Below are positions 1-64,000 of a stretch of DNA of 64,000 bases, piece by piece. The notes under the pieces are model-generated. The model was not told where the DNA came from. It ran no database searches and saw nothing but the letters and a program-made list of their open reading frames with translations. Within the stretch, counting starts at the first letter, position 1; the number at the start of each line of letters is the position of its first letter. The DNA is from Nakazawaea peltata (taxonomy: Eukaryota; Ascomycota; Pichiomycetes; Alaninales; Pachysolenaceae): positions 624,620 through 688,619 of the forward strand of contig BCGQ01000007.1 of assembly GCA_001599355.1 (NCBI GenBank), read 5' to 3'. A program made the position numbers and the translations under genes.

Positions 1-652
1 TCTGGTTACCGTAGACTTTGGCCTTTTTCGGGGTATTTTGTTTAGTATCCTTGGCCGGATCATACCCTAGACCTTTTAAGAACAGTAATCCGAAGTCGTC
101 CACAGATATTTTACTATAATTTGGAGTGGTATCGTCATCTTCATCCAGTGGATCTGAAGCTTTTCTTTTCAAGAATTTCAGCAGTGATGAGATGGGCACT
201 TGGGCGGTGATTCCTGGCAATTTTTCATTATTTAGGAGTGAAGAACGTGCTTTGGTGGTTAATGACTCATTTGAAGTGTTGGAAACTGTATCTTTTGCCT
301 CTGTAATAGGCTCTTCTTTGTCTTTCTTCTCCATCATATTCAATCCATAACTTAAAGTGTTGACTCGTGGGGCTTCCGTGGCCACAATTGTCTCTTTTTT
401 CCGTATAAGACTGGTATTTGGAGTCAACTGTATCACTGGATCGATTTTTATCTCGGGTTTCAAATCCTCTGAGGTCGATATACTGATCTTTTTAACACCA
501 TCATCATCATCAGCCACGCCTATTTTAGACTGCAGAAGAGGTTTAGTCAGAGTGGTGGATTTCTTGAGTTGGAACCCACCAAACTTCTTTTTGGGCAGTT
601 TCTCATTGCTCTCGGATCCAGAAGCCTGCTTCTTTAGAGAAAATCCCACCAT
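1..652 (-). CDS. SPP2: Spp2-type G-patch pre-mRNA splicing factor, 3' part missing (window edge)
   Basis: Read on the minus strand, an open frame begins at ATG 650-652 (MVGFSLKK...) and runs off the left edge after about 217 codons. The start resembles yeast Spp2 (MSKFSLK...). A G-patch core follows near residues 187-199 (SVDDFGLAFLKGLGY), comparable to the Spp2 VEEFGDALLRGMGW core. The CTG at 83-85 sits on the Ala of that core. Between them lies a low-complexity charged linker rich in K, S, T and D. By family knowledge Spp2 activates the DEAH helicase Prp2 before the first splicing step. It is divergent from SHE9, with a 204-bp shared promoter. Assignment rests on the N-terminus plus the G-patch; another short G-patch protein is the alternative. 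Confidence 0.75.
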   Translation of the reverse strand, partial: MVGFSLKKQASGSESNEKLPKKKFGGFQLKKSTTLTKPLLQSKIGVADDDDGVKKISISTSEDLKPEIKIDPVIQLTPNTSLIRKKETIVATEAPRVNTLSYGLNMMEKKDKEEPITEAKDTVSNTSNESLTTKARSSLLNNEKLPGITAQVPISSLLKFLKRKASDPLDEDDDTTPNYSKISVDDFGLLFLKGLGYDPAKDTKQNTPKKAKVYGNQ

Positions 653-856
653 TTGTACCTATTGTAGAACCCCCTTGAATTGAACTTCCTCATCGATTGG
701 TTCTTTTCTGTAGATGCTCTGCCTGAATTTTCTGTTTCTTAGGAGCCTTGGGCGGAGCTGTGGTGGGAAAAAATTATATGCGGGCGGAAGAGCCTTGGAA
801 AAGAGAACTTTCAAGAGACTGAAAAGTTGAAGAGAAGACATATACTGACGACGAAG

Positions 857-2224
857 ATGAGTTTTAAAGTATTGCGCCTTGCCACAAGGTCAAGATCCAT
901 TCCATTAATGAGACTCAATACACGAATGATCAGCTCCAATGGTATAAACAGCAAAGATATCGACGATAAGTTACTCAATAAGTGGAAAGAAGGGATCCAA
1001 AAGAGAGAAGAGCTGAAAAAGACCATGGAAGATGAGGAGAAGAACAGGTTTATCGAGGAAAAGAAGCGTCAATTAGCTGAATCGCAGTCTAATTTAGATG
1101 CTATTGAACAGAAATTGCCAAAAAGTGACCAAACCTCAACATCCTCTGCCACTTCTTCAGAAGAACCAAGCTTGAAAGTCACCGGATCATATCAACAACT
1201 AGTGAAGAAGATCCGTGAGAACGAGAATTACCAAGAACTTAAAGCTGAAATCCGGAAATACAATGATACACGTCCTCTGGAGCAGCCTCAAGAAGAATCT
1301 CGTTCCGTAAAAACTGACTTAAGTGAACGCTTAAAACAGAATGCGGAAGAGTTGAAGAAACTGTTCCCAATAGTCTTACGGATCATCAATGACCTCACCG
1401 GATATACGAAAATCGAGGGATTGAAGCAGGATATCTTACTGAAAGAGCTGCTGAAGGACCAGTTACGTGACGAGTTGGCCAGAGCAAAGAAGGACTACAA
1501 CAAATCCATTGAGTTGCGTTCCAACTCTCAAAAACAGGTAAATGAGTTATTACAAAGACAAAACTCATGGTCCATGGAAGATTTGGAGAAGTTTACCGAA
1601 TTATATAAGAATGATCATACTTTAGAGAAGCAAGAACAAGAAAATTTCAAGAATTTACAGGAGTTGGAGTTCAAGAAAGACGAGAATGATGAGAAATTGA
1701 TCTCCAGTATTTTGAACAGGTACCATGAAGAGCAAATTTGGTCGGATAAAATACGTAAATTTTCTACTTGGGGTACTATACTCATTATGGGGGTGAACTT
1801 GTTCTTGTTTATTGTAGTCCAGTTGGTATTTGAGCCATTTAAACGTCGTAGATTGGTGAATGCTTTTGAGTTGAAAGTGAAGGAAATGTTGGAGGAGAAA
1901 GAGGGACGTCTGGTTTCAACTTCTGTAGCCCCAGAATCAGCAGCTAACACTGATAAACTGGTCAGTGATCAATTGATCTCGGAAATTGAAGCTTTAGGTG
2001 CCCAGCTCACCCAAGAAGTTGTCCGTTTCGAACTCCCTGACCCCTCCAATACTACATTCAAGCAGTACATCTACCAATTATACCACAATTTCATGACAAA
2101 TCTTGCCAAACTCTGTGCTTGGCCCACTTCTGGATCATCTCAAATCATTCTTGACCACTCTCAGTTCAACCTCCTTCTAGGATTTGGCCTTCTTATCAGT
2201 TTCATTGCGGGTCGTTTGATCTAG
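857..2224 (+). CDS. SHE9: She9/Mdm33 mitochondrial inner-membrane protein
   Basis: 455 codons from ATG 857; the in-frame TTG upstream at 827 is not a credible start. The N-terminus (MSFKVLRLATRSRS) is a basic presequence lacking acids. A long coiled coil occupies roughly residues 40-300, followed by a membrane span near 305-325 (TWGTILIMGVNLFLFIVVQ), then a basic stretch and a second hydrophobic segment at the extreme C-terminus (about 437-455). This topology and the EEQIWSDKIR...STWGT region match She9/Mdm33, an inner-membrane protein whose excess severs mitochondrial membranes. Its length fits the family (456 aa in S. cerevisiae). It is followed closely by another mitochondrial gene on the same strand. 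Confidence 0.88.
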   Translation: MSFKVLRLATRSRSIPLMRLNTRMISSNGINSKDIDDKLLNKWKEGIQKREELKKTMEDEEKNRFIEEKKRQLAESQSNLDAIEQKLPKSDQTSTSSATSSEEPSLKVTGSYQQLVKKIRENENYQELKAEIRKYNDTRPLEQPQEESRSVKTDLSERLKQNAEELKKLFPIVLRIINDLTGYTKIEGLKQDILLKELLKDQLRDELARAKKDYNKSIELRSNSQKQVNELLQRQNSWSMEDLEKFTELYKNDHTLEKQEQENFKNLQELEFKKDENDEKLISSILNRYHEEQIWSDKIRKFSTWGTILIMGVNLFLFIVVQLVFEPFKRRRLVNAFELKVKEMLEEKEGRLVSTSVAPESAANTDKLVSDQLISEIEALGAQLTQEVVRFELPDPSNTTFKQYIYQLYHNFMTNLAKLCAWPTSGSSQIILDHSQFNLLLGFGLLISFIAGRLI

Positions 2225-2330
2225 TCACGTGACAATCAAAATCACGTGACCGTCTCAAAATTTTTCACCTCACCTTAAAAAAAAAGGGCATCTCAGAGAT
2301 GAGGAAGGGGCAAAAGGGACAGAAAAACCG
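2225..2330 (+). promoter_or_regulatory. Paired Cbf1-type E-boxes before the PPR gene
   Basis: Two perfect TCACGTGA octamers lie at 2225-2232 and 2242-2249, starting 17 bp apart, in the 106-bp gap between SHE9 and the PPR gene. The octamer is the known Cbf1 site. In many yeasts outside the Saccharomyces genus Cbf1 controls respiratory genes, which fits the mitochondrial gene downstream. That it acts here is inference. Confidence 0.55.
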
Positions 2331-4247
2331 ATGACGAGAGTAACTGGAGTGCGATATTTCAGTGCCTTTGCGCCTCTGTCAGGCAGGTTCAAAGAGAGTC
2401 TCACATATTTATCGCGTTTGAACGTTGTCAAGCAACCACTCACCAAAGCCCAGCTTAAGTATAGAGAACAGAAGAAGAAGGAGTATGAAGAGACCCAGTC
2501 AAGGAAGCCGTTGACCCGTGCGATGGCCAGAGATATTATCGAACGTAAATTTGACCTCAAAATCGCCAAAGAGGATGTTGGACCACAAACCTCCTTCACA
2601 GAAGACCAGTTAAAAGTGCTATTTAAGAACGAGAACAAGCGGTTGATATACACCATTTTAGGAACAAGTGCCTCACAATTGAAGGATGCTGATATCGTCA
2701 ATAGGGACACCGACAAGTTCTTGGCTCGTGATGAAGTGGATAAGGCCATCTATCTTGCGAAATTAGCCGGGAAAAAGGGTATTGTGGCCATGAATAAAAT
2801 TATGGATTATTTGTTAAAGAGACTGAGACCAACAGAGGCCATGTCTTTGTTCAATTACAGAAAAAAATGGGGTGTTTTACCCAATGAATTTACCTATAGT
2901 ATACTATTTGAAGGTTTGGCGCAGCAAAAAGCCCCAGTTAACAAGAAAAATTCAGCTTTGGTGGTGAAGATTGTCGAGTCTTTGAGAGAGACTGAACAGT
3001 TGAGTTCTGTCCATTTGAATACCGCAATCAAGGCTTTATTCAACTCTACTAATCCAGAATTGGCCATAGAATTATTCGAGAGTGTTGAGGGATCAGATAT
3101 GAAGAAACTTTTAGACCGTAAATTATTCACTGTCTTCTTCTCTGGGTTGAATAAATTACCTACTGAGAATGGGGACAATTATATAATTCGTCTGGCTGAT
3201 TCGGCCTATACTAAACTGGTGAATGTATTGGGAAAGACACTTATTGACCCTCAACTCATTATTGCTTATGCTTTATGTTACTCACTGAGACATAATCTTA
3301 ACTATGTGAGCAGATCGATCAATATCTTACGGACTTGGTTCAATTTCTGTGAAGAGGATCAGATTGCTCAAAAAATGAGATTCAAAGAACCCCATGGGTA
3401 TCGTTACTCCAAGAAGGATCCTCTCCTTGAAGATATGATTCTGGTCGAAGATCTTAATCCCTTCAATAAACGTTTCAGGGTAGACAATTATCTGTTGAGT
3501 GTTTATATTACAACTTTACAGAAACTTGGACTTGACACCAAGGCTATAGAGGTATTTGAGGAGTTTTCGCCTCTTGTCAAGATCGATTCTAAGCTTATGA
3601 ATTGTCATTTGACGTCTCTTTCGAAATCCAGAAAGGTTTTGGACCAGCTTGACTCTGTAGAAAATGATAGTTTCCTCAAGGCATTGAAAAATATTCAAGA
3701 ATGGAGTACTGAGACCAGTGTCATAGTATACAAATTCTTAGACAAAAAGATTCTTAAGCATGGGAAGGGTAATGAGATGTTCTTCGGCAAGCTTTTGAAT
3801 GAGGTTTTCGATGTGATTTCAACCAAAACTGTCATCTCTTTGAGACAAACAGATGATTTTATTAAATTGTACGCTAAAATCCTGTCGAATGTCCCTTCCT
3901 ACAAGGAAAGTATGCAATATTTGGATAAGGTATTATTCAGTAATTGTAAAAAGCTTGCTTTGATCGACTCATCCGGTCAACTTGTCTCTAAAGATGTACA
4001 GAGAACTGTAGAATCTATGGAGATCTCAGTTTTAACCATTTTAAGAGATGTGACCGAAAGAATGGATGACGAGGTATCTGAACTTGAATGGAGCTCAACT
4101 AATCAGGTTAAGAACACATTCCAATCCCATGTGAATTACCTCAAATCTAAACCTGTCGATCCTGGTTATGAGAAATTGATATTGTTAGAGAAGCAAAGAG
4201 ATGCTCTGGTAGTTGCTTACGAGAAGTTGGTATTATCGTGTAAATAG
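2331..4247 (+). CDS. Mitochondrial PPR-type RNA-binding protein
   Basis: 638 codons from ATG 2331. The start (MTRVTGVRYFSAFAPLSGRF) is a basic, hydroxylated presequence, so mitochondrial import is likely. Around residues 150-200 there is a PPR-like pair of helices (MNKIMDYLLKRLRPTEAMSLF then NEFTYSILFEGLAQ), and similar degenerate helical repeats continue toward residue 420 (for example YITTLQKLGLDTKAIEVFEEF). This is the architecture of yeast mitochondrial PPR proteins that stabilise, process or translate organellar RNAs. I compared it from memory with CCM1, AEP3 and RMD9 and could not match any of them, so no symbol is given. The RNA target is unknown. Confidence 0.75.
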   Translation: MTRVTGVRYFSAFAPLSGRFKESLTYLSRLNVVKQPLTKAQLKYREQKKKEYEETQSRKPLTRAMARDIIERKFDLKIAKEDVGPQTSFTEDQLKVLFKNENKRLIYTILGTSASQLKDADIVNRDTDKFLARDEVDKAIYLAKLAGKKGIVAMNKIMDYLLKRLRPTEAMSLFNYRKKWGVLPNEFTYSILFEGLAQQKAPVNKKNSALVVKIVESLRETEQLSSVHLNTAIKALFNSTNPELAIELFESVEGSDMKKLLDRKLFTVFFSGLNKLPTENGDNYIIRLADSAYTKLVNVLGKTLIDPQLIIAYALCYSLRHNLNYVSRSINILRTWFNFCEEDQIAQKMRFKEPHGYRYSKKDPLLEDMILVEDLNPFNKRFRVDNYLLSVYITTLQKLGLDTKAIEVFEEFSPLVKIDSKLMNCHLTSLSKSRKVLDQLDSVENDSFLKALKNIQEWSTETSVIVYKFLDKKILKHGKGNEMFFGKLLNEVFDVISTKTVISLRQTDDFIKLYAKILSNVPSYKESMQYLDKVLFSNCKKLALIDSSGQLVSKDVQRTVESMEISVLTILRDVTERMDDEVSELEWSSTNQVKNTFQSHVNYLKSKPVDPGYEKLILLEKQRDALVVAYEKLVLSCK

Positions 4248-4347
4248 TAATTGAGATATGAATAGTTAGACTTTATAGTAGTCAGTCGAGAGGTTTAGAG
4301 TAGATGTAGTGTAGTTTCGAGATCTAACATAATCGAGTTATACAGTT

Positions 4348-4372
4348 GATCTTATCTTATCTTATCTTATCT
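4348..4372 (-). repeat. Four tandem GATAAG sites (CTTAT pentamer repeat)
   Basis: The plus strand reads four overlapping CTTATC copies at 4351, 4356, 4361 and 4366, which is GATAAG on the minus strand. It lies about 140-165 bp upstream of the carboxylesterase ATG. GATAAG is the site of GATA factors such as Gln3/Gat1. The repeat could also be a neutral microsatellite. Confidence 0.6.
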
Positions 4373-4511
4373 CTCCTCGGCTAAATCCGGCGCGATAGCC
4401 GAAAGCCGTTGAAAAATTCAAATGCGAAATGCGAACGTATATATATAGTAGTTGAGTTCATTAATAGAGGGTCTAAATAACTATAGTACAGTCCAAGACT
4501 ATTGTATAACC

Positions 4512-6125
4512 ATGGGACAAACACCATCAGTTGAATCGACTACAGAATTTATTCATTCCAGTGATTTGGGTACCTTGAAAGGACTCACTTTTCACAATTC
4601 TAAGGGAAAACCTACTTGTCACCGGTTGACCAGAATTAGGTTCTCTGAGCCGGTCACTGGGTCAAATAGATGGAAGAAGCCTGTACCATTGCCAAAAGAC
4701 TATGATTACTCGGGAACTTACAAGGAATTCGGGTTAAAGGCTCCTCAACCAGCTATCACTACACCTCCCTTAGACAAAGTATACTTTAGAAGAAAAGGTG
4801 ATGAGGATACCAACACATTGAACATCTGGATCCCGGCCGATGAGTCTTCCAAGCCAGAAAATGGATGGCCAGTATTGATTTACATTTTTGGAGGTTTCCT
4901 TAAACTTGGAGCTCCAAGTGTCACCAATGCCTACCACCCAAATCATTTCTTCGATAGTGACAACTTTACCGAGAAATGTATCATTGTAGCCCCAGCATAC
5001 AGAATTAATTTACTTGGATTCTTAGCCTCTAAGGAGCTTCTGGAGGTCAATGGCAGTTTGAACTATGGATTTTGGGATCAACGTCTCTCAATTCAATGGG
5101 TATATGAGAACATTCTGCTGTTTGGAGGAGATTGTGAGAAGTTGATCGTCTCTGGAGTCAGTGCAGGGGCTTATTCGGCCTTCTTCCAGCTTCTGTACGA
5201 GTTATATCATCCGGAAGAGAAACAGTACATTAAGAAGCTTGCATTGTTCTCGAATGCTCCATTTATCCAACCAAAGACCACCGATGAGTTACAAGTACAA
5301 TTTGATGAATTGTTGACCAAACTTGAAATTGATCTTTCTTTGAGTGCTGAGGAGAAGGTGAAGCTGTTAGAGCTGGTTGACCTGGAAGTGTTAATTGACC
5401 AGATTAATATCATGGATAACCATACTTATCGTGCTGTGACAGATAATGATTTCATCCACCCAAATGTCCTTGAAGATATCAAGACTGGCCATTTTGGAAA
5501 ACTCATGAAAGATAGAGATCTCGATTTATTGATTGGAGAATGTAGTAATGAGGGATCGAAGTACTCCAAATTCAGTCCTCCTAAAGATTTGAGTAAATTG
5601 AGATTACTGTTGGTTAACTTTTATACTGAGAAAGTCACCGATGTTCTTATGAATGATCTTTATGGACTGAACAAATTGGATAATGATGACCCACTGGTTC
5701 AAGATCTCTTTGGTACAATTGTCGCTGATGGTCAAGTTTATACATCGTCTAGAGGATTTCTTAACGGAATTGTCAAAGGAGGCTTCCCAGAATCCAAAAT
5801 TTATAGATATCAAGATGATTTCTTGAATGATTATTATAAGCCTCATTGTCCACCTGATCTTGTGGGAGTTCCTCATGGATTAGATGTTCCACATTGGTTC
5901 TATGCTCTTGATGATGGGATTACAGCTGAAGAGGCTGAACATCTCAAGATATTCATTGAGCCATATGTCAAATGGTTGAATTTCAAGAGTCCAGAAGAGA
6001 TCAATTGGGGTACTAAATCTGTTAAACAGTTGAGAAAGTATAATAATGATGGAAAGACTCAAATTGTTGATGATGATCGTTGGGATTGGGGAGTGAAGGT
6101 GACAGATGTTGTTTATAATTTGTAA
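4512..6125 (+). CDS. Type-B carboxylesterase/lipase family protein
   Basis: 537 codons from ATG 4512 (MGQTPSVES); the earlier TTG at 4452 is rejected as a start. It has the alpha/beta hydrolase fold of type-B carboxylesterases. The oxyanion loop is degenerate (YIFGGF rather than HGGG). The nucleophile elbow GVSAGA places Ser217, and the catalytic His is probably His455 in PHGLDVPHW. The acidic member should lie near residues 335-345 (GECSNEGS). No signal peptide is visible, so it is probably cytosolic. The substrate cannot be told from sequence. A TATA-like run (TATATATAG) lies about 70 bp upstream, and a GATAAG cluster lies farther up. Confidence 0.85.
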   Translation: MGQTPSVESTTEFIHSSDLGTLKGLTFHNSKGKPTCHRLTRIRFSEPVTGSNRWKKPVPLPKDYDYSGTYKEFGLKAPQPAITTPPLDKVYFRRKGDEDTNTLNIWIPADESSKPENGWPVLIYIFGGFLKLGAPSVTNAYHPNHFFDSDNFTEKCIIVAPAYRINLLGFLASKELLEVNGSLNYGFWDQRLSIQWVYENILLFGGDCEKLIVSGVSAGAYSAFFQLLYELYHPEEKQYIKKLALFSNAPFIQPKTTDELQVQFDELLTKLEIDLSLSAEEKVKLLELVDLEVLIDQINIMDNHTYRAVTDNDFIHPNVLEDIKTGHFGKLMKDRDLDLLIGECSNEGSKYSKFSPPKDLSKLRLLLVNFYTEKVTDVLMNDLYGLNKLDNDDPLVQDLFGTIVADGQVYTSSRGFLNGIVKGGFPESKIYRYQDDFLNDYYKPHCPPDLVGVPHGLDVPHWFYALDDGITAEEAEHLKIFIEPYVKWLNFKSPEEINWGTKSVKQLRKYNNDGKTQIVDDDRWDWGVKVTDVVYNL

Positions 6126-6574
6126 ATATACCATACATCAATTCCTGTCTCTTCCACCCCTCCATTCCTCCATTCCTCCATTCCTCATTTCTCCACCTAT
6201 CCAAAACCTCCATACTATTCCATACTAATAATACATAATAATAAATACTTGAGAGACCAATCTTTTGATATCCCTTACTATTTCTCAAATGATAAGGTTA
6301 TGGTATACACAGACTCTAAAACTGAGCAGTTCTCACTCGTGCTTCCCCATAGTATCGCCCATCCCACTCCGACTCACCCCCCTTCCTCTTCCTCTTCATC
6401 TTCCTTCCCTCACTAAGAGATCACCCCCAATTATTTCGTACTTTGCTCACCTTCGGTCGTGCACTCCCAATTTTTGGTGGCCAAATTTAAACAAAAACAT
6501 CTTCGTAATTTTGATTATAAAAAGGAACAAATACAGTGGCGGGGAGTTAAGAACACTTGCGACACGCTATCAAT
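6126..6574 (+). promoter_or_regulatory. RPT3 upstream region with GGTCGTGCAC element, PACE-like site and TATA box
   Basis: Just after the esterase gene lies an 8-bp tandem repeat (TCCATTCC x3, 6161-6184). The RPT3 promoter then carries GGTCGTGCAC at 6455-6464 followed by TCCCAAT, and directly after it GGTGGCCAAA at 6476-6485. The latter is one base longer than the proteasome-associated control element GGTGGCAAA bound by Rpn4. TATAAAAA is at 6516-6523, 52 bp before the ATG. Confidence 0.5.
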
Positions 6575-7822
6575 ATGGAAGAAATTGGAATCGGGAGCAG
6601 TCAGAAAACTGATTTGATCAGTCAGAGCAACTCTTTGTTGAAGAAATCATCCTCCAGCAAAAAGAATAACGATGTCTATTTGAGACTCAAGAAATTGGAG
6701 AAGGACCTCGAATTATTGGCCTTACAAGAGGAATACATCAAGGATGAACAGCGCCATTTGAAGAGTGAATTGATCCGCGCTCAAGAAGAGGTCAAAAGAA
6801 TTCAATCGGTACCTTTGGTTATTGGACAATTTTTGGAGCCAATCGACCAACAGACCGCCATCATTTCGTCGACCACTGGATCGAATTACGTGGTACGTAT
6901 TTTATCGACATTGGACCGTGAATTGTTGAAACCATCGTCTTCAGTTCTGTTACACCGTCATTCTAATGCATTGGTTGATATTTTACCACCAGAAGCTGAC
7001 TCTTCTATCTCCATTGTGGGTGAAGATGAGAAACCAGATGTAACTTACAATGATATTGGAGGATTGGATATGCAAAAGCAAGAGATTAGAGAGGCTGTTG
7101 AGTTACCATTAGTACAAGCGGAATTATATAAGCAAATTGGTATTGACCCTCCAAGAGGTGTATTATTGTATGGTCCTCCAGGTACTGGTAAGACGATGTT
7201 GGTCAAAGCTGTTGCTAATTCTTCATCGGCTTCGTTCATTAGAGTAGTAGCGTCGGAGTTTGTTCAAAAATATCTTGGTGAAGGTCCAAGAATGGTAAGA
7301 GATGTTTTCAGATTGGCCAGAGAAAACTCACCATCGATTATTTTCATCGATGAAATTGATGCCATTGCTACAAAGAGATTTGATGCCCAGACCGGTGCTG
7401 ATAGAGAAGTGCAAAGAATCTTGATTGAATTGTTGACTCAAATGGATGGTTTCGATCAAATGGCCAACGTTAAAGTCATCATGGCTACCAACAGAGCCGA
7501 TACTTTAGATCCAGCCTTATTAAGACCAGGTAGATTGGATAGAAAGATTGAATTCCCAAACTTGAAAGATAGAAGAGAACGTCGTTTAATCTTCAGTACC
7601 ATTGCTTCGAAGATGTCATTGGCTCCAGAAGTTGATTTGGATAGTTTAGTTATCAGAAATGACCCATTAAGTGGTGCTGTTATTGCTGCCATTATGCAAG
7701 AAGCAGGTTTAAGAGCTGTCAGAAAGAACAGATACGTAATATTACAAAGTGATTTAGAAGAAGCTTATACCAGTCAAGTCAAGAGTGGTAGTGATGTCGA
7801 TAAGTTTGACTTCTACAAATGA
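6575..7822 (+). CDS. RPT3: 26S proteasome regulatory ATPase Rpt3
   Basis: 415 codons from ATG 6575 (MEEIGIGSS). The N-terminal coiled coil ([28 protein letters not shown]) and OB domain precede an AAA+ module with Walker A GPPGTGKT at 200-207, Walker B IIFIDEID (D259, E260) and an arginine-finger region. The C-terminus is DKFDFYK, an HbYX tail that docks in the 20S alpha ring. It is nearly collinear with yeast Rpt3. The CTG at 6947-6949 falls where Rpt3 has Ala in SVALHRHSN. The gene is part of the base of the 19S particle, which unfolds ubiquitinated substrates. It converges on SMP3 with 28 bp between the stops. Confidence 0.97.
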
Positions 7823-7850
7823 TCTTCAAATACATACTCTTTTATTAGTA

Positions 7851-9746
7851 TCAATCTGTAAAATTAAACGGTTGTTGTTTCTTTTCTTTCTTTGGACGTG
7901 TAGTCTCGAGTTTCCAAATACCATATCCTGGCACCAAAGCATCTACTCCGAACTCTCCAAAGTCATCAAAGTGATCCATATCAATATGGTATGGATAGTC
8001 GAAGATCTGAGTAAGATTGAACCTGGAATCGTTGAGGAAATGGTCCTTGACTGAAGCTGATGGTCCTATCAAGTAGAATGGGAGCAGCTTTGGAGTCTCG
8101 TCGTCTTGTAACATACCGTCTAATGAGAACCTGAGAACATCAGGGTCCATCCCCATTACATCTACAAAGCTACTCTTCTTTTGGGGAAGTTCTTCACCCA
8201 TATAATTCAAGAATTCAGGTAACCTCAGATCATCGTCTTGTTCACTGAAGATCGAGAGATTGTCACTGGCCATTAACCATGTTGGAGGAGAGTAACTTCT
8301 CCACCAGATAGCTACGAATTTCTCTTTAGATTGAGAGAGGTGGATCACTGCTGGGATTACACCACCTTGATGGAAGACTCCCATAAGAATCAGCATTAAG
8401 ATGTTGAACAGAATGGAGAGGTTTATGATGATTGGGACGATTTTGGAAGGTTTTACAGATACTGAAGGTTTCAGAGGTGTCTTGTCATCTACAGTGGCTA
8501 CTTCTTCTTTGGAAGGCTCTTTAGAAGACTCGTCAGTAGTCTCTTCTTCCTTAGAAGACTCTTTAGAAGTATCCAGTTTGACTTCCTCCCTCTCCACAAT
8601 TGTCTCAGTACTTGTCCACGACCAAAGATCAATAACACAACATCCAAGTGGTACCAGAGGAAGAAGGAACCTCAATTCTTGATGAGGGAACAAACTTAAC
8701 ATCCCAACACCCCCAATTAATGAAAGAGCTGGAGTTGTGAATATATAATTTTTAGGATAGATAATAAGAGCTAAGAGAGGTCCAAATATAGTAGGTAAAT
8801 TGACACATAAATGGGTCAATCTGCTGTGTAAACCATGTAATGCGAGCTTCTTGGCATCAAGATTATATAAAAGGTTATTAACCATCGGAATAGCCGATGG
8901 AGTCGTAACTATTTTGGAATACAACTGTTCGAACAGTTTAGTTAAGAATTCGGCATTTCTAGTAATGAGAAATTGGTGCAAATTTGGCAATAAAAGAAGG
9001 TTTACGAATTTAGGATTGAACCAGTACAAATCTACAGCGAATCCTGTGGTCAAAGTCATCAATAAACTGGCACCAGCAATTACCAAAGTGAAGAGTGAAA
9101 TTTTCAACCCATATTTAACAAGGTAAATTCCTGGAAGAACCAACCATGAAACGAATGTTATTCTGTTCAAAAGACCAATTCCAATGATAATACCCAAATA
9201 TATAGCCTTTGTGTTATTTTGACTGATTTTCAGGGCCAATTGAGCTGGTGACATCTGTTTCAGAACCTCCAAAGTATCACGATATCCCTCAATAATCACA
9301 AGACTCAATAACACCAAGAGAGTCTCGATAGAATTACTAAAAGTATGAGATTGATAACATACAGTGACGAAACTCAAGCTGCAGAAGAAGATCAGCTTGA
9401 ATCTTTCCTGTTTAGTCGGCATTATCTTGTACAATGCCCAATCTGTGATGAGCCATGAGACTAAGAAGAATTGAAGTCTGGTCAACATGAAGACAGTGAC
9501 AGCAGGCAATTGAAGCCATTGGTTGGCCCATACAAATGGATATTCAAGTAATAACACCAGAACACTACGAGCAGGATGTGAAACATCAAATTCCCAAACC
9601 TGCGTAGTCTTATACCCCATCATCTTACCTGCTAAATACTCCATGCCTTGGAAATGCTCATCCGGATGAAGATAAGAGTACTGAAAAAGTACAATAATCC
9701 TCAACGGGATAGTCAAGAGGTATGTATTTCTGAAGTTGCCCAACAT
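7851..9746 (-). CDS. SMP3: GPI mannosyltransferase IV (Smp3/PIG-Z, GT22)
   Basis: 631 codons, ATG 9744-9746. Multi-span ER membrane protein with the GT22 lumenal motif HPDEHFQ at residues 27-33, plus a PHQELRF segment near residue 365 typical of the Alg9/Gpi10/Smp3 superfamily. The HPDEHFQ form (rather than FNPDEHWQ of Gpi10) points to Smp3, which adds the fourth mannose to GPI precursors using dolichol-phosphate mannose. Odd: an acidic, Ser/Lys/Glu-rich insertion of about 50 residues near 385-435, with SSKE repeats, in a presumed loop. The promoter is shared with the divergent importin gene. Confidence 0.85.
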   Translation of the reverse strand: MLGNFRNTYLLTIPLRIIVLFQYSYLHPDEHFQGMEYLAGKMMGYKTTQVWEFDVSHPARSVLVLLLEYPFVWANQWLQLPAVTVFMLTRLQFFLVSWLITDWALYKIMPTKQERFKLIFFCSLSFVTVCYQSHTFSNSIETLLVLLSLVIIEGYRDTLEVLKQMSPAQLALKISQNNTKAIYLGIIIGIGLLNRITFVSWLVLPGIYLVKYGLKISLFTLVIAGASLLMTLTTGFAVDLYWFNPKFVNLLLLPNLHQFLITRNAEFLTKLFEQLYSKIVTTPSAIPMVNNLLYNLDAKKLALHGLHSRLTHLCVNLPTIFGPLLALIIYPKNYIFTTPALSLIGGVGMLSLFPHQELRFLLPLVPLGCCVIDLWSWTSTETIVEREEVKLDTSKESSKEEETTDESSKEPSKEEVATVDDKTPLKPSVSVKPSKIVPIIINLSILFNILMLILMGVFHQGGVIPAVIHLSQSKEKFVAIWWRSYSPPTWLMASDNLSIFSEQDDDLRLPEFLNYMGEELPQKKSSFVDVMGMDPDVLRFSLDGMLQDDETPKLLPFYLIGPSASVKDHFLNDSRFNLTQIFDYPYHIDMDHFDDFGEFGVDALVPGYGIWKLETTRPKKEKKQQPFNFTD

Positions 9747-10081
9747 GATACGTGAATTATGGTTATACAGACCCTCAACGCGTCGATATCCATATATTTG
9801 ATCAACTAATCCCTGTCATCATCGACGTGGATAAATTCAGGTCGTGCACATCCAATTCCCAATTAGGAAATGTAATTAGTGAAAAATTTAAGGTAGTGCA
9901 TTCAAAACAAAGGTAGTGTACCTGAATCCCAATCTCCCCAATCAAGTAACTGCCACTGGGGAAAACTTTTCCTCAGCCTGAACAGTGACAAGTTGACCTT
10001 TTAAACAATAGACAGTAGATTGTACAAGGAGAATATCTCTATATAAGGGCCATCAGACGATTCAGACGGACTCAATTCATC
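9747..10081. promoter_or_regulatory. Divergent promoter SMP3 / importin with three GTCGTG-type elements
   Basis: This 335-bp region holds GGTCGTGCAC at 9840-9849 followed by CCAATTCCCAATT, a variant GGTAGTGCAT at 9892-9901, and GGTAGTGTAC at 9912-9921 followed by ATCCCAAT. TATATAAG is at 10040-10047, 35 bp before the importin ATG. The element family recurs elsewhere in the window. Confidence 0.5.
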
Positions 10082-13036
10082 ATGTCAGGCGAAATTTACG
10101 TCAAGTGTCTTCAGGATTCCTTATCTTCGGACAGGTCCCTTAGACAAGGAGCCGAGCGCCAATTACAAGAATTGGAAAGAGATGAACTGTTTGTAGAGAC
10201 ATTACTTTCGATAGTGGTGAGCGGGAATTTCGGTGACGAAATCCGTGTCAATGCTGCTATCTATGTCAAGAACAAGATCACCTTTGTTTGGCTTGGTTTA
10301 GGTGTCACTGGAGCCGCTGGAACCCCCCGCAAGCAACTGATCCGTACCAAACTTGTCGAGCTGATCCTTCAAACCCATGAGATTCAACATCTCCGTAGCC
10401 AATTGACCGAAGCATTATACAAGACCCTCGTCTTAGAGGATTGGCCAGAGTTGTGTGACGTTGCCGTATCATATCTTTCATCTTCTTCCAGCTTTAGTCA
10501 AGTATACACTGGTTTGTTATTACTGTTCCAATTGATGAAATCCAAGAGATGGACTCGTGCTGATCTGGGTTCACAAAATTTACAACACACTTATGCTGAG
10601 CGTCTCTTCCCTGCATTGACTCCCTTAGCGGAGAATTTCGTAAATCATTTCGGCTCCGATGACCAACTGGCCAAACCTGCTGAGCTGATGTATTTGGTAT
10701 TAAAGATCTTCAAATATAGCACCTTCATTGAGTTACCACCATACTTTTCAGATGCCAATAACTTGGGTAAATGGGTCGAGATTCAGTTGAAATTGATCTC
10801 GGCTCCTCTCCCTCTGTATTTATCCAAATTAGATGACGATGATAAGGCTAAAGATTTCCATATCAAAGCTCAGAAATGGTGTTTCGGAAATATCCACAGA
10901 TTATACAGTAAATACGGTGGTGGCTCTAACAGTAAAGGCAACACCGAGTTTGCTCAGTTCTTCCAAACCCATTTCGTGTCTGTAATCTTAGATGTATATT
11001 GGAAGCAAGTGGAGCAATGGTCGAATAATTCCCAATGGTTAAGTGAAGCTTGTCTGTACCATATGATTTTATTCTTAGAAGACTGTTGTTATGCGGATGA
11101 AACCTGGAATCTCATCAAAGATAAGCTCGAACCAATTGTAGATCATGTGGTTATGAGATCATTACTGGCAACTCCAGCCAGCTTGGAATTATTCGAAGAT
11201 GATCAAGAAGATTACTACCGTAGATATTTAGATTTCAACAATGAAATCAAAGGAAGTGATATCGCCTCGATTAAGTTCCTCTATACTTTATGTTTCAAGA
11301 GATTCGATGACGTCATTCAATTACTTTTGAACGTTTTGAACGACACATTCACCAAACGTCATTCAGATTTCGGTAACCTCGAGTATGCCAAGAGAGCTGA
11401 AGCTGGACTTAGATTATTGTTGGCGATCTCATTCAAAATCATCAAGAAATCAAGCCCAATCGTCTCCCAAATCGACCAAATCATCATGTCGTTCGTAGTT
11501 CCCGAATTAGGAAGTCAAAATAAGTTTGTCTTCTTGAAACTGCGGGCTTGTAATTTGATTGCCTTATTCGGATATACTTTCCAAGATAAGCAAGTCTTAT
11601 CTGCGGTATACCAAGGTTGTATGGAACAGTTCCAATCACCACAGGATTCGATCCTGTTACAAATTAGTTCTGCTGATCTGTTGGGCTCTTTGATTCAGGA
11701 GCCTGAAGTAGAGGCTGCTACCATCCCACATGTCACTCAAATCATGGAGAAATTGGTCACCTTATCCAACAATTATGAGTTTGATACTATCAGTATGATT
11801 ATGGAAGATTTTGTGGAGAAGTTTGCACTGCAATTGGAGCCATTCCTGCTGCAAATTGCAGCTAATTTGAATGACCAGTTGATCAAGATCTGTGGTGCCA
11901 TTTTGGAGTCCTCTGATGATAATGACGAAAGAGAATACCTGGGTATTGGCTTGTTAAATACTATGATGACAATGGTACTTTCGATGAATTCTTCGAAGGA
12001 AATTACACTGAGATTATTAGGTGAGATGCTGCCTTCTGTCAAGTTTATTTTAGAGAATGCTGTTGTCAATTTTATCAATGAACTGATGGAATTATTGGAG
12101 AGTTGTAACGTCACTATGAAGGAGATCACTCCGATGATGTGGGAATTCTTCCGTTTAACTTTAGACACTTTTGAGACTTATGGTGAAGAATTCTGTGAGG
12201 TTTATGTTCCATTTTTAGAAAGTTGTGTCAACTATGGATTTAAAAGTCAAATGAGTCTCCAAGATCCAAGTTTCATACTGCTGATGAACTTGATTATGAA
12301 CAATTTGAATAAACCTGATAAAGATGAATATGAACTGCCATTGACCGAGATGTCATTCGAGTTACTTTACAAAACCATCTTAACCCTCGATGGTAACAAC
12401 GGATTCGAAGAGATGTTGGTGCAATTGCTTCATCTGTCAACCACCACCTACTTCCAGTCCACAGAAGACCAACAGCATAGTCTTTTGAAACCTTTCTTAA
12501 AGACGATTTTATCGGCCATTTATAAAAACACCCCAACCACTTTGAAATGTTTCTCCGAGAATGAACTCCTCCAATTATTCCAGTTATGGTTCGAATCAGA
12601 CAAGATTTTCACCACCTCTTTTGATATGAAATTACAAATCATGGTAGTGATCAAATTAATGACTTTGGTATATTCGAATGAAGCCCCAAATGCTGTCATT
12701 CAACTGGAATCGACTTTGAAATTACAATTGATCAAATGTTTACAGAAGTTACCTAAACTGCAATCGAGAGAAAAGGAACTCTTGACTGTACAATCTGCCA
12801 ACAATGCTGAGGAGTATCTTCGTCAACAAGAGTTTGATGAAGAGGACGAATATGAGGAGTATAATGAAGATGAAGAGGATATTCAGAAGGATATTTTACT
12901 CGATAAGGTTGATGTTTATCATGAATTTGTGAATGGATTTTTGAAGAGGGGTAATATTTATAATCAATTCCTTCAAAGTCTTAGTGATCCTGAGTTGATT
13001 AATGTTGTTAATGAGTGTATAAGTGTTGTGCAATAG
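10082..13036 (+). CDS. Importin-beta family karyopherin (Sxm1/Nmd5, importin-7/8 type)
   Basis: 984 codons from ATG 10082. The N-terminal HEAT repeat carries the importin-beta N-terminal signature (RQGAERQLQELE then AAIYVKNKITFVW). HEAT helices continue to about residue 890. A short acidic run (EEDEYEEYNEDEED) near residue 925 precedes a C-terminal helix, as in importin-7/8 and yeast Nmd5/Kap119 and Sxm1/Kap108. The family imports ribosomal proteins, TFIIS and other cargo through nuclear pores in a Ran-GTP dependent way. I cannot separate Sxm1 from Nmd5 orthology by eye, so no symbol is given. Confidence 0.85.
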   Translation: MSGEIYVKCLQDSLSSDRSLRQGAERQLQELERDELFVETLLSIVVSGNFGDEIRVNAAIYVKNKITFVWLGLGVTGAAGTPRKQLIRTKLVELILQTHEIQHLRSQLTEALYKTLVLEDWPELCDVAVSYLSSSSSFSQVYTGLLLLFQLMKSKRWTRADLGSQNLQHTYAERLFPALTPLAENFVNHFGSDDQLAKPAELMYLVLKIFKYSTFIELPPYFSDANNLGKWVEIQLKLISAPLPLYLSKLDDDDKAKDFHIKAQKWCFGNIHRLYSKYGGGSNSKGNTEFAQFFQTHFVSVILDVYWKQVEQWSNNSQWLSEACLYHMILFLEDCCYADETWNLIKDKLEPIVDHVVMRSLLATPASLELFEDDQEDYYRRYLDFNNEIKGSDIASIKFLYTLCFKRFDDVIQLLLNVLNDTFTKRHSDFGNLEYAKRAEAGLRLLLAISFKIIKKSSPIVSQIDQIIMSFVVPELGSQNKFVFLKLRACNLIALFGYTFQDKQVLSAVYQGCMEQFQSPQDSILLQISSADLLGSLIQEPEVEAATIPHVTQIMEKLVTLSNNYEFDTISMIMEDFVEKFALQLEPFLLQIAANLNDQLIKICGAILESSDDNDEREYLGIGLLNTMMTMVLSMNSSKEITLRLLGEMLPSVKFILENAVVNFINELMELLESCNVTMKEITPMMWEFFRLTLDTFETYGEEFCEVYVPFLESCVNYGFKSQMSLQDPSFILLMNLIMNNLNKPDKDEYELPLTEMSFELLYKTILTLDGNNGFEEMLVQLLHLSTTTYFQSTEDQQHSLLKPFLKTILSAIYKNTPTTLKCFSENELLQLFQLWFESDKIFTTSFDMKLQIMVVIKLMTLVYSNEAPNAVIQLESTLKLQLIKCLQKLPKLQSREKELLTVQSANNAEEYLRQQEFDEEDEYEEYNEDEEDIQKDILLDKVDVYHEFVNGFLKRGNIYNQFLQSLSDPELINVVNECISVVQ

Positions 13037-13285
13037 TGCCTGGCAACCTTTGTGACCGGCAATACCTCTGCCTGGCAATATCTCTGCCCCAATACCTTCA
13101 GTTGTGAAGTACCCTCGGTTTTCTCACGTGTTACCCTCGGTTTTCCCTCGGTCTACCCCATCTCTACTACACTATTCTACTTCAGTCTAGTTCTGTCTAG
13201 TACTGTCTAGTCTCGGTCTTGTTTACTGTCTAGTCCTGTCTACTTCACTGATAATCTGTCCCCTCCATTACTATACTTATATACA
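13037..13285. repeat. Gap with short degenerate direct repeats
   Basis: The 249-bp gap between the convergent importin and NAA10 genes is built of imperfect short repeats: GCCTGGCAA twice and GACCGGCAA once (13039-13080), ACCCTCGG-TTTTC twice (13110-13150), and CTGTCTAG-type 10-mers about five times (13185-13252). It probably makes up the overlapping 3' untranslated regions. Confidence 0.55.
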
Positions 13286-13855
13286 TTAAATCAAATCATC
13301 CTCAAAATTATCCTCCTCTTCTCCCGCTTGGAACTTCCCAGGAATCAACTCTTCCAATACCAATTCCTTCTTCATATAATAAGCATCTTCTCCATCTTGA
13401 TAATATTTCGATTCAATACTAAGCACCTTGAAATTCAATGTAGTCCTATACAAATGTAACAGCAGTCTATTGGACTCTCTAACATGCAATGAAACATATT
13501 CAGCCTTATAATTCTCACAAAGCAGGTAAAGACATTGACGCATCAATTTCTCCAGAATACCCAACTTTCTATAAGTTCTCATAACAGAGATCGAGGTGAT
13601 ATGACCATTTGGAGGATTAGTCTTCATCGACTCTGGATCATCATCCATTTTTCCCAATACATATCCGACTACACGTTCCTTTGGACTTCCTCCTTCTTCG
13701 TCATCATAAGTCGTGGCGACGAACGACAGTTGAGGCCATGAGAGTAAGTGATAGAGATAATATTTCAAAGTGTAATTTTCGGGTAAATTATGCAAATTGG
13801 TGTTCTGCATAGCCTGGGCATCCGCCACAGTAGCTTCTCTAATAGTGATTGCCAT
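13286..13855 (-). CDS. ARD1: NatA catalytic subunit Naa10 (Ard1)
   Basis: 189 codons, ATG 13853-13855 (MAITIREATVADAQAMQ). GNAT fold with the substrate-loop NLPENY (residues 23-28) that is diagnostic of Naa10. The YVLGKM strand follows, and then the acetyl-CoA pyrophosphate loop RTYRKLGILEKL (about residues 94-105). ESNRLLLHLY and YYQDGEDAYYM match the Ard1 C-terminal part. By family knowledge it acetylates N-termini of nascent chains at the ribosome with Naa15 (Nat1). An acidic tail (EEEDNFEDDLI) ends the protein. Divergent from TRS31. Confidence 0.95.
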   Translation of the reverse strand: MAITIREATVADAQAMQNTNLHNLPENYTLKYYLYHLLSWPQLSFVATTYDDEEGGSPKERVVGYVLGKMDDDPESMKTNPPNGHITSISVMRTYRKLGILEKLMRQCLYLLCENYKAEYVSLHVRESNRLLLHLYRTTLNFKVLSIESKYYQDGEDAYYMKKELVLEELIPGKFQAGEEEDNFEDDLI

Positions 13856-14170
13856 TGGTGGTGTAATGAGTGGTTTGAATTGGAGGTGATTCTTAAGCGC
13901 TATGGTGGAAAATTTTTATATCACTATTGAGCAGATTACGAATAAAGACACAGAGATATTGCTTAGCATTTTACGATTTCTGGACGTTGATTTGTCCTTA
14001 GCGATTTACGAAAACACACCACAAAAACACCCAAACTTTGAACTGAACTGAACTGGACAGTGAACTAACCTCTGACCACCAACCAAAGTACATTGATCTG
14101 AGGTGTTGATGGATCATTTCAATACTTGAGCATAACCCCTCCCCCAATCAAATCACCGTCACACTTTCTG
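13856..14170. promoter_or_regulatory. Divergent promoter NAA10 / TRS31
   Basis: 315 bp without a convincing gene. It contains A-rich stretches with a small direct repeat (AACTGAACTGAACTGGACAG, 14039-14058). I see no TATA box of standard form and no copy of the GTCGTG element. Confidence 0.35.
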
Positions 14171-14923
14171 ATGAGCCAAAATATCATCTCCCCCTCACTG
14201 GGTGGTTTCGTCTCAAGTCGCAACACCCTCCAAAAGAAACCTCTCCCACCACAACCCAATTCCACCACCAATAATTCAACCCCCACCAGCATATATGATC
14301 GTAATTTAATGAAAAACACAAACCAACAAGTTAATTTGGCCTCATTGAGTTTCCTCTTTTGCGAAATTGTTAGTTGGACACACTCCCATTCCAAGGGAAT
14401 TCTGGAACTTGAGAAACGACTTAATCATTTGGGTTATTCAATTGGTATAAAGTATTTGGATTTGATTAATTTCAGGGAGAATTACCTGAATATGCATTGG
14501 AATAGTCTGAATGGATCATCAAGTTCAGGAATAGGGTCGAACTCGGCCAAATATCTCGCTAGTAATGGCCGTCGTGAACTGAGAGTGTTGGATATTTTAC
14601 AATTTATCCATTCCAAAGTATGGCCGGCTATGTTTGGAAGTGTCGCCAGTAATTTGGAGAAATCCAGTGAAGTGGAAAATGAATATATGATCACCGATAA
14701 TACACCATTGTTCAGTAAATTTATTAGTGTCCCCCGTGATTTCCAAGACTTGAATTGTTCTCTGTTTGTTCTGGGGATGCTTGAAGGGTTGTTAGATAGT
14801 GCGTATTTCCAAGCGGATGTGAGTGCCCATACAGTAGCCTCGGAGACACAACCATGTCGTACGGTGTATTTAATCAGATTCAACGAGAATGTCCTCAAAA
14901 GAGAACTGCTACGGTTTTCTTAG
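14171..14923 (+). CDS. TRS31: TRAPP complex subunit Trs31 (TRAPPC5)
   Basis: 250 codons from ATG 14171 (MSQNIISPS); the upstream in-frame TTG at 14126 is rejected. A Pro/Asn-rich N-terminal tail of about 45 residues precedes a Bet3/Trs31 family alpha-beta fold: IYDRNLMK, LSFLFCEIVSW, LEKRLNHLGYSIG, RRELRVLDILQFIHSKVWPAMFG, and YMITDNTPLFSKFISVP. These strings fit Trs31/TRAPPC5, a core subunit of the TRAPP exchange factors for Ypt1/Ypt31 in ER-Golgi and Golgi traffic. It converges on enolase with 51 bp between the coding ends. Confidence 0.92.
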   Translation: MSQNIISPSLGGFVSSRNTLQKKPLPPQPNSTTNNSTPTSIYDRNLMKNTNQQVNLASLSFLFCEIVSWTHSHSKGILELEKRLNHLGYSIGIKYLDLINFRENYLNMHWNSLNGSSSSGIGSNSAKYLASNGRRELRVLDILQFIHSKVWPAMFGSVASNLEKSSEVENEYMITDNTPLFSKFISVPRDFQDLNCSLFVLGMLEGLLDSAYFQADVSAHTVASETQPCRTVYLIRFNENVLKRELLRFS

Positions 14924-14974
14924 ATACTACATACATATAATCCATATAGCAAAATTTATTTTCCTTCACATAAC

Positions 14975-16291
14975 TTAGAAAGCAGCAGACTTGTGGAAGT
15001 CCTTACCAGCGTAGACGGCCTTGTCACCCAATTCCTCCTCAATTCTCAAGATTTGGTTCAACTTGGCCAATCTCTCGGATCTGGCTGGAGCACCGGTCTT
15101 GATTTGACCAGATCTCAAACCAACAGACAAGTCGGCAATGAAGGTGTCTTCGGTCTCACCGGATCTGTGAGAAACCATGACACCCCAGCCGGCAGCGTAA
15201 GAGTCTTGAGCAGCCTTGATGGACTCGGTCAAAGTACCGATTTGGTTGACCTTCAACAAAAGACCGTTAGCAGCCTTCTTCTCGATGGCAGTCTTGATTC
15301 TGAGAGGGTTGGTGACAGTCAAGTCATCGGCAACGATTTGCAAGTTCTCAGCAACCTTGGAGTAGAAGATAGACCAAGATTCCCAATCATCTTCAGCGAA
15401 TGGGTCCTCAATGGAGACAATTGGGTAGTCCTTGATCAATTGAGAGTACAAGTCGGCCAATTCAGCACCGGTCAACCATTTGGATGGGTCAGAGTCTGGG
15501 TTCTTGAAGTCCAAGTCGTACTTACCATCCTTGAAGAACTCGGAGGAAGCGACATCCAAGGCAATACCAACCTTACCGTCGTAACCGGCCTTCTTAATAG
15601 AACCGTAGACCAAGTCCAAAGCTTCCTTTGGAGTAGAGATAGATGGAGCAACACCACCTTCGTCACCAACATTACCGGCAGATGGACCGTATTGCTTCTT
15701 GGCCTCGGCCTTCAAAGTATGGTAAACTTCGGAACCAATTCTCAAAGCCTCAGAGAAGGTTGGAGCACCAGTTGGAACAATCATGAACTCTTGGAAAGCC
15801 AAAGAACCACCAGCGTGAGAACCACCGTTCAAAACGTTTTGGAATGGAACTGGCAAAACGTATGGCTTCTTGGTAGCAGACAAGTCGGACAAGTGCTCGT
15901 ATAATGGAACACCCTTCTCGGCAGCAGCAGCATGGGCAACAGCAAGGGAAACACCCAAGATAGCATTGGCACCCAACTTAGCCTTGTTTGGAGTACCGTC
16001 CAACTCCAACAAGAAAGCATCAACCAGAGCTTGGTCCTTGACATCAAGGTTAGCCTTGACCAAAGCTGGAGCAATGACGTCGTTGACGTTGGCAACAGCC
16101 TTCAAGACACCCTTACCTAACCACTTGGACTTGTCACCGTCTCTCAATTCCAAAGCCTCGTGGACACCGGTGGAGGCACCGGATGGGACGATAGATCTGA
16201 ACTTACCCTTCTCGGTGGTCAAGTCAACCTCGACGGTTGGGTTACCTCTGGAGTCGTAGACGTATCTAGCAAATACCTTTTCAATGGCCAT
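14975..16291 (-). CDS. ENO1: Enolase (phosphopyruvate hydratase)
   Basis: 438 codons, ATG 16289-16291 ([23 protein letters not shown]). Full-length enolase with the C-terminal signature [14 protein letters not shown], Mg-binding D and E residues in [10 protein letters not shown], and the DDLTVTNP strand. It interconverts 2-phosphoglycerate and phosphoenolpyruvate in the cytosol. Codon choice is strongly biased (TTG, GTC, AAG, GGT), as in highly expressed yeast genes. I found a single in-frame CTG (16025-16027 on the plus strand as CAG, codon 89), and it matches the Ala of the yeast enolase DQKAVDDFL. A 303-codon antisense frame is an artefact of this bias. Confidence 0.98.
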
Positions 16292-17735
16292 TGTGTTTAT
16301 CTTTTATTCAATTAATATATATTAAAATATACTTAACAAGCAGATCCAACTTTATGACGAAACAGGATTTGTGCCCTTATTTATAGAGGGACGCAGCGGG
16401 CTTTTTTTTAAAATTTTTCCCAAAGGGCGAGCCACCACCAGACAGCAAGTTGAGGGGGGAGGCAGGGGAAGGTCATGAGATGATGAGGAATGGGAGAGAG
16501 TTGATAATTTAGAGATGTGGAGCTATGGCTTAGGAGGGAAGAGGGATGAAGGGAAGGGGTCGTGTAGACTAGACTCTTACTCAATTACTTATTATTGTAG
16601 TGTATATTTTTACTGTGGTTTATCTATCTGTTCATATTTGCCCTTTTTCATAGTACTATGCGATATGACCAATTATGAAATGAAGTAATTGAAGAATTGG
16701 GGATTATGGTTTCGAGGCACCGAGCCACAATTGGATTCTATACACAACAATCGTACAATTGTAACCTGACTAGATTAGATCTGTAGTAAACTTAATTTGA
16801 TTTGTTTTTACAATATCGAGGGAATTATCCCGGGATAGGGGGATCCCGGCACTCTTACAGTACTAATAGTGAAGATGCTTAATTAAGGTACTTAATTGAA
16901 TGGAAGTCCGCTTAATACTAGTAATTCTGAGTATCTACAATAACCATAGAAGTACTTAACAACCAATTCGGTCTTCACCTTCTCTACCCTCCCCCTAATT
17001 ATCTCACCATCCCCTGTCACCTCCCACCCTCCAATCCCTCCATCTCATCCTCTCATCCCCCTCTTTTTCTGCCCCTATCTGACGCATTTGCCCCTCCTGA
17101 AAAATGAACAAAAAAAAACATCATCTGATGCCAAAAAAAACGACCACCTGCACTTGCTTCCTTCACCCATCACCATTTCACTTTTTCACAACGAGGTGAT
17201 TTTGCATGGGTCGTGGGCCGACGCAGTGCGTTTACCCGAGCTCCTTTTCCCTTTTCAGTTCACTTTTTCGAGTCCACTTTTTCAATTGGGTCTCAATTGA
17301 CTGCCGATCTGCTTATCCTTATCACCCGGGCCTCTTTTCATATTCGCGAGCAAATTACGAAAGAACATCATGGAATCAGTTCGAAGCTGCGTTAGTGCCG
17401 CATTCCATATAATTTCCCATTGTAGTAATTCCTATTATAGTAATTCCCAATACAGCAATTCTATAAGAACCTTCTCGAGCTTTTATAGTGGGGTAAATAT
17501 AATTCGATAGATCAACCAGATGAGCATGAGATGAATACTTGCTAATAATTACTGTCCCGTTCATCTCTCAGAAGTCACACTAACCCACTCATACTATTTA
17601 TTTATTTATTCACTTATTTATCATCCATTCCATCTAATCAGATCATTATTTATCCCACATTTTATCACCACATTTTATCACCAGAATTGCCTCACAAGTC
17701 CAAATCATAAGCATCACCATACCCTCATACTCATA
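16292..17735. promoter_or_regulatory. 1.4-kb gap: enolase promoter and NDUFAF2 upstream region
   Basis: For enolase, TATAAATA (minus strand, 16378-16385) lies 87 bp upstream of the ATG, behind a T/A-rich run. A purine-rich tract covers about 16450-16560 and ends in GGTCGTGTAG (16558-16567). The middle is AT-rich with a perfect 7-bp inverted pair CCGGGAT/ATCCCGG (16830-16849, 6-nt loop). The distal part, 16960-17200, is C-rich then A-rich. I found no tRNA B-box and no frame I would call a gene; an unannotated non-coding RNA cannot be excluded. Confidence 0.45.
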
Positions 17736-18092
17736 ATGCCACAATCACCGAAACTGATCCTCGATTCAATGTTCCCATCTTGGAAACAAGCTTATTTCAA
17801 ATTTAAAGCCCTCCGTGGCGTCCCCTTCAGAAGAGAGTTTTTTATAGGCTACGATCTCTCAGGTAACACATATTGGGAATTTGTTACCCCTGGTTGGTCT
17901 AGGTATCGTCGTAAATTGGTACCTTACAAAAGACAACCTTTCATTCTGGATTACTACAAAGATGTTCCACCCCAATGGATTCAATGGTTAAGATATTCTA
18001 GGCCTACACCCCCTTCGCTTACCGAATTGGTTTCTGATCAAGAAAGGATACTGCTGTTGAAGATGTACGATAGTCATAAAGGTGTAGTTTAA
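17736..18092 (+). CDS. NDUFAF2-like complex I assembly factor (NDUFA12 family)
   Basis: 118 codons from ATG 17736. The motif GYDLSGNTYWE (residues 38-48) followed by basic residues and PPQWIQWLRYSRPTPPSLTE matches the NDUFA12/NDUFAF2 family (human NDUFAF2: GTDQFGNKYYY ... IPTEWEAWIRRTRKTPPTMEE). The C-terminal agreement favours the assembly factor NDUFAF2 over the structural subunit NDUFA12. It should act in the mitochondrial matrix on the peripheral arm of NADH:ubiquinone oxidoreductase. Its presence suggests this yeast keeps complex I, unlike Saccharomyces. The stop lies only 4 bp from the stop of the convergent WD40 gene. Confidence 0.8.
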   Translation: MPQSPKLILDSMFPSWKQAYFKFKALRGVPFRREFFIGYDLSGNTYWEFVTPGWSRYRRKLVPYKRQPFILDYYKDVPPQWIQWLRYSRPTPPSLTELVSDQERILLLKMYDSHKGVV

Positions 18093-18096
18093 TGCT

Positions 18097-20991
18097 TTAT
18101 TTATTTAACTTTTTCTCCACAAGCTGTAGTAATTTTTCACTATAAGTCTCGAGTAACTCTTTCTCAGTCGCTAATAGTTGCCATAATTTCTGGACCTCGT
18201 TTTTGATTTGGTCGAGTTCTGAAGGTTCGAGTTTGTTAGTTTTGACCTTGTCTTGAAGCTCACCTAACATTTTGACGTATGAACTTGTAGCAGGAAGACT
18301 TGGTTTGTTTCGTATCAGAGATGGGGTTGACGATGATAATCTTTGTAATGTTGACCTTCTCATCAGAGTAGGTGAGCCTCCAGCTCTGGTTGGAGAATGA
18401 GATGGTGAAGTACCCCCAATACTACGTCTGTTGGTATTTGGAGTCAATTGTTGAGGGACGATTTTTCTCAGTACTCTTTGAGGTGAAGAATTTGACGAAT
18501 TTGGCACTGATGTTGGTTGAATATTACGAACCAGGGGCTTTTGTGTAGCTAGAGCAGGTAATTGAGTAACAGGTTGTTCATCCAGAACTGAAACCCTGAT
18601 TTTCCATCTGAATAAACACCCCTCATTTCCAACACTTACTAAACTATCCTCACCAACCAATACCATGGCCAAAATACTCTCTGAATGACCCCAATTGCAA
18701 CTGTATTGGCGACCTGATTGGTACAGGAAACATCTAAGACTCTTATCACTGGAAGAGACAAAGATATAATTACCTTCCCTAACACAGAAATTCTCCACTA
18801 GAAGAGAATCATTCTGCTCATTATATAACTTCAACATACGATGTTTAGATATCGAAGTCTCTCCCAATTTGTAGATCGACAAGCTTTTATCCAGAGTAGA
18901 CACAATTAATTCATCATCAAACACCAGGAATTTGACTGGAGTGGCTTTCTCCAGAATAATCTTCTCCTGGTGAATGGTGACTTTATCATTTATGTTTAAT
19001 TTATTCATCTCATCTTCAAGACTTCCATCTGAGCTACTTCTGACACTGATTCTGTGAATAGAAATAGTCCTGTCCGAAGAACAGGCAAAGAGACGATCTT
19101 TATAAAATAATACACCAATGAGAGTACCTTTATGAATCGACAAAGTCTGAAACAAATCCCATTCTTCCTCTCCAGTTTTTGTGAATACCTGGATCATACG
19201 ATCCCTACTTACACTTACTAAGAATTGGACATCTGCGATCTCAAAATATACTAATCCGGTAACTGAGGACTCATGAGCTTTGATATTTTTCACCAAATTG
19301 AGATCATTGTCGCATATATACAAATTTCCGAAACGATCACCAGCAAAGACCTCATATGTAGAGCTCATTTCCACTACACTGAGCTCATTTGAGATGAAAT
19401 CCATATTTCCAGACGATACCAATTGAATCGTGCCTACTATTTTTACTTCTTTATCGATCACTTGTTTGATTTCTCCACCTTTTGACCAAATTATCAAGTT
19501 TCCATCGTGACATTTCTTACAACCACCGAGATCTTTGGCTAGAGAGCTTTCTAAAAGTGTGATTTCTGAGCTAGCTTTTTTAATTCTGAATATTTCTTCC
19601 TTATCGGTCAGGTAAATAAGGTGATCTGAGTTAGTTGGATCCTTAAGTAATGTACAAATAGGCATTCTTCTATTTTTGGAAGGTGACAATGGTCGCTTTG
19701 TGACATCCATAGAAGTTGAATGGGAATTTAATTCAGAATCCAAATTTATATGATGTAATTCATGATCTGCATACCATAATTCTCCGTCCTCTATTAAGAT
19801 TTTGTTAACTTTTGATTCAAATTGATAAATTTTAGTCAACTTGAGATCATCCGCCTCATCAAAATCCAATGAAAGCATCAGCAAATCACCCTGATCGCTC
19901 AATACTAAGAGCTGTTGAGAGTTTATTGAGGTTGAATCAATGAAATTACTCAGAAGAAACGCCCCCAATAATACATTTTTACCTTTAAGAGGTTCCAATC
20001 GTTTAGTAGAGATAATTTCAAGGGGGTCGCCCAGCTCAGACGACAGAGTTAAATCAGATGACAGCTCCGGATCATTGATAAACCATAATTTAAGATGTCG
20101 AGTTCCCAATGTCATTAAAATACCTTGGTCTTCCCAGACAAGTTGATTTACTGCGGCCGAACATTTATTAACACCGACCAAAGACACAGTTCTTTGCTTG
20201 GAAAAGCTCCAAATATTCAAATATCCATCATTTGCGAAACCCAAACTTGCCAATTTACGGGAATCTGGAGAGAATTTTAATTTACTAATCCCAAATTGAT
20301 GTTCATCGATGATAAAAATGGGTCTACAAGTAGAATCTGGAGCTAAAGAATAGACTAATACTCGAGGTTGGTAACCACTTTCACCAACGGCAAGTAAACG
20401 CAGATCAGGGGACACTGCAATGCAACTAATTGAACGGATCTTATTGGCCAATTTGGAAGGACTTTCCTCGTTGGAAGAACCCGGTCCTATCAGTGAGAGC
20501 AGTGACAGTGAAATAGTCAGTGAATCACCAACAATTGCAGACGAATCTGAACTTGAATTTGAACCGCGGATGATCTCTGGACCATCAAAATTGAAGGGAA
20601 AACCATAAGCATCAAATCTGCGCACTCCAGAGCCCTCAGAATTGCCTATTGGAGTCTGTGGGCCTTGGGATTGCAGGAGAAATCCAGGGATCATATTCAA
20701 ATAACTATTAGGACCAGAAATAGATGTCCCAGACACCATTGAAGATGGTGCCGATGATCCATTAGCACAGAAAAATCTATCATGACCCCCAACAGTACCA
20801 TCCGCCGACATTTTCTCGCCATTTGAACCCTCCTTCTCGACCTCATCGCGTCCGATTTTCCTCACTACTACGCCGGCTCCCGCTACATACAGAATTAAGT
20901 CAGCGACAACGACTATGGAGTCCTCGTTACGAGAGGACGTTCCATGAATCTGCTCAATGCTCAAACTTCGCATACTCTTACCTCTATCCAT
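18097..20991 (-). CDS. WDR62/MAPKBP1-type WD40 repeat protein
   Basis: 964 codons, ATG 20989-20991. Two WD40 propeller halves: SISCIAVSPDLRLLAVGESGYQPRVLV, HQFGISKLKFSPDSRKLASLG and LGTRHLKLWFIND near 185-300 match the WDR62/MAPKBP1 family; later blades include SVTGLVYFEIADVQFLVSVSRD and a C-terminal SILAMVLVGEDSLVSVGNEG. A Ser/Pro/Thr-rich linker follows (about 820-910) and then a C-terminal coiled coil (LDQIKNEVQKLWQLLATEKE), the dimerisation helix expected of this family. The role in yeasts is not known to me; animal relatives scaffold MAP kinases and act at spindle poles. No obvious S. cerevisiae counterpart comes to mind. Confidence 0.7.
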   Translation of the reverse strand: MDRGKSMRSLSIEQIHGTSSRNEDSIVVVADLILYVAGAGVVVRKIGRDEVEKEGSNGEKMSADGTVGGHDRFFCANGSSAPSSMVSGTSISGPNSYLNMIPGFLLQSQGPQTPIGNSEGSGVRRFDAYGFPFNFDGPEIIRGSNSSSDSSAIVGDSLTISLSLLSLIGPGSSNEESPSKLANKIRSISCIAVSPDLRLLAVGESGYQPRVLVYSLAPDSTCRPIFIIDEHQFGISKLKFSPDSRKLASLGFANDGYLNIWSFSKQRTVSLVGVNKCSAAVNQLVWEDQGILMTLGTRHLKLWFINDPELSSDLTLSSELGDPLEIISTKRLEPLKGKNVLLGAFLLSNFIDSTSINSQQLLVLSDQGDLLMLSLDFDEADDLKLTKIYQFESKVNKILIEDGELWYADHELHHINLDSELNSHSTSMDVTKRPLSPSKNRRMPICTLLKDPTNSDHLIYLTDKEEIFRIKKASSEITLLESSLAKDLGGCKKCHDGNLIIWSKGGEIKQVIDKEVKIVGTIQLVSSGNMDFISNELSVVEMSSTYEVFAGDRFGNLYICDNDLNLVKNIKAHESSVTGLVYFEIADVQFLVSVSRDRMIQVFTKTGEEEWDLFQTLSIHKGTLIGVLFYKDRLFACSSDRTISIHRISVRSSSDGSLEDEMNKLNINDKVTIHQEKIILEKATPVKFLVFDDELIVSTLDKSLSIYKLGETSISKHRMLKLYNEQNDSLLVENFCVREGNYIFVSSSDKSLRCFLYQSGRQYSCNWGHSESILAMVLVGEDSLVSVGNEGCLFRWKIRVSVLDEQPVTQLPALATQKPLVRNIQPTSVPNSSNSSPQRVLRKIVPQQLTPNTNRRSIGGTSPSHSPTRAGGSPTLMRRSTLQRLSSSTPSLIRNKPSLPATSSYVKMLGELQDKVKTNKLEPSELDQIKNEVQKLWQLLATEKELLETYSEKLLQLVEKKLNK

Positions 20992-21406
20992 GGCGCGTTG
21001 GTTTGTTTACGTCTTTTGTTTACTATTGAGTTTGTCTCATATAGAGATTTTCATAGTAAATAGCTCTAAGGGGATGGATCTAAGGGAATAGCTGTAAGGG
21101 GAGTGTGGTTCTATGAAGGTGGGTGGGCTCATTGAGAAAGGGATAAGAATTACAAGTACGGTGATAAACTTGGAGATGTCTCATTCAGTCAAAAATCAAA
21201 AATACTTCCACTCTGTAACTACATCTCATCGCATCTCAATCTGATCTTGTGAGGGCTCCCATAGTTAAGGAAAGAGTTAAATTCGTAAACTGCTCGTGAA
21301 TACCCTCTGCTCAGTATGGATGGGGTCCTGATGTTCCCATCCTTGGAGATCCTACCTCTACTCAAACTACACTATATCCATCATTCTAAATGCCATCTAT
21401 TATATA
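20992..21406. promoter_or_regulatory. WD40-gene promoter and SME1 downstream region
   Basis: 415 bp upstream of the minus-strand WD40 gene and beyond the 3' end of SME1. It is a mixed sequence with short direct repeats (AAGGGGA-type, around 21070-21105). I see no gene and no clear TATA box. Confidence 0.3.
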
Positions 21407-21667
21407 TTACACATTAGCCTCGCTAATTAAAGTGATATTATCTCCTTTCAACATAATCCTTCCCAATTTACGGCTGGTATTACTTGGTAAATTCAACTCG
21501 ACTGCGTCTTCCACTACCACATTCATAAACTCATCAAATCCTTTAATATGTCCCTGGATACGAGATTGTGTCTGTTCATATAACCATATATTCACCAAAG
21601 TTTGTTGTTGTAAATGCTTAAAGATCAAGTTGATAGGTGGGATCATCACCTGTTGTTTCGAGCTCAT
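21407..21667 (-). CDS. SME1: Spliceosomal Sm protein E
   Basis: 86 codons from ATG 21665-21667 (MSSKQQVMIPPINLIFKHLQQQ). The in-frame TTG six bases upstream is not a start. Sm1 motif: VNIWLYEQTQSRIQGHIKGFDEFMNVVVEDAVEL. Sm2 motif: LGRIMLKGDNITLI. These match SmE, part of the heptameric ring on U1, U2, U4 and U5 snRNAs. Length is normal (94 aa in S. cerevisiae). Divergent from MTR10. Confidence 0.96.
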   Translation of the reverse strand: MSSKQQVMIPPINLIFKHLQQQTLVNIWLYEQTQSRIQGHIKGFDEFMNVVVEDAVELNLPSNTSRKLGRIMLKGDNITLISEANV

Positions 21668-22315
21668 GATCAACTGTGTGTGTTTGGATACTTATCTGGT
21701 ACCGAAGAACAGTATGTACTGGTGAAGTTTCCAAATTGTCGATATTATCGTTTAGATACTACCTCTATAATCTTCTTCAGTCTTCTTTCTAAACATTTTC
21801 ACCCTTTTTTTCACTTTTTATTGATATTTTGCTTGATGAATTTACACGACTTTATTCCTTATTAGGTCTTTGTGCCAGTGTGCACTACCGTATCTTCCAA
21901 TATTAGTTGTGATTTTAAGGCACTGAGAATATATAGTATATATTTTCTATAAGGAACGGATACAGATTTGGTTAAAGTGGTATATTAAAAATTATGAATA
22001 TTTAGAATTGGAAGCTCAAAGAGCTCAAGTAGAATCTCACTACCTTCAATATTAACTACAAGATAGTCAATAATCCCACCCGATCATCTAGACCAAATTT
22101 CTACCCCCCTCCCAATCTGACTCCAGCCCATACTCCAAAATCGCCCATTTTACACTACCTTTTCTACATAATTTCCCCTTCCAGAATCTAGCAATCAGTA
22201 CACGACTTATCAAAAACTTTCTCACTTTTCAGTGCCTCGAAGCGATTTAACGCCGAGAAGATGACATTGATCGAAGTGATTTAACTGTATTTGACATCTA
22301 CTAAGCTTATCAACC
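21668..22315. promoter_or_regulatory. Divergent promoter SME1 / MTR10 with three GTCGTG-type elements
   Basis: 648 bp. On the minus strand there is GTCGTGTAAA (plus TTTACACGAC, 21841-21850), GGTAGTGCAC (21880-21889) and AGTCGTGTAC (22198-22207). An AT-rich block with a short TATA-like palindrome (ATATATAGTATATATT, about 21929-21944) sits between. No coding frame is convincing. Confidence 0.45.
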
Positions 22316-25183
22316 ATGTCAGAGATCTTACCTCAGTTGAAACAGCTGTTGCTGACTATGTACTCGAACAGTACCAATGAAGTCAAGCAACAAGCTAACA
22401 AATATCTCGAACAGTTCCAGAAATCAAACGAGTCGTGGAACATTGTCTTTGAGATTTTATCAGCAGAAACAGCGGCTCAAGATCAAGACACTATCATGTT
22501 AAAGATGTTTGCTGCCCAAACATTACGTTCAAAAGTTAATTATGATTTACATCAGTTACCAAGGGATGCCTTGCCAGGTTTAAAAGACTCAATGTTAAGG
22601 TTTGTCGTGATATATCAAACTACCAAGCCGATATTGTTACAATTGTGTATTGCTTTGGCCAATTTTGCTCTTCAGTTCTTGGAATGGGATAATGCTTTGG
22701 ACGAAATCTTTGCTTATTTGTCTTCTAATGACAGTGTTAACTCATTATTAGAATTGTTAAAGGTGTTCCCTGAAGAATTATCTGATGTGAAAAAGACTCC
22801 ATTGACAGATGAAGAGTTCAATACGAGAACCAAACAATTGATCGATAATAACGTGGAGAAAGTATTGGCATTATTAACCCAATTTCTGGAGAACAAAGCG
22901 TCGAATCCACCCCAATTGAATTCATTGATTCTTGACGCTTTAAATTCATGGTTAAAAGAGATCCCAGTCGAACAAATTCTCTCTATAAATTCATTAGCAG
23001 CTTTAATATTCGAAAGTGTTCATCATGACGACACATTTGAAACCTCAGTCGAATGTCTTGTCACTGTCTTAAAGGAAACCAAAGATATCGAGAACTTTGA
23101 AATCATCAAAGCCATTTATCAACAGTTATTAAATTTACAACCATTTTTAAATGAGAATTATGATGATCCAGAGAAGATGGAAGGGTTAACAAGAGTATTT
23201 GTGGAAGCAGGAGAAGCATGGCATGTATTAATAGCTAAATCTCCAGTCGATTTCAAACCTCTTGTCCAAATTTTATTACAACTCACCAGCTATGAAGAAG
23301 ATTTGGACGTTGTAAAATATACGTTCTTCTTTTGGTTCCAATTGAAACAAATTCTTCTCAATGAGAAATTCCAACCACTGAGATTACTGTACCAAGACAT
23401 CTACTTACAATTAATTGAGGTCATAATCAAACATTTAAGATACCCTATCTTGGAAGGTCAACCTGATATCACTGATACTAACAGATTATTTGGAGGAGAT
23501 CGTGAACAACAAGACAAATTTAAAGATTTCAGATATGAGATGGGAGATGTTTTGAAGGATTGTGTCGCCATTGTAGGTGCTTCTAACCTGTTAAGTATCC
23601 CCCATTCGAAAATCCAACTGTACATCACTAATCCTTCTCAACCATGGCAAACAGTTGAAGCTCCATTATTTTCGTTACGTAGTATGGCTCGTGAAGTTGG
23701 TACTAATGAGAACAAAGTCTTACCTTCGATCATGAAGATGTTAATCGAGGTTCCAGAGAACAGTAAAATTCGTTATGCCACTACTTTAGCTTTAGGTAGA
23801 TATACAGAATGGACGGCTAAACATCCGGAATTCTTAGAACCTCAATTGAACTATATAATTAACGGGTTCGGTAATTCGGATTCTGACGTTCTTTTAGCCC
23901 TGTCTCTTGCCTTACAATACTTCTGTCAAGACTGTTCATCATTATTGATCAATTATTTAGAGCAATTATTCCAATTCTACAACAATGTTTCAGGCCAGGT
24001 CGACCTCACCAGTTTATACGAGATTACGTACGGTATTGCGCACATTTTGAAGGAGCTTGACGATGAGCAAAAACTCTACCAAATCACCGGGATGTTCTGG
24101 GAGCCTACGCTTAAAAATTTGGTTCAATATGAGCAATTGAATCTGAATTCTGAAGAGGTTCAACGTAAAATCGCCGACGAGATCGAGATCATAACTACTT
24201 ATGTCAAGGTCTTAAGACCCAAAAGTTTCAACACCCCAAATAATCCAATAGCCAACCTCATCATGGAGAAGGTCTGGCCAATTGTTAGTAATTTGCTCAA
24301 CAAATTCGGTCGGTCTGATATCTGCGCGGAAAGATTGACCAAATTTATTAAGGAGACGATTTCCAATTTTTCCTTCTTTATTGAGCCGATTTTATCCCCA
24401 ATTGCCGAGATGTTGCTTAGAGGGTTCCGTGAGTATCATCATGGATGTTTCCTTTTCGTTAGCGGGGTGTTAATTAGGGAGTTGAGTGAGAGTTCCGACT
24501 CGATCAAGAACAGTATTTGGGATTTTTCAATGCAACAAGCCTTCAATTTCATTCACTTCTTGAATGAACTGGACCAAAATAAAAATTCTTTGGAATTCCC
24601 GGACTTAGTCGAAGATTTTTTCAGTATGTTGTGTGACATGTTAATGTTTTTCCCGGTCCCATTCATTAGTAATGATCAATTGATGCAACAGGTATATGAA
24701 GTATCGAATTTGTCATTGAGTACCATGATCAATTATGATCCATTGAGTCGTACTATGCATTTCTTGATCGATTTGAATTCTTGGGGACTCGAATCACCCC
24801 CAATCTCATTCTTCGATATCGATGACCTGCAATTACATCAAATGCGCATGAAAATCATCCAAATTAACCATCTTGTCTCGGAAAATTTGATTAAAGTGCT
24901 CCTTCACGGATTAACTCATGATTTCCCTAACGATTGTTCTTTAGATGCGACTGACTTGATTACGAAATCGATTCGTTTGGAACCGGACAGCAAGGTCGCA
25001 ATGACTTGGTTAAACAATGCCGTATTGTCTTTAGAGAATGTAAGTGAAAAGGAAAGATTGAAATTATTGGGATCTACAGAGGTGGCCGTCACCAATAAAG
25101 ATTTCAGAAGAGTCAGATCAAGTATTAGAGACTTTGTGAGCTGGTACCTTCGTAAGAATATCAGAACCACAGATATTGTATAG
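22316..25183 (+). CDS. MTR10: Karyopherin Mtr10 (transportin-SR type)
   Basis: 955 codons from ATG 22316. The N-terminal HEAT repeats match Mtr10 closely: KYLEQFQKSNESWNIVFEIL, MFAAQTLRSKVNYDLHQLP and LANFALQFLEWDN, and later SIRDFVSWYLRKNI at the C-terminus. Mtr10/Kap111 imports SR-like mRNA-binding proteins such as Npl3 and also affects tRNA retrograde import and telomerase RNA traffic. It is a few residues shorter than the yeast protein (972). Its stop codon and that of the convergent NDUFAF1 gene are separated by only 2 bp, so the two mRNAs must overlap. Confidence 0.95.
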   Translation: MSEILPQLKQLLLTMYSNSTNEVKQQANKYLEQFQKSNESWNIVFEILSAETAAQDQDTIMLKMFAAQTLRSKVNYDLHQLPRDALPGLKDSMLRFVVIYQTTKPILLQLCIALANFALQFLEWDNALDEIFAYLSSNDSVNSLLELLKVFPEELSDVKKTPLTDEEFNTRTKQLIDNNVEKVLALLTQFLENKASNPPQLNSLILDALNSWLKEIPVEQILSINSLAALIFESVHHDDTFETSVECLVTVLKETKDIENFEIIKAIYQQLLNLQPFLNENYDDPEKMEGLTRVFVEAGEAWHVLIAKSPVDFKPLVQILLQLTSYEEDLDVVKYTFFFWFQLKQILLNEKFQPLRLLYQDIYLQLIEVIIKHLRYPILEGQPDITDTNRLFGGDREQQDKFKDFRYEMGDVLKDCVAIVGASNLLSIPHSKIQLYITNPSQPWQTVEAPLFSLRSMAREVGTNENKVLPSIMKMLIEVPENSKIRYATTLALGRYTEWTAKHPEFLEPQLNYIINGFGNSDSDVLLALSLALQYFCQDCSSLLINYLEQLFQFYNNVSGQVDLTSLYEITYGIAHILKELDDEQKLYQITGMFWEPTLKNLVQYEQLNLNSEEVQRKIADEIEIITTYVKVLRPKSFNTPNNPIANLIMEKVWPIVSNLLNKFGRSDICAERLTKFIKETISNFSFFIEPILSPIAEMLLRGFREYHHGCFLFVSGVLIRELSESSDSIKNSIWDFSMQQAFNFIHFLNELDQNKNSLEFPDLVEDFFSMLCDMLMFFPVPFISNDQLMQQVYEVSNLSLSTMINYDPLSRTMHFLIDLNSWGLESPPISFFDIDDLQLHQMRMKIIQINHLVSENLIKVLLHGLTHDFPNDCSLDATDLITKSIRLEPDSKVAMTWLNNAVLSLENVSEKERLKLLGSTEVAVTNKDFRRVRSSIRDFVSWYLRKNIRTTDIV

Positions 25184-25185
25184 TA

Positions 25186-25959
25186 TTATTTAATGGAGAG
25201 TCTTTCTGTCTTTGATAATTGTGGCTGCTCTGTCCGTGATTGTAGTACGCTTGCCCTGTAATCGGCGTCAGTGATCAGGTCAATGCTTTGAATACATAAT
25301 GAATATGGTCCATTTTTACGATCAAGAAGACCAATTCCAATAGATTTGACACGATCACGATTGAGTTCTCCATGAGTTTGAGGGAGCACACGTCCTTTAT
25401 TTGTAAGCACAAAATCATCCAATGGAATATATACCGTCTCCCATTCCCCTGGAGTTTGCAGGAATAATCTATGCTGGAAAAGATTGAATTTTTGCGGGTC
25501 ATCGATTTGAATATTCACAAGGTATTTGCGATGATCTGCCTTAATACGGAGACGAAGCAGTTGATATGGTGATAAATCCCATTTGAAATTACCCATCGAC
25601 GGAAGTAAATATGAGATTCTATGATCGAAATTATTCTTGTGTACTGTACGGAACATCGCCCAACCACTATACTTGACGGAGGGGACATTTCTTGGGGGAT
25701 CCAAGTTCAAAATCCCATGAAATTTGACTCCCGGTTCATCCTTAGATGTATCAAGGGGATCCAAGTACGCAGTTGAAGAACCTTGGAGTTCTTGATCACT
25801 CCTAACAATCACCTCATCAAGTTGGCGGGGGTTATTTTTGAAGTCGAGAAGGGGGAGCGTCATTGGGATTTGTTGCTCCTTCACACGGAAGGAATTTTGC
25901 AATGATTGCTTGATTCCATCTGTAAGAACCCTGAATATTGAATTTCTTGATCTGAACAT
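25186..25959 (-). CDS. Complex I intermediate-associated protein 30 (NDUFAF1/CIA30)
   Basis: 257 codons, ATG 25957-25959 (MFRSRNSIFRVLTDGIKQSLQ), with a basic amphipathic N-terminus suited to mitochondrial import. The CIA30 domain is clear: YSGWAMFRTVHKN, WDLSPYQLLRLRIKADHRKYLVNIQ, GEWETVYIPLDDFVLTNKGR and VKSIGIGLLDRKNGPYSLCI. By family knowledge NDUFAF1 chaperones the membrane arm of complex I during assembly. Together with the NDUFAF2-like gene about 7 kb away it argues for a functional complex I. Confidence 0.93.
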   Translation of the reverse strand: MFRSRNSIFRVLTDGIKQSLQNSFRVKEQQIPMTLPLLDFKNNPRQLDEVIVRSDQELQGSSTAYLDPLDTSKDEPGVKFHGILNLDPPRNVPSVKYSGWAMFRTVHKNNFDHRISYLLPSMGNFKWDLSPYQLLRLRIKADHRKYLVNIQIDDPQKFNLFQHRLFLQTPGEWETVYIPLDDFVLTNKGRVLPQTHGELNRDRVKSIGIGLLDRKNGPYSLCIQSIDLITDADYRASVLQSRTEQPQLSKTERLSIK

Positions 25960-26638
25960 GATGGTATATCAACTTATATCAACTTATATCAATCGGATAT
26001 ATCTCAATTATGAGGAGATTTTACCCCACAAGTATAGTTCTTTATTGGGCGGTACACGACTTATTGACACAGACTTCTCGTAAATTGCTCACTTGACTAT
26101 TACTTGTGAAATGCTCTCTGTTTCTATTATTATTGCTGTTTCAAGCTTGCTTGCGCGGGGCAAGCGGGGGCAAGGGCAAGGGTCCTGACAGCTTAACGTC
26201 CGATAAATTCATCTTGGCACCGATAGACAAAGAATTGAAGCATATGAAGATGGCTGTCAAAGTTTGGTTCATGATACTCCCCTGACATATACATCCTAAG
26301 CCTCTTCCATCTGTATGCTTCAATCCTCCTCTCTCCCCCCATCATCTGCCTCTTCATCTGCCCTGCCTCTGCGCCGCTCATCTTTTTGTGTGCGTTATGC
26401 AAGAAGACGCACCTGTCTAAACAAGGAATTTCAGATGAACCGCCAGCTTAAGTTAGTCTATACTATTTTTTAGCCCGTGCTAGTAGCAGCTCTGAAAGTT
26501 CCATGCATTGTTTACTTTGCATGCCTGCAATTTTGCTCCAAGTTTGCGCTTTTTTGCTTCTGTGTATATATAGAAGCTCATGTGCCTCATCTGCTAAGCG
26601 AGGCTTGGAATTCAGGAACTGATTAACTACAATTGAGA
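25960..26638. promoter_or_regulatory. Divergent promoter NDUFAF1 / PNS1
   Basis: 679 bp. Immediately upstream of NDUFAF1 are three TATATCAACT repeats (25973-25995 region). On the minus strand AGTCGTGTAC (26052-26061) is followed by CGCCCAATAAA. Farther on is a GC-rich run with CTTGC/GCAAG repeats (26145-26180). Toward PNS1 there is TATATATAG (about 26565), 70 bp before its ATG. A small minus-strand frame (26463-26690) overlaps the PNS1 start and is not supported. Confidence 0.45.
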
Positions 26639-28219
26639 ATGTCTCGTCCACTGGGGCCTCCTCCCACTTACAATCCACAGGAACAACCACAGTACTCCAG
26701 TGACCAAGGAAACCAGAGCAGTGGAACCTATTACAACCAACAGGACCATGAAAAAGGTACAGATGGAAAATATTATCCTAACGATGTGAACCAACCTCAG
26801 CAAGCTGAGTATTTCGAAGACCTGTTCAAGGTTGAGAAGCCAAAGTACAATGATATCTTGTTTACTTTGTTGTTTTTGGCCACATTGGCTGGTTTCATTG
26901 TTATTGCCGTTATTACCATCAAGTCTTATAGTCTGACCCATAGTTTCCAAGGAGGGTCCATCTATGACTCGAGCAACAGCTTCACTTTGAACACCAATAC
27001 TATCATCTTGTTTGCTTTTGTCATTGCTGTTTCATTAGTACTCTCTTCTCTATGTTTGATCTGGGCTCGTTTATCTCCAAGAACTTTCATTATTACCTCT
27101 CTTATTGCTAGTGTGGTATTGGGTTTCGGTACTCTGATTGCTTACTTGGTAATGAAATATTACTCCGCTGGTATTGTGTTTTTGGTCTTTGCTGTCATCA
27201 ATGCCTTCTGTTATTGGTCAATGAGACACAGAATCCCATTCAGTTCTGTTGTGTTGACAATTATCATTGATGTTATGAAAAGTCATCCTTCCACTTTGAT
27301 CACCAGTCTGATTGGTATCGTTGTTGCTGGATGTTTCAGTGCCTTGTTCTCTGTCACCGTTGTTGCTACTTATATCAAATACACTCCAAATGGCGACAAT
27401 TCTAGTTGTACTTCTACTTCATGTTCAAGTGCCAAAGTCATTGGTATCTTGGTATTTGTTTTCTTTGCTGGTTACTACATTACTGAGGTTATTCGTAATG
27501 TTATCCATGTCACCGTAAGTGGTGTCTTTGGTACCTGGTACTACTTATCGAAATCTGACCAAGGTGAACCAAAGCATCCTCTGTTGGGTGCCTTCAAGAG
27601 AGCCATGACTTACTCTTTTGGTTCTATCTGCTTCGGTTCATTGATCGTATCTATTGTCCAATTGTTGAAACAAGGTGCTACTATCTTGAGACAGAATGCC
27701 ATGAATTCTGGTCAAACCTGTGAAACTATCCTCGCTTTCGTTTTGGAATGTCTTATCGGTATCTTAGACTGGGCTGTTCGTTACTTCAACCACTACGCTT
27801 ACTCCTACATTGCCTTGTACGGTAAACCTTACTACAGATCTGCCCAAGATACTTGGCAAATCTTGAGATACAAAGGATTAGATGCTTTGGTCAATGACTG
27901 TTTGATCGGTACCCTGTTATCGATGAGTGCTATGTTTGTCGCCTACACCGCCTCCTTATTACTGTATCTTTACTTGAAGCTCACTAACCCAGCCTACAAT
28001 TCCTCTGGTTCTTACTACGCTCCAGTTATTCTGTACACCTTCGTTATGGGTATGCAGATCTGTAATATTATTACCAACTCCATCAAATCTGGAACCTCAA
28101 CCTTCTTTATTGCTTTGGCCAAGGATCCAGAAATCTTCCAGATGAGTTATCCAGACAAGTTTGATGAAGTCTTCAGAACTTATCCTGAGATTCGTCAAAA
28201 GATTACAGCTGATAATTAA
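26639..28219 (+). CDS. PNS1: Choline-transporter-like protein Pns1 (SLC44 family)
   Basis: 526 codons from ATG 26639 (MSRPLGPPPTYNPQ); the TTG two codons earlier is rejected. A Pro/Gln/Tyr-rich cytosolic N-terminus of about 75 residues contains KYNDILFTLLFL, followed by around ten membrane spans. The C-terminal SLC44 region (FVAYTASLLLYLYL ... FFIALAKDPEIFQMSYPDKFDEVFRTYPEI) is diagnostic of Pns1 orthologues. Located in the plasma membrane by family knowledge; despite the name, choline transport was not confirmed for yeast Pns1. Confidence 0.93.
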   Translation: MSRPLGPPPTYNPQEQPQYSSDQGNQSSGTYYNQQDHEKGTDGKYYPNDVNQPQQAEYFEDLFKVEKPKYNDILFTLLFLATLAGFIVIAVITIKSYSLTHSFQGGSIYDSSNSFTLNTNTIILFAFVIAVSLVLSSLCLIWARLSPRTFIITSLIASVVLGFGTLIAYLVMKYYSAGIVFLVFAVINAFCYWSMRHRIPFSSVVLTIIIDVMKSHPSTLITSLIGIVVAGCFSALFSVTVVATYIKYTPNGDNSSCTSTSCSSAKVIGILVFVFFAGYYITEVIRNVIHVTVSGVFGTWYYLSKSDQGEPKHPLLGAFKRAMTYSFGSICFGSLIVSIVQLLKQGATILRQNAMNSGQTCETILAFVLECLIGILDWAVRYFNHYAYSYIALYGKPYYRSAQDTWQILRYKGLDALVNDCLIGTLLSMSAMFVAYTASLLLYLYLKLTNPAYNSSGSYYAPVILYTFVMGMQICNIITNSIKSGTSTFFIALAKDPEIFQMSYPDKFDEVFRTYPEIRQKITADN

Positions 28220-28773
28220 TTAATTAATACAGAATGTTTACTATGTGGAAATGAGTAGGATTCCCGAAAAGGAAATTTGTAAAAGGAAAAGGGGGTTTGT
28301 GCGACTCCTTGTGCATTTCTGTTTGTCCCAATTTAAGCTTAATTAAGCATAAAGGGGCATTACGCATAAGGGGCAATATAATTAGATCGATGATGTTGAG
28401 ATGAAGTATGTAAGCCATTGAGTATTAAACAATCAATTACCCCTTTATAGTGGTGTAGAGAATACAGTCAGTCTATTCGTTAACTATTCGCGTACAATTG
28501 ACATCTTACTTAAAGAGATCTATACCTTCTATATCTATTTGACAAGTTGATATACTAAACTTAATATAGCACCGCCCGACCCCTCATCTCTGACCCCTCA
28601 TTCTTGACCCCGCCCCCTCATCCTTCACGCTGTCTCCTTCCCCTTCTCCCCTCGACTCTCCCTCGCTTATCGAGGAAAAAATTACTCCGAGAAATTTCCC
28701 TTCAACGTGTCCCCACAAAAAAACCTGAAGATAAGCAGAGTTGATCGAAGGAGAAACAAAACAAAGAACAGAC
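28220..28773 (+). promoter_or_regulatory. PNS1 3' region and ISN1 promoter
   Basis: 554 bp. Starts with (TTAA)n-like sequence after the PNS1 stop, then a perfect 12-bp palindrome GCTTAATTAAGC (28337-28348) next to two GGGGCA-containing direct repeats (28350-28380). The proximal ISN1 part (28575-28690) is C/T-rich on the plus strand. No gene seen. Confidence 0.3.
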
Positions 28774-30188
28774 ATGACTTCGAGGTAAGTAAGGCTCCGA
28801 CAGCTTGTATTAGATCGACTTACTAACCTACTTCTAGATATCGTGTGGAATGTAAGTGAATATGAATGAGATGTGAGGGAAGGAGATGCCTTGTACCTTG
28901 TTGAATGGATAAGTACTAACAATTTTTAGACGCTTTAAAACAACATCGTAGAGATGAACTCATTGAATGGATTAAGGGATTATTGGCTGGCCCATTTGTC
29001 TTACATCTGGTGAAATCCAATGGAATTACAGCTGTAGATGACATCAAGATAACCGCTGATGCAAAGAGGAGATACGCAGAGGTATTTGCAGATATTGAAC
29101 ATCTTGTCGATGATCATATTCACATGTCAAATATAGGCAAACCGAACTTATCTCGATTATCGCAACTTGTACCATCGATTGGGTTATTCTTCACCAAATT
29201 ACCTTTAGAAAAGCTGTTCTACATCGAGGATGAAAATCGTTCGATCAGTAAGAGAAGGTTGGTTTGTCCAAGTTTCAACGATATCAGAATCATTTTGAAC
29301 ACCGCTCAGATTTTACAACTCTCCACTAATTATAATAGTGGGATTGGCGTCGATAGTGACTACAAATTGAAGTTATTGACCTTTGACGGAGATGTCACTT
29401 TGTACGATGATGGAAAGAGTTTAGAACCAGGCTCAGAGTTGATTCCATTGTTGATCACATTATTAAAGAAGGATTTCTTCATTGGAATTGTTACAGCTGC
29501 AGGATACAAAGAGGGAACCAAATACTACGAAAGATTATTTGGGCTCATCGATGCCTTGAGTACATCAGGATTGACTGAAGAACAGCAAGAACGTTTCTTG
29601 GTAATGGGAGGTGAAGCCAATTATCTTTTCAGATATAATCTGCAAGATGAAGAATTGCAAATGATCGACCAAAAAGCCTGGCTTCTTGAAAATATGTTAA
29701 ATTGGGATGAAAAAGATGTATTACTGACCCTTAATTTTGCTGAGTCAGTGTTAGAAGACTCAAGAAGAAAGTTATCTTTACCTCTGACAGTTATTCGTAA
29801 AGAAAGAGGTGTAGGTATTGTACCTCAACCAGGTCATAAATTGATCAGAGAACAATTAGAAGAAGTAGTTCTTTCGTGTGATGCGAAATTGAAACTGTTC
29901 CCTCTGGCTCAACGTATTGAATTCTGCGCATTCAATGGTGGTAATGACGTCTGGGTAGATATTGGAGACAAATCTTTAGGAGTGAAAATCTTACAAAATT
30001 ATTTGGATAACGAGAATGTCAAGCCAATGAATACGTTACATATAGGAGATCAATTCCTGGCTATTGGAGCTAATGATTACAAAGCTCGTCGTAGTGCATG
30101 TACTGTTTGGATTGCGAATCCACAAGAGACTAAGAATTGCCTTCAAGATTTGATTAAGTATATTGATGAGTGGTCTACGTATGTTTAG
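28774..30188 (+). CDS. ISN1: IMP-specific 5'-nucleotidase Isn1, three exons
   Basis: Spliced as 28774-28784, 28838-28851 and 28930-30188. This gives 427 residues starting MTSRYRVEYALKQHRRDELI, which matches yeast Isn1 (MSSRYRVEYALK...). The two joins fall inside Arg4 and Tyr9, and the middle exon is only 14 nt. Both introns have GTAAGT, TACTAAC and TAG. The HAD-like motif FDGDVTLYDDG (Asp161, Asp163) and FCAFNGGNDVWVDIGDK follow. The enzyme turns IMP into inosine, in the cytosol. Without splicing the frame would start late and lose the conserved N-terminus. Confidence 0.95.
28785..28837 (+). other. ISN1 intron 1
   Basis: 53 nt: donor GTAAGT, branch TACTAAC at 28821-28827, acceptor TAG 10 nt after it. 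Removing it joins codon 4 (AG|A, Arg). Confidence 0.93.
28852..28929 (+). other. ISN1 intron 2
   Basis: 78 nt: donor GTAAGT, branch TACTAAC at 28914-28920, acceptor TAG 9 nt after it. Removing it joins codon 9 (T|AC, Tyr). Confidence 0.93.
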
Positions 30189-30521
30189 TGCGGTGCCCGG
30201 TATTTCCCAGTGCCCGGTATTGCCAGTATAGTGCCCGGCATTGTCCCGTGCTTGGTGTTGGGTATTGCCCTGCTATGATGCCGTATTGCCCCTGGGTGTG
30301 GTCTGCCTGGGTGTGGTCTGCCGTATTGCCCCTGTGCCCTGTGTGGGTGTGGTGTCACGATGCACCCCGCGCATCCTTATCTTTCGCCCCCAACTTCCAA
30401 ATCCGGAAATAGGAGAAGAGACACAAATTATGTCTCTGTGATGAGCCAAAAATAAATTAGATGAATCAATTAATTAACTTGGAATTTGAGTTGTAGATTA
30501 TTACTAACAATTATATTAAAT
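30189..30521 (+). repeat. Degenerate GC-rich minisatellite after ISN1
   Basis: Four imperfect copies of a GTGCCCGGTATTGCC-type unit (about 30193-30260) start just after the ISN1 stop. A perfect 15-bp duplication CTGGGTGTGGTCTGC (30292-30306 and 30307-30321) follows, flanked on both sides by CCGTATTGCCCCTG. The remainder is the short upstream region of the REEP-like gene. GC content is visibly higher than in neighbouring gaps. Confidence 0.65.
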
Positions 30522-31427
30522 ATGTTTGGTATCTTATTTGATTCCATATACTTTGCCATCTCGTTTGCGTACCCCTTGCATCAATCATACAATGCAATCC
30601 ACTCGGCCTCTGACTCTGCCCTGGATAAGAAGCACATTGTCCAGTGGTTGATCTACTGGATAGTATTGGTGTTATCGATTAATGTTCAGAACTTTTTATA
30701 TCCGGTTATCAGATTTGTTCCATTTTTCCGTTTCATCAAGATTTATCTGCTGGTTTGGTTGGCTTGTCCTGTTTTAGATAGGGCAAATTATAAGCTCAGC
30801 AATGACAAAGTTGGCGATACGGCCAAGATCAATGGGGCTATTATGATATGGGATTTCTATGTGGTTCCCTTCTTGCTGCAGTTTGATAAGAAACTTGCCG
30901 AGTTCATTAACCTCAATTTCGCCAATTTGAAGAAAGTTTCTATCAAGTTATTCAATTTGGTCATCGACACATGGTTTGGGGGTAACGAGAAGTTGAAATT
31001 CTTTGGTTCCACAGCCCCAGAATCTCAGGATGAGTCTTTCATGGGTAGTGTGTACGTTATTTTCAAGGAATCCAAGTTCTTATCGTCACTTCCAGATAGT
31101 GATACTACTTCCAAACTGCCTGTAACGGAAACTCAACAGCCATTAACTCTGAATGTGAACAAACATTGGGTCTTAATGAAATCTTTACTTTCTCTTATTC
31201 CTATACATTTTGAAGAAACTCCAGTCACATCTCATGCTGCTGCTGGTCCATCCAAACTGAAAACTGTGACTTCTCGTATCCATTCTACTGCCGGTTCAGA
31301 AGACTTTGATGTTGTAGACGTCTCAGAAGCTGATGAGGAAAGTGACGGCAGTGAAACCTCGACAGGATGGTTCAAATGGAGATCATATACTACTGGGGCT
31401 AATGTAACAGATATAACTTCAGAGTAG
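30522..31427 (+). CDS. REEP/Yop1-like (TB2/DP1/HVA22) ER-shaping protein
   Basis: 301 codons from ATG 30522 (MFGILFDSIYFAISFAYPLHQSYNAI); the TTG at 30486 is rejected. The TB2/DP1/HVA22 domain covers residues 1-105: FAYPLHQSYNAI, then VQWLIYWIVLVLS and FFRFIKIYLLVWLACPVLDRANY, forming two hydrophobic hairpins. The protein is much longer than yeast Yop1 (180 aa), with an extra 190 residues that include an acidic, Ser-rich C-terminus (VVDVSEADEESDGS). It lacks the short N-terminal helix and extra spans of Yop1, so it may correspond to the REEP1-4 branch (fission yeast Rop1). Probable role: curving and organising ER membrane. Confidence 0.72.
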   Translation: MFGILFDSIYFAISFAYPLHQSYNAIHSASDSALDKKHIVQWLIYWIVLVLSINVQNFLYPVIRFVPFFRFIKIYLLVWLACPVLDRANYKLSNDKVGDTAKINGAIMIWDFYVVPFLLQFDKKLAEFINLNFANLKKVSIKLFNLVIDTWFGGNEKLKFFGSTAPESQDESFMGSVYVIFKESKFLSSLPDSDTTSKLPVTETQQPLTLNVNKHWVLMKSLLSLIPIHFEETPVTSHAAAGPSKLKTVTSRIHSTAGSEDFDVVDVSEADEESDGSETSTGWFKWRSYTTGANVTDITSE

Positions 31428-31567
31428 ACCTCTCCTTAGCCTTATTTTTTGACTTCTTGTTCATCCCTTGACTGGATTTTTACAACTATATGTTATCTTA
31501 TATTTTTTTATATTCTTTTCTATATCCGATGATACCTTTATATATACCTGGATGTAGGGTTATGTAT

Positions 31568-32272
31568 TTACAAGTTTGACAAATGCTTCTTGATGATTTC
31601 AGCCTGTTGTTGTCTCTCTGACAGCAGCAAATCGGCCGTCTTCTTATTAGACATACGTCTACCAATCTTCTTACTGATGAAGTTGGTCAGTTTTGGGAAT
31701 GGGTCAACAATACCACCAAACAGCTTGGATCTCTTTAATCTATCAGATCCAGTTCCCGTATGATCTTCGTAATATTGTTCGGTATTCTCGGCCAATACTT
31801 TCTCTCTTTCCAAAAGCTTGACACTTTCCTCATCATGAGGCCATACAAATGGATCCAACATTGTTATTGTCATTTTCTTCACCTGTGGAGCTCTATGACG
31901 AGGTCTGAATGGCATAGGCAACGATCTCTCGTATTTTCCGTGCATCAACAGAGAGGTCACTTTAACGGCGCGTAATCCGTAGATATGGTACAAATAGTCT
32001 CTCAAATCCAACTTGTTGAACGATTTTGGGACAATGAATTTCAGTTGATATGGGTTATGCTTAGCATTAGGTCTTAATAAGACAACTCTGGCACTAGGGA
32101 AGTAGATTCTCTTCTCACCAACTTTGAAATGTTCACGACCTTGTTCGATCGATCTCAATCTTTGGTTGTGTAATCTTTGCAGGTATGTCAATTCTGGAAC
32201 CTCTACAGTGGTGGCCAAGGTCCGCACTCCACTGCTGGAGCGACTTAATATACTCTTGAGCAGCGAAATCAT
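31568..32272 (-). CDS. MRP20: Mitochondrial large-ribosomal-subunit protein uL23m (Mrp20)
   Basis: 234 codons, ATG 32270-32272. The presequence MISLLKSILSRSSSGVRTLA is basic and amphipathic. RIYFPSARVVLLRPNAKHNP, KFIVPKSFNKLDLRDYLYH and YGLRAVKVTSL form the L23 fold of Mrp20. The family lies at the exit of the mitoribosomal tunnel. Upstream, on the same strand sense, is a GGTCGTGCAC element. Confidence 0.94.
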   Translation of the reverse strand: MISLLKSILSRSSSGVRTLATTVEVPELTYLQRLHNQRLRSIEQGREHFKVGEKRIYFPSARVVLLRPNAKHNPYQLKFIVPKSFNKLDLRDYLYHIYGLRAVKVTSLLMHGKYERSLPMPFRPRHRAPQVKKMTITMLDPFVWPHDEESVKLLEREKVLAENTEQYYEDHTGTGSDRLKRSKLFGGIVDPFPKLTNFISKKIGRRMSNKKTADLLLSERQQQAEIIKKHLSNL

Positions 32273-32428
32273 CCTATGTTCAACCTCTCTTCACTTCTTC
32301 CAACCCCTTTACAAAACTTTTCAAGAGCCAAAATTTTTCTTGATGATTTTTTGGGAGTTAGATACCCGGGAAATTCGGAGAGATGAAAATGACAGATTTT
32401 ATTTTTGATTACGTAATATTTGATATGT

Positions 32429-32438
32429 GTGCACGACC
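32429..32438 (-). promoter_or_regulatory. GGTCGTGCAC element upstream of MRP20
   Basis: Perfect GGTCGTGCAC on the minus strand, 157 bp upstream of the MRP20 ATG and just inside the gap beyond the MUS81 stop. It is the same decamer found before RPT3 and importin. Confidence 0.5.
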
Positions 32439-32439
32439 T

Positions 32440-34062
32440 TCAACACCCCCAAATCTCATAGATCTTCTTGCTTAACAGGGGACCTATCTTCTTATTACCG
32501 ACTTCATTTTGGAAAGTTTTGGCTAGTAGTTGTTGTCTATCAGAGTCTGAATCACAATCACGATATGCATCTAGTAATTTTTTTGGGGTCGGAAATTTTC
32601 TCTGGATCAGAACCAGCTTATCAAGAGAGACCCCTTTGATGGTTAGAAGCATTTTAATGAACATTTCTTTGATGGTGACGAAATCAGATTTGTTTAAAAC
32701 ATCTTGGAAAACATCGAAACGATGACACAGGACAAAATGATTGTCTTTAGAGTCGAAATTAGCCCGGAAATGGTGGAGCAAATTAGCATAATCTTGTTGT
32801 GTTTCCAATGATTTGGGTTTTTGGATCACCACAAGCAGTTTGTCAAGAGAGTAATAAAAATTACTGATCTTTTGAGTGAGTTGGTTCAATTGATTCAATG
32901 TATCATCACTGTCCTTAGTTCTCTTTGTAAAAAATCGACTATTGGTGATATTCATCAGAATCGAAGTTTGAATCAGCTCTCCCATATTCAGTAAGTCTGA
33001 GCTTGTCACCTCTTCTACAATATAAAAAATATTAGAGATTGCAGTTTTACGCAACCTCATCTTTTGCTCCATGTATCTACCGTCTTTTATAGAAGATGCC
33101 AAGTCATCTAATCTTTTACGCTCGAAAATGAAATCAAGAACACAATAAACACCACTTTCATTATGTTTAGCAACCCATAAACCATCCCCAACACTTAACA
33201 GATGAGTACCACAGGTCACACCTAGTTCTTTCAATTTATTTTCAAAATAATCTCTCTGAGACTGTGATTTAATTTCTCTATTATCAATGAATAATTCTAC
33301 AGTGTAAGTTCCAGGTTCCCATATAGAGTATTTATGGCCTTCAAAATCTTGCCAATCACTAGAATCAGGTAATTCTTGTCTTTGAGAGGAAGATTCATTT
33401 TCCACTCCAGATAAAATTATACCTTCAGATTGAGCAAGGAGCTTAGCAAGTTCTTGACCTTTTTCTGAGAGGTAAAATCTCTGCGGCCTTCCAGAAACTA
33501 AGACTAATTCTTTATTTATCAAGGTCTTAGATGAAGTCCACAGACTATAAAATTGGTTTACGTTAGGATTAGAGTAAAAAGATTGGTCAGAATATGGTGA
33601 GGCTGCTTTAGTGAGCTCATCTTTAGTCATTCCACGAGCTCTTGGATCATTCACCAGGAGCAGTATCAAGATAGCGTACCCTCCACTGCGTTTTTGAGGA
33701 ATATATACCCTTTCTGTTGTCTTTCTAGGTTTCAGCTTCTTTTTCAGAGGCTGTTGGTTCTCCTTGCCATCTAAGTCATCTCTAGATCGCACAGATCCAC
33801 TAGTCAGTGCCTCTGGCATCTTATATCCATGTTCGTCACAGTATTTCTGGAGTTTCTTATTAAGCTTGGCCACAATTTTGGGCCCAAAATTCAGCAACTC
33901 TATCAATCTTCCAATGTCCATCACCGGAGCTGGGTATTTTTTAACACTATCCAAGGCCTTAGCATATTGGGAGGCCAGTTTATTAGAAGATTTTATTAAT
34001 GTGGAGACATCTTCTTCGAGAAATTGAATAACTAGACCTTTAAGATCACTAGGGAGTTCCAT
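32440..34062 (-). CDS. MUS81: Structure-specific endonuclease subunit Mus81
   Basis: 540 codons, ATG 34060-34062. An N-terminal helix-hairpin-helix region (residues 10-80) precedes a winged-helix segment (GGYAILILLLVND, DELTKAASPYSDQSFY). The XPF-type nuclease domain carries the FERKRLDDL motif, with E314, R315 and K316 as active-site residues and D319/D320 after. A C-terminal HhH region ends the protein (TIKGVSLDKLVLIQRKFPTP). It pairs with Mms4/Eme1 to cut 3' flaps and Holliday-type junctions. Length is shorter than yeast Mus81 (632) mainly in the linker. Confidence 0.96.
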   Translation of the reverse strand: MELPSDLKGLVIQFLEEDVSTLIKSSNKLASQYAKALDSVKKYPAPVMDIGRLIELLNFGPKIVAKLNKKLQKYCDEHGYKMPEALTSGSVRSRDDLDGKENQQPLKKKLKPRKTTERVYIPQKRSGGYAILILLLVNDPRARGMTKDELTKAASPYSDQSFYSNPNVNQFYSLWTSSKTLINKELVLVSGRPQRFYLSEKGQELAKLLAQSEGIILSGVENESSSQRQELPDSSDWQDFEGHKYSIWEPGTYTVELFIDNREIKSQSQRDYFENKLKELGVTCGTHLLSVGDGLWVAKHNESGVYCVLDFIFERKRLDDLASSIKDGRYMEQKMRLRKTAISNIFYIVEEVTSSDLLNMGELIQTSILMNITNSRFFTKRTKDSDDTLNQLNQLTQKISNFYYSLDKLLVVIQKPKSLETQQDYANLLHHFRANFDSKDNHFVLCHRFDVFQDVLNKSDFVTIKEMFIKMLLTIKGVSLDKLVLIQRKFPTPKKLLDAYRDCDSDSDRQQLLAKTFQNEVGNKKIGPLLSKKIYEIWGC

Positions 34063-34367
34063 TTCCGGTCCAATGTGTCTATTCCTCTTGGGCTCTCTTC
34101 ATCAGCTTCAACTTCTCAGCTGTACCTGACGCGTGAGGTAAGCGGTGATGAAAGTTACGCGAGTGAGATTTTTTTTACACAAACACACCAAAATCCCAAT
34201 TTGGACTAATTAGGTGTCTGTGCACTACCATGTACCCCTAATTTCTTCAATTGCCAATTTGCAATATCCGTATAAGAAATTTTCTGTCATATATAGTATA
34301 CAGCTTTCGGCCCTCGAAGCTCAGGTCTCTTATAGTTGACTCTACACACTCTAGGTTCCAGATTTTA
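34063..34367. promoter_or_regulatory. MUS81 promoter and HIR2 3' region
   Basis: 305 bp. On the minus strand GGTAGTGCAC (34220-34229) lies 158 bp upstream of MUS81. AT-rich DNA with a TATATAGTATA run (34291-34301) follows. No gene seen. Confidence 0.4.
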
Positions 34368-37049
34368 TTATACAGACTGCACAAACTCATTAAGCTTCGG
34401 ATTAAGCATCACAATCTCAGTCAAAAGCGATTCATCTCCACCCTCTTCCTTAATTGCAAGGATAATATCATAGATTCTATTCACAAAATTCAACTCAATC
34501 AACTTTTTAATGTAAAGAATCAAGAAATACTTGAAGTTCTTGGAGTCATTGAGATACTTATAAATTAATATCTTATTTTCCAAATGATTCAAAGAAATAA
34601 TATTCTCCAAATTCTCAAAACCTTCCTTCATCAACATGATTTTACTAATTTTATTGAAGAACTTATTCTTTCCGGTTCTTAAGATTTCTTCATTGGTATG
34701 TTTTTCAAGCATAGAGATTATATTCAGACTCGTGGAGGATTCTTTCGATCCAATCAGAGTAGTATCCCAATATTGAGATCCAAATGCCCACCATGAATCA
34801 CTTACTAAAGACCAAGTACACATATCACTGTTGTAAATGTATCCATTACCACTGGATAGTGTCACTATAGGAACACCTTGCAGGGTGATGGAGCACAAGG
34901 TCAAATTTTCCAGTCTAGTTAATAAATCAGATTCATATAATTCTTGTTCTTGCAGTTGAGCCAGTCCATCTTCCCCTTCTGTTTGTACTTGCTTATTTAA
35001 AGAAGGTTTAATTAAAGGTTGTAAAAGAGGGAATAAAGAAGTAGGTTCAAATACCAGCTTTTGAGTCTTGATATTCCAAGCATAAATATCACCAAGACAT
35101 GTAATCAGCATGAGATAATCACCTTTACTCTCTAAAAATGAAACTGGAGTTCCTAACACTAATGGAGGAAGCAATCTTTTACCTGAATCTGAATATACAA
35201 TTACAGTACCATCGACTGTCAGAAGAGCCCAGAATAATCCTTCTCCTCCAGTTGTGAGTAAAATACGTTTAGGGACGAAATCAAAGAATATTTCCTTCTC
35301 TGATTCATCAGAAAGTGAAGTTTTCTTAAATAACTGGATTTTAGATGGTCCACTTTCATTCCCGTTACCATTTTTTACAAACAAATATAAAGAATCATCT
35401 ATAGGAGATGTATGTTCCCATACTTTTCTGATCTTTGGAATGGATAATCTGACATTACTGAAAGCACTTGATGGGTTAACTACTACAGAACCTACGAATT
35501 CTATTGGAATTATCTCCCTTCTGACTTTTTTCTTGGAGTTTTCGTCTCCGTTCTCCTCGATTTTACGTTTCAGTTGTTGGGAGATCTTGGTAGGAACCAA
35601 GTATGATGGCATATCGAATTCCATTGAGGTCTTGGCCACTTTATTGGAAGGATCTGTGGTCAATGGTTTTACAGTTGAACTATTTTGAGCAGAGGAAGAT
35701 CCCGATACAAGCATAGGCAGAACTCTTTTTTTACCATTCTTAGTGATAACTTTCTGAGATTCCAATTGAGGATCAGGAGTATTCTTTTTAGGGATGACCT
35801 CGGTCTTAGAAGATTCGATCTTCTTAATATTACGTTGTTCAGCCTCTTTAGACCAATCTTTTGTTGTTCTCACGCCTTCTACCTTAACCAGTTGAATTTG
35901 TCCTAATTCTTCTTGAGCAAAATTGAATACCAATAATTCTCCCTTCGAAGAAGTCACAAATAACGAGTTACCATCTATAGACCATACAATATCGAGAATA
36001 GTACCGGTCAGAACATCCTCCAGAATGACTATTGGACCTTCCAGAGTAGTATTCCATATCAGTAAAGTCTTATCTGAGCCGGCAGTGGCTAATATATAGG
36101 AATATTTACTATTTAAAGGCGAGTCCAGCTTAGAAGATGCGGATTCTGAACCACTAGGGTTCTCAAAAACATGAGGATTGAATTTAGAAACCTCACAATT
36201 GAAATTATGACCTACAAGAGAGCACCAACTCTTCCAAGATTGAGGACCAGAAGTGGTAACAGACGATCTAAGTAAATTCACAAGGCTCATTTTACCCTTG
36301 TTTGAGTTTGGGATTGAAATCAAAGCATCGTCTGATGAGAAATCGACTCTTCTAACTTGACTGATACGATTTAAACTTCCTTGTGTTATCAATTTGTTGA
36401 ATTTTGCAACCGATTCATGTCTAAAGAATCTTGCAGTGGTCAGATCAGGCTTGAAATTCCACATAATCTCATACTGAGTGAGAAGGATCATCTTGTCATC
36501 GGCTAATGAACAAAGCCATTTGCCATGAGAATGATCAAATTTCAATCCTTTGACCAGAGCATTATCCAGATGCAAATGTAAAATATCCATCACCTCTGAG
36601 AACCGCAGATCATAAATAATGATATCATTTTTGTAAGTAGCGAAAGCCAGGACCTCATCGTCCATATCCCAGGTGATCTCTGATATGTAAGCGTCGGAAT
36701 CAGGATGTTTGTATATACATTTTGACTCGAATGAGGTCTCGTTTGTTAGCTTGATCTCATAAACTGAGCCATTTTTCAGCGAGGCAATGAACCTTGAAGG
36801 GTCTGTACAGCTGAATCTCACGCACGTGACAGCATCGGTACCCAATTCTATCTCTAAAAAGGGCACCAATCCTTCAAAATCAGACAGTTTCGGTTGCTCT
36901 AATTGAGCAGCGTCTATAAGACTCTTCTTCCTCCATACAAGGCACTTACCATCAGAGCCACCGGTGACGATCCAAGCATCATCTGATGATACGTCGATGG
37001 AATTGATTTCCCCATTATGAAGAGTGGCGGGAACCTTGATCATGTGCAT
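34368..37049 (-). CDS. HIR2: Histone regulator Hir2 (HIRA-type WD40 protein)
   Basis: 893 codons, ATG 37047-37049 (MHMIKVPATLHNGEINSIDVSS); a second ATG two codons on is equally possible. An N-terminal seven-blade WD40 propeller occupies roughly 1-380. The B-domain region follows: TSMEFDMPSYLVPTKISQQL and IPIEFVGSVVVNPSSAF closely match yeast Hir2 (STSMEFNTPSYTVP...). The C-terminal Hira domain contains YSDSGKRLLPPLVLG, WALVSDSWWAFGSQYWDTT and MKEGFENLENIISLNHLENK. Hir2 works in the HIR complex, which represses histone genes and deposits H3-H4 outside replication. Divergent from CKB2. Confidence 0.96.
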   Translation of the reverse strand: MHMIKVPATLHNGEINSIDVSSDDAWIVTGGSDGKCLVWRKKSLIDAAQLEQPKLSDFEGLVPFLEIELGTDAVTCVRFSCTDPSRFIASLKNGSVYEIKLTNETSFESKCIYKHPDSDAYISEITWDMDDEVLAFATYKNDIIIYDLRFSEVMDILHLHLDNALVKGLKFDHSHGKWLCSLADDKMILLTQYEIMWNFKPDLTTARFFRHESVAKFNKLITQGSLNRISQVRRVDFSSDDALISIPNSNKGKMSLVNLLRSSVTTSGPQSWKSWCSLVGHNFNCEVSKFNPHVFENPSGSESASSKLDSPLNSKYSYILATAGSDKTLLIWNTTLEGPIVILEDVLTGTILDIVWSIDGNSLFVTSSKGELLVFNFAQEELGQIQLVKVEGVRTTKDWSKEAEQRNIKKIESSKTEVIPKKNTPDPQLESQKVITKNGKKRVLPMLVSGSSSAQNSSTVKPLTTDPSNKVAKTSMEFDMPSYLVPTKISQQLKRKIEENGDENSKKKVRREIIPIEFVGSVVVNPSSAFSNVRLSIPKIRKVWEHTSPIDDSLYLFVKNGNGNESGPSKIQLFKKTSLSDESEKEIFFDFVPKRILLTTGGEGLFWALLTVDGTVIVYSDSGKRLLPPLVLGTPVSFLESKGDYLMLITCLGDIYAWNIKTQKLVFEPTSLFPLLQPLIKPSLNKQVQTEGEDGLAQLQEQELYESDLLTRLENLTLCSITLQGVPIVTLSSGNGYIYNSDMCTWSLVSDSWWAFGSQYWDTTLIGSKESSTSLNIISMLEKHTNEEILRTGKNKFFNKISKIMLMKEGFENLENIISLNHLENKILIYKYLNDSKNFKYFLILYIKKLIELNFVNRIYDIILAIKEEGGDESLLTEIVMLNPKLNEFVQSV

Positions 37050-37359
37050 GGTGAATGTATGTTTGTTGAGTGGTCGGTGATCTCAATTCAACTGTTGTTA
37101 TGGTTAAAGTTGGCGTGGACCAAGCGTGGACTAGGCGCGGAACCAGGAACGAAAAGTCGTGTACGACGCGGGAAATTTAGAACTCAGACAGAAGGTCTAA
37201 TTAGTCGTGTATGTATGTACTAAGATCCCAATTCGAAACTGTTGAAATTGGTCGTGTATTTTTCCCATTTCCAGGAAATTTTTTCTTGGGCGGTAGAAAT
37301 TGAGTAAGAGGTGGCCCTTCAAGATAAGAGGTGGAGTTGAAGTTGGAGATAAGTTGAAA
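37050..37359. promoter_or_regulatory. Divergent promoter HIR2 / CKB2 with three GTCGTGTA elements
   Basis: 310 bp with AGTCGTGTAC (37155-37164), AGTCGTGTAT (37203-37212) and GGTCGTGTAT (37250-37259, followed by TTTCCCATTT). No standard TATA box seen. Confidence 0.5.
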
Positions 37360-38112
37360 ATGTCACAACAAGCGGAAGCTGAAGAATTCACAAGTGATAG
37401 CGAATCGGAATTCACCGAATACTGGGTAGATTGGTTTCTTGGAACAAAAGGAAATGAATACTTCTGTGATATAGATGTCGAATATATCACGGACAGATTT
37501 AATCTCACTGGGTTGAATCAACAAGTGGACAAATTATCTTTATTGATCGATATAATAACGGACAATCAGATAATTGATGATGATCAGCCAGATGAAATCA
37601 AGATGAAAATCGATAATAACGCTCGTTTCTTATATGGATTGATCCATGCTAGATATATTATAACGGGACGTGGATTATCAAAGATGGCTAGTAAATATAA
37701 GAAGGGAGATTTTGGATATTGTCCAAGAGTTCATTGTAATTTGAACCATTTGCTTCCTATTGGACTTAGTGATCAACCAAGGGTTAGTCCTGTCAAGTTA
37801 TATTGTCCAAATTGTGAAGATATTTATAATCCCAAGTCATCTAGGCACTCATCGATTGATGGGGCATTTTTCGGGACCTCATTCCCACTGATGTTTTTAC
37901 TGACTAATCCAAAACTTGTGCCTGTTCATTCTTTGGAGATTTATACACCCAAGATTTTTGGATTCCATTTGCATGATTATCTGAAGTTGACCAGATGGAG
38001 GTTATTACAAAGGGAGAAGTTATTTAAGGAGTTACAAGATCAAGGAATAAATTTGAAGAATTGCCCTGGAGGTTTTAAGTTGTTGGAGGATGAAGAAGCT
38101 GAGAAGAAATGA
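37360..38112 (+). CDS. CKB2: Casein kinase 2 regulatory beta' subunit (Ckb2)
   Basis: 250 codons from ATG 37360 (MSQQAEAEEF); the in-frame TTG at 37300 is rejected. The acidic N-terminus is followed by YWVDWFLGTKGNEYFCDIDVEYITDRFNLTGL, the zinc-binding cysteines (CPRVHCN ... CPNCEDIY) and the SSRHSSIDGAFFGTSFP block. The short C-terminal part ending PGGFKLL resembles Ckb2 rather than the longer Ckb1. CK2 beta subunits form the dimer that holds two catalytic subunits. Confidence 0.94.
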   Translation: MSQQAEAEEFTSDSESEFTEYWVDWFLGTKGNEYFCDIDVEYITDRFNLTGLNQQVDKLSLLIDIITDNQIIDDDQPDEIKMKIDNNARFLYGLIHARYIITGRGLSKMASKYKKGDFGYCPRVHCNLNHLLPIGLSDQPRVSPVKLYCPNCEDIYNPKSSRHSSIDGAFFGTSFPLMFLLTNPKLVPVHSLEIYTPKIFGFHLHDYLKLTRWRLLQREKLFKELQDQGINLKNCPGGFKLLEDEEAEKK

Positions 38113-39147
38113 AGTGCATGTAACAGTATATAATAATAAAGTAGTGATAAGATGGGTGTAGATATGGGGAGAGATAGAGGGCAGATGTAGAGGGTGAGAT
38201 AAGTATGTATAATTGATATTATTTGCACTACTTAAGAGGAATTGAGCGGAAGGACTGAGGAGAGCAAAAAATGAGAAAGCGAAGAGGGCTGGGACTGAGC
38301 TGAGCTGAGATGAGGAGCTTCGAAAACTCAGTGAGAGGCTTAGTAAAAAAGAAGAAAGAGCGGAAAATTGAGAAAGCGCAGTAAACTGGGGGTAGAAATT
38401 CCGTACACAGAGTGCCTACAAGCAGGCAGAAAATAGCACTGAAAAGTTTGTTAGTAATAACATAGCACAGACAAAAGGAAGTGAGAGTTTAGGGTGGAGC
38501 TGGAATATCAGAGCATTGAAGGGGAATAGATTACAGAGCATAGAGGTGAGATAGAAAATGAGAGCATAGAAATAAAATGACACAATCAGAGGGGCTATGC
38601 ACTATAAACAGATGTTTTTCTTTTGAACCTCAATATCCCAAATCACCCCCATACTTTACCTCATTCTCGTTTTCTCTTAATTAAACTTTTAGGCCAATAC
38701 TGCACGCCAATACTGCGCAGGCTAAGCTTTTATAGTGGAACACAATAAGCGCAGATGTTACTAAGAATAAATTATGGAGGTTAGTGGCAGGATATTAGCT
38801 GATTCACGGACTGTAACACTACTCTCGTTCTCCACTAACTCTGCCTCTCACCAGCTCCAGCTCACTCACTGCCTCTGCCTCTCATTAACTCTCGTTCTCA
38901 CTGCTCTCACTCTCTCACTCTCTCACTGCTCTCACTTTCCCTCCTCTGCGTTCCCTCCTCTGCGTTTCCTACCTCCCTCCGCACTTCTGATTGGCCAGAA
39001 AAAATTTTATCTGATCTCCGCCATTTCCGAGAATTACAAAAAAATCATCGCTCTTCCCCTAAACTTATATTACTAAGATTAAACCCAGATTAAACCCAGA
39101 TTAAACCCAGATTAAGCCACCATACAACCCATACCCCACATCTCACT
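38113..39147 (+). promoter_or_regulatory. 1-kb gap: CKB2 3' region and CCC2 promoter
   Basis: The first 400 bp are purine-rich on the plus strand (GAGA/GGGA runs). From 38820 to 38980 the strand flips to CT-rich with CTCTCA repeats. Directly before CCC2 lies an 11-bp tandem repeat, GATTAAACCCA x3 plus a partial fourth (39077-39116), ending about 30 bp before the ATG. No credible gene found. Confidence 0.5.
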
Positions 39148-41883
39148 ATGAGCTACTTAACCACCGTCAGCATAGACGGCATGACTTGCACCAACTGTGT
39201 GCAGTCAATAGAGTCCGTGTTAGGAGCAATGCCAGGGATATCCAAAGTAGATGTGGCGCTTATGACAGAATCAGGCTTAATAAGACATAGTAAAGAGGTG
39301 TCACTGGAACAGATTTGTGAAGCTATTGAGGATTGTGGTTTTGGTCTGGAGTTAGTAAGAAGTGTCGAGGATGTTTCTGGTGGCGCTGACTCTTCAAAGA
39401 GTGTACCCGCGGTTACCTCCGAATCCAGTGAAGCGCTCTTGAAAATTTACGGGATGACCTGCTCTAATTGCTCTAATTCCATAGAACAGGCGGTTGGGGC
39501 TCTTACAGGTGTCAAATCATGTAATGTTTCACTCACTACAGAGGAACTGCAAGTCATTTATGACAGTTCCCTCACTGGTATTAGAGATATTGTGGGCCTG
39601 GTTGAAGATTGTGGTTTTGATGCTCTTGTCATCACCTCTCTGCAATATGATTTGAATACTCAGTTGGAACTGATCTCAAAAGTGAAACAAGTTCAATATT
39701 GGAGACGTAATTTCTTCCTTTGCTTAATATTCGGAGCTCCAATCGTGATATTTGGTCATTTACTCCCTGGTTTCATGGCCAAACACCACCATATGCACCA
39801 TAATCAAAGTCATATTGGTCCTAAGATCATGGATGGAGTGTATTTAGACCATATTTGTGAGTTTGTACTCGCAACTTACTTACAATTTGTCATTGGAAAG
39901 CATTTCTACATCAATTCTTGGAAGAGTTTGAAGCATCGTAGTGGTACAATGGACTTGTTAATTTGTATATCGACGTCTATACTGTATTTTTATTCGGTAT
40001 TTTCGATGCTTTATGCTTTATGTGTCACTCCACATAAGTCTCCAGACGTTTTATTCCCAACATCTCTGATGTTGTTCATCTTTATCAGTCTTGGAAAATG
40101 GCTTGAAAATAAGCTGAAGGGACTGACTTCGACTCTGTTGTCTCTGTTGATGTCATTACAGCCTCCTTCTTGTAATTTAGTACGTAATTTTAATGAGGGT
40201 TTGGTAGATTTACAGGTTGAGAATTTGGCTTTGGAATTACTTCAAGTTGGAGATATTTTACAAATCACTCCAGGCTCTAATATTCCTACAGATGGTATTG
40301 TTGTATTTGGATCAGGAGAGGTTGATGAGAGTTTACTTACGGGAGAAAGCATGCCTCAACTGAAAACTGTGGGATCTCGTTTAATTGGAGGTTCCGTTAA
40401 TGGAGTAAACGTCTTATATATGAAGGTATCTCAAGTAGGTGAGGCTACACAATTACAACAGATTGTTAAGTTAGTTAAAGACGCTCAAATGACTAAAGCG
40501 CCAATCCAAAGATACCTGGACTCGATTCTGTCTATCTTTGTTCCTACAATCTTGATATTACTGACAATTACATTCATCTTTTGGACTTGTGTGGTTCTGT
40601 ATTATACTTCTCATGGTTATGAATTGCCCTCGTTTTTGCTGGAGGAGTCTGGTCGTTTCAACAAAATTTTGACCATGTCAATCAGTGTTATTGTAGTGCT
40701 GTGTCCTTGTGCCTTAGGTTTGCTGCTGCCTACTCTGATCATGGTAGGTACTGGAGTCGGTCTGTCTAATGGTATTTTGATCAAGAGTGGAGAATATTTG
40801 GAAGTAGCCAACTCTATTGATTGTATCTTGTTTGATAAGACAGGTACTTTGACTACAGGAGATTTCCGCGTACTCAGTCTTGAACTTGTTGAACCTCGTC
40901 TTACCAAATTGTCCGACAATGCGATCTGGAATATCATTGGCAGTATCGAGAGAAATAGTGAACATCCAATTCTGAAATCTTTGGTCAAATATGCTGGAGA
41001 GAACCTCTCAGAAGATGTTATTATCAAAGACCTCGACTTCCACAGCACAATGGGTGTCACTGGTATTGTAGAGTATGAAGGTGAAGTTTATGAGGTGAAA
41101 TTAGGAAGTTTGCAATTGCTTGGACAACAGAAAGAAGAATCTGCTGGCACTCTGGTCCATATTGTAATCAATGGAGACTATGTTGGATACATTAACCTCA
41201 GTGATGACATTAAACCTGAGCTGATGGAGGCCACTTCAAGATTACAAAACCTCGGCTATAAAGTTCTGATGTGTACTGGAGATAATCAACAACTGCTGAT
41301 ACGTACACTGCAACAATTGGGTATCGAAGGAAGTGATGTCTATTATAGACAAACACCTCTGGATAAGAGTGAGGTGATCAAGAGACTTCAATCTCAAGGA
41401 TTGCGTGTACTGTTTGTCGGAGATGGAACTAATGATCTGCCTCTGTTGATCCAACTGGATTTAGGTATCCTGGTCAGTACAGGTACTGATATCCTGATCG
41501 AAAGTGCCGATGTAGTGTTACTCGAGAGGGATGTTCTCAGTGTTGTAGGAACTCTTGATATCTCGAAAAGAACATTCAGTAGAATCAAATGGAACTTTGT
41601 TTGGGCCATTGTGTACAATTTATTGATGTTACCATTCCTGATGGGATTCTTCATCATACCATTTGGAGTTTCTTTGAACCCAATGATCCTGTCGCTGAGT
41701 ATGCTGTTTAGTAGTGTTAGTGTGGTTGTTTCATCTTTACTTTTAAAGAATTGGCAACCTCCTACTGAATCGGGGCAATTGAGATTCAAGAAATATTCAT
41801 TGAGATGGTGGAGTTTCCAATTGAAAAAGTTAATTGGTTTCAAATCGCAAAGTGACTATATCGAACTTAATGAGATGGCATAA
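39148..41883 (+). CDS. CCC2: Copper-transporting P1B-type ATPase (Ccc2)
   Basis: 911 codons from ATG 39148. Two N-terminal heavy-metal domains with MTCTNC (C14, C17) and MTCSNC (C105, C108). Then come the actuator TGES motif, the membrane CPC at 519-521, the phosphorylated D563 in DKTGTLT, SEHPI, and the hinge GDGTNDAPAL. It moves copper into the Golgi lumen for multicopper oxidases by family knowledge. Read with CTG as Leu the protein breaks near-invariant positions; with CTG as Ala it reads VVACPCALGLAAPTAIMVG, exactly as in homologues. Copper delivery would come from Atx1. Codon CTG is frequent here. Confidence 0.96.
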   Translation: MSYLTTVSIDGMTCTNCVQSIESVLGAMPGISKVDVALMTESGLIRHSKEVSLEQICEAIEDCGFGLELVRSVEDVSGGADSSKSVPAVTSESSEALLKIYGMTCSNCSNSIEQAVGALTGVKSCNVSLTTEELQVIYDSSLTGIRDIVGLVEDCGFDALVITSLQYDLNTQLELISKVKQVQYWRRNFFLCLIFGAPIVIFGHLLPGFMAKHHHMHHNQSHIGPKIMDGVYLDHICEFVLATYLQFVIGKHFYINSWKSLKHRSGTMDLLICISTSILYFYSVFSMLYALCVTPHKSPDVLFPTSLMLFIFISLGKWLENKLKGLTSTLLSLLMSLQPPSCNLVRNFNEGLVDLQVENLALELLQVGDILQITPGSNIPTDGIVVFGSGEVDESLLTGESMPQLKTVGSRLIGGSVNGVNVLYMKVSQVGEATQLQQIVKLVKDAQMTKAPIQRYLDSILSIFVPTILILLTITFIFWTCVVLYYTSHGYELPSFLLEESGRFNKILTMSISVIVVLCPCALGLLLPTLIMVGTGVGLSNGILIKSGEYLEVANSIDCILFDKTGTLTTGDFRVLSLELVEPRLTKLSDNAIWNIIGSIERNSEHPILKSLVKYAGENLSEDVIIKDLDFHSTMGVTGIVEYEGEVYEVKLGSLQLLGQQKEESAGTLVHIVINGDYVGYINLSDDIKPELMEATSRLQNLGYKVLMCTGDNQQLLIRTLQQLGIEGSDVYYRQTPLDKSEVIKRLQSQGLRVLFVGDGTNDLPLLIQLDLGILVSTGTDILIESADVVLLERDVLSVVGTLDISKRTFSRIKWNFVWAIVYNLLMLPFLMGFFIIPFGVSLNPMILSLSMLFSSVSVVVSSLLLKNWQPPTESGQLRFKKYSLRWWSFQLKKLIGFKSQSDYIELNEMA

Positions 41884-43122
41884 TAGATTTTTAAATACTA
41901 ATATTTATAATGAATATATGAAAATTTTAATATGAGGTGAAAATAAGTGAAATTCGCACTACTTTTCAGGGCGTGGTTGAACCCTGAGGTTAGCCTTACC
42001 CTAAGCCGAGTTTCTAAGCCTGAAGGGAGATGGCTTAGAATGTGGGGGAGAATTTAAGCGAATTACGAAAGGGGATTGATGGATCTAAAAGATACACAGA
42101 AGTGTCAATCATGCTGGACGGCCCGTTATCATCCTCGGATCTGATGCTTACGTACTCATCGGAGGTGATTTGTTATCAGTATCGATGAGGCCATCGCTAA
42201 ACGGATGGGCAGAAGCGAAAAGAAACGAAAAAAAGGGCAGAAAATGCGGTGCCAAGAATTGTAATAGAAAAGTATGGCCATACATTCGGCGCTGTGCGAG
42301 CGAAATATCTTGGCGAAAAAGGAAGGAATAACTAGTGAAAAATTTTCTGCCCATGGAAGAGCCGAGGATGTGTACTATGCCCAGACAAATAAGAAAGCCG
42401 CATACCAAACGTTATCTCAGCGGCGATGCCGCGGCGCGTCAGACCCCTAATTGGGTAGTGCGTCGGGTGGTGAAAGGCGTTGTTCTGGGAGAAAATGTTT
42501 GGAGAGTGTAAGTGCATGAGAGCTTTGAACAGAGTCATGATGGCTTTGAAATTTTGACTCCGTTGTCATAATAGTCATGCGATCAATTATTTCCTCGTAA
42601 CTACTGTTCTAAATTGAAATGCTGCTGCTTCTCCAGATAAGCTTGTGTTAAGCAATTCCCGCTGCCAATAGTTTCCCTCCCCAAGAAAAGGGCAAGCCAG
42701 TCAAAGAAAAAAGAAATAAAAAAAGGCAAGTATCATGATCACGACAAACTTTAAATTTGAAATATCACGGATGAATGCGATGGAGATACCAAGCCAAGTG
42801 GTCCAATGGGGTATAATTTGTGCGTCACGGATGGTCGTAGTCACCGAGGATCAACATCACTCTTATCTCCATCGCATTCCTCCGCTACACTCTCTCCCAA
42901 TCCTCTCTGCTCTCTCGTTTCTTTTCCGCCCTGCCCTTCTCTGTTATTGTTTCCTAATTAATTTTATGCAAGAAGAAAAAAATTTTGTCCTTTTTCCTCT
43001 TCTACTGGCAGATAAGGATATTTTTATCGGAACCACCCAAGGGGTCTGCGAGATATCAATATAAATACAAATGGGGATGCAGTGAGTTTTGAAAATGGAA
43101 ATCATTGAACTACAAAATCAAA
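41884..43122 (+). promoter_or_regulatory. 1.2-kb FCY2 upstream region with GATA sites and short uORF
   Basis: Several GATAAG/CTTATC-type sites occur: TTATCA near 42125 and 42173, TTATCT near 42413, AGATAAGC at 42636 and AGATAAGG at 43011. These suit nitrogen-regulated control by GATA factors, as known for purine permeases. TATAAATA is at 43060-43067. An ATG at 43095 opens a 13-codon frame that ends at 43136, inside FCY2 and out of frame with it. I see no gene in the rest; the 42735-43064 frame looks accidental. Confidence 0.45.
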
Positions 43123-44670
43123 ATGTCTCTGGGTGATATCGAAAAGAATGCCTCAATGGGCTCGAAGGACTTCGAGTTGAACAGATCCGACTCTGTCTCC
43201 TACACTGGAGAGGTCGAACCTCTGAACCAAACTATGTTTGGCAGAGTTAAGAAGCTGATTATGGACAACACCGAGACCACCGGTGTCGAACGTATTAAGG
43301 AGGACGAACGTACTGGTGACTCCTTGTATACTGCTGCTTCTATGTGGTTGTCTCTGAATATGGTTATCCTGTCCTTCTCTTTGGGTTGTTTGGGTACCGG
43401 TATTTGGGGTCTTAACTTTTACGTTGCCCTCTTAGTTATCATTTTCTTCAACTTTTTGGGTTTGACTGCCGTTGCTTTCTTCTCTATCTTTGGTTTCAAG
43501 ACTGGTTTAAGACAAATGATGGTCTCCAAGTACCTTGTTGGTAACCTGGGTATGAGAATCTTTGCCTTTATCAACGGTGTCGCTTGTATTGGTTGGTCTA
43601 TTGTTAACACCATTGCCAGTGCTTCTATGTTGACTATGATCAACCATGGTTCTGGTCACAACATGCCACCTTGGGCTGGTTCTCTTGTTATTACCATCTT
43701 GACCTTCATTGTCTCCTTCTTTGGTTACAGAGTTGTCCATGCTTATGAGAAGTTCTCTTGGGTACCAAACTTCATTGTTTTCCTCATTGTCATTGCCAGA
43801 TTGGCCAAGTCCGGTCAATTCACTCCAGGTGAATGGACTTCTGGTCCAACTACTGCCGGTAACGTTTTGTCCTTCGGTGGTACCGTTTTCGGTTTCGCTG
43901 CTGGATGGCTGACTTTGGCTTCTGACTACACCACTTATATGAACGTTGACACCAACTCTACCAGATGTTTCTTCTCTGTTATGGCTGGTTTGCTGTTCCC
44001 ATTGTTGTTCACCATGATTTTGGGTGCTGCTTGTGTCTCTGGTATCAATGCCAACGAAAGATGGGCCGAGCTTTACTCCGAACACTCTGTCGGTGGTTTG
44101 CTTTATGCCGTCTTGGTCGAGGACTCTTTACACGGTTTCGGTGAGTTCTGTATGGTTATCTTGGCTTTGTCCACTGTTTCCAACAACTTGCCAAACATGT
44201 ACTCCATTGGTTTGTGTTTCCAAGCCGTTTGGTCCAAGTTCCGTGTCATCCCAAGATACGTTTGGTCCGTTGTCGGTAATGCCATCGTCCTTGGTATCTG
44301 TATTCCTCTGTACTACAAGTTCGAGACCGTTATGGAGAACTTCATGAACATGATTGGTTACTACTTGGCCATTTACATCGCCATGTCTCTTTCTGAGCAT
44401 TTTATCTACAGAAAAGGTAAATTCTCCAACTATAACTTGGCTGTCTGGAACGATAACTCTCAATTACCTCTTGGTATTGCCGGTGTTCTGGGATTCTGTG
44501 CCGGTGCCGCTGGTGTCGCTTTAGGTATCTGTCAAGTTTGGTACACCGGTGTCATCCTGGCCAAGATTGGTGGATGGGGTGGTGATATTGGATTCGAATT
44601 GAGTGCCTCCTTCTCCTTCGTTGTCTACAACATTGTCCGTCCATTCGAGTTGAAATACTTTGGCCGTTAA
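43123..44670 (+). CDS. FCY2: Purine-cytosine permease (Fcy2 family)
   Basis: 515 codons from ATG 43123 (MSLGDIEKNA); the TTG at 43105 is rejected. Nucleobase-cation-symport-1 protein with twelve spans. Strings shared with yeast Fcy2 include GSGHNMPPWAG, FFGYRVVHAYEKFSWVPNF, TTAGNVLSFGG, FTMILGAA, NNLPNMYSIGL, GYYLAIYIAMSLSEHF and the end NIVRPFELKYFGR. It imports adenine, guanine, hypoxanthine and cytosine with protons at the plasma membrane. Codon bias is strong, so it may be highly expressed. CTG codons at 43354, 43993 and 44308 sit on Ala positions of the yeast protein. Confidence 0.96.
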   Translation: MSLGDIEKNASMGSKDFELNRSDSVSYTGEVEPLNQTMFGRVKKLIMDNTETTGVERIKEDERTGDSLYTAASMWLSLNMVILSFSLGCLGTGIWGLNFYVALLVIIFFNFLGLTAVAFFSIFGFKTGLRQMMVSKYLVGNLGMRIFAFINGVACIGWSIVNTIASASMLTMINHGSGHNMPPWAGSLVITILTFIVSFFGYRVVHAYEKFSWVPNFIVFLIVIARLAKSGQFTPGEWTSGPTTAGNVLSFGGTVFGFAAGWLTLASDYTTYMNVDTNSTRCFFSVMAGLLFPLLFTMILGAACVSGINANERWAELYSEHSVGGLLYAVLVEDSLHGFGEFCMVILALSTVSNNLPNMYSIGLCFQAVWSKFRVIPRYVWSVVGNAIVLGICIPLYYKFETVMENFMNMIGYYLAIYIAMSLSEHFIYRKGKFSNYNLAVWNDNSQLPLGIAGVLGFCAGAAGVALGICQVWYTGVILAKIGGWGGDIGFELSASFSFVVYNIVRPFELKYFGR

Positions 44671-44761
44671 AAAATTCACTTCTTTATGTCTAGCTTAGTT
44701 TGAGAATTAAATAATTTGCTTAATTGATATTTATTACGATGTTTCTATATACAGTTTGAAG

Positions 44762-45679
44762 TTATAACATTTTCATAAAATCTTGTTCTCCTTTGGCCAC
44801 GTCTTGCTTGGACTGGATCTCGGCATTCTTTTGAGCCAATTCCATCAATTCGTCGTTCTCCCCACTCAAACAAGCTTCCACCTCACTTAAGCCAGCCCCA
44901 CTATTCAGCTCCGTATTGCCTAATAAGGTTGCGCGCACCAAGTTGTCCAAATTTTTGGACATCACCTCGTCCAAAGTGTAGAAATTGTCCGAGTTCTTCA
45001 AGTCTTTGTTTGGACGGTCGAACAGTTCTACGATGGCCAGGTTCAATTGGTCCTCGGTGGTGATGAAGGAGGAAGCAGAGTTGTATAATTCCAATAACAG
45101 AGTCAGTTTCTTTACTTTCAGTTCCAATTCATGGTTCAATCTGTTGGCCTCTCTTTTCTTCAGTAATAGCAGTTTTTCTTCCTCGGTTCTTTGTCTCATA
45201 ATTGGACCTTGTAAATATTGTTCAACGGAGGGGATGGTCAATCTGAACAGATCACTTTCGGTTTGTTCATTCAGGGCCAGTTCAAGTTGTAAGGCTTTAT
45301 CGTTTTCCAGTTTCAGAATTTCGTAATCTCTTTGTCTCGTCAATCTGGCCAGTTCCTTCTCATAACTTTCTCTTAAAAATCCACGTCTCATATTGGAGTT
45401 TTGGATTCTGATTCTTTGTTCGATTGGTAACTGTTGGAGTTCCAGATCTGTGAACTGTTTCTTTGGTAATGGCAGTGTCTTGTCCATTCTCTTATGTAAA
45501 GGAACGAATTCAGGGAATTTCTGTTCTCTGGTTGATCCTCTTGGATGTAATACTCCCTCAGCATATCCGGTGTTGGCTTGTTTCTCCCTTTGTACTGGGA
45601 ATATTGACTGTTTAAAGATGGCTCTAGGCGTTGGTAAATACCCGGATTTTCCGCCGAATTTCAAGTTTCCTTTTCCCAT
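44762..45679 (-). CDS. PET123: Mitochondrial small-ribosomal-subunit protein mS26 (Pet123)
   Basis: 305 codons, ATG 45677-45679 (MGKGNLKFGGKSGYLPT), matching Pet123 (MGKGAAKYGFKSGVFPT). TGYAEGVLHPRGS, MRRGFLRESYEKELARL and GPIMRQRTEEEKLLLLKKREANR correspond to further Pet123 blocks. Mostly helical and coiled-coil. Pet123 sits near the mRNA channel of the mitoribosome and interacts genetically with translational activators. Convergent with FCY2, 91 bp apart. Confidence 0.93.
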   Translation of the reverse strand: MGKGNLKFGGKSGYLPTPRAIFKQSIFPVQREKQANTGYAEGVLHPRGSTREQKFPEFVPLHKRMDKTLPLPKKQFTDLELQQLPIEQRIRIQNSNMRRGFLRESYEKELARLTRQRDYEILKLENDKALQLELALNEQTESDLFRLTIPSVEQYLQGPIMRQRTEEEKLLLLKKREANRLNHELELKVKKLTLLLELYNSASSFITTEDQLNLAIVELFDRPNKDLKNSDNFYTLDEVMSKNLDNLVRATLLGNTELNSGAGLSEVEACLSGENDELMELAQKNAEIQSKQDVAKGEQDFMKML

Positions 45680-46045
45680 TTTGACGTGAGATTCAGATTA
45701 GATGGCGATTAGCTTGAAATGAGCCTGATGCTACCTTGATATGACGGTTGATCTGAGGTTACTCCGGTTGGATTCATTTCTCATAGTGAATTTTTTTCAG
45801 CGAAATTGGTGAAAATTTTCTTATTGACACGGGAATTTGGAATGGCAGAGCTGGGGAATAGTATGGAGATTTATCTATTGTATGGAGATTGTATAGGAAT
45901 GGCATTGACATGTATCCATGGCATTGACATGTAGCCATGCTATGCACCTGTATCCATGCTACCCATCGCACAGCATTTACCTACTGAGTCACCTCATATC
46001 TACAATCCTTATACTATACTTTCTTCATTCTATACTAAAAATACA
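45680..46045. repeat. PET123 upstream region with 19-bp tandem repeat
   Basis: Three copies of a 19-bp unit (ATGGCATTGACATGTATCC) start at 45899, 45918 and 45937, the third diverged, with a partial fourth at 45956. The remaining 366-bp gap between PET123 (5' end) and RPB7 (3' end) shows no gene. Confidence 0.7.
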
Positions 46046-46651
46046 TCAAAGTGCTCCTAAATAATCCTCATTAATGGAACCCAAAGCAACAATATGGTTA
46101 ACATCTGATCTAACAGCCGTAATCTTTAATCTAATCTTAGATCCCTTAGTGATCAACTGATCATCTCCCATATACAGAGGAGGAGTATTACTTGGATTAT
46201 ATGTCAATTCCGAAGGTAACGTTTGAACTGCAATGAACACCTCCAATGGCCCAACATCGACAAAAATTCCAATCTTCTCCACTTTACTAACAATACCATC
46301 GACAACTTCCCCCTTGAATGGTTTCCACACTATAGCCCTATACTGTACTTCGAATTCGGCGTATCCCGAGGTTGGGATAATCCTGCCCTTACCCACGTTG
46401 ATATCGACCGAATCTAGCACCGACACAATGAACCCAAACTGTCCAGAACATGTTCCTTCCACGTCTGTCAACAATTTGTCACGTAAATACCGGTTCATCT
46501 GTGGCCCGAAATACGACGGGTGCAAAGTCAAGTTCAACGACAAGTTTTTCTACCTATAGTTAGTATTGATCAATCGTGAATTTGCCATCAAAAGGCTCTA
46601 TCCCTCGTATCTCATAGCTGTTGGCATATCCGCACTTACTAAAAAGAACAT
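46046..46651 (-). CDS. RPB7: RNA polymerase II subunit Rpb7, two exons
   Basis: Spliced on the minus strand: exon 1 is 46640-46651 (ATG plus three codons, MFFL) and exon 2 is 46046-46549. The 171-residue product begins [20 protein letters not shown], against yeast MFFIKDLSLNITLHPSFFGP, and has exactly the yeast length. RNP-like domain first, then an OB fold ([26 protein letters not shown]) ending INEDYLGAL. With Rpb4 it forms the stalk of RNA polymerase II, in the nucleus. Without splicing the first eight residues would be lost. Divergent from MRPL23, which also has a first-exon intron. Confidence 0.97.
46550..46639 (-). other. RPB7 intron
   Basis: 90 nt on the minus strand: donor GTAAGT right after codon 4, branch TACTAAC at 46559-46565, acceptor GTAG ending at 46550. 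An earlier AG four bases upstream (TATAG) is too close to the branch point and would break the frame. Confidence 0.93.
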
Positions 46652-46916
46652 CTTTACCCTCTATCTCGTCTGTCGAATCCACCTGCTCCCTTAACCGCCG
46701 TTTAAAAACCTCGTCAATTTGCCCTTTTTTTTCTCGTCGAGGTGAAAATATCGAGGTCGTGTAAACTCGCCCAAACCTAATATGAGCTCTGGAAATATCC
46801 AAAGGTCGTGTACATTTGCCCCAAAATCAATATGAGCTCTGAAAAATTTTTGGACAGATTTGAGGGCGGTTAATTGAAGAGAGGGAGGTTAAGAACTGGA
46901 GGAACAGAAGGACAAG
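46652..46916. repeat. Divergent promoter RPB7 / MRPL23 with 49-bp tandem duplication
   Basis: Two diverged copies of a roughly 49-bp unit start at 46755 and 46804. Each opens with GGTCGTGTA, continues with a CGCCCAAA or GCCCCAAAA run and ends in AATATGAGCTCTG. The duplication thus doubles the GTCGTGTAC element between two divergent genes. Confidence 0.7.
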
Positions 46917-47494
46917 ATGTCATCAAAACTTGGAAGAGTAAGTGGATATAGATTTGGAGTGGTTGTGAGAGCTGTGTTACTAACTTTTTGTATTAGACTG
47001 CGATCTCTTTCGCCAAAGCATGGCACCATGTTGATGCCGCCGAAGACCCAAGAACCCTTGGTAGATTGGCGTCATCTATTGCTATTACATTGATGGGAAA
47101 ACACAAACCAGTTTACCATGAGACCCAGGACGTAGGAGATTACGTCGTCGTGTCGAACTGCAAGCATTTGAAGATTTCAGGTAACAAATTTGAAGAGAAG
47201 ACCTACTGGTCTCACACAACAAGGCCAGGAAGTGGAAAGCTGACGCCTATGGAGAAGATTGCAAAGGATGTAGGTCATGGAGAATTATTGAGAAGAGCTG
47301 TTAGTAAGATGTTACCTAAGAACAAGTTGAGAAAGCAAAGATTGGATAGATTGAAGGTATTTGATGGAGATGAACATCCTTATAAGCAGAATCTTATTCT
47401 GTTTGCTGATCAGCTGCCTCTTGTTAAGGCTAGACTTGAGAGATTGAATGAGCAGACCAAAATTTTGCAGCTGTACATGAACCAGAAGAAATAG
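46917..47494 (+). CDS. MRPL23: Mitochondrial large-ribosomal-subunit protein uL13m (Mrpl23), two exons
   Basis: Exon 1 is 46917-46937 (MSSKLGR), exon 2 is 46997-47494, giving 172 residues. The join reads [20 protein letters not shown], against yeast [20 protein letters not shown]. L13 core: [38 protein letters not shown] and [20 protein letters not shown]. It belongs to the mitochondrial large ribosomal subunit. Using only the unspliced frame would remove about 30 conserved N-terminal residues. Confidence 0.97.
46938..46996 (+). other. MRPL23 intron
   Basis: 59 nt: donor GTAAGT after codon 7, branch TACTAAC at 46978-46984, acceptor TTAG ending at 46996, 12 nt after the branch heptamer. Confidence 0.94.
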
Positions 47495-48648
47495 ACTTGT
47501 ATATATGAATGGAGAGATTTTAAGATAAGTAGGGAGTAATATTAAAGACGGGGTACTATATACAGACATACCAGTGATCTAGTGATCTGGTTATTGATCA
47601 GTAGCTAGCAATGTAGTGAGTACTGTAATGCTCTGCCGTAGTGGACATTGTAATGTTCTGTCGTAGTGATCACTGTACTGCACTGAAGTGGTAAGGTCGG
47701 GTTGGTGATTTGGTGTAATGATGTTGATTGTAGTGAGCGTAGAAAGAAGGAAGTGAAATGTTAAGCACTGAGGGAGAGTGAGAACAAGGAAAAAGTGAGG
47801 GAAGAAAAGACGGAAGAAAAGACGGAAGAAAAGAGGGAGGAAAAGAGGGAACAGCTGAGGGAACAGCTGAGGGAACAACTGAGAGAGAAGCAAAGGATTA
47901 ATTCTGTAGGTGATATCAATTCAGTGAGTGGGAGTTTCCGACTCATCGGCTTCAATATGGAAGCTCAGGACATGAAGCTGATCTGCAGTTCATTCAATTA
48001 GCATTATCTTCTAAGTATCCCTCCTTCTCCACTGATTATTTCCTATAAAGGAAATACTATCAATTTCTCAATGAGGTAATCTCGTATATAACTTATATAA
48101 TCAGATTACTAAGAATAATAGAAGACATAGAAGTACAGTATCGGAATTATCTAGACAACTGATTCTTCAAATTTCTTACTTCTTTCACTAACTGTAACAC
48201 TGACTCTAACTGTAGCTCTAACTCTAACTCTAACTCTCCAACTATCAATTCCTTACATCTCACCACCCCTCTGCCTACCCCTCCCTACCCTTCCTGCTTT
48301 TCCCTGTGTTTAGTATGTGCTTAGTACCTATTTAGTCGTGCACTCCCAATTTATCAACGAAAAAAATTCGACAAAAACAACAATTTTCACCCTTCCCCAA
48401 AACTTCCATCCCAACATTGAAGGCGTTGTATTGAAACAAAGGGGAATCGATCGATATATCCTGTTTCTCGTGTTACCGCTGACTGTCATTGTCATTTCAT
48501 TTCATTTGTTTTTTCTTTTACCCCCCACTGAATCTCACATACTCCCCCCGCCACCGTCGAATTTTTACGATTAAGCGCCGAGTGTTTTTGTAATCAGTTC
48601 ATTGTACATTAATAGAACCCGACAGCTAGAACAGGAACAATTGCCAAG
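47495..48648 (+). promoter_or_regulatory. 1.15-kb gap before RPB2, repeat-rich
   Basis: Three 25-bp imperfect repeats start at 47613, 47638 and 47663 (GTAGTG...TGTAATGYTCTG). A nearly pure purine tract covers 47775-47870, with GACGGAAGAAAA and GGGAACAGCTGA sub-repeats to 47895. CTCTAA hexamers repeat at 48204-48237. AGTCGTGCAC followed by TCCCAAT is at 48334-48350, about 300 bp before RPB2. The small frames in the purine tract are low-complexity and I do not call them genes. Confidence 0.55.
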
Positions 48649-51600
48649 ATGGATCTGTATTCATTCGACGACCAGATAACAACCGAGGATTGTTGGACCG
48701 TGATCTCACTGTTCTTCCAGGAGAAAGGTTTGGTATCGCAACAGTTGGATTCGTTCGACGAGTTTATTGGCACCACCATCCAAGATTTGATTTTGGAGGA
48801 CTCCACTTTGATTTTGGAACAACCTGCCCAACATGCTACTGAGCAAGATAGATTCAATAAGCGTTATGAGATCCAGTTCGGTAAGACTTATTTGACCACT
48901 CCAACTATGACTGAAGCCGATGGTGCCGCCCATACTATGTATCCACAGGAGGCCAGATTGAGAAATTTGACATACAGTGCTACTTTGCAAGTTGATATGA
49001 CCAAGAGAGTCCTTGTAAGTGATGATGATGAGACCAGAGAGACTGGTGAACTGGTTTGGAGACCTCAAGTGGATGAGAATGGGAAGATTGAAGAAGAGCC
49101 AGAACAAGTCAGTTTGGGTAGAGTTCCGATCATGTTGAGATCCAAGTTTTGTGTTTTAAGAGATTTGACCGAGGCTGAGTTCTACAATTTGAAAGAATGT
49201 CCTTATGATATGGGAGGTTATTTCATTATTAATGGATCTGAGAAGGTTTTGATTGCCCAAGAGAGAAGTGCTGCTAATATCGTTCAAGTTTTCAAAAAAC
49301 TGGCTCCTTCGCCAATTTCTCATATTGCCGAGATCAGATCCGCTTTGGAGAAAGGTTCTCGTTTGATCAGTGGTATGCAATTGAAGTTATATGGTAGAGA
49401 AGATAAGGTGACTACCGAAAGAACTATTAAACTGAAGTTGCCATATATTAAACAAGATATCCCAATTGTCATCATCTTTAGAGCTCTTGGTGTCGTCCCA
49501 GATGGTGATATTTTGGAACATATTTGTTACGATGAGAATGATTGGCAAATGTTGGAGATGTTGAAGCCGTGTGTTGAAGAGGCTTTCGTTATTCAAGACA
49601 GAGAAACTGCTTTGGATTTCATCGGTAGAAGAGGTAATGCTTTGGGTATTAGAAGAGAAAAACGTATTCAATACGCTAGAGATATTTTGACCAAAGAATT
49701 CTTACCTCATATTACTCAAGAGGAAGGTTATGAAACCAGAAAGGCTTTCTTCTTGGGTTATATGGTGAACAGATTGTTGTTATGTGCTTTAGAAAGAAAG
49801 GAACCAGATGACAGAGATCATTTCGGTAAAAAGAGATTGGATTTAGCCGGCCCATTGATGGCTAATTTGTTTAGAATTCTTTTCAGAAAGTTGTCCAAAG
49901 ATATCTTCCGTTATATGCAGAAATGTGTCGAGACCAACAGAGATTTCAACTTGGCCTTGGCCGTTAGATCCAATACTATTACCGCTGGTTTGAAGTACTC
50001 CTTGGCTACTGGTAACTGGGGTGAACAAAAGAAGCTGATGACTTCTAGAGCCGGTGTTTCTCAAGTTTTGAATCGTTATACTTACTCTTCTACCTTATCA
50101 CATTTGAGAAGAACTAATACTCCAATTGGAAGAGACGGTAAGTTGGCCAAGCCTCGTCAATTACATAACACTCATTGGGGTCTTGTATGTCCTGCCGAAA
50201 CTCCTGAAGGTCAAGCTTGTGGTTTAGTCAAGAACTTGTCGTTGATGTCTTGTATTTCTGTGGGAACTCCTTCAGACCTGATCTTGTTATACTTGGAAGA
50301 ATGGGGTATGCAAGCCGTTGAAGATTTCACCCCATACAAGGAACCTGAGAATGCCAGAATCTTTGTTAATGGTGTTTGGGTAGGTACTCACTCGGACCCA
50401 GCTCAATTGAACGCTGCTATCAGAGATTTGAGAAGACAAGGTGATATCAACCCAGAAGTTTCCATCGTTAGAGATATCAGAGAGAAGGAGTTCAAGATCT
50501 TCACCGATGCCGGTAGAGTTTACAGACCATTGTTCATTGTCGACGACGATGAAGACAGTGACCGTAAAGGTGAATTGAAATTGAGAAAGGAACATGTACA
50601 AAGATTGATAGAAGAAGTCGAACAAGACGAACCTGTTTATAATGAGGATGAAGAAGAGGATGAAGAAAGACTCTACGGTTGGTCAGGTTTAGTACAGAAG
50701 GGTGTCATTGAATACGTCGATGCTGAAGAAGAAGAGACCATTATGATTGCTATGCAAATCGATGATTTGATTTCAGCAAAGAAGGATCAATTGGAACAAC
50801 TGCTGCGGCAACTGCTGGAGGATGAGGAGGATGAGACTGATCTGGCTAAGAGAATTAAACCTCTGCATTTGAGTAGTCATACTTTCACCCATTGTGAGAT
50901 TCATCCTTCGATGATCTTGGGTGTCGCTGCCAGTATCATTCCATTCCCAGATCATAACCAATCTCCAAGAAACACCTATCAATCTGCTATGGGTAAGCAA
51001 GCTATGGGTGTATTTGCAACTAACTACAATGTCAGAATGGACACCATGGCCAATATTTTGTACTATCCTCAGAAACCATTGGGAACTACCCGTTCTATGG
51101 AGTTCTTGAGATTCAGAGAATTACCAGCTGGTCAAAATGCCATTGTCCTGATTTCTTGTTACTCTGGTTATAACCAAGAAGATTCTATGATTATGAACCA
51201 ATCTTCTATCGATAGAGGTTTGTTCAGATCTTTGTTCTTCAGATCGTACAGTGATCAAGAGACAAGAGCCGGTATGCAAACATTGCTGCAATTCGAGAAA
51301 CCTCATAGAAGTGATACTCTTGGTTTCAAGCAAGGTACTTACGAGAAATTGGATGAGGATGGATTAATCGCTCCTGGTGTCAGAGTCAGTGGAGCCGATA
51401 TTATCATTGGTAAGACTACTCCTATCCAACCAGATTCTGAAGAATTGGGTCAAAGAACTAAATATCATACGAAGAGAGATGCTTCTATGCCTTTGAGAAC
51501 CACCGAGAACGGTATTGTCGATCAAGTTGTCGTAACCACCAACCAAGAAGGTTTGAAATTCGTCAAGGTTAGAACTAGAACTACTAAGGTTCCTCAAATT

Positions 51601-52353
51601 GGTGATAAGTTTGCTTCTCGTCACGGTCAAAAAGGTACTATTGGTATTACTTACAGAAATGAAGATATGCTTTTCACCGCCGAAGGTATGGTTCCAGATT
51701 TGATTATCAACCCGCACGCTATTCCATCTCGTATGACTGTGGCGCATTTAATCGAGTGTTTGTTATCCAAGGTTTCGTCTCTTACCGGTATGGAAGGTGA
51801 TGCTACGCCATTCACCGATATCACAGTCGAACAAGTGAGCAAATTATTAAGAGAGAACGGATACCATTCAAGAGGATTCGAACTCATGTACAACGGTCAT
51901 ACCGGTAAGAAGATGATGCTGCAAGTATTCTTTGGACCAACTTATTACCAACGTCTTAGACATATGGTTGACGATAAGATCCATGCCAGAGCCAGAGGAC
52001 CAGTTCAAATGTTGACCAGACAACCAGTGGAAGGTAGATCCAGAGATGGTGGTTTAAGATTCGGAGAGATGGAGAGAGATTGTATGATTGCGCACGGTGC
52101 GGCCGGGTTCTTGAAAGAAAGATTGATGGAACTGTCGGATGCGTTCAGAGTTCATGTGTGTGGTATTTGTGGATTGATGAGTGTGATTGCCAATTTGAAG
52201 AAGAATCAATTCGAATGTAGATCTTGTAAGAACAAGACGATTATCTATCAATTACATATGCCATATGCTGCTAAGTTGTTATTCCAAGAATTAATGGCTA
52301 TGAACATTGCACCAAGAATGTATACTGATCATTTAGATGGAAGTATTCATTGA
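48649..52353 (+). CDS. RPB2: RNA polymerase II second-largest subunit Rpb2
   Basis: 1234 codons from ATG 48649. Collinear with yeast Rpb2 (1224 aa): [24 protein letters not shown] at the start, [38 protein letters not shown], the [16 protein letters not shown] fork region, [35 protein letters not shown], and the C-terminal zinc site CGICG...CRSCKN. It forms half of the polymerase II active cleft. At least seven CTG codons (49300, 49432, 50035, 51148, 51919, 52132 and probably 50840) align with Ala of yeast Rpb2. An acidic insertion ([13 protein letters not shown]) lies in the variable region near residue 670. Confidence 0.99.
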
Positions 52354-53172
52354 AGGGGGATTGGAGAAATAGTTGAAAAATAGTATCGGATATTAGAGAG
52401 TGTAGAAAGTGTAGTAAGTGTAGGAGTGATGTGTCTGCAGAGTGTAAACTGCAGATCGTAGGAAGAGATCGTAGGAGACATGTAGAGTGTAGGAAGAGAT
52501 CGTAGGAAAAGTTATAGGAATTGCAGTGCATAGCGAGGTGCTTCGAGGGAAGTGCTGAGCGAAGTGGAAAACAGATTTCTCGGGGAATTAGGAGTTAAGT
52601 CACTCAGTAAAAATGGAGCGAATGGAATGGGAGAACGAAATGGGGGAACGAAGCGGAGGGAAGGATTAGTAATGAAGTTAAAGTAAGGTGGAATGATGTG
52701 ATGAGAGTGAGGCATTGGATGGAAGTGAGCGGAGTCATTTCCAGAAGATACTGTCTCGATATGTGGTATGGCCCCTACTTGGCTACACCGTGCGGCTGAT
52801 TCGAAAAAGCCACATTTTTCACTTAGTAAGCGCATAGTTAACTTAATTGGGAGATTTCATATCCCGCTGGTCATCGGCTGCTAAGTGATATGGAGGGAGC
52901 TACGCAATGGTTATAACATGGATATAGTATAGTTATAGTGTGAACGATATATCCGACTGAGTAATATCCAATACTCACTGACTAATTCCATCTATTCTAA
53001 CCTATAAAACTAATCCCTCTTTGTTTCTGTGCCCTGTGCCCTGCGCTTCTGCTCTGTACCCCCAATTATAAGTGCCGAACTATTTTTCACATCCGAGCGC
53101 ATTTTTTTCCCTCTCTATATAAGCGCTGCCTTCAGCCTTACAAATACCCTTAGTAATAGAGGGGAGAAGAAG
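52354..53172 (+). promoter_or_regulatory. RPB2 3' region and MCT-like gene promoter
   Basis: After RPB2 come GTGTAG-type repeats and a duplicated 19-mer GTAGGAAGAGATCGTAGGA (52458-52476 and 52489-52507). The proximal promoter has TATATAAG at 53116-53123, 49 bp before the ATG. No gene is supported; the in-frame GTG at 53029 precedes the TATA box and is not a start. Confidence 0.45.
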
Positions 53173-54690
53173 ATGGGAGAGTCAAGACAGGTGGAGATGG
53201 TCGCGGAAAAGGTCTCGGATAGGGTTCCGGATGTTGCTGCAGACAGCAGTAGTGAAGAAATGAATGGCAGTATGGAGTCAAATAAACCAACTGCCCAAGA
53301 TGTGGATATCGAGATTCAGCCTGAAGTCCAGCCTGAAGTCGAAGTGACTCATCAAGAGATAGAAGTACCCGATGGAGGATATGGATGGGTGATTGTGTTG
53401 GCTATGTGTTTGTTTAACTTTTCTACATGGGGAGCTAATGCTGCATATGCTGTTTATTTCCTGCATTACTTGTCTAATAGTGTGTTTCCGGGGGTAACTA
53501 AGATCGAGTATGGGTTAGTTGGAGGATTGACATTTGCTACTGGGTTACTTGTGGCGCCTTGCTTTAATTGGTTGGTGGGTAAGATTGGAATTCACCTGGT
53601 CTTGTCTATTGGAATTGTTTTGCAGTTCACTGCTTTGATGTTGGCCAGTTGGGCTACTAAATTCTGGCAGTTGGCCTTGACTCAAGGTGCTTTATTAGGG
53701 TTAGGAATGGCTTTTGTCGCTATTCCGGTGCTTCCAATTATTCCACAATGGTTCCGTAAGAAGAGAAGTATGGCTTTAGGGTTAGGACTGGCTGGAAGTG
53801 GCTTAGGAGGTATTACTATCTCTCTTGGTATGCAGAAAGTTATAGATACGATGAGTTATCATTGGGCTTTACGTATTCAGCTGATTATCTGTGCTACTTT
53901 GAGTATTATAGGTGTGTTATTGACCAGGACGAGATCTCAGGTCAAGCCGGTCTTCAAGGTTTTCGACAAGGAGATCTTGAATTGTGGTGTCTTTTTGGAA
54001 CTTGGCTGGCTTGCCGGTACTATGCTTGGGTATGTGGTTCTTTTATATAACTTAGCTGATTTCACCAGAAGTCTTGGATACTCTTCGAATCAGGCTTCGA
54101 TTGTTTCTACTATGGTTTCTCTTGGTGGATGTGTCTTTAGACCTCTTGTCGGGGTGATTTGTGATAAATATGGGCCTGTGACGGTCAATATTTTCATTCA
54201 TCTGTTAGTCCTGCTCTTCCTGTTTGCCATGTGGATCCCACTGCGTAATTTCGCTACTCTGATAGCCTTTGCATTGATCCAAGGTGGGATCATGGGTAGT
54301 GTTTGGGTTGTTGTGCTGACTATTTCTACTAGAATTGTCGGTTTACGTAAGGTTGGAGTATGTCTTTCGTTGACTTTCATCACAATTGGGTCTACAGGTA
54401 TGGTTTCTCCGATCATTGGTATTGTTCTTAAGGCTCTGCCTCCAGCAGGTAAAGCTTTTGATCCGACTCAATACGTTCATCCTCTGATATTCGTCGGTTG
54501 TGCCTACGTCTACGCTGCCATCAATCTCTTTTTCCTCAGAGGTTGGCTTATTGCCAGAGACGAGTTACTTGCCGAGTTGAAAGAGGACGGGGTATTGAAA
54601 GAAGATACAGGTGAAGAGTTATTGATTACAGTTCCTTTCAAGCTCGGAATCCAACGTTGTTTCAAATTGAAACCTTTTAAGAAGACATAG
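53173..54690 (+). CDS. Monocarboxylate-transporter-like MFS permease (MCH family)
   Basis: 505 codons from ATG 53173 (MGESRQVEMVAEK). A soluble acidic N-terminus of 65 residues leads to the MCT signature DGGYGWVIVLAMCLFNFSTWG (D67 onward), then about twelve spans in two halves. The cytosolic loop after span 6 carries RTRSQVKPVFKVFDKEI. The RKKRSMALGLG motif between spans 4 and 5 is typical of fungal Mch2/Mch4/Esbp6/Mch5. Substrates vary in this family (Mch5 carries riboflavin, others are undefined), so no symbol is given. Confidence 0.85.
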   Translation: MGESRQVEMVAEKVSDRVPDVAADSSSEEMNGSMESNKPTAQDVDIEIQPEVQPEVEVTHQEIEVPDGGYGWVIVLAMCLFNFSTWGANAAYAVYFLHYLSNSVFPGVTKIEYGLVGGLTFATGLLVAPCFNWLVGKIGIHLVLSIGIVLQFTALMLASWATKFWQLALTQGALLGLGMAFVAIPVLPIIPQWFRKKRSMALGLGLAGSGLGGITISLGMQKVIDTMSYHWALRIQLIICATLSIIGVLLTRTRSQVKPVFKVFDKEILNCGVFLELGWLAGTMLGYVVLLYNLADFTRSLGYSSNQASIVSTMVSLGGCVFRPLVGVICDKYGPVTVNIFIHLLVLLFLFAMWIPLRNFATLIAFALIQGGIMGSVWVVVLTISTRIVGLRKVGVCLSLTFITIGSTGMVSPIIGIVLKALPPAGKAFDPTQYVHPLIFVGCAYVYAAINLFFLRGWLIARDELLAELKEDGVLKEDTGEELLITVPFKLGIQRCFKLKPFKKT

Positions 54691-54710
54691 AGTAATTTAA
54701 TAGTTAATAT

Positions 54711-55331
54711 TTATAAGTCATTTCCTTGTTTCTCGGCCATTTTTTGATGGAAAGCAATGTCATTGGATTCCCAAGGGTAACAAATCCAACAATCTGGTAC
54801 ATCTTTAGCGAAATATCTGCCCTTTTGAGTAATGTAGTCCGGTAATTCCTCCTTCTTTGGCTTCAATTTATTGTGACATACAAAGATACCGAATTTGGTA
54901 TCTTTAGGGTCTCCACGACCTTTCAGTTTACATTGTTCTTCGACATCTTTTTCCAACTCAGAAAGGGCATAATGTAAAGTCTTTCTGGTGTCATCGACTT
55001 CATCGACAATGAGGATATTTTTGTTGATCAAATCGATACCTGATTGTTCGTAGTCGATCCATTGGACTCTGTTGACTTTGACACCGACGGTTTCTTCTTG
55101 GGTCGAGACCGTGTTAAGATCCTCGTATAATGATAAAATGACAGCGTAGATTCTGAGCGTAGGTACTCCTGGTTCTTTCAAACATGTACGTAACAATCTG
55201 GCTGGGATGAATCCTCCACCTCCGATGGCGATGATGAGATCTGGCTTGAATTCGTGGATCAGCGGCAGGATATCTTGACACATCTTGTGGATGTGGTTGT
55301 ACGAAATGTACATTTTCTCATCGTCTGACAT
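54711..55331 (-). CDS. HPT1: Hypoxanthine-guanine phosphoribosyltransferase (Hpt1)
   Basis: 206 codons plus stop from ATG 55329-55331 (MSDDEKMYISYNHIHKMCQ), which aligns with yeast Hpt1 (MSANDKQYISYNNVHQLCQ). FKPDLIIAIGGGGFIPARLLRT, YAVILSLYEDLNT, QWIDYEQSGIDL and the PRPP-binding loop ILIVDEVDDTRKTL are conserved; YPWESNDIAFH ends the domain. It salvages hypoxanthine and guanine with PRPP in the cytosol. A second in-frame ATG lies 84 bp upstream (55413-55415) and would add MHLLVQFQPVGKSS and more; I prefer the conserved start. The C-terminus is about 10 residues shorter than in S. cerevisiae. Confidence 0.95.
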   Translation of the reverse strand: MSDDEKMYISYNHIHKMCQDILPLIHEFKPDLIIAIGGGGFIPARLLRTCLKEPGVPTLRIYAVILSLYEDLNTVSTQEETVGVKVNRVQWIDYEQSGIDLINKNILIVDEVDDTRKTLHYALSELEKDVEEQCKLKGRGDPKDTKFGIFVCHNKLKPKKEELPDYITQKGRYFAKDVPDCWICYPWESNDIAFHQKMAEKQGNDL

Positions 55332-55598
55332 GGTGCTATCTATAAAATGGGTATCAGCTCTATAACTGAAGGTGCTGCTTTTACCAACTGGTTGAAATTG
55401 AACCAAGAGGTGCATTTTGTGCTTTAAATATGGAAAAATTTTTAGGTGTTGGTTGCGGTAGAGCGGCTGAGCGAATTACGAATTTTAGGCCCTGCAGTGC
55501 TGAGCGCAGGAGCGCTGAGAGCAGAGCAAAGGGCAGGGCAGAGTGCAAATGACTTCTATATTGGGTAATTCTTATTTAGGAAATTGCTTATCGGTTAT

Positions 55599-57575
55599 CT
55601 ATTCTTCGGTATCTTCCCGCGGTTCGATACCAACTTCTTCATCACTATAATTATCTTCTTCATCTTCAGCCGAGTCTACTACCATCTCACGTTCATCTTC
55701 ACTTTCATCTTCGTCCAAATCTTCATTCAATTCTTCTCCATCTGTCATCAAATAATCGTCCTCATCTAAATCTAATCCGTGATCTTCTAATTCTTCAATA
55801 TATTCCACATCACTTTCATCTTCACTGTCAGATCCCAGATGAGTAGCAGCCGAAGATCTCATAATCAACTTCTTCAATTCCATATTCTCAAGAACCATAT
55901 CTATTTTACCATCCAATTCCAACAATCTTCCTAACGTTAACAGTCTTCTATGTAAGGTCGTGTGCAAAATACCAAGATTCTTGGTCAAGTTTGGGTAGTT
56001 ATTGAGGAACCCACCATGGATGATGAAGATCCACTTGATCCAGACGTTCAAGTATGATTGTTTGTTGGAGTTACGAGCGATTCTCTCGGAAATTCTGTTC
56101 AATAACGGAATCACATACGTTTGTGATAATTTCTTCACCGTATTCTTAGTCACTTGCTCATCTTTATTGTTCAAGACGGTTTCTAAAAGAGAATGGTCGT
56201 TGGATTTGATCAGTTGGGTCAAGACTACTGTGAGAGTACCAACTTTCAGTTTACTTTTCTTTTCGGTAGCTTGTTTTTGTTGAGTTTGAGTGGAAGGAGT
56301 GTTCATCTTGGATAATTTTTCAGCCAATGTTTCTTCTTCTTCCTCATCAAGATCTTTAAAACTATCTCCACTTTGAATGATTGTGTTTCCTTCATTATAA
56401 TGTTTGGACAGCAGAATGTCATGTCCATGCAAAGAGTGGTCGTTCAATTTTAAAGTTGGTCTCAGCTTGGATAAGGTCACTTTTTCACCTTGCTTGAATT
56501 TGTATTGGTCCTCTTGCAGGTCAAACCATGATAAGGTGTCGAAGAAGGGAATATTGGAAGTTTCTAACCAACTGATGATGAATTGACTTTGGATAATGAA
56601 GGCCAGATTGATCTTCAATTGTTCTCCTGTTGGATTTTGATCGACAGGTCTTTGGATATTTAAAGTGGCATCTGAATTTTTCGACTTGGATCTCAATTTC
56701 TTCTTCTTGGAGAATTTTTGAGATGCTGGTGATGAGGTAGCTGAGCCGGTCTCTTGAGCATTTGACAATGGATCGTTGAAGATTTCGACATCATCTTCGG
56801 TGACGGCAATAACACAGCTCTTTGTAGATTCTTCTATAGAGCCTGCAGTAACAGAGGTGATATTCGAATGACAAACAAGAACCTTGTCTATGTTCTGTTT
56901 GGAAAGTGAATAAATATTGATGAATCTGTCGTTAGAGGCCAGGGTCAAAAACAAGTCGTCGGAGATTGGGATTAACGAATGAATAGACGACACGTGACCT
57001 GGGAAACTATGAACTACTTGCTCAGATTCCAGATCCACCAAAATGACAGAGTAAGATCCCACAAGTAAATGAAGTTTGTCGTGATAAATCACCGAGATGA
57101 TTTGGGAGAACCCATCGGAGGTGGAAGATGCAGCAGATGATGATAAATTGAAATGTCTGATGGATTTGAAATTGATCATATCCCATTCTATAACGGTTCC
57201 TGAGATATCGAGAGAGAATGCACTGCCAGAAATGGCGGAATGATGGAACAGACTGATCAGAGCTGAAGATCCTGATGATGAGTCTTGTAAAGTGGCGATG
57301 ATCTCATTCTGCGTAGGTGAATATACCAGGATGGAGCCATTACTCAAGCAAAGAGCCACGTATTGGTCTTCTAAACGAGCCTTGGTACTTTGCAGCCCAA
57401 ATCCACCCCACAGCATCAGCATCACCTTCATCGTCTTGTCTAATTTTAAGGTCTGTACAAAAGCCGAGGCGGTATCTACAGCTTGGACTCTGATTTGGCT
57501 GACGCCAACCACGTCGACGCAACTGGCAATATACTGGCCGCTGGCATCGAAAACACTGCTAATCATGTCAGACAT
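55599..57575 (-). CDS. UTP5: Small-subunit processome protein Utp5 (WDR43)
   Basis: 658 codons from ATG 57573-57575 (MSDMISSVFDASGQYIA); the GTG ten codons upstream is rejected. A WD40 propeller (about 1-260, with VVHSFPGHVSSIHSL and NDRFINIYSLSKQN) precedes a Utp12-type C-terminal domain: NDHSLLETVLNNKDEQVTKNT, ERIARNSNKQSYLNVWIKW and FIIHGGFLNNYPNL. The SNDHSLLETVLNN string is shared with yeast Utp5. A strongly acidic tail of about 90 residues closes it. It is part of the t-UTP complex needed for early 35S pre-rRNA transcription and processing in the nucleolus. Confidence 0.95.
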   Translation of the reverse strand: MSDMISSVFDASGQYIASCVDVVGVSQIRVQAVDTASAFVQTLKLDKTMKVMLMLWGGFGLQSTKARLEDQYVALCLSNGSILVYSPTQNEIIATLQDSSSGSSALISLFHHSAISGSAFSLDISGTVIEWDMINFKSIRHFNLSSSAASSTSDGFSQIISVIYHDKLHLLVGSYSVILVDLESEQVVHSFPGHVSSIHSLIPISDDLFLTLASNDRFINIYSLSKQNIDKVLVCHSNITSVTAGSIEESTKSCVIAVTEDDVEIFNDPLSNAQETGSATSSPASQKFSKKKKLRSKSKNSDATLNIQRPVDQNPTGEQLKINLAFIIQSQFIISWLETSNIPFFDTLSWFDLQEDQYKFKQGEKVTLSKLRPTLKLNDHSLHGHDILLSKHYNEGNTIIQSGDSFKDLDEEEEETLAEKLSKMNTPSTQTQQKQATEKKSKLKVGTLTVVLTQLIKSNDHSLLETVLNNKDEQVTKNTVKKLSQTYVIPLLNRISERIARNSNKQSYLNVWIKWIFIIHGGFLNNYPNLTKNLGILHTTLHRRLLTLGRLLELDGKIDMVLENMELKKLIMRSSAATHLGSDSEDESDVEYIEELEDHGLDLDEDDYLMTDGEELNEDLDEDESEDEREMVVDSAEDEEDNYSDEEVGIEPREDTEE

Positions 57576-57989
57576 CCTTCCCGCTGATTGGTATCGGTTC
57601 TTCACCTCTTGTTCATCTCTTTAAGCAGAGCTGAAAATTTTATAGAGAAAATTTTTTTTCACGTTGGAGAGCCCTTGAGATGCCCAAAGGGGAGAGAAGG
57701 GATGGGCAGGTAAAGCCTCTGTGGTTCCTAAAACAGATATTTTTTATAGCCAAGATATAGATTTTACAGCCCCTGTATTGCCTAAAGTAGATAAGCTTTA
57801 TTAGCAAAAATATCAGATTAACAGCCTCTGAAATTCCTAAAGTAAACAATTTTTATCTCGAAACCATCGCTTAAACAGCCCCCGTATCTCCTATTTCACC
57901 GCCCCTGAATTTCCCAAACCCAAATAAATAACAGCCATCAACTCAACCCATCAACCCAGCCCATACAAACCACTACAGCTCTATCCAAT
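57576..57989. repeat. Divergent promoter UTP5 / NCB2 made of a 54-55-bp tandem repeat
   Basis: About 3.5 diverged copies of a 54-55-bp unit. The landmark AGCC recurs at 57714, 57768, 57823 and 57877 (spacing 54, 55, 54). Each unit reads ACAGCCYCTG, then a TTCCTAAAGTA-like stretch, then an AT-rich half with TTTTTAT. It fills most of the 414-bp gap between two divergent nuclear genes. Confidence 0.75.
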
Positions 57990-58433
57990 ATGTCAGAATT
58001 CGGTGGAAGCTCTGGCGAAGACTTAACCTTGCCAAAAGCCACCGTCCAAAAGATCCTCTCGGAGATTTTACCCCAAGAGTTCACCTTCACCAAAGACCTG
58101 AAAGAGCTGTTGATCGAATGTTGTGTGGAATTCATCATGATATTGAGTGCCGAGTCGAACGAAATAGCCGAGAAGGAGTTGAAGAAGACCATCAGTTCTG
58201 ATCATGTGGTCAAGCTGTTGACTGATTTGGGCTTCAACGAGTATTTGGACCCTATTGACAAGGTATTGAAAGAGCACAAGGAGTCCTCGAGCAACAGATT
58301 TGCTGGGAAGAACAAGAACAAGTTCCAGAACTCGGGGTTGACCGAGGAAGAGTTGTTGCGTCAACAGGAGGAATTGTTCAGACTGAGTAGGAATAAGTTA
58401 CAGCAAACCTCGACTCTCAAGAAAGAAGAGTAA
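57990..58433 (+). CDS. NCB2: Negative cofactor 2 beta (Ncb2/Dr1)
   Basis: 147 codons from ATG 57990. Histone-fold domain LPKATVQKILSEILPQEFTFTKDLKELL ... VEFIMILSAESNEIAEKELKKTISSDHVVKLL, then the conserved tail SGLTEEELLRQQEELFRLSRNKL. This matches yeast Ncb2 (LPKATVQKMISEIL ... SGLSEEELLRQQEELFRQSR). With NC2 alpha (Bur6) it binds TBP on DNA and limits pre-initiation complex assembly. No intron is visible, whereas the S. cerevisiae gene has one. Convergent with the ELL-like gene. Confidence 0.97.
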   Translation: MSEFGGSSGEDLTLPKATVQKILSEILPQEFTFTKDLKELLIECCVEFIMILSAESNEIAEKELKKTISSDHVVKLLTDLGFNEYLDPIDKVLKEHKESSSNRFAGKNKNKFQNSGLTEEELLRQQEELFRLSRNKLQQTSTLKKEE

Positions 58434-58465
58434 TGTATATTAGAATGTAATTCGTTAATGAGTCT

Positions 58466-59965
58466 TTATGTAGATCTGTCTCGGAGTTTTTGTTCTCTCC
58501 ATAGTTGTTGTTTGAGTTGACGGAGTTCGGTTTCGAGTTGCATCAACTTCAGGAAATCTCCTTTGGACCGTACTTTGGCTCCTGATAATTTCCGGTACAT
58601 CTGGGTGTACTGAGGGTACTTTGATTTGAATGCTTTGTATGCTGACATCAGTCTTTGGGAGATTGACGAGTCACTTTCTTCGGAGCTGCTGCTTGTGGCC
58701 ATCGAGGATTCCGAGTCTTTACTGCTATCTATCATGCTACGCATGGAGTTGGTAGAGGAATCGGAGGAATCGGAGATGGTGCGATGACGTTTAGATGATT
58801 CGAAGGGGGAGGGTGATTTTCTTTTCTTGCTAACTTCTGGGAGTTTAACTTCTGAGACTTTAGCTTCCAGGAGTTTGGATTGTTTTGATTTGAGCTCTGA
58901 CAGTTTAAGTTCTTTCAGTTCCCTTTCTTTAAGCTTCCTTTCTTTGAGTTCGTTCTCTTTGAGTGTTCTTTCTCTAAGTTCTTTCTCTTTGAATTCTCTC
59001 TCTTTGAGTTCCTTCTCCTTGAGTTCTCTCTCTTTGAGTTCCTTCTCCTTGAGTTCTCTCTTGATTTCCCTTTCCTTACGCTCCCTTTCCTTACGTTCCC
59101 TCTCTCTAACTTCTCTCTCCCTCCACAACTCATCCCTAATCTCATAAACCTTCTTAGGATCCCCTCTTATCATCTCAGAATGTCTACTATGATACCCCAT
59201 TTCTCCCAATTTCAGTCTCACTTTCGGCACCAATACCTCCCTCGTCTCTCCCGAAAAGTAATCCATAGAAATATCCCTATAATACTCCAGTTTCAAACTA
59301 TATTTATTAGTCAGCGGGTCAAGATCGGCAAATTTAGTGACTAAATCCCGGTCAACCCGCCCCAAATCTCTCAATTCTTTGGGTCCCAGCACCAATTGAT
59401 GTACCAACTTCATCAAAGTATCACCTTCAACTAAAGAACCAAAGTCAATCTTCTCATTACTGGGCGTTGTAGCTCCTAATCTTGGAGATGTCGGCAATGA
59501 CCGGCTATGCAATTTCTTCATCATGATCAGCAGCTTGGAATTCTGACTCGCCAATGATAACCGCAGTCCGACCTTCCCAAGACCGACACACGCATCGGTA
59601 CCAACCCTCCTATAAACTTCCATTTTTGCTGGTTCCATCACCATATTGGCTCGTATTAATTGGAATTTTTCTTTGGGAGTGGAGGAGGGGATCGATCCGG
59701 TGGCTGAAGCTCCAGATGAGGTTCCAGATGAAGTTCCCACGGACCCAACCATCACCTGATCCGGCACCTTCAAGTAAACTTCTCCATTTTTCACCACAAC
59801 TTTTGGTTTGTCCAATATCTGGGGGTTAGTGAGGGTGTCCTTCCAGCGCTTAGCTGTTTCTGCGTTCAAACGAAGTAAAATATTCATGGGAGGTCGGTCC
59901 AGGGGCAGGTTTGTCTGTTTGAGCGTTGCCGCCTGGGGGACTAACAGCGCTTTAATGGGCGGCAT
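58466..59965 (-). CDS. ELL-like RNA polymerase II elongation factor with long charged helix
   Basis: 499 codons, ATG 59963-59965. The N-terminal part (NILLRLNAETAKRWKDTLT, FQLIRANMVMEPAKMEVYRR, CVGLGKVGLRLSLA) resembles the ELL N-terminal domain, and the end (YKAFKSKYPQYTQMYRKL ... LMQLETELRQLKQQLW) resembles the occludin/ELL C-terminal domain. Between them about 90 residues (roughly 275-365) consist almost only of E, K, R and L in KELKERELKE repeats, predicting a long single alpha-helix. A Ser/Glu-rich linker follows. I recognise the family only from short similarities, so ELL is a moderate-confidence call; the fission yeast protein Ell1 is the model. Confidence 0.5.
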   Translation of the reverse strand: MPPIKALLVPQAATLKQTNLPLDRPPMNILLRLNAETAKRWKDTLTNPQILDKPKVVVKNGEVYLKVPDQVMVGSVGTSSGTSSGASATGSIPSSTPKEKFQLIRANMVMEPAKMEVYRRVGTDACVGLGKVGLRLSLASQNSKLLIMMKKLHSRSLPTSPRLGATTPSNEKIDFGSLVEGDTLMKLVHQLVLGPKELRDLGRVDRDLVTKFADLDPLTNKYSLKLEYYRDISMDYFSGETREVLVPKVRLKLGEMGYHSRHSEMIRGDPKKVYEIRDELWREREVRERERKERERKEREIKRELKEKELKERELKEKELKEREFKEKELRERTLKENELKERKLKERELKELKLSELKSKQSKLLEAKVSEVKLPEVSKKRKSPSPFESSKRHRTISDSSDSSTNSMRSMIDSSKDSESSMATSSSSEESDSSISQRLMSAYKAFKSKYPQYTQMYRKLSGAKVRSKGDFLKLMQLETELRQLKQQLWREQKLRDRST

Positions 59966-60855
59966 ACCTTGTTTCGATACTCTTTACTCTCTCCAATGAA
60001 CTGTATAATTAAATCCCTCCCTTTTTCTCACCTTATCACTAAAGCGAAAAAGGGAAAGAATGGGTTAAGGCAGGGTAAAAAAAAGGGGGAGGGCAATTAG
60101 GGTCTTTTAGGAAGGAGAGGAGGGCAAATTAGTGGGGCATGGACAGATGTTGCATGTAATTATTGCCTAATTTAGAAATTGGAAGAGAATATTACATGAA
60201 GTTGTTAGGAGGTGAGTTAAGTGGAGTGAGCGAGGGCGAGAAGTGGGAGAGGGCACTGCCTAGGGCACTGACGAGGGGATAGCTAAAGGTTACCAGTTGG
60301 GAGGGGAAGAGGCTTGGATGGTTGTTAAGGCTAGGGGGGTAAATGATGGACGAGAGGATGGTCGATGGGTAGGGACAGTCAGGTAGTACCACCTTTAATA
60401 CCCTAGTCGATTCACTTCCCACCCTACAGTATTTGCAAGGATGATCTGCCTGATCCGCTTACGATCTGCTTTTACAGATGAAATAGTGGGAACAAAAAAG
60501 TAAATACACCGAAAAGGTATGAAAGACGCCTTAGAATTGTATGAGCATTTCATCAATTCCGGATGGAATACATGCAAATGAATCTCTATTGAGATTATTT
60601 CTCTTGTTGTCAGTTAGTGCTTATGTCTTTGTCTTGAGATTTCATACAAAGCAGAAATTTTGGCTGTAATTCTGCCCCAGCATTTTCGTTTGTGCATGAG
60701 AATTGCACTGGTTTGCTGTGATTTTCGTTTATTTGTCCTCTGTTTGCCCCTTATATTTCCTGTCATTTGCCCCTTCTCCCACAAACGCTCACAAATCTCT
60801 AAACAAATCTCTCCTAAAGGTAGTAAAGCCACAGTCAACACCTCTTGAAGACACC
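59966..60855. promoter_or_regulatory. ELL-like / TLG1 divergent upstream region
   Basis: 890 bp. From 60040 to 60380 the plus strand is G/A-rich with long GGGA and AGGG runs; the remainder is AT-rich. No TATA box of standard form, no tRNA and no GTCGTG element. The TLG1 reading frame is open upstream to 60703 but has no ATG there, so I give this stretch no coding role. Confidence 0.35.
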
Positions 60856-61533
60856 ATGGATCCATTTTATGAAGTGCAGCAGGACTGTGAACAACAGTTC
60901 CATGCCTTGGAGTTATTCCTACAAAAACATATCAACCAACCTTCAGTATCTAATGACATCATTCAAGACTACAACAATCAAAGGACAGAAATTATAGACA
61001 CGATAGATGACTTGAGGCAAAGTGTGGAGAGCATCCAATTGAACCCTCTGTTGTATCCGAACATAGGACCACAAGAGTTGAGCAAAAGACTGCTAACGGT
61101 ATCACAGTTGACAGAATCATTGAACCGTCTACACCAAACATGGAATTCTCAAGTATTACGAGGAGAGCAGAAAGACGTCACTTCGATGTCAAATAGAATC
61201 TCACAGGAGTTCGATGGTAGTCTGGATTCTCAATATCAAGCTTTCCAACAACAAGAGTTGATCAGAGAACAAGATGAACATTTAGAAAATATCCATCAAA
61301 CTATGCAAAACTTACATTTACAACTGACCACTATGGGAGAAGAATTAGAAGACCAACATTATTTGCTTCAACAGTTAGATAATGATATGGATTCTGTGGG
61401 GCTGAAGCTACGTGGTGGTTTGAAAAGAGTCGACTACTTTTTAGAAAAGAATAGAGATAGAGCTAGTGATTGTTGTATAGTGTTGTTGATAGCGGCCTTA
61501 GTGGTATTGCTCTTCATATTAATAGTGTTATAA
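60856..61533 (+). CDS. TLG1: Golgi/endosomal t-SNARE Tlg1 (syntaxin-6 type)
   Basis: 225 codons from ATG 60856 (MDPFYEVQQDCEQQFHAL); yeast Tlg1 has 224. An N-terminal three-helix region is followed by the SNARE motif (REQDEHLENIHQTMQNLHLQLTTM then EDQHYLLQQLDNDMDSV) and a C-terminal anchor preceded by the conserved ASDCCIVLLI. The paired Cys before the membrane match the palmitoylated Cys of yeast Tlg1. It mediates retrograde fusion of endosome-derived vesicles at the late Golgi with Tlg2 and Vti1. Confidence 0.93.
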   Translation: MDPFYEVQQDCEQQFHALELFLQKHINQPSVSNDIIQDYNNQRTEIIDTIDDLRQSVESIQLNPLLYPNIGPQELSKRLLTVSQLTESLNRLHQTWNSQVLRGEQKDVTSMSNRISQEFDGSLDSQYQAFQQQELIREQDEHLENIHQTMQNLHLQLTTMGEELEDQHYLLQQLDNDMDSVGLKLRGGLKRVDYFLEKNRDRASDCCIVLLIAALVVLLFILIVL

Positions 61534-61898
61534 TACATCGTTACACCAAATCCAGGTCTAGACCTGTAAGGGTTGAATTTTCTCCAGTACGCCAACAAAA
61601 CTTCTCCAAAAAAAATGTTCTTCTTCTCCAAACAATAACAAATAACCTTCAAATCTTCTCCGTTTTGTTTTTCTTTTTCTGCTTAGAGACACCAACTTGA
61701 AGATTGGGGGGATATTTCAGAAATAGATGAGGTGGGTGATTATTTTTGAGGTCCAGTCTTGTTAAGCATATTATCTCAAATATTACATCTTAGACATACA
61801 TTCGTTTAGTCATTGGGTTTTCAGATTATAGGTTACGTGTTATAGGTACTTGTTATAGGTTACAGGTTACAGGTTATAGGTTATATTAATGAGTGAAT
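61534..61898 (+). promoter_or_regulatory. TLG1 3' region and TBC-gene promoter with heptamer repeat
   Basis: Directly upstream of the TBC gene lies a heptamer repeat GGTTAYA in five close copies (61853-61885), with looser copies from 61830. An ATG at 61889 opens an eight-codon frame ending at 61915, which overlaps the presumed TBC start at 61899 in another frame. Confidence 0.5.
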
Positions 61899-63800
61899 AT
61901 GGTGGTCAAATATAATACGCGTAAAGAGCTTCCGCCGACACCCCCCTCGGGAAGTTCGAGTAATCAGGTTGATAAAATGAGGCAAGTGATCTTGAAAGAA
62001 GTTGTTGAAGAATCTTTTGAGGAGGTTGATTTTAATAGTGTTGGGACTCGGTCGAGATCAGTTAGATATCAGACACGAAGTCAGTATCCGACCACTCGGA
62101 GTCAGAAGCGGTCTGGGTCCCAGTATCCGAAGACTCGCAGTCAAAAGCCATCTCCGAGTCAATACCCGGAGTCACAGAGTCAATATCTGGAATCACGGAG
62201 TCAAATCCAGAGCGCACAGAGTCAATATCCCCAGTCACAGAGTCAATTCCGTAAACAGAGTCAATTTTTAACCCCATCTCAAAAACTCAGAATCAAGAGA
62301 AAAGAACTCTCTCTGAATTTAGATCTTTCCCTCAAAGAACCTACCGACTATGATGACGATCAACTCCCCGATGGGTTCATTGTCTTCAACGTCCCATTGT
62401 CCAAGTCCTTGACTGCGTTATCTCATAAAGAACAACTCCCATTGTCAAATCTCAACTCGATTCCTGGAGTTTACCTGCATTCCCAACCTCCTTCGGTCTT
62501 CAACAGTGCCGAGTCAAACAGATCCTCGGTCTTCAGTAATCTGAGCAGATCCACAGTCTCATCTGTATTCACAGACGACACTTTGGACCTGAAATTCTAC
62601 ACCATCGAACTCAATAAAAGCATGGAAATGATGCAGACCGAGGAAAGCCAGCAGCGACTTTATCATTTGAAGAAACTAGCCAACCAACGTAACTCATGCC
62701 GGGAATCGGTGTACTCAAATCTGTCCCAAACTTCGATAGTGAGCGAGACAACCTCTCTGCAAATCTCCAATACTCGTCCAAGTCATTTACCTCCAAAAGA
62801 TAAATACGAAAGTTTGAAACATTCTCAAGATTATGAGACCATTCTCAGTAACCTGATGAAACTGGAGATTGAGAAATGCAATACCCATACTTCGTCGGTG
62901 AAGAAACTGGAGAAACAACAGGACTTGGATTTGAAACTGTGGAGATCCATTCTGAACGATCAAACTAAATTGAAAGAACTGTTATCTAGAACTTCAACTC
63001 GTGAATTATGGTGGAGAGGAATCCCATCCGAGTTACGTCCGATGATTTGGTGTGATCAAATCGGTAATAAATTGAAGATCCGTCCAGATTTCGTGTCTTC
63101 GTCGGCCGAAAATCTCATCAAATCACTCTCAGAGTCCGATAAAACTCATCTTCGACAAATGATCAGAACTCATTGCTTCCCCAACTTGAATATAGCCCAG
63201 ATGAACGAACCTCTGATCATGCAAATCGTCTCGGCATTCATGAAATTCCACAACGTGTCCTCATCCCAATTGGAAATTGGCCTCTTCACTCTCACTCTGG
63301 TCTTATTACACAACATCAAATCCATAGACAAGTCATTCATTGCATTGTGTAATATCTTACATCGGAAATTACCGTACCAATTGAGAAGCGGACAAGTTGA
63401 TGAGGAGCTTTCGGCCCAATTGCTCTCGTTTGATCGGATTTTCAAGCGGAAAATCGATAGAATCGCAACTCATTTCCAAATTTACAACGTCAAATCACAA
63501 GAATTCCTCACAGAGATGTGCTCGTATTGTATGACTTCATATTTGGATCTCTCAAAGGCTTCAAGAGTCATAGATATCTACCTTTTTGAAGGAGATTCGT
63601 TCTTACTTCGTTGTGTCCTTGGGTTCATCCAAAAGATCGATTACAAGTTGTTTGGTAGTAAAGAAGAGATCATGAGAACTCTTGGACAGGATTGTCTTGT
63701 TCATTTGAATTGTAGACCGTCTAAAGAGGGGTTTAAATATTTTGATCTTGGGTTGGATGGTGATTTTTTTAAGACAGTTCGTGACATCTTACGGGACTAG
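61899..63800 (+). CDS. TBC-domain protein (TBC1D12/14-like), possible Rab GAP
   Basis: 633 codons from ATG 61899; a GTG two codons earlier and a later in-frame ATG at 61977 are alternatives. Residues 50-125 are an SQYP/SRSQ repeat. A disordered Ser-rich middle follows, with DLSRSTVSS-like strings. The TBC domain (about 365-620) begins WWRGIPSELRPMIWCDQIGN and ends DIYLFEGDSFLLRCVLGFIQK. The arginine-finger motif IxxDxxR reads HLRQMIR (R423) and the YxQ motif reads SSQ, so Arg and Gln remain but flanking consensus residues differ. It may be a weakened or altered GAP. The closest family by pattern is TBC1D12/14. Confidence 0.72.
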   Translation: MVVKYNTRKELPPTPPSGSSSNQVDKMRQVILKEVVEESFEEVDFNSVGTRSRSVRYQTRSQYPTTRSQKRSGSQYPKTRSQKPSPSQYPESQSQYLESRSQIQSAQSQYPQSQSQFRKQSQFLTPSQKLRIKRKELSLNLDLSLKEPTDYDDDQLPDGFIVFNVPLSKSLTALSHKEQLPLSNLNSIPGVYLHSQPPSVFNSAESNRSSVFSNLSRSTVSSVFTDDTLDLKFYTIELNKSMEMMQTEESQQRLYHLKKLANQRNSCRESVYSNLSQTSIVSETTSLQISNTRPSHLPPKDKYESLKHSQDYETILSNLMKLEIEKCNTHTSSVKKLEKQQDLDLKLWRSILNDQTKLKELLSRTSTRELWWRGIPSELRPMIWCDQIGNKLKIRPDFVSSSAENLIKSLSESDKTHLRQMIRTHCFPNLNIAQMNEPLIMQIVSAFMKFHNVSSSQLEIGLFTLTLVLLHNIKSIDKSFIALCNILHRKLPYQLRSGQVDEELSAQLLSFDRIFKRKIDRIATHFQIYNVKSQEFLTEMCSYCMTSYLDLSKASRVIDIYLFEGDSFLLRCVLGFIQKIDYKLFGSKEEIMRTLGQDCLVHLNCRPSKEGFKYFDLGLDGDFFKTVRDILRD

Positions 63801-64000
63801 CTCATTAGTTCATTAGCTGACCACCTTGGCAGCTGACCACCTTGGAGCTCACCACCTTGGAGCTCACCACCTTGGAGCTCACCATTTACGATTACATACT
63901 TATGTTTACTTCTTCTGATAGACTTCCGTCTAATACAATTACTTATACATTACTGGTCGAAGTCCTCTCACGACTTCCCCTCATTTATAGCCTTCAATAA
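63801..64000. repeat. 15-bp tandem repeat after the TBC gene
   Basis: Units of AGCTSACCACCTTGG start at 63816, 63832, 63847 and 63862, with a truncated fifth at 63877. The last 110 bp of the window are AT-rich and show no gene. Confidence 0.75.

Follow-up and report, generated by a model that had tools for sequence, protein, structure and literature searches.

Genes of the window and their CTG codons

The window, a stretch of 64,000 nucleotides from Nakazawaea peltata, carries genes for a copper P-type ATPase, RPB2, a HIR homologue, RPT3, enolase and a purine-cytosine permease (Table 1). The original prediction read the CTG codons of this window as alanine and listed sites at which they fall on conserved Ala. 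All 23 listed coordinates are in frame (13 in CCC2, 6 in RPB2, 3 in FCY2, and 1 in RPT3), the FCY2 sites being checked by coordinates and whole-domain Pfam score only. CTG supplies 61% of all Ala codons in CCC2 by codon counts, and at CCC2 columns where 80% or more of the homologues have Ala, CTG is used 14 times and GCN 4 times. In EF-1alpha and enolase, CTG is absent or nearly absent.

Table 1 Positions of genes and selected CTG codons in the window
Feature	Position	Strand	Remarks
CCC2-type copper P-type ATPase	39148..41883	+	Pfam E1-E2_ATPase/HMA/Hydrolase; 41 CTG codons
CCC2 CTG codon 518, Ala of ACPC	40699..40701	+	column Ala 0.94
CCC2 CTG codon 539 (GVGA)	40762..40764	+	column Ala 1.00
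CCC2 CTG codon 766 (NDAPAL)	41443..41445	+	column Ala 0.99
RPB2, RNA polymerase II second subunit	48649..52353	+	Pfam Rpb2 domains 1-7; 17 CTG codons
HIR histone-regulator homologue	34368..37049	-	Pfam Hira; 24 CTG codons
RPT3 proteasome ATPase	6575..7822	+	one CTG (6947), Ala of SVALHRH; aligned to PDB chain named RPT3
Enolase	14975..16291	-	54 Ala codons, a single one being CTG (codon 89, window 16027)
FCY2-type purine-cytosine permease	43123..44670	+	Pfam Transp_cyt_pur; 11 CTG codons

RPB2 is 89% identical to its counterpart in Pachysolen tannophilus. In an RPB2 tree of 34 rows, the window sequence joins Pachysolen with a support of 100/100 and falls outside the Candida group, which bears out the predicted placement in the Pachysolen/Nakazawaea/Peterozyma group. 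No match was obtained to the Pfam family for linear-plasmid-type DNA polymerases. Since the control was detected in only 1 of 14 genomes, and above the cut-off in none, this result says little about killer plasmids.

Residues at CTG columns

CCC2, RPB2, and HIR were aligned to homologues (two sets of 120 and one of 14), and 74 of their 82 CTG sites have usable columns. The evidence summed over these sites is +120 bits for Ala, -53 bits for Ser, and -152 bits for Leu; Ser is the next best residue after Ala, 173 bits worse. Among the 19 CTG columns conserved at 80% or more, Ala is the conserved residue in 17, and Leu and Ser in none. The original prediction had proposed a tabulation of all 35 proteins, and in the three tabulated residue by residue here, neither Leu nor Ser is dominant. 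Columns that are at least 80% Leu hold 94 Leu codons in the three genes and not one CTG, for which the chance would be 2e-11 were CTG a Leu codon. In strongly conserved Ala columns, CTG makes up 17 of 53 Ala codons in the three genes, but 3 of 34 in RPB2. The same procedure returned the standard meaning for 57 of the 59 other codons present. The two exceptions, CGC and CGG, rest on one usable column each, and CGA is missing from the three genes; among codons with two or more usable columns, CTG is thus alone in departing from the standard code.

Profile scoring gave the same order of residues. With the closest relatives left out of the profile HMMs, Ala tops the ranking of 20 residues in all three genes, and Leu ranks 18th at CTG in the summed scores. 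The Pfam scores of 46 window domains sum to 6085.8 with CTG read as Ala, 6000.1 as Ser, and 5930.9 as Leu, and those of 12 domains elsewhere in the genome to 1300.9, 1285.9, and 1243.1, respectively. Single domains scored above Ala as Leu in 7 of 46 and as Ser in 12 of 46 cases in the window (1 of 12 and 4 of 12 elsewhere). The Transp_cyt_pur domain of FCY2 scores 218.4 bits with CTG as Ala, 212.2 bits as Leu, and 215.3 bits as Ser.

At the level of single sites, Ala is the commonest residue at all 13 listed CTG sites of CCC2 (0.55 to 1.00), and at the RPT3 site it is the residue of the best PDB chain. The six RPB2 sites had been described as Ala in yeast Rpb2, and a comparison with PDB chain YOR151c, covering codons 218, 262, 463, and 834, found Ala at each. 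In the RPB2 columns, Ala is nearly invariant at 463, 834, and 1091 (0.97-1.00) and weaker at 218 (0.43), 262 (0.54), and 1162 (Ala 0.46, Val 0.44). The single CTG of enolase lies at codon 89, as predicted, and is Ala under code 26; the compared homologue has Lys at 89, with the motif DQAKIDEF and Ala at 88. A cluster of CTG codons described at SPP2 83-85 was not found: ATG-started frames of 80 to 399 codons, numbered from the first ATG, never hold more than one CTG in codons 83-85. At CCC2 codon 766, relative P0003 has Leu, and the other counted homologues (P0004 left out) have Ala. Of the 19 CTG columns of CCC2 with 70% Ala or more in the other homologues, P0003 shows Leu in 7; at least this one database relative appears to carry CTG mistranslated by the standard code.

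Under the standard code, CUG would be leucine and the Ala columns would reflect coincidence, pseudogenes, or assembly error. Leu is indeed the commonest residue at three CTG columns, HIR 134 (0.71), CCC2 175 (0.55), and CCC2 134 (Leu 0.39, Ala 0.35), so the earlier statement that no CTG falls on a site requiring Leu was too strong. HIR 134 is the clearest exception to the Ala reading, although the 21 usable CTG columns of HIR together give +4.7 bits for Ala, -18.1 for Ser, and -31.2 for Leu. Leu is also weakly commonest at CCC2 498 (0.18) and HIR 765 (0.25, coverage 0.62), and CTG falls on other conserved residues at RPB2 544 (Pro 0.93) and RPB2 880 (Glu 0.98). The three columns with Leu as the commonest residue and the 7 window domains that prefer Leu over Ala favor leucine. 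However, the frames are long and intact, conserved Leu columns lack CTG, Leu ranks near the bottom of the profiles, and ORFs elsewhere in the genome likewise prefer Ala over Leu. Columns, profile ranks, and the other ORFs refute the standard-code reading, which retains a negligible probability.

Transfer RNAs for CUG

A genome search for a tRNA with anticodon CAG found a single gene, at G000:C4:81426-81498 (cmsearch 62.4 bits, Rfam tRNA 50.9 bits), with a T-run downstream. Its acceptor end carries G3:U70 and A73, and its variable loop is short, with five bases; these are Ala identity features, and a Ser-type variable arm is lacking. This Ala-like acceptor end agrees with the original prediction, yet A35, G37, and A73 are Leu-type marks. 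The anticodon loop is TTCAGGT, read as matching the Leu AAG and UAG genes of this genome except at base 34. Outside the anticodon loop, the body is about equally close to tRNA-Val(UAC) (48/67) and tRNA-Ala(AGC) (46/66); in the D-arm and anticodon stem, the resemblance to tRNA-Val(UAC) is the stronger one.

An Rfam tRNA search of the genome returned 63 genes and missed tRNA(CAG); it scores the best candidates only, so this absence is meaningless. Similarly, cmscan at the gathering threshold missed the gene in L084, and a permissive run on 221 bases detected it. DNA searches with tRNA-Ala AGC and UGC returned only those two kinds. A search for tRNA-Val(CAC), from which tRNA(CAG) might have arisen, blind to genes with an intron or other spacing, gave no credible CAC among 16 places (18 in the reversed control), of which five have the letters of Val AAC (one confirmed as a tRNA) and one those of Val UAC. 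Since this search could miss genes, a valine origin of tRNA(CAG) is a guess.

Exact type-II A-box places in the genome yielded 16 Leu/Ser-type tRNA genes, all with anticodons other than CAG, in a search that could miss a gene with an altered A-box or different spacing. One other A-box spacing gave 46 matches against 21 in the reversed control; the single match examined was not a tRNA, and a variable-arm stem test on the 46 matches did not discriminate. One tRNA-Leu(UAG) gene was found, and it contains a 120-nt hairpin intron. An S. cerevisiae tRNA-Leu(UAG) query missed this existing gene, and its empty result is therefore worthless.

These genes also bear on a serine reading, as in the CUG-Ser clades (table 12). 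Ser comes next after Ala both in the columns and in the summed scores, and it is preferred over Ala by 12 of the 46 window domains. On the other hand, it trails Ala widely in the columns, is found at none of the 19 conserved CTG columns, and would need a tRNA(CAG) unlike the one found, which lacks a long variable arm; the seven tRNA-Ser genes found all have anticodons other than CAG, and the tree position is outside the Candida group. Columns and tRNA refute serine, to which we assign virtually no weight.

CUG might instead be read mostly as alanine but in a few per cent of cases as leucine, through the Leu-type A35, G37, and A73 of tRNA(CAG) or through misreading by tRNA-Leu(UAG). We regard this as improbable, since the P-type ATPase would have to tolerate leucine at its invariant Ala positions, and G37 is expected anyway beside G36 in tRNAs reading codons that start with C. 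Nevertheless, the three bases and the Leu-like loop leave room for low-level leucine charging. PMC8629427 gives A73, A35, and G37 as the yeast Leu tRNA identity and reports that Ser tRNAs(CAG) with G37 are charged with leucine to about 3%.

Decoding of CUG and comparison with known codes

Judged from sequence, CUG almost certainly encodes alanine in this N. peltata stretch (NCBI code 26), via the tRNA with anticodon CAG; columns and tRNA(CAG) thus uphold the original prediction. Code 26 is documented for the order Alaninales, so this meaning of CUG is not new. CUG would be paired by tRNA(CAG), found in single copy elsewhere in the genome, whose G3:U70 pair and A73 would lead to charging by alanyl-tRNA synthetase and whose five-base variable loop would keep seryl-tRNA synthetase out. 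The ancestral tRNA-Leu(CAG) was most likely lost. We infer the charging, this loss, and the purity of decoding.

What is added here is that CUG is a common Ala codon and not a rare leftover, that CTG is scarce in EF-1alpha and enolase, and that tRNA-Leu(UAG) has a 120-nt hairpin intron. These observations can be joined in a tentative reading that we consider possible but unlikely as a whole. CUG may be a main Ala codon, even at invariant Ala sites, and absent only from the most highly expressed genes, where the single tRNA would be limiting. Its meaning may be kept clean by restraining the sole tRNA-Leu(UAG) found, through its strongly folded intron and the near abandonment of CUA, and tRNA(CAG) may descend from a valine-type tRNA that became an alanine acceptor on acquiring G3:U70, and not from an alanine tRNA by mutation. 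In practice, the standard table misreads about 2 in 100 codons of this genome in the frames counted. The additional observations bear on the way in which a reassigned codon comes back into use and on what keeps a competing leucine tRNA away from CUG.

In Saccharomyces-type decoding, tRNA-Leu(UAG) reads CUG as Leu, according to PMC5951914. That gene is retained here, but CUG is not Leu and the gene has the hairpin intron. The CUG-Ser1 code of the Candida clade shares with this genome the reassigned codon, a novel tRNA(CAG) with G37, and an under-representation of CUA (PMC6701816); here, in contrast, the amino acid is Ala and tRNA(CAG) lacks the long variable arm. The CUG-Ala code of Pachysolen, Nakazawaea, and Peterozyma is alike in CUG on Ala sites, in having a dedicated tRNA(CAG) whose acceptor end is Ala-like, and in that no tRNA-Leu(CAG) was found among the 16 type-II genes. 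For code-changed clades, the 2018 survey (PMC5951914) describes CUG as relatively rare and tending towards poorly conserved sites, whereas here 28-33% of the counted Ala codons are CUG, which also occupies conserved Ala columns.

Homologue residues at CTG codons

All 23 coordinates that the original prediction gave for CCC2, RPB2, FCY2 and RPT3 are in-frame CTG codons, and the single CTG of the enolase gene lies at codon 89, as it had stated. Thirty ATG-started frames of at least 150 aa (of 31; 2270–2749 on the minus strand was excluded because it overlaps another gene) contain 344 CTG among 15,680 codons, or 21.9 per thousand. CTG columns were tabulated against homologues for CCC2 (a copper P-type ATPase, 41 CTG), RPB2 (17 CTG) and a histone-regulator homologue (hereafter HIR, 24 CTG), using the best 120 homologues listed for each of CCC2 and RPB2, and 14 for HIR. 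CTG was masked as X in the alignments, weighted columns were read, and eight of the 82 sites were excluded for coverage under 0.7. Over the remaining 74 columns the summed scores favor Ala, as predicted, and not Leu or Ser (Ala +120 bits, Ser −53, Val −136, Thr −146, Leu −152). Individually, Ala scored +94.4 vs −18.6 for Ser in CCC2, +21.0 vs −8.4 for Pro in RPB2, and +4.7 vs −18.1 for Ser in HIR. The 19 CTG columns with at least 80% conservation are Ala in 17 cases, Pro in one and Glu in one. In these three genes the standard residue was recovered for 57 of the 59 other codons present, the remaining two (CGC and CGG) having one usable column each. Columns with at least 80% Leu hold 94 Leu codons and no CTG; the probability of this would be 2e-11 if CTG encoded Leu and were used in proportion.

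The claim that no CTG occupies a site requiring Leu was too strong, since Leu is the commonest residue at several CTG columns. These are HIR codon 134 (Leu 0.71), CCC2 codons 175 (Leu 0.55, Ser 0.35) and 134 (Leu 0.39, Ala 0.35) and, weakly, CCC2 codon 498 (0.18) and HIR codon 765 (0.25; coverage 0.62). In RPB2, the CTG codons 544 (window 50278) and 880 (window 51286) fall on columns that are Pro (0.93) and Glu (0.98) in homologues, which may reflect either lineage-specific substitutions or local misalignment. Such exceptional columns are few.

A database CCC2 protein 57% identical to that of the window (P0003) has Leu at 12 of the 41 CTG sites. At 19 CTG sites the other homologues are at least 70% Ala; P0003 has Leu at seven of these, where none of those others does (a further homologue, P0004, excluded). 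The simplest reading of these sequences is that the source of P0003 would also carry CTG at those sites and would have been translated with the standard code. On the other hand, a HIR relative (P0243) has Leu at HIR codon 134, like most homologues, which counts against such mistranslation in the relative. P0003 and P0243 both come from sources whose longest contig is 50,864 bases, and their genes may adjoin as in the window. The window RPB2 is 92% identical to one database protein and 89% to that of Pachysolen tannophilus; in a tree of 34 rows, the window and the row of that first protein are sisters (100/100), and the pair joins Pachysolen (100/100), a position that argues against Pichia. Nakazawaea belongs, in the NCBI taxonomy, to the family Pachysolenaceae of the order Alaninales.

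When the closest relatives were left out of the profile HMMs, Ala ranked first of 20 residues for CTG in each of the three genes (sums: Ala 4284.2 bits, Ser 4230.4, Leu 4109.8, the last ranking 18th). The 30 window proteins were scanned against Pfam with CTG as Ala, and 27 were rescanned with Leu and Ser, the other three being a WD40 protein and two that matched no Pfam family. Over 46 domains above the cut-off, which we picked with overlapping families on one stretch excluded, the sums were 6085.8 for Ala, 6000.1 for Ser and 5930.9 for Leu; Ala scored better than Leu in 35, equally in 4 and worse in 7, and better than Ser in 28, equally in 6 and worse in 12. Outside the window, the ten ORFs richest in CTG among 21 were scanned; seven had Pfam matches, and the 12 domains that passed the cut-off sum to 1300.9 for Ala, 1285.9 for Ser and 1243.1 for Leu, with Ala better than Leu in 9 and worse in 1, and better than Ser in 6 and worse in 4. 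A MIF4G domain just below the cut-off as Ala was excluded from these (Ala 30.6, Leu 32.4, Ser 27.1). The margin of Ala over Ser from Pfam alone is modest, and the choice between them is decided by the columns and the tRNA.

The CAG adaptor and its potential competitors

The genome (11,631,020 bases, 11 contigs) matched a fixed-length tRNA pattern at 23 places, vs 15 in the reversed control. Only one of these matches proved to be a tRNA gene; it has the anticodon CAG, is single copy by DNA search and has a T-run downstream.

tRNA genes bearing on CUG decoding (G000, genome of the window species; C4, a contig; L084 and L106, genome loci)
Gene	Location	Strand	Features
tRNA(CAG)	G000:C4:81426-81498 (L084:1470-1542)		anticodon CAG; 62.4 bits vs five-sequence model, 50.9 bits vs Rfam tRNA
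tRNA-Leu(UAG), sole one found	L106, A-box match C4:804707-804718	minus	120-nt intron (our cut); long variable region

Read by eye, the acceptor end of tRNA(CAG) has G1-C72, G2-C71, G3:U70 and A73, its T6/T67 mismatch is common to the genome's own tRNA-Ala, and its variable loop, AGGTC, is identical to theirs. ARAGORN labels it Leu, a name derived from the anticodon under the tool's own code. Among 22 other genome tRNA matches aligned, which lack several of the genome's isoacceptors, identity outside the anticodon loop was 48/67 to tRNA-Val(UAC), 46/66 to tRNA-Ala(AGC) and 42/66 to tRNA-Ala(UGC). Region by region, tRNA(CAG) is more like Ala(AGC) at the acceptor end, in the variable loop and in the T-arm, and more like Val(UAC) in the D-arm and anticodon stem. 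Despite these Ala-like and Val-like parts, the tRNA carries A35, G37 and A73, which PMC8629427 describes as marks of yeast Leu tRNAs. No credible tRNA-Val(CAC) match was found in the genome at ordinary spacing, though the window frames contain 195 GTG codons; the only Val UAC gene identified (L037) has T in place of the expected A73.

Exact type-II A-boxes occur at 16 places in the genome, all of them tRNA genes: Leu CAA (five, one of which, L109, is assigned by our reading and was called Val with an intron by the program), UAA (two), UAG and AAG (one each), and Ser AGA (three), GCU (two), CGA and UGA (one each). None of the 16 has the anticodon CAG. One further A-box spacing gave 46 matches vs 21 in the reversed control, and the only one inspected is not a tRNA. 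Judged by the exact A-box places and the one inspected match, a tRNA-Leu(CAG) is therefore unlikely in this genome.

In Saccharomyces, a tRNA of the Leu(UAG) kind reads CUG, and another clade's tRNA-Leu(CAG) has long structured introns (both from PMC5951914). The intron of the tRNA-Leu(UAG) gene here forms a strong hairpin (−37.9 vs −18.8 ± 3.0 for shuffles, z −6.33), and the gene may be functional or decaying. CUA, the Leu codon that belongs to this tRNA, is rare: it occurs 28 times among the 15,680 codons of the window frames and 145 times among 47,066 in a genome sample of 77 loci. The rarity may have nothing to do with the code, since CUA is unpreferred across the subphylum (PMC11540330). 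We infer that the intron may restrain misreading of CUG.

CTG as an alanine codon

In the window, CTG is the commonest Ala codon (344, 33%), ahead of GCT (331), GCC (239), GCA (77) and GCG (50). Elsewhere it makes up 27.8% of the Ala codons when 22 pattern loci (36 ORF pieces) are counted and 28.8% (895/3111), second to GCT, in 124 pieces from all 77 loci, where the pieces are open frames of at least 150 codons (putative genes) and are partly double-counted because some loci overlap. At columns with at least 80% Ala in the three aligned genes, CTG makes up 17 of 53 Ala codons, very unevenly: 14/18 in CCC2, 3/34 in RPB2 and 0/1 in HIR. Two frames that, from a GTP_EFTU match and their sequence, are probably of the EF-1alpha type have no CTG among 33 and 34 Ala codons, and CTG is nearly missing from enolase (1/54) and RPT3 (1/29). 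Such scarcity is expected if these genes are highly expressed, since one tRNA gene was found for CTG vs six for GCN.

The code itself is not new. PMC5951914 defines an Ala clade of Nakazawaea, Peterozyma and Pachysolen, with a dedicated tRNA and support from mass spectrometry. PMC8629427 recovers CUG codes computationally, and PMC4986446 reports that no CUG of Pachysolen falls where Leu or Ser is strongly conserved. One codon-usage survey omitted five CUG-Ala species (PMC6701816), and another counted Alaninales with the correct table, its relevant places carrying no discussion of CTG use there (PMC11540330). Our analysis adds the frequency of CTG as an Ala codon, its avoidance in presumed high-expression genes, and the tRNA-Leu(UAG) intron together with rare CUA; none of the three was found stated in the part of the literature searched. 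According to PMC5951914, CUG in code-changed clades is relatively rare and tends to lie away from well-conserved sites. The overall CTG frequency and CCC2 are unlike this picture, whereas RPB2 agrees with it.
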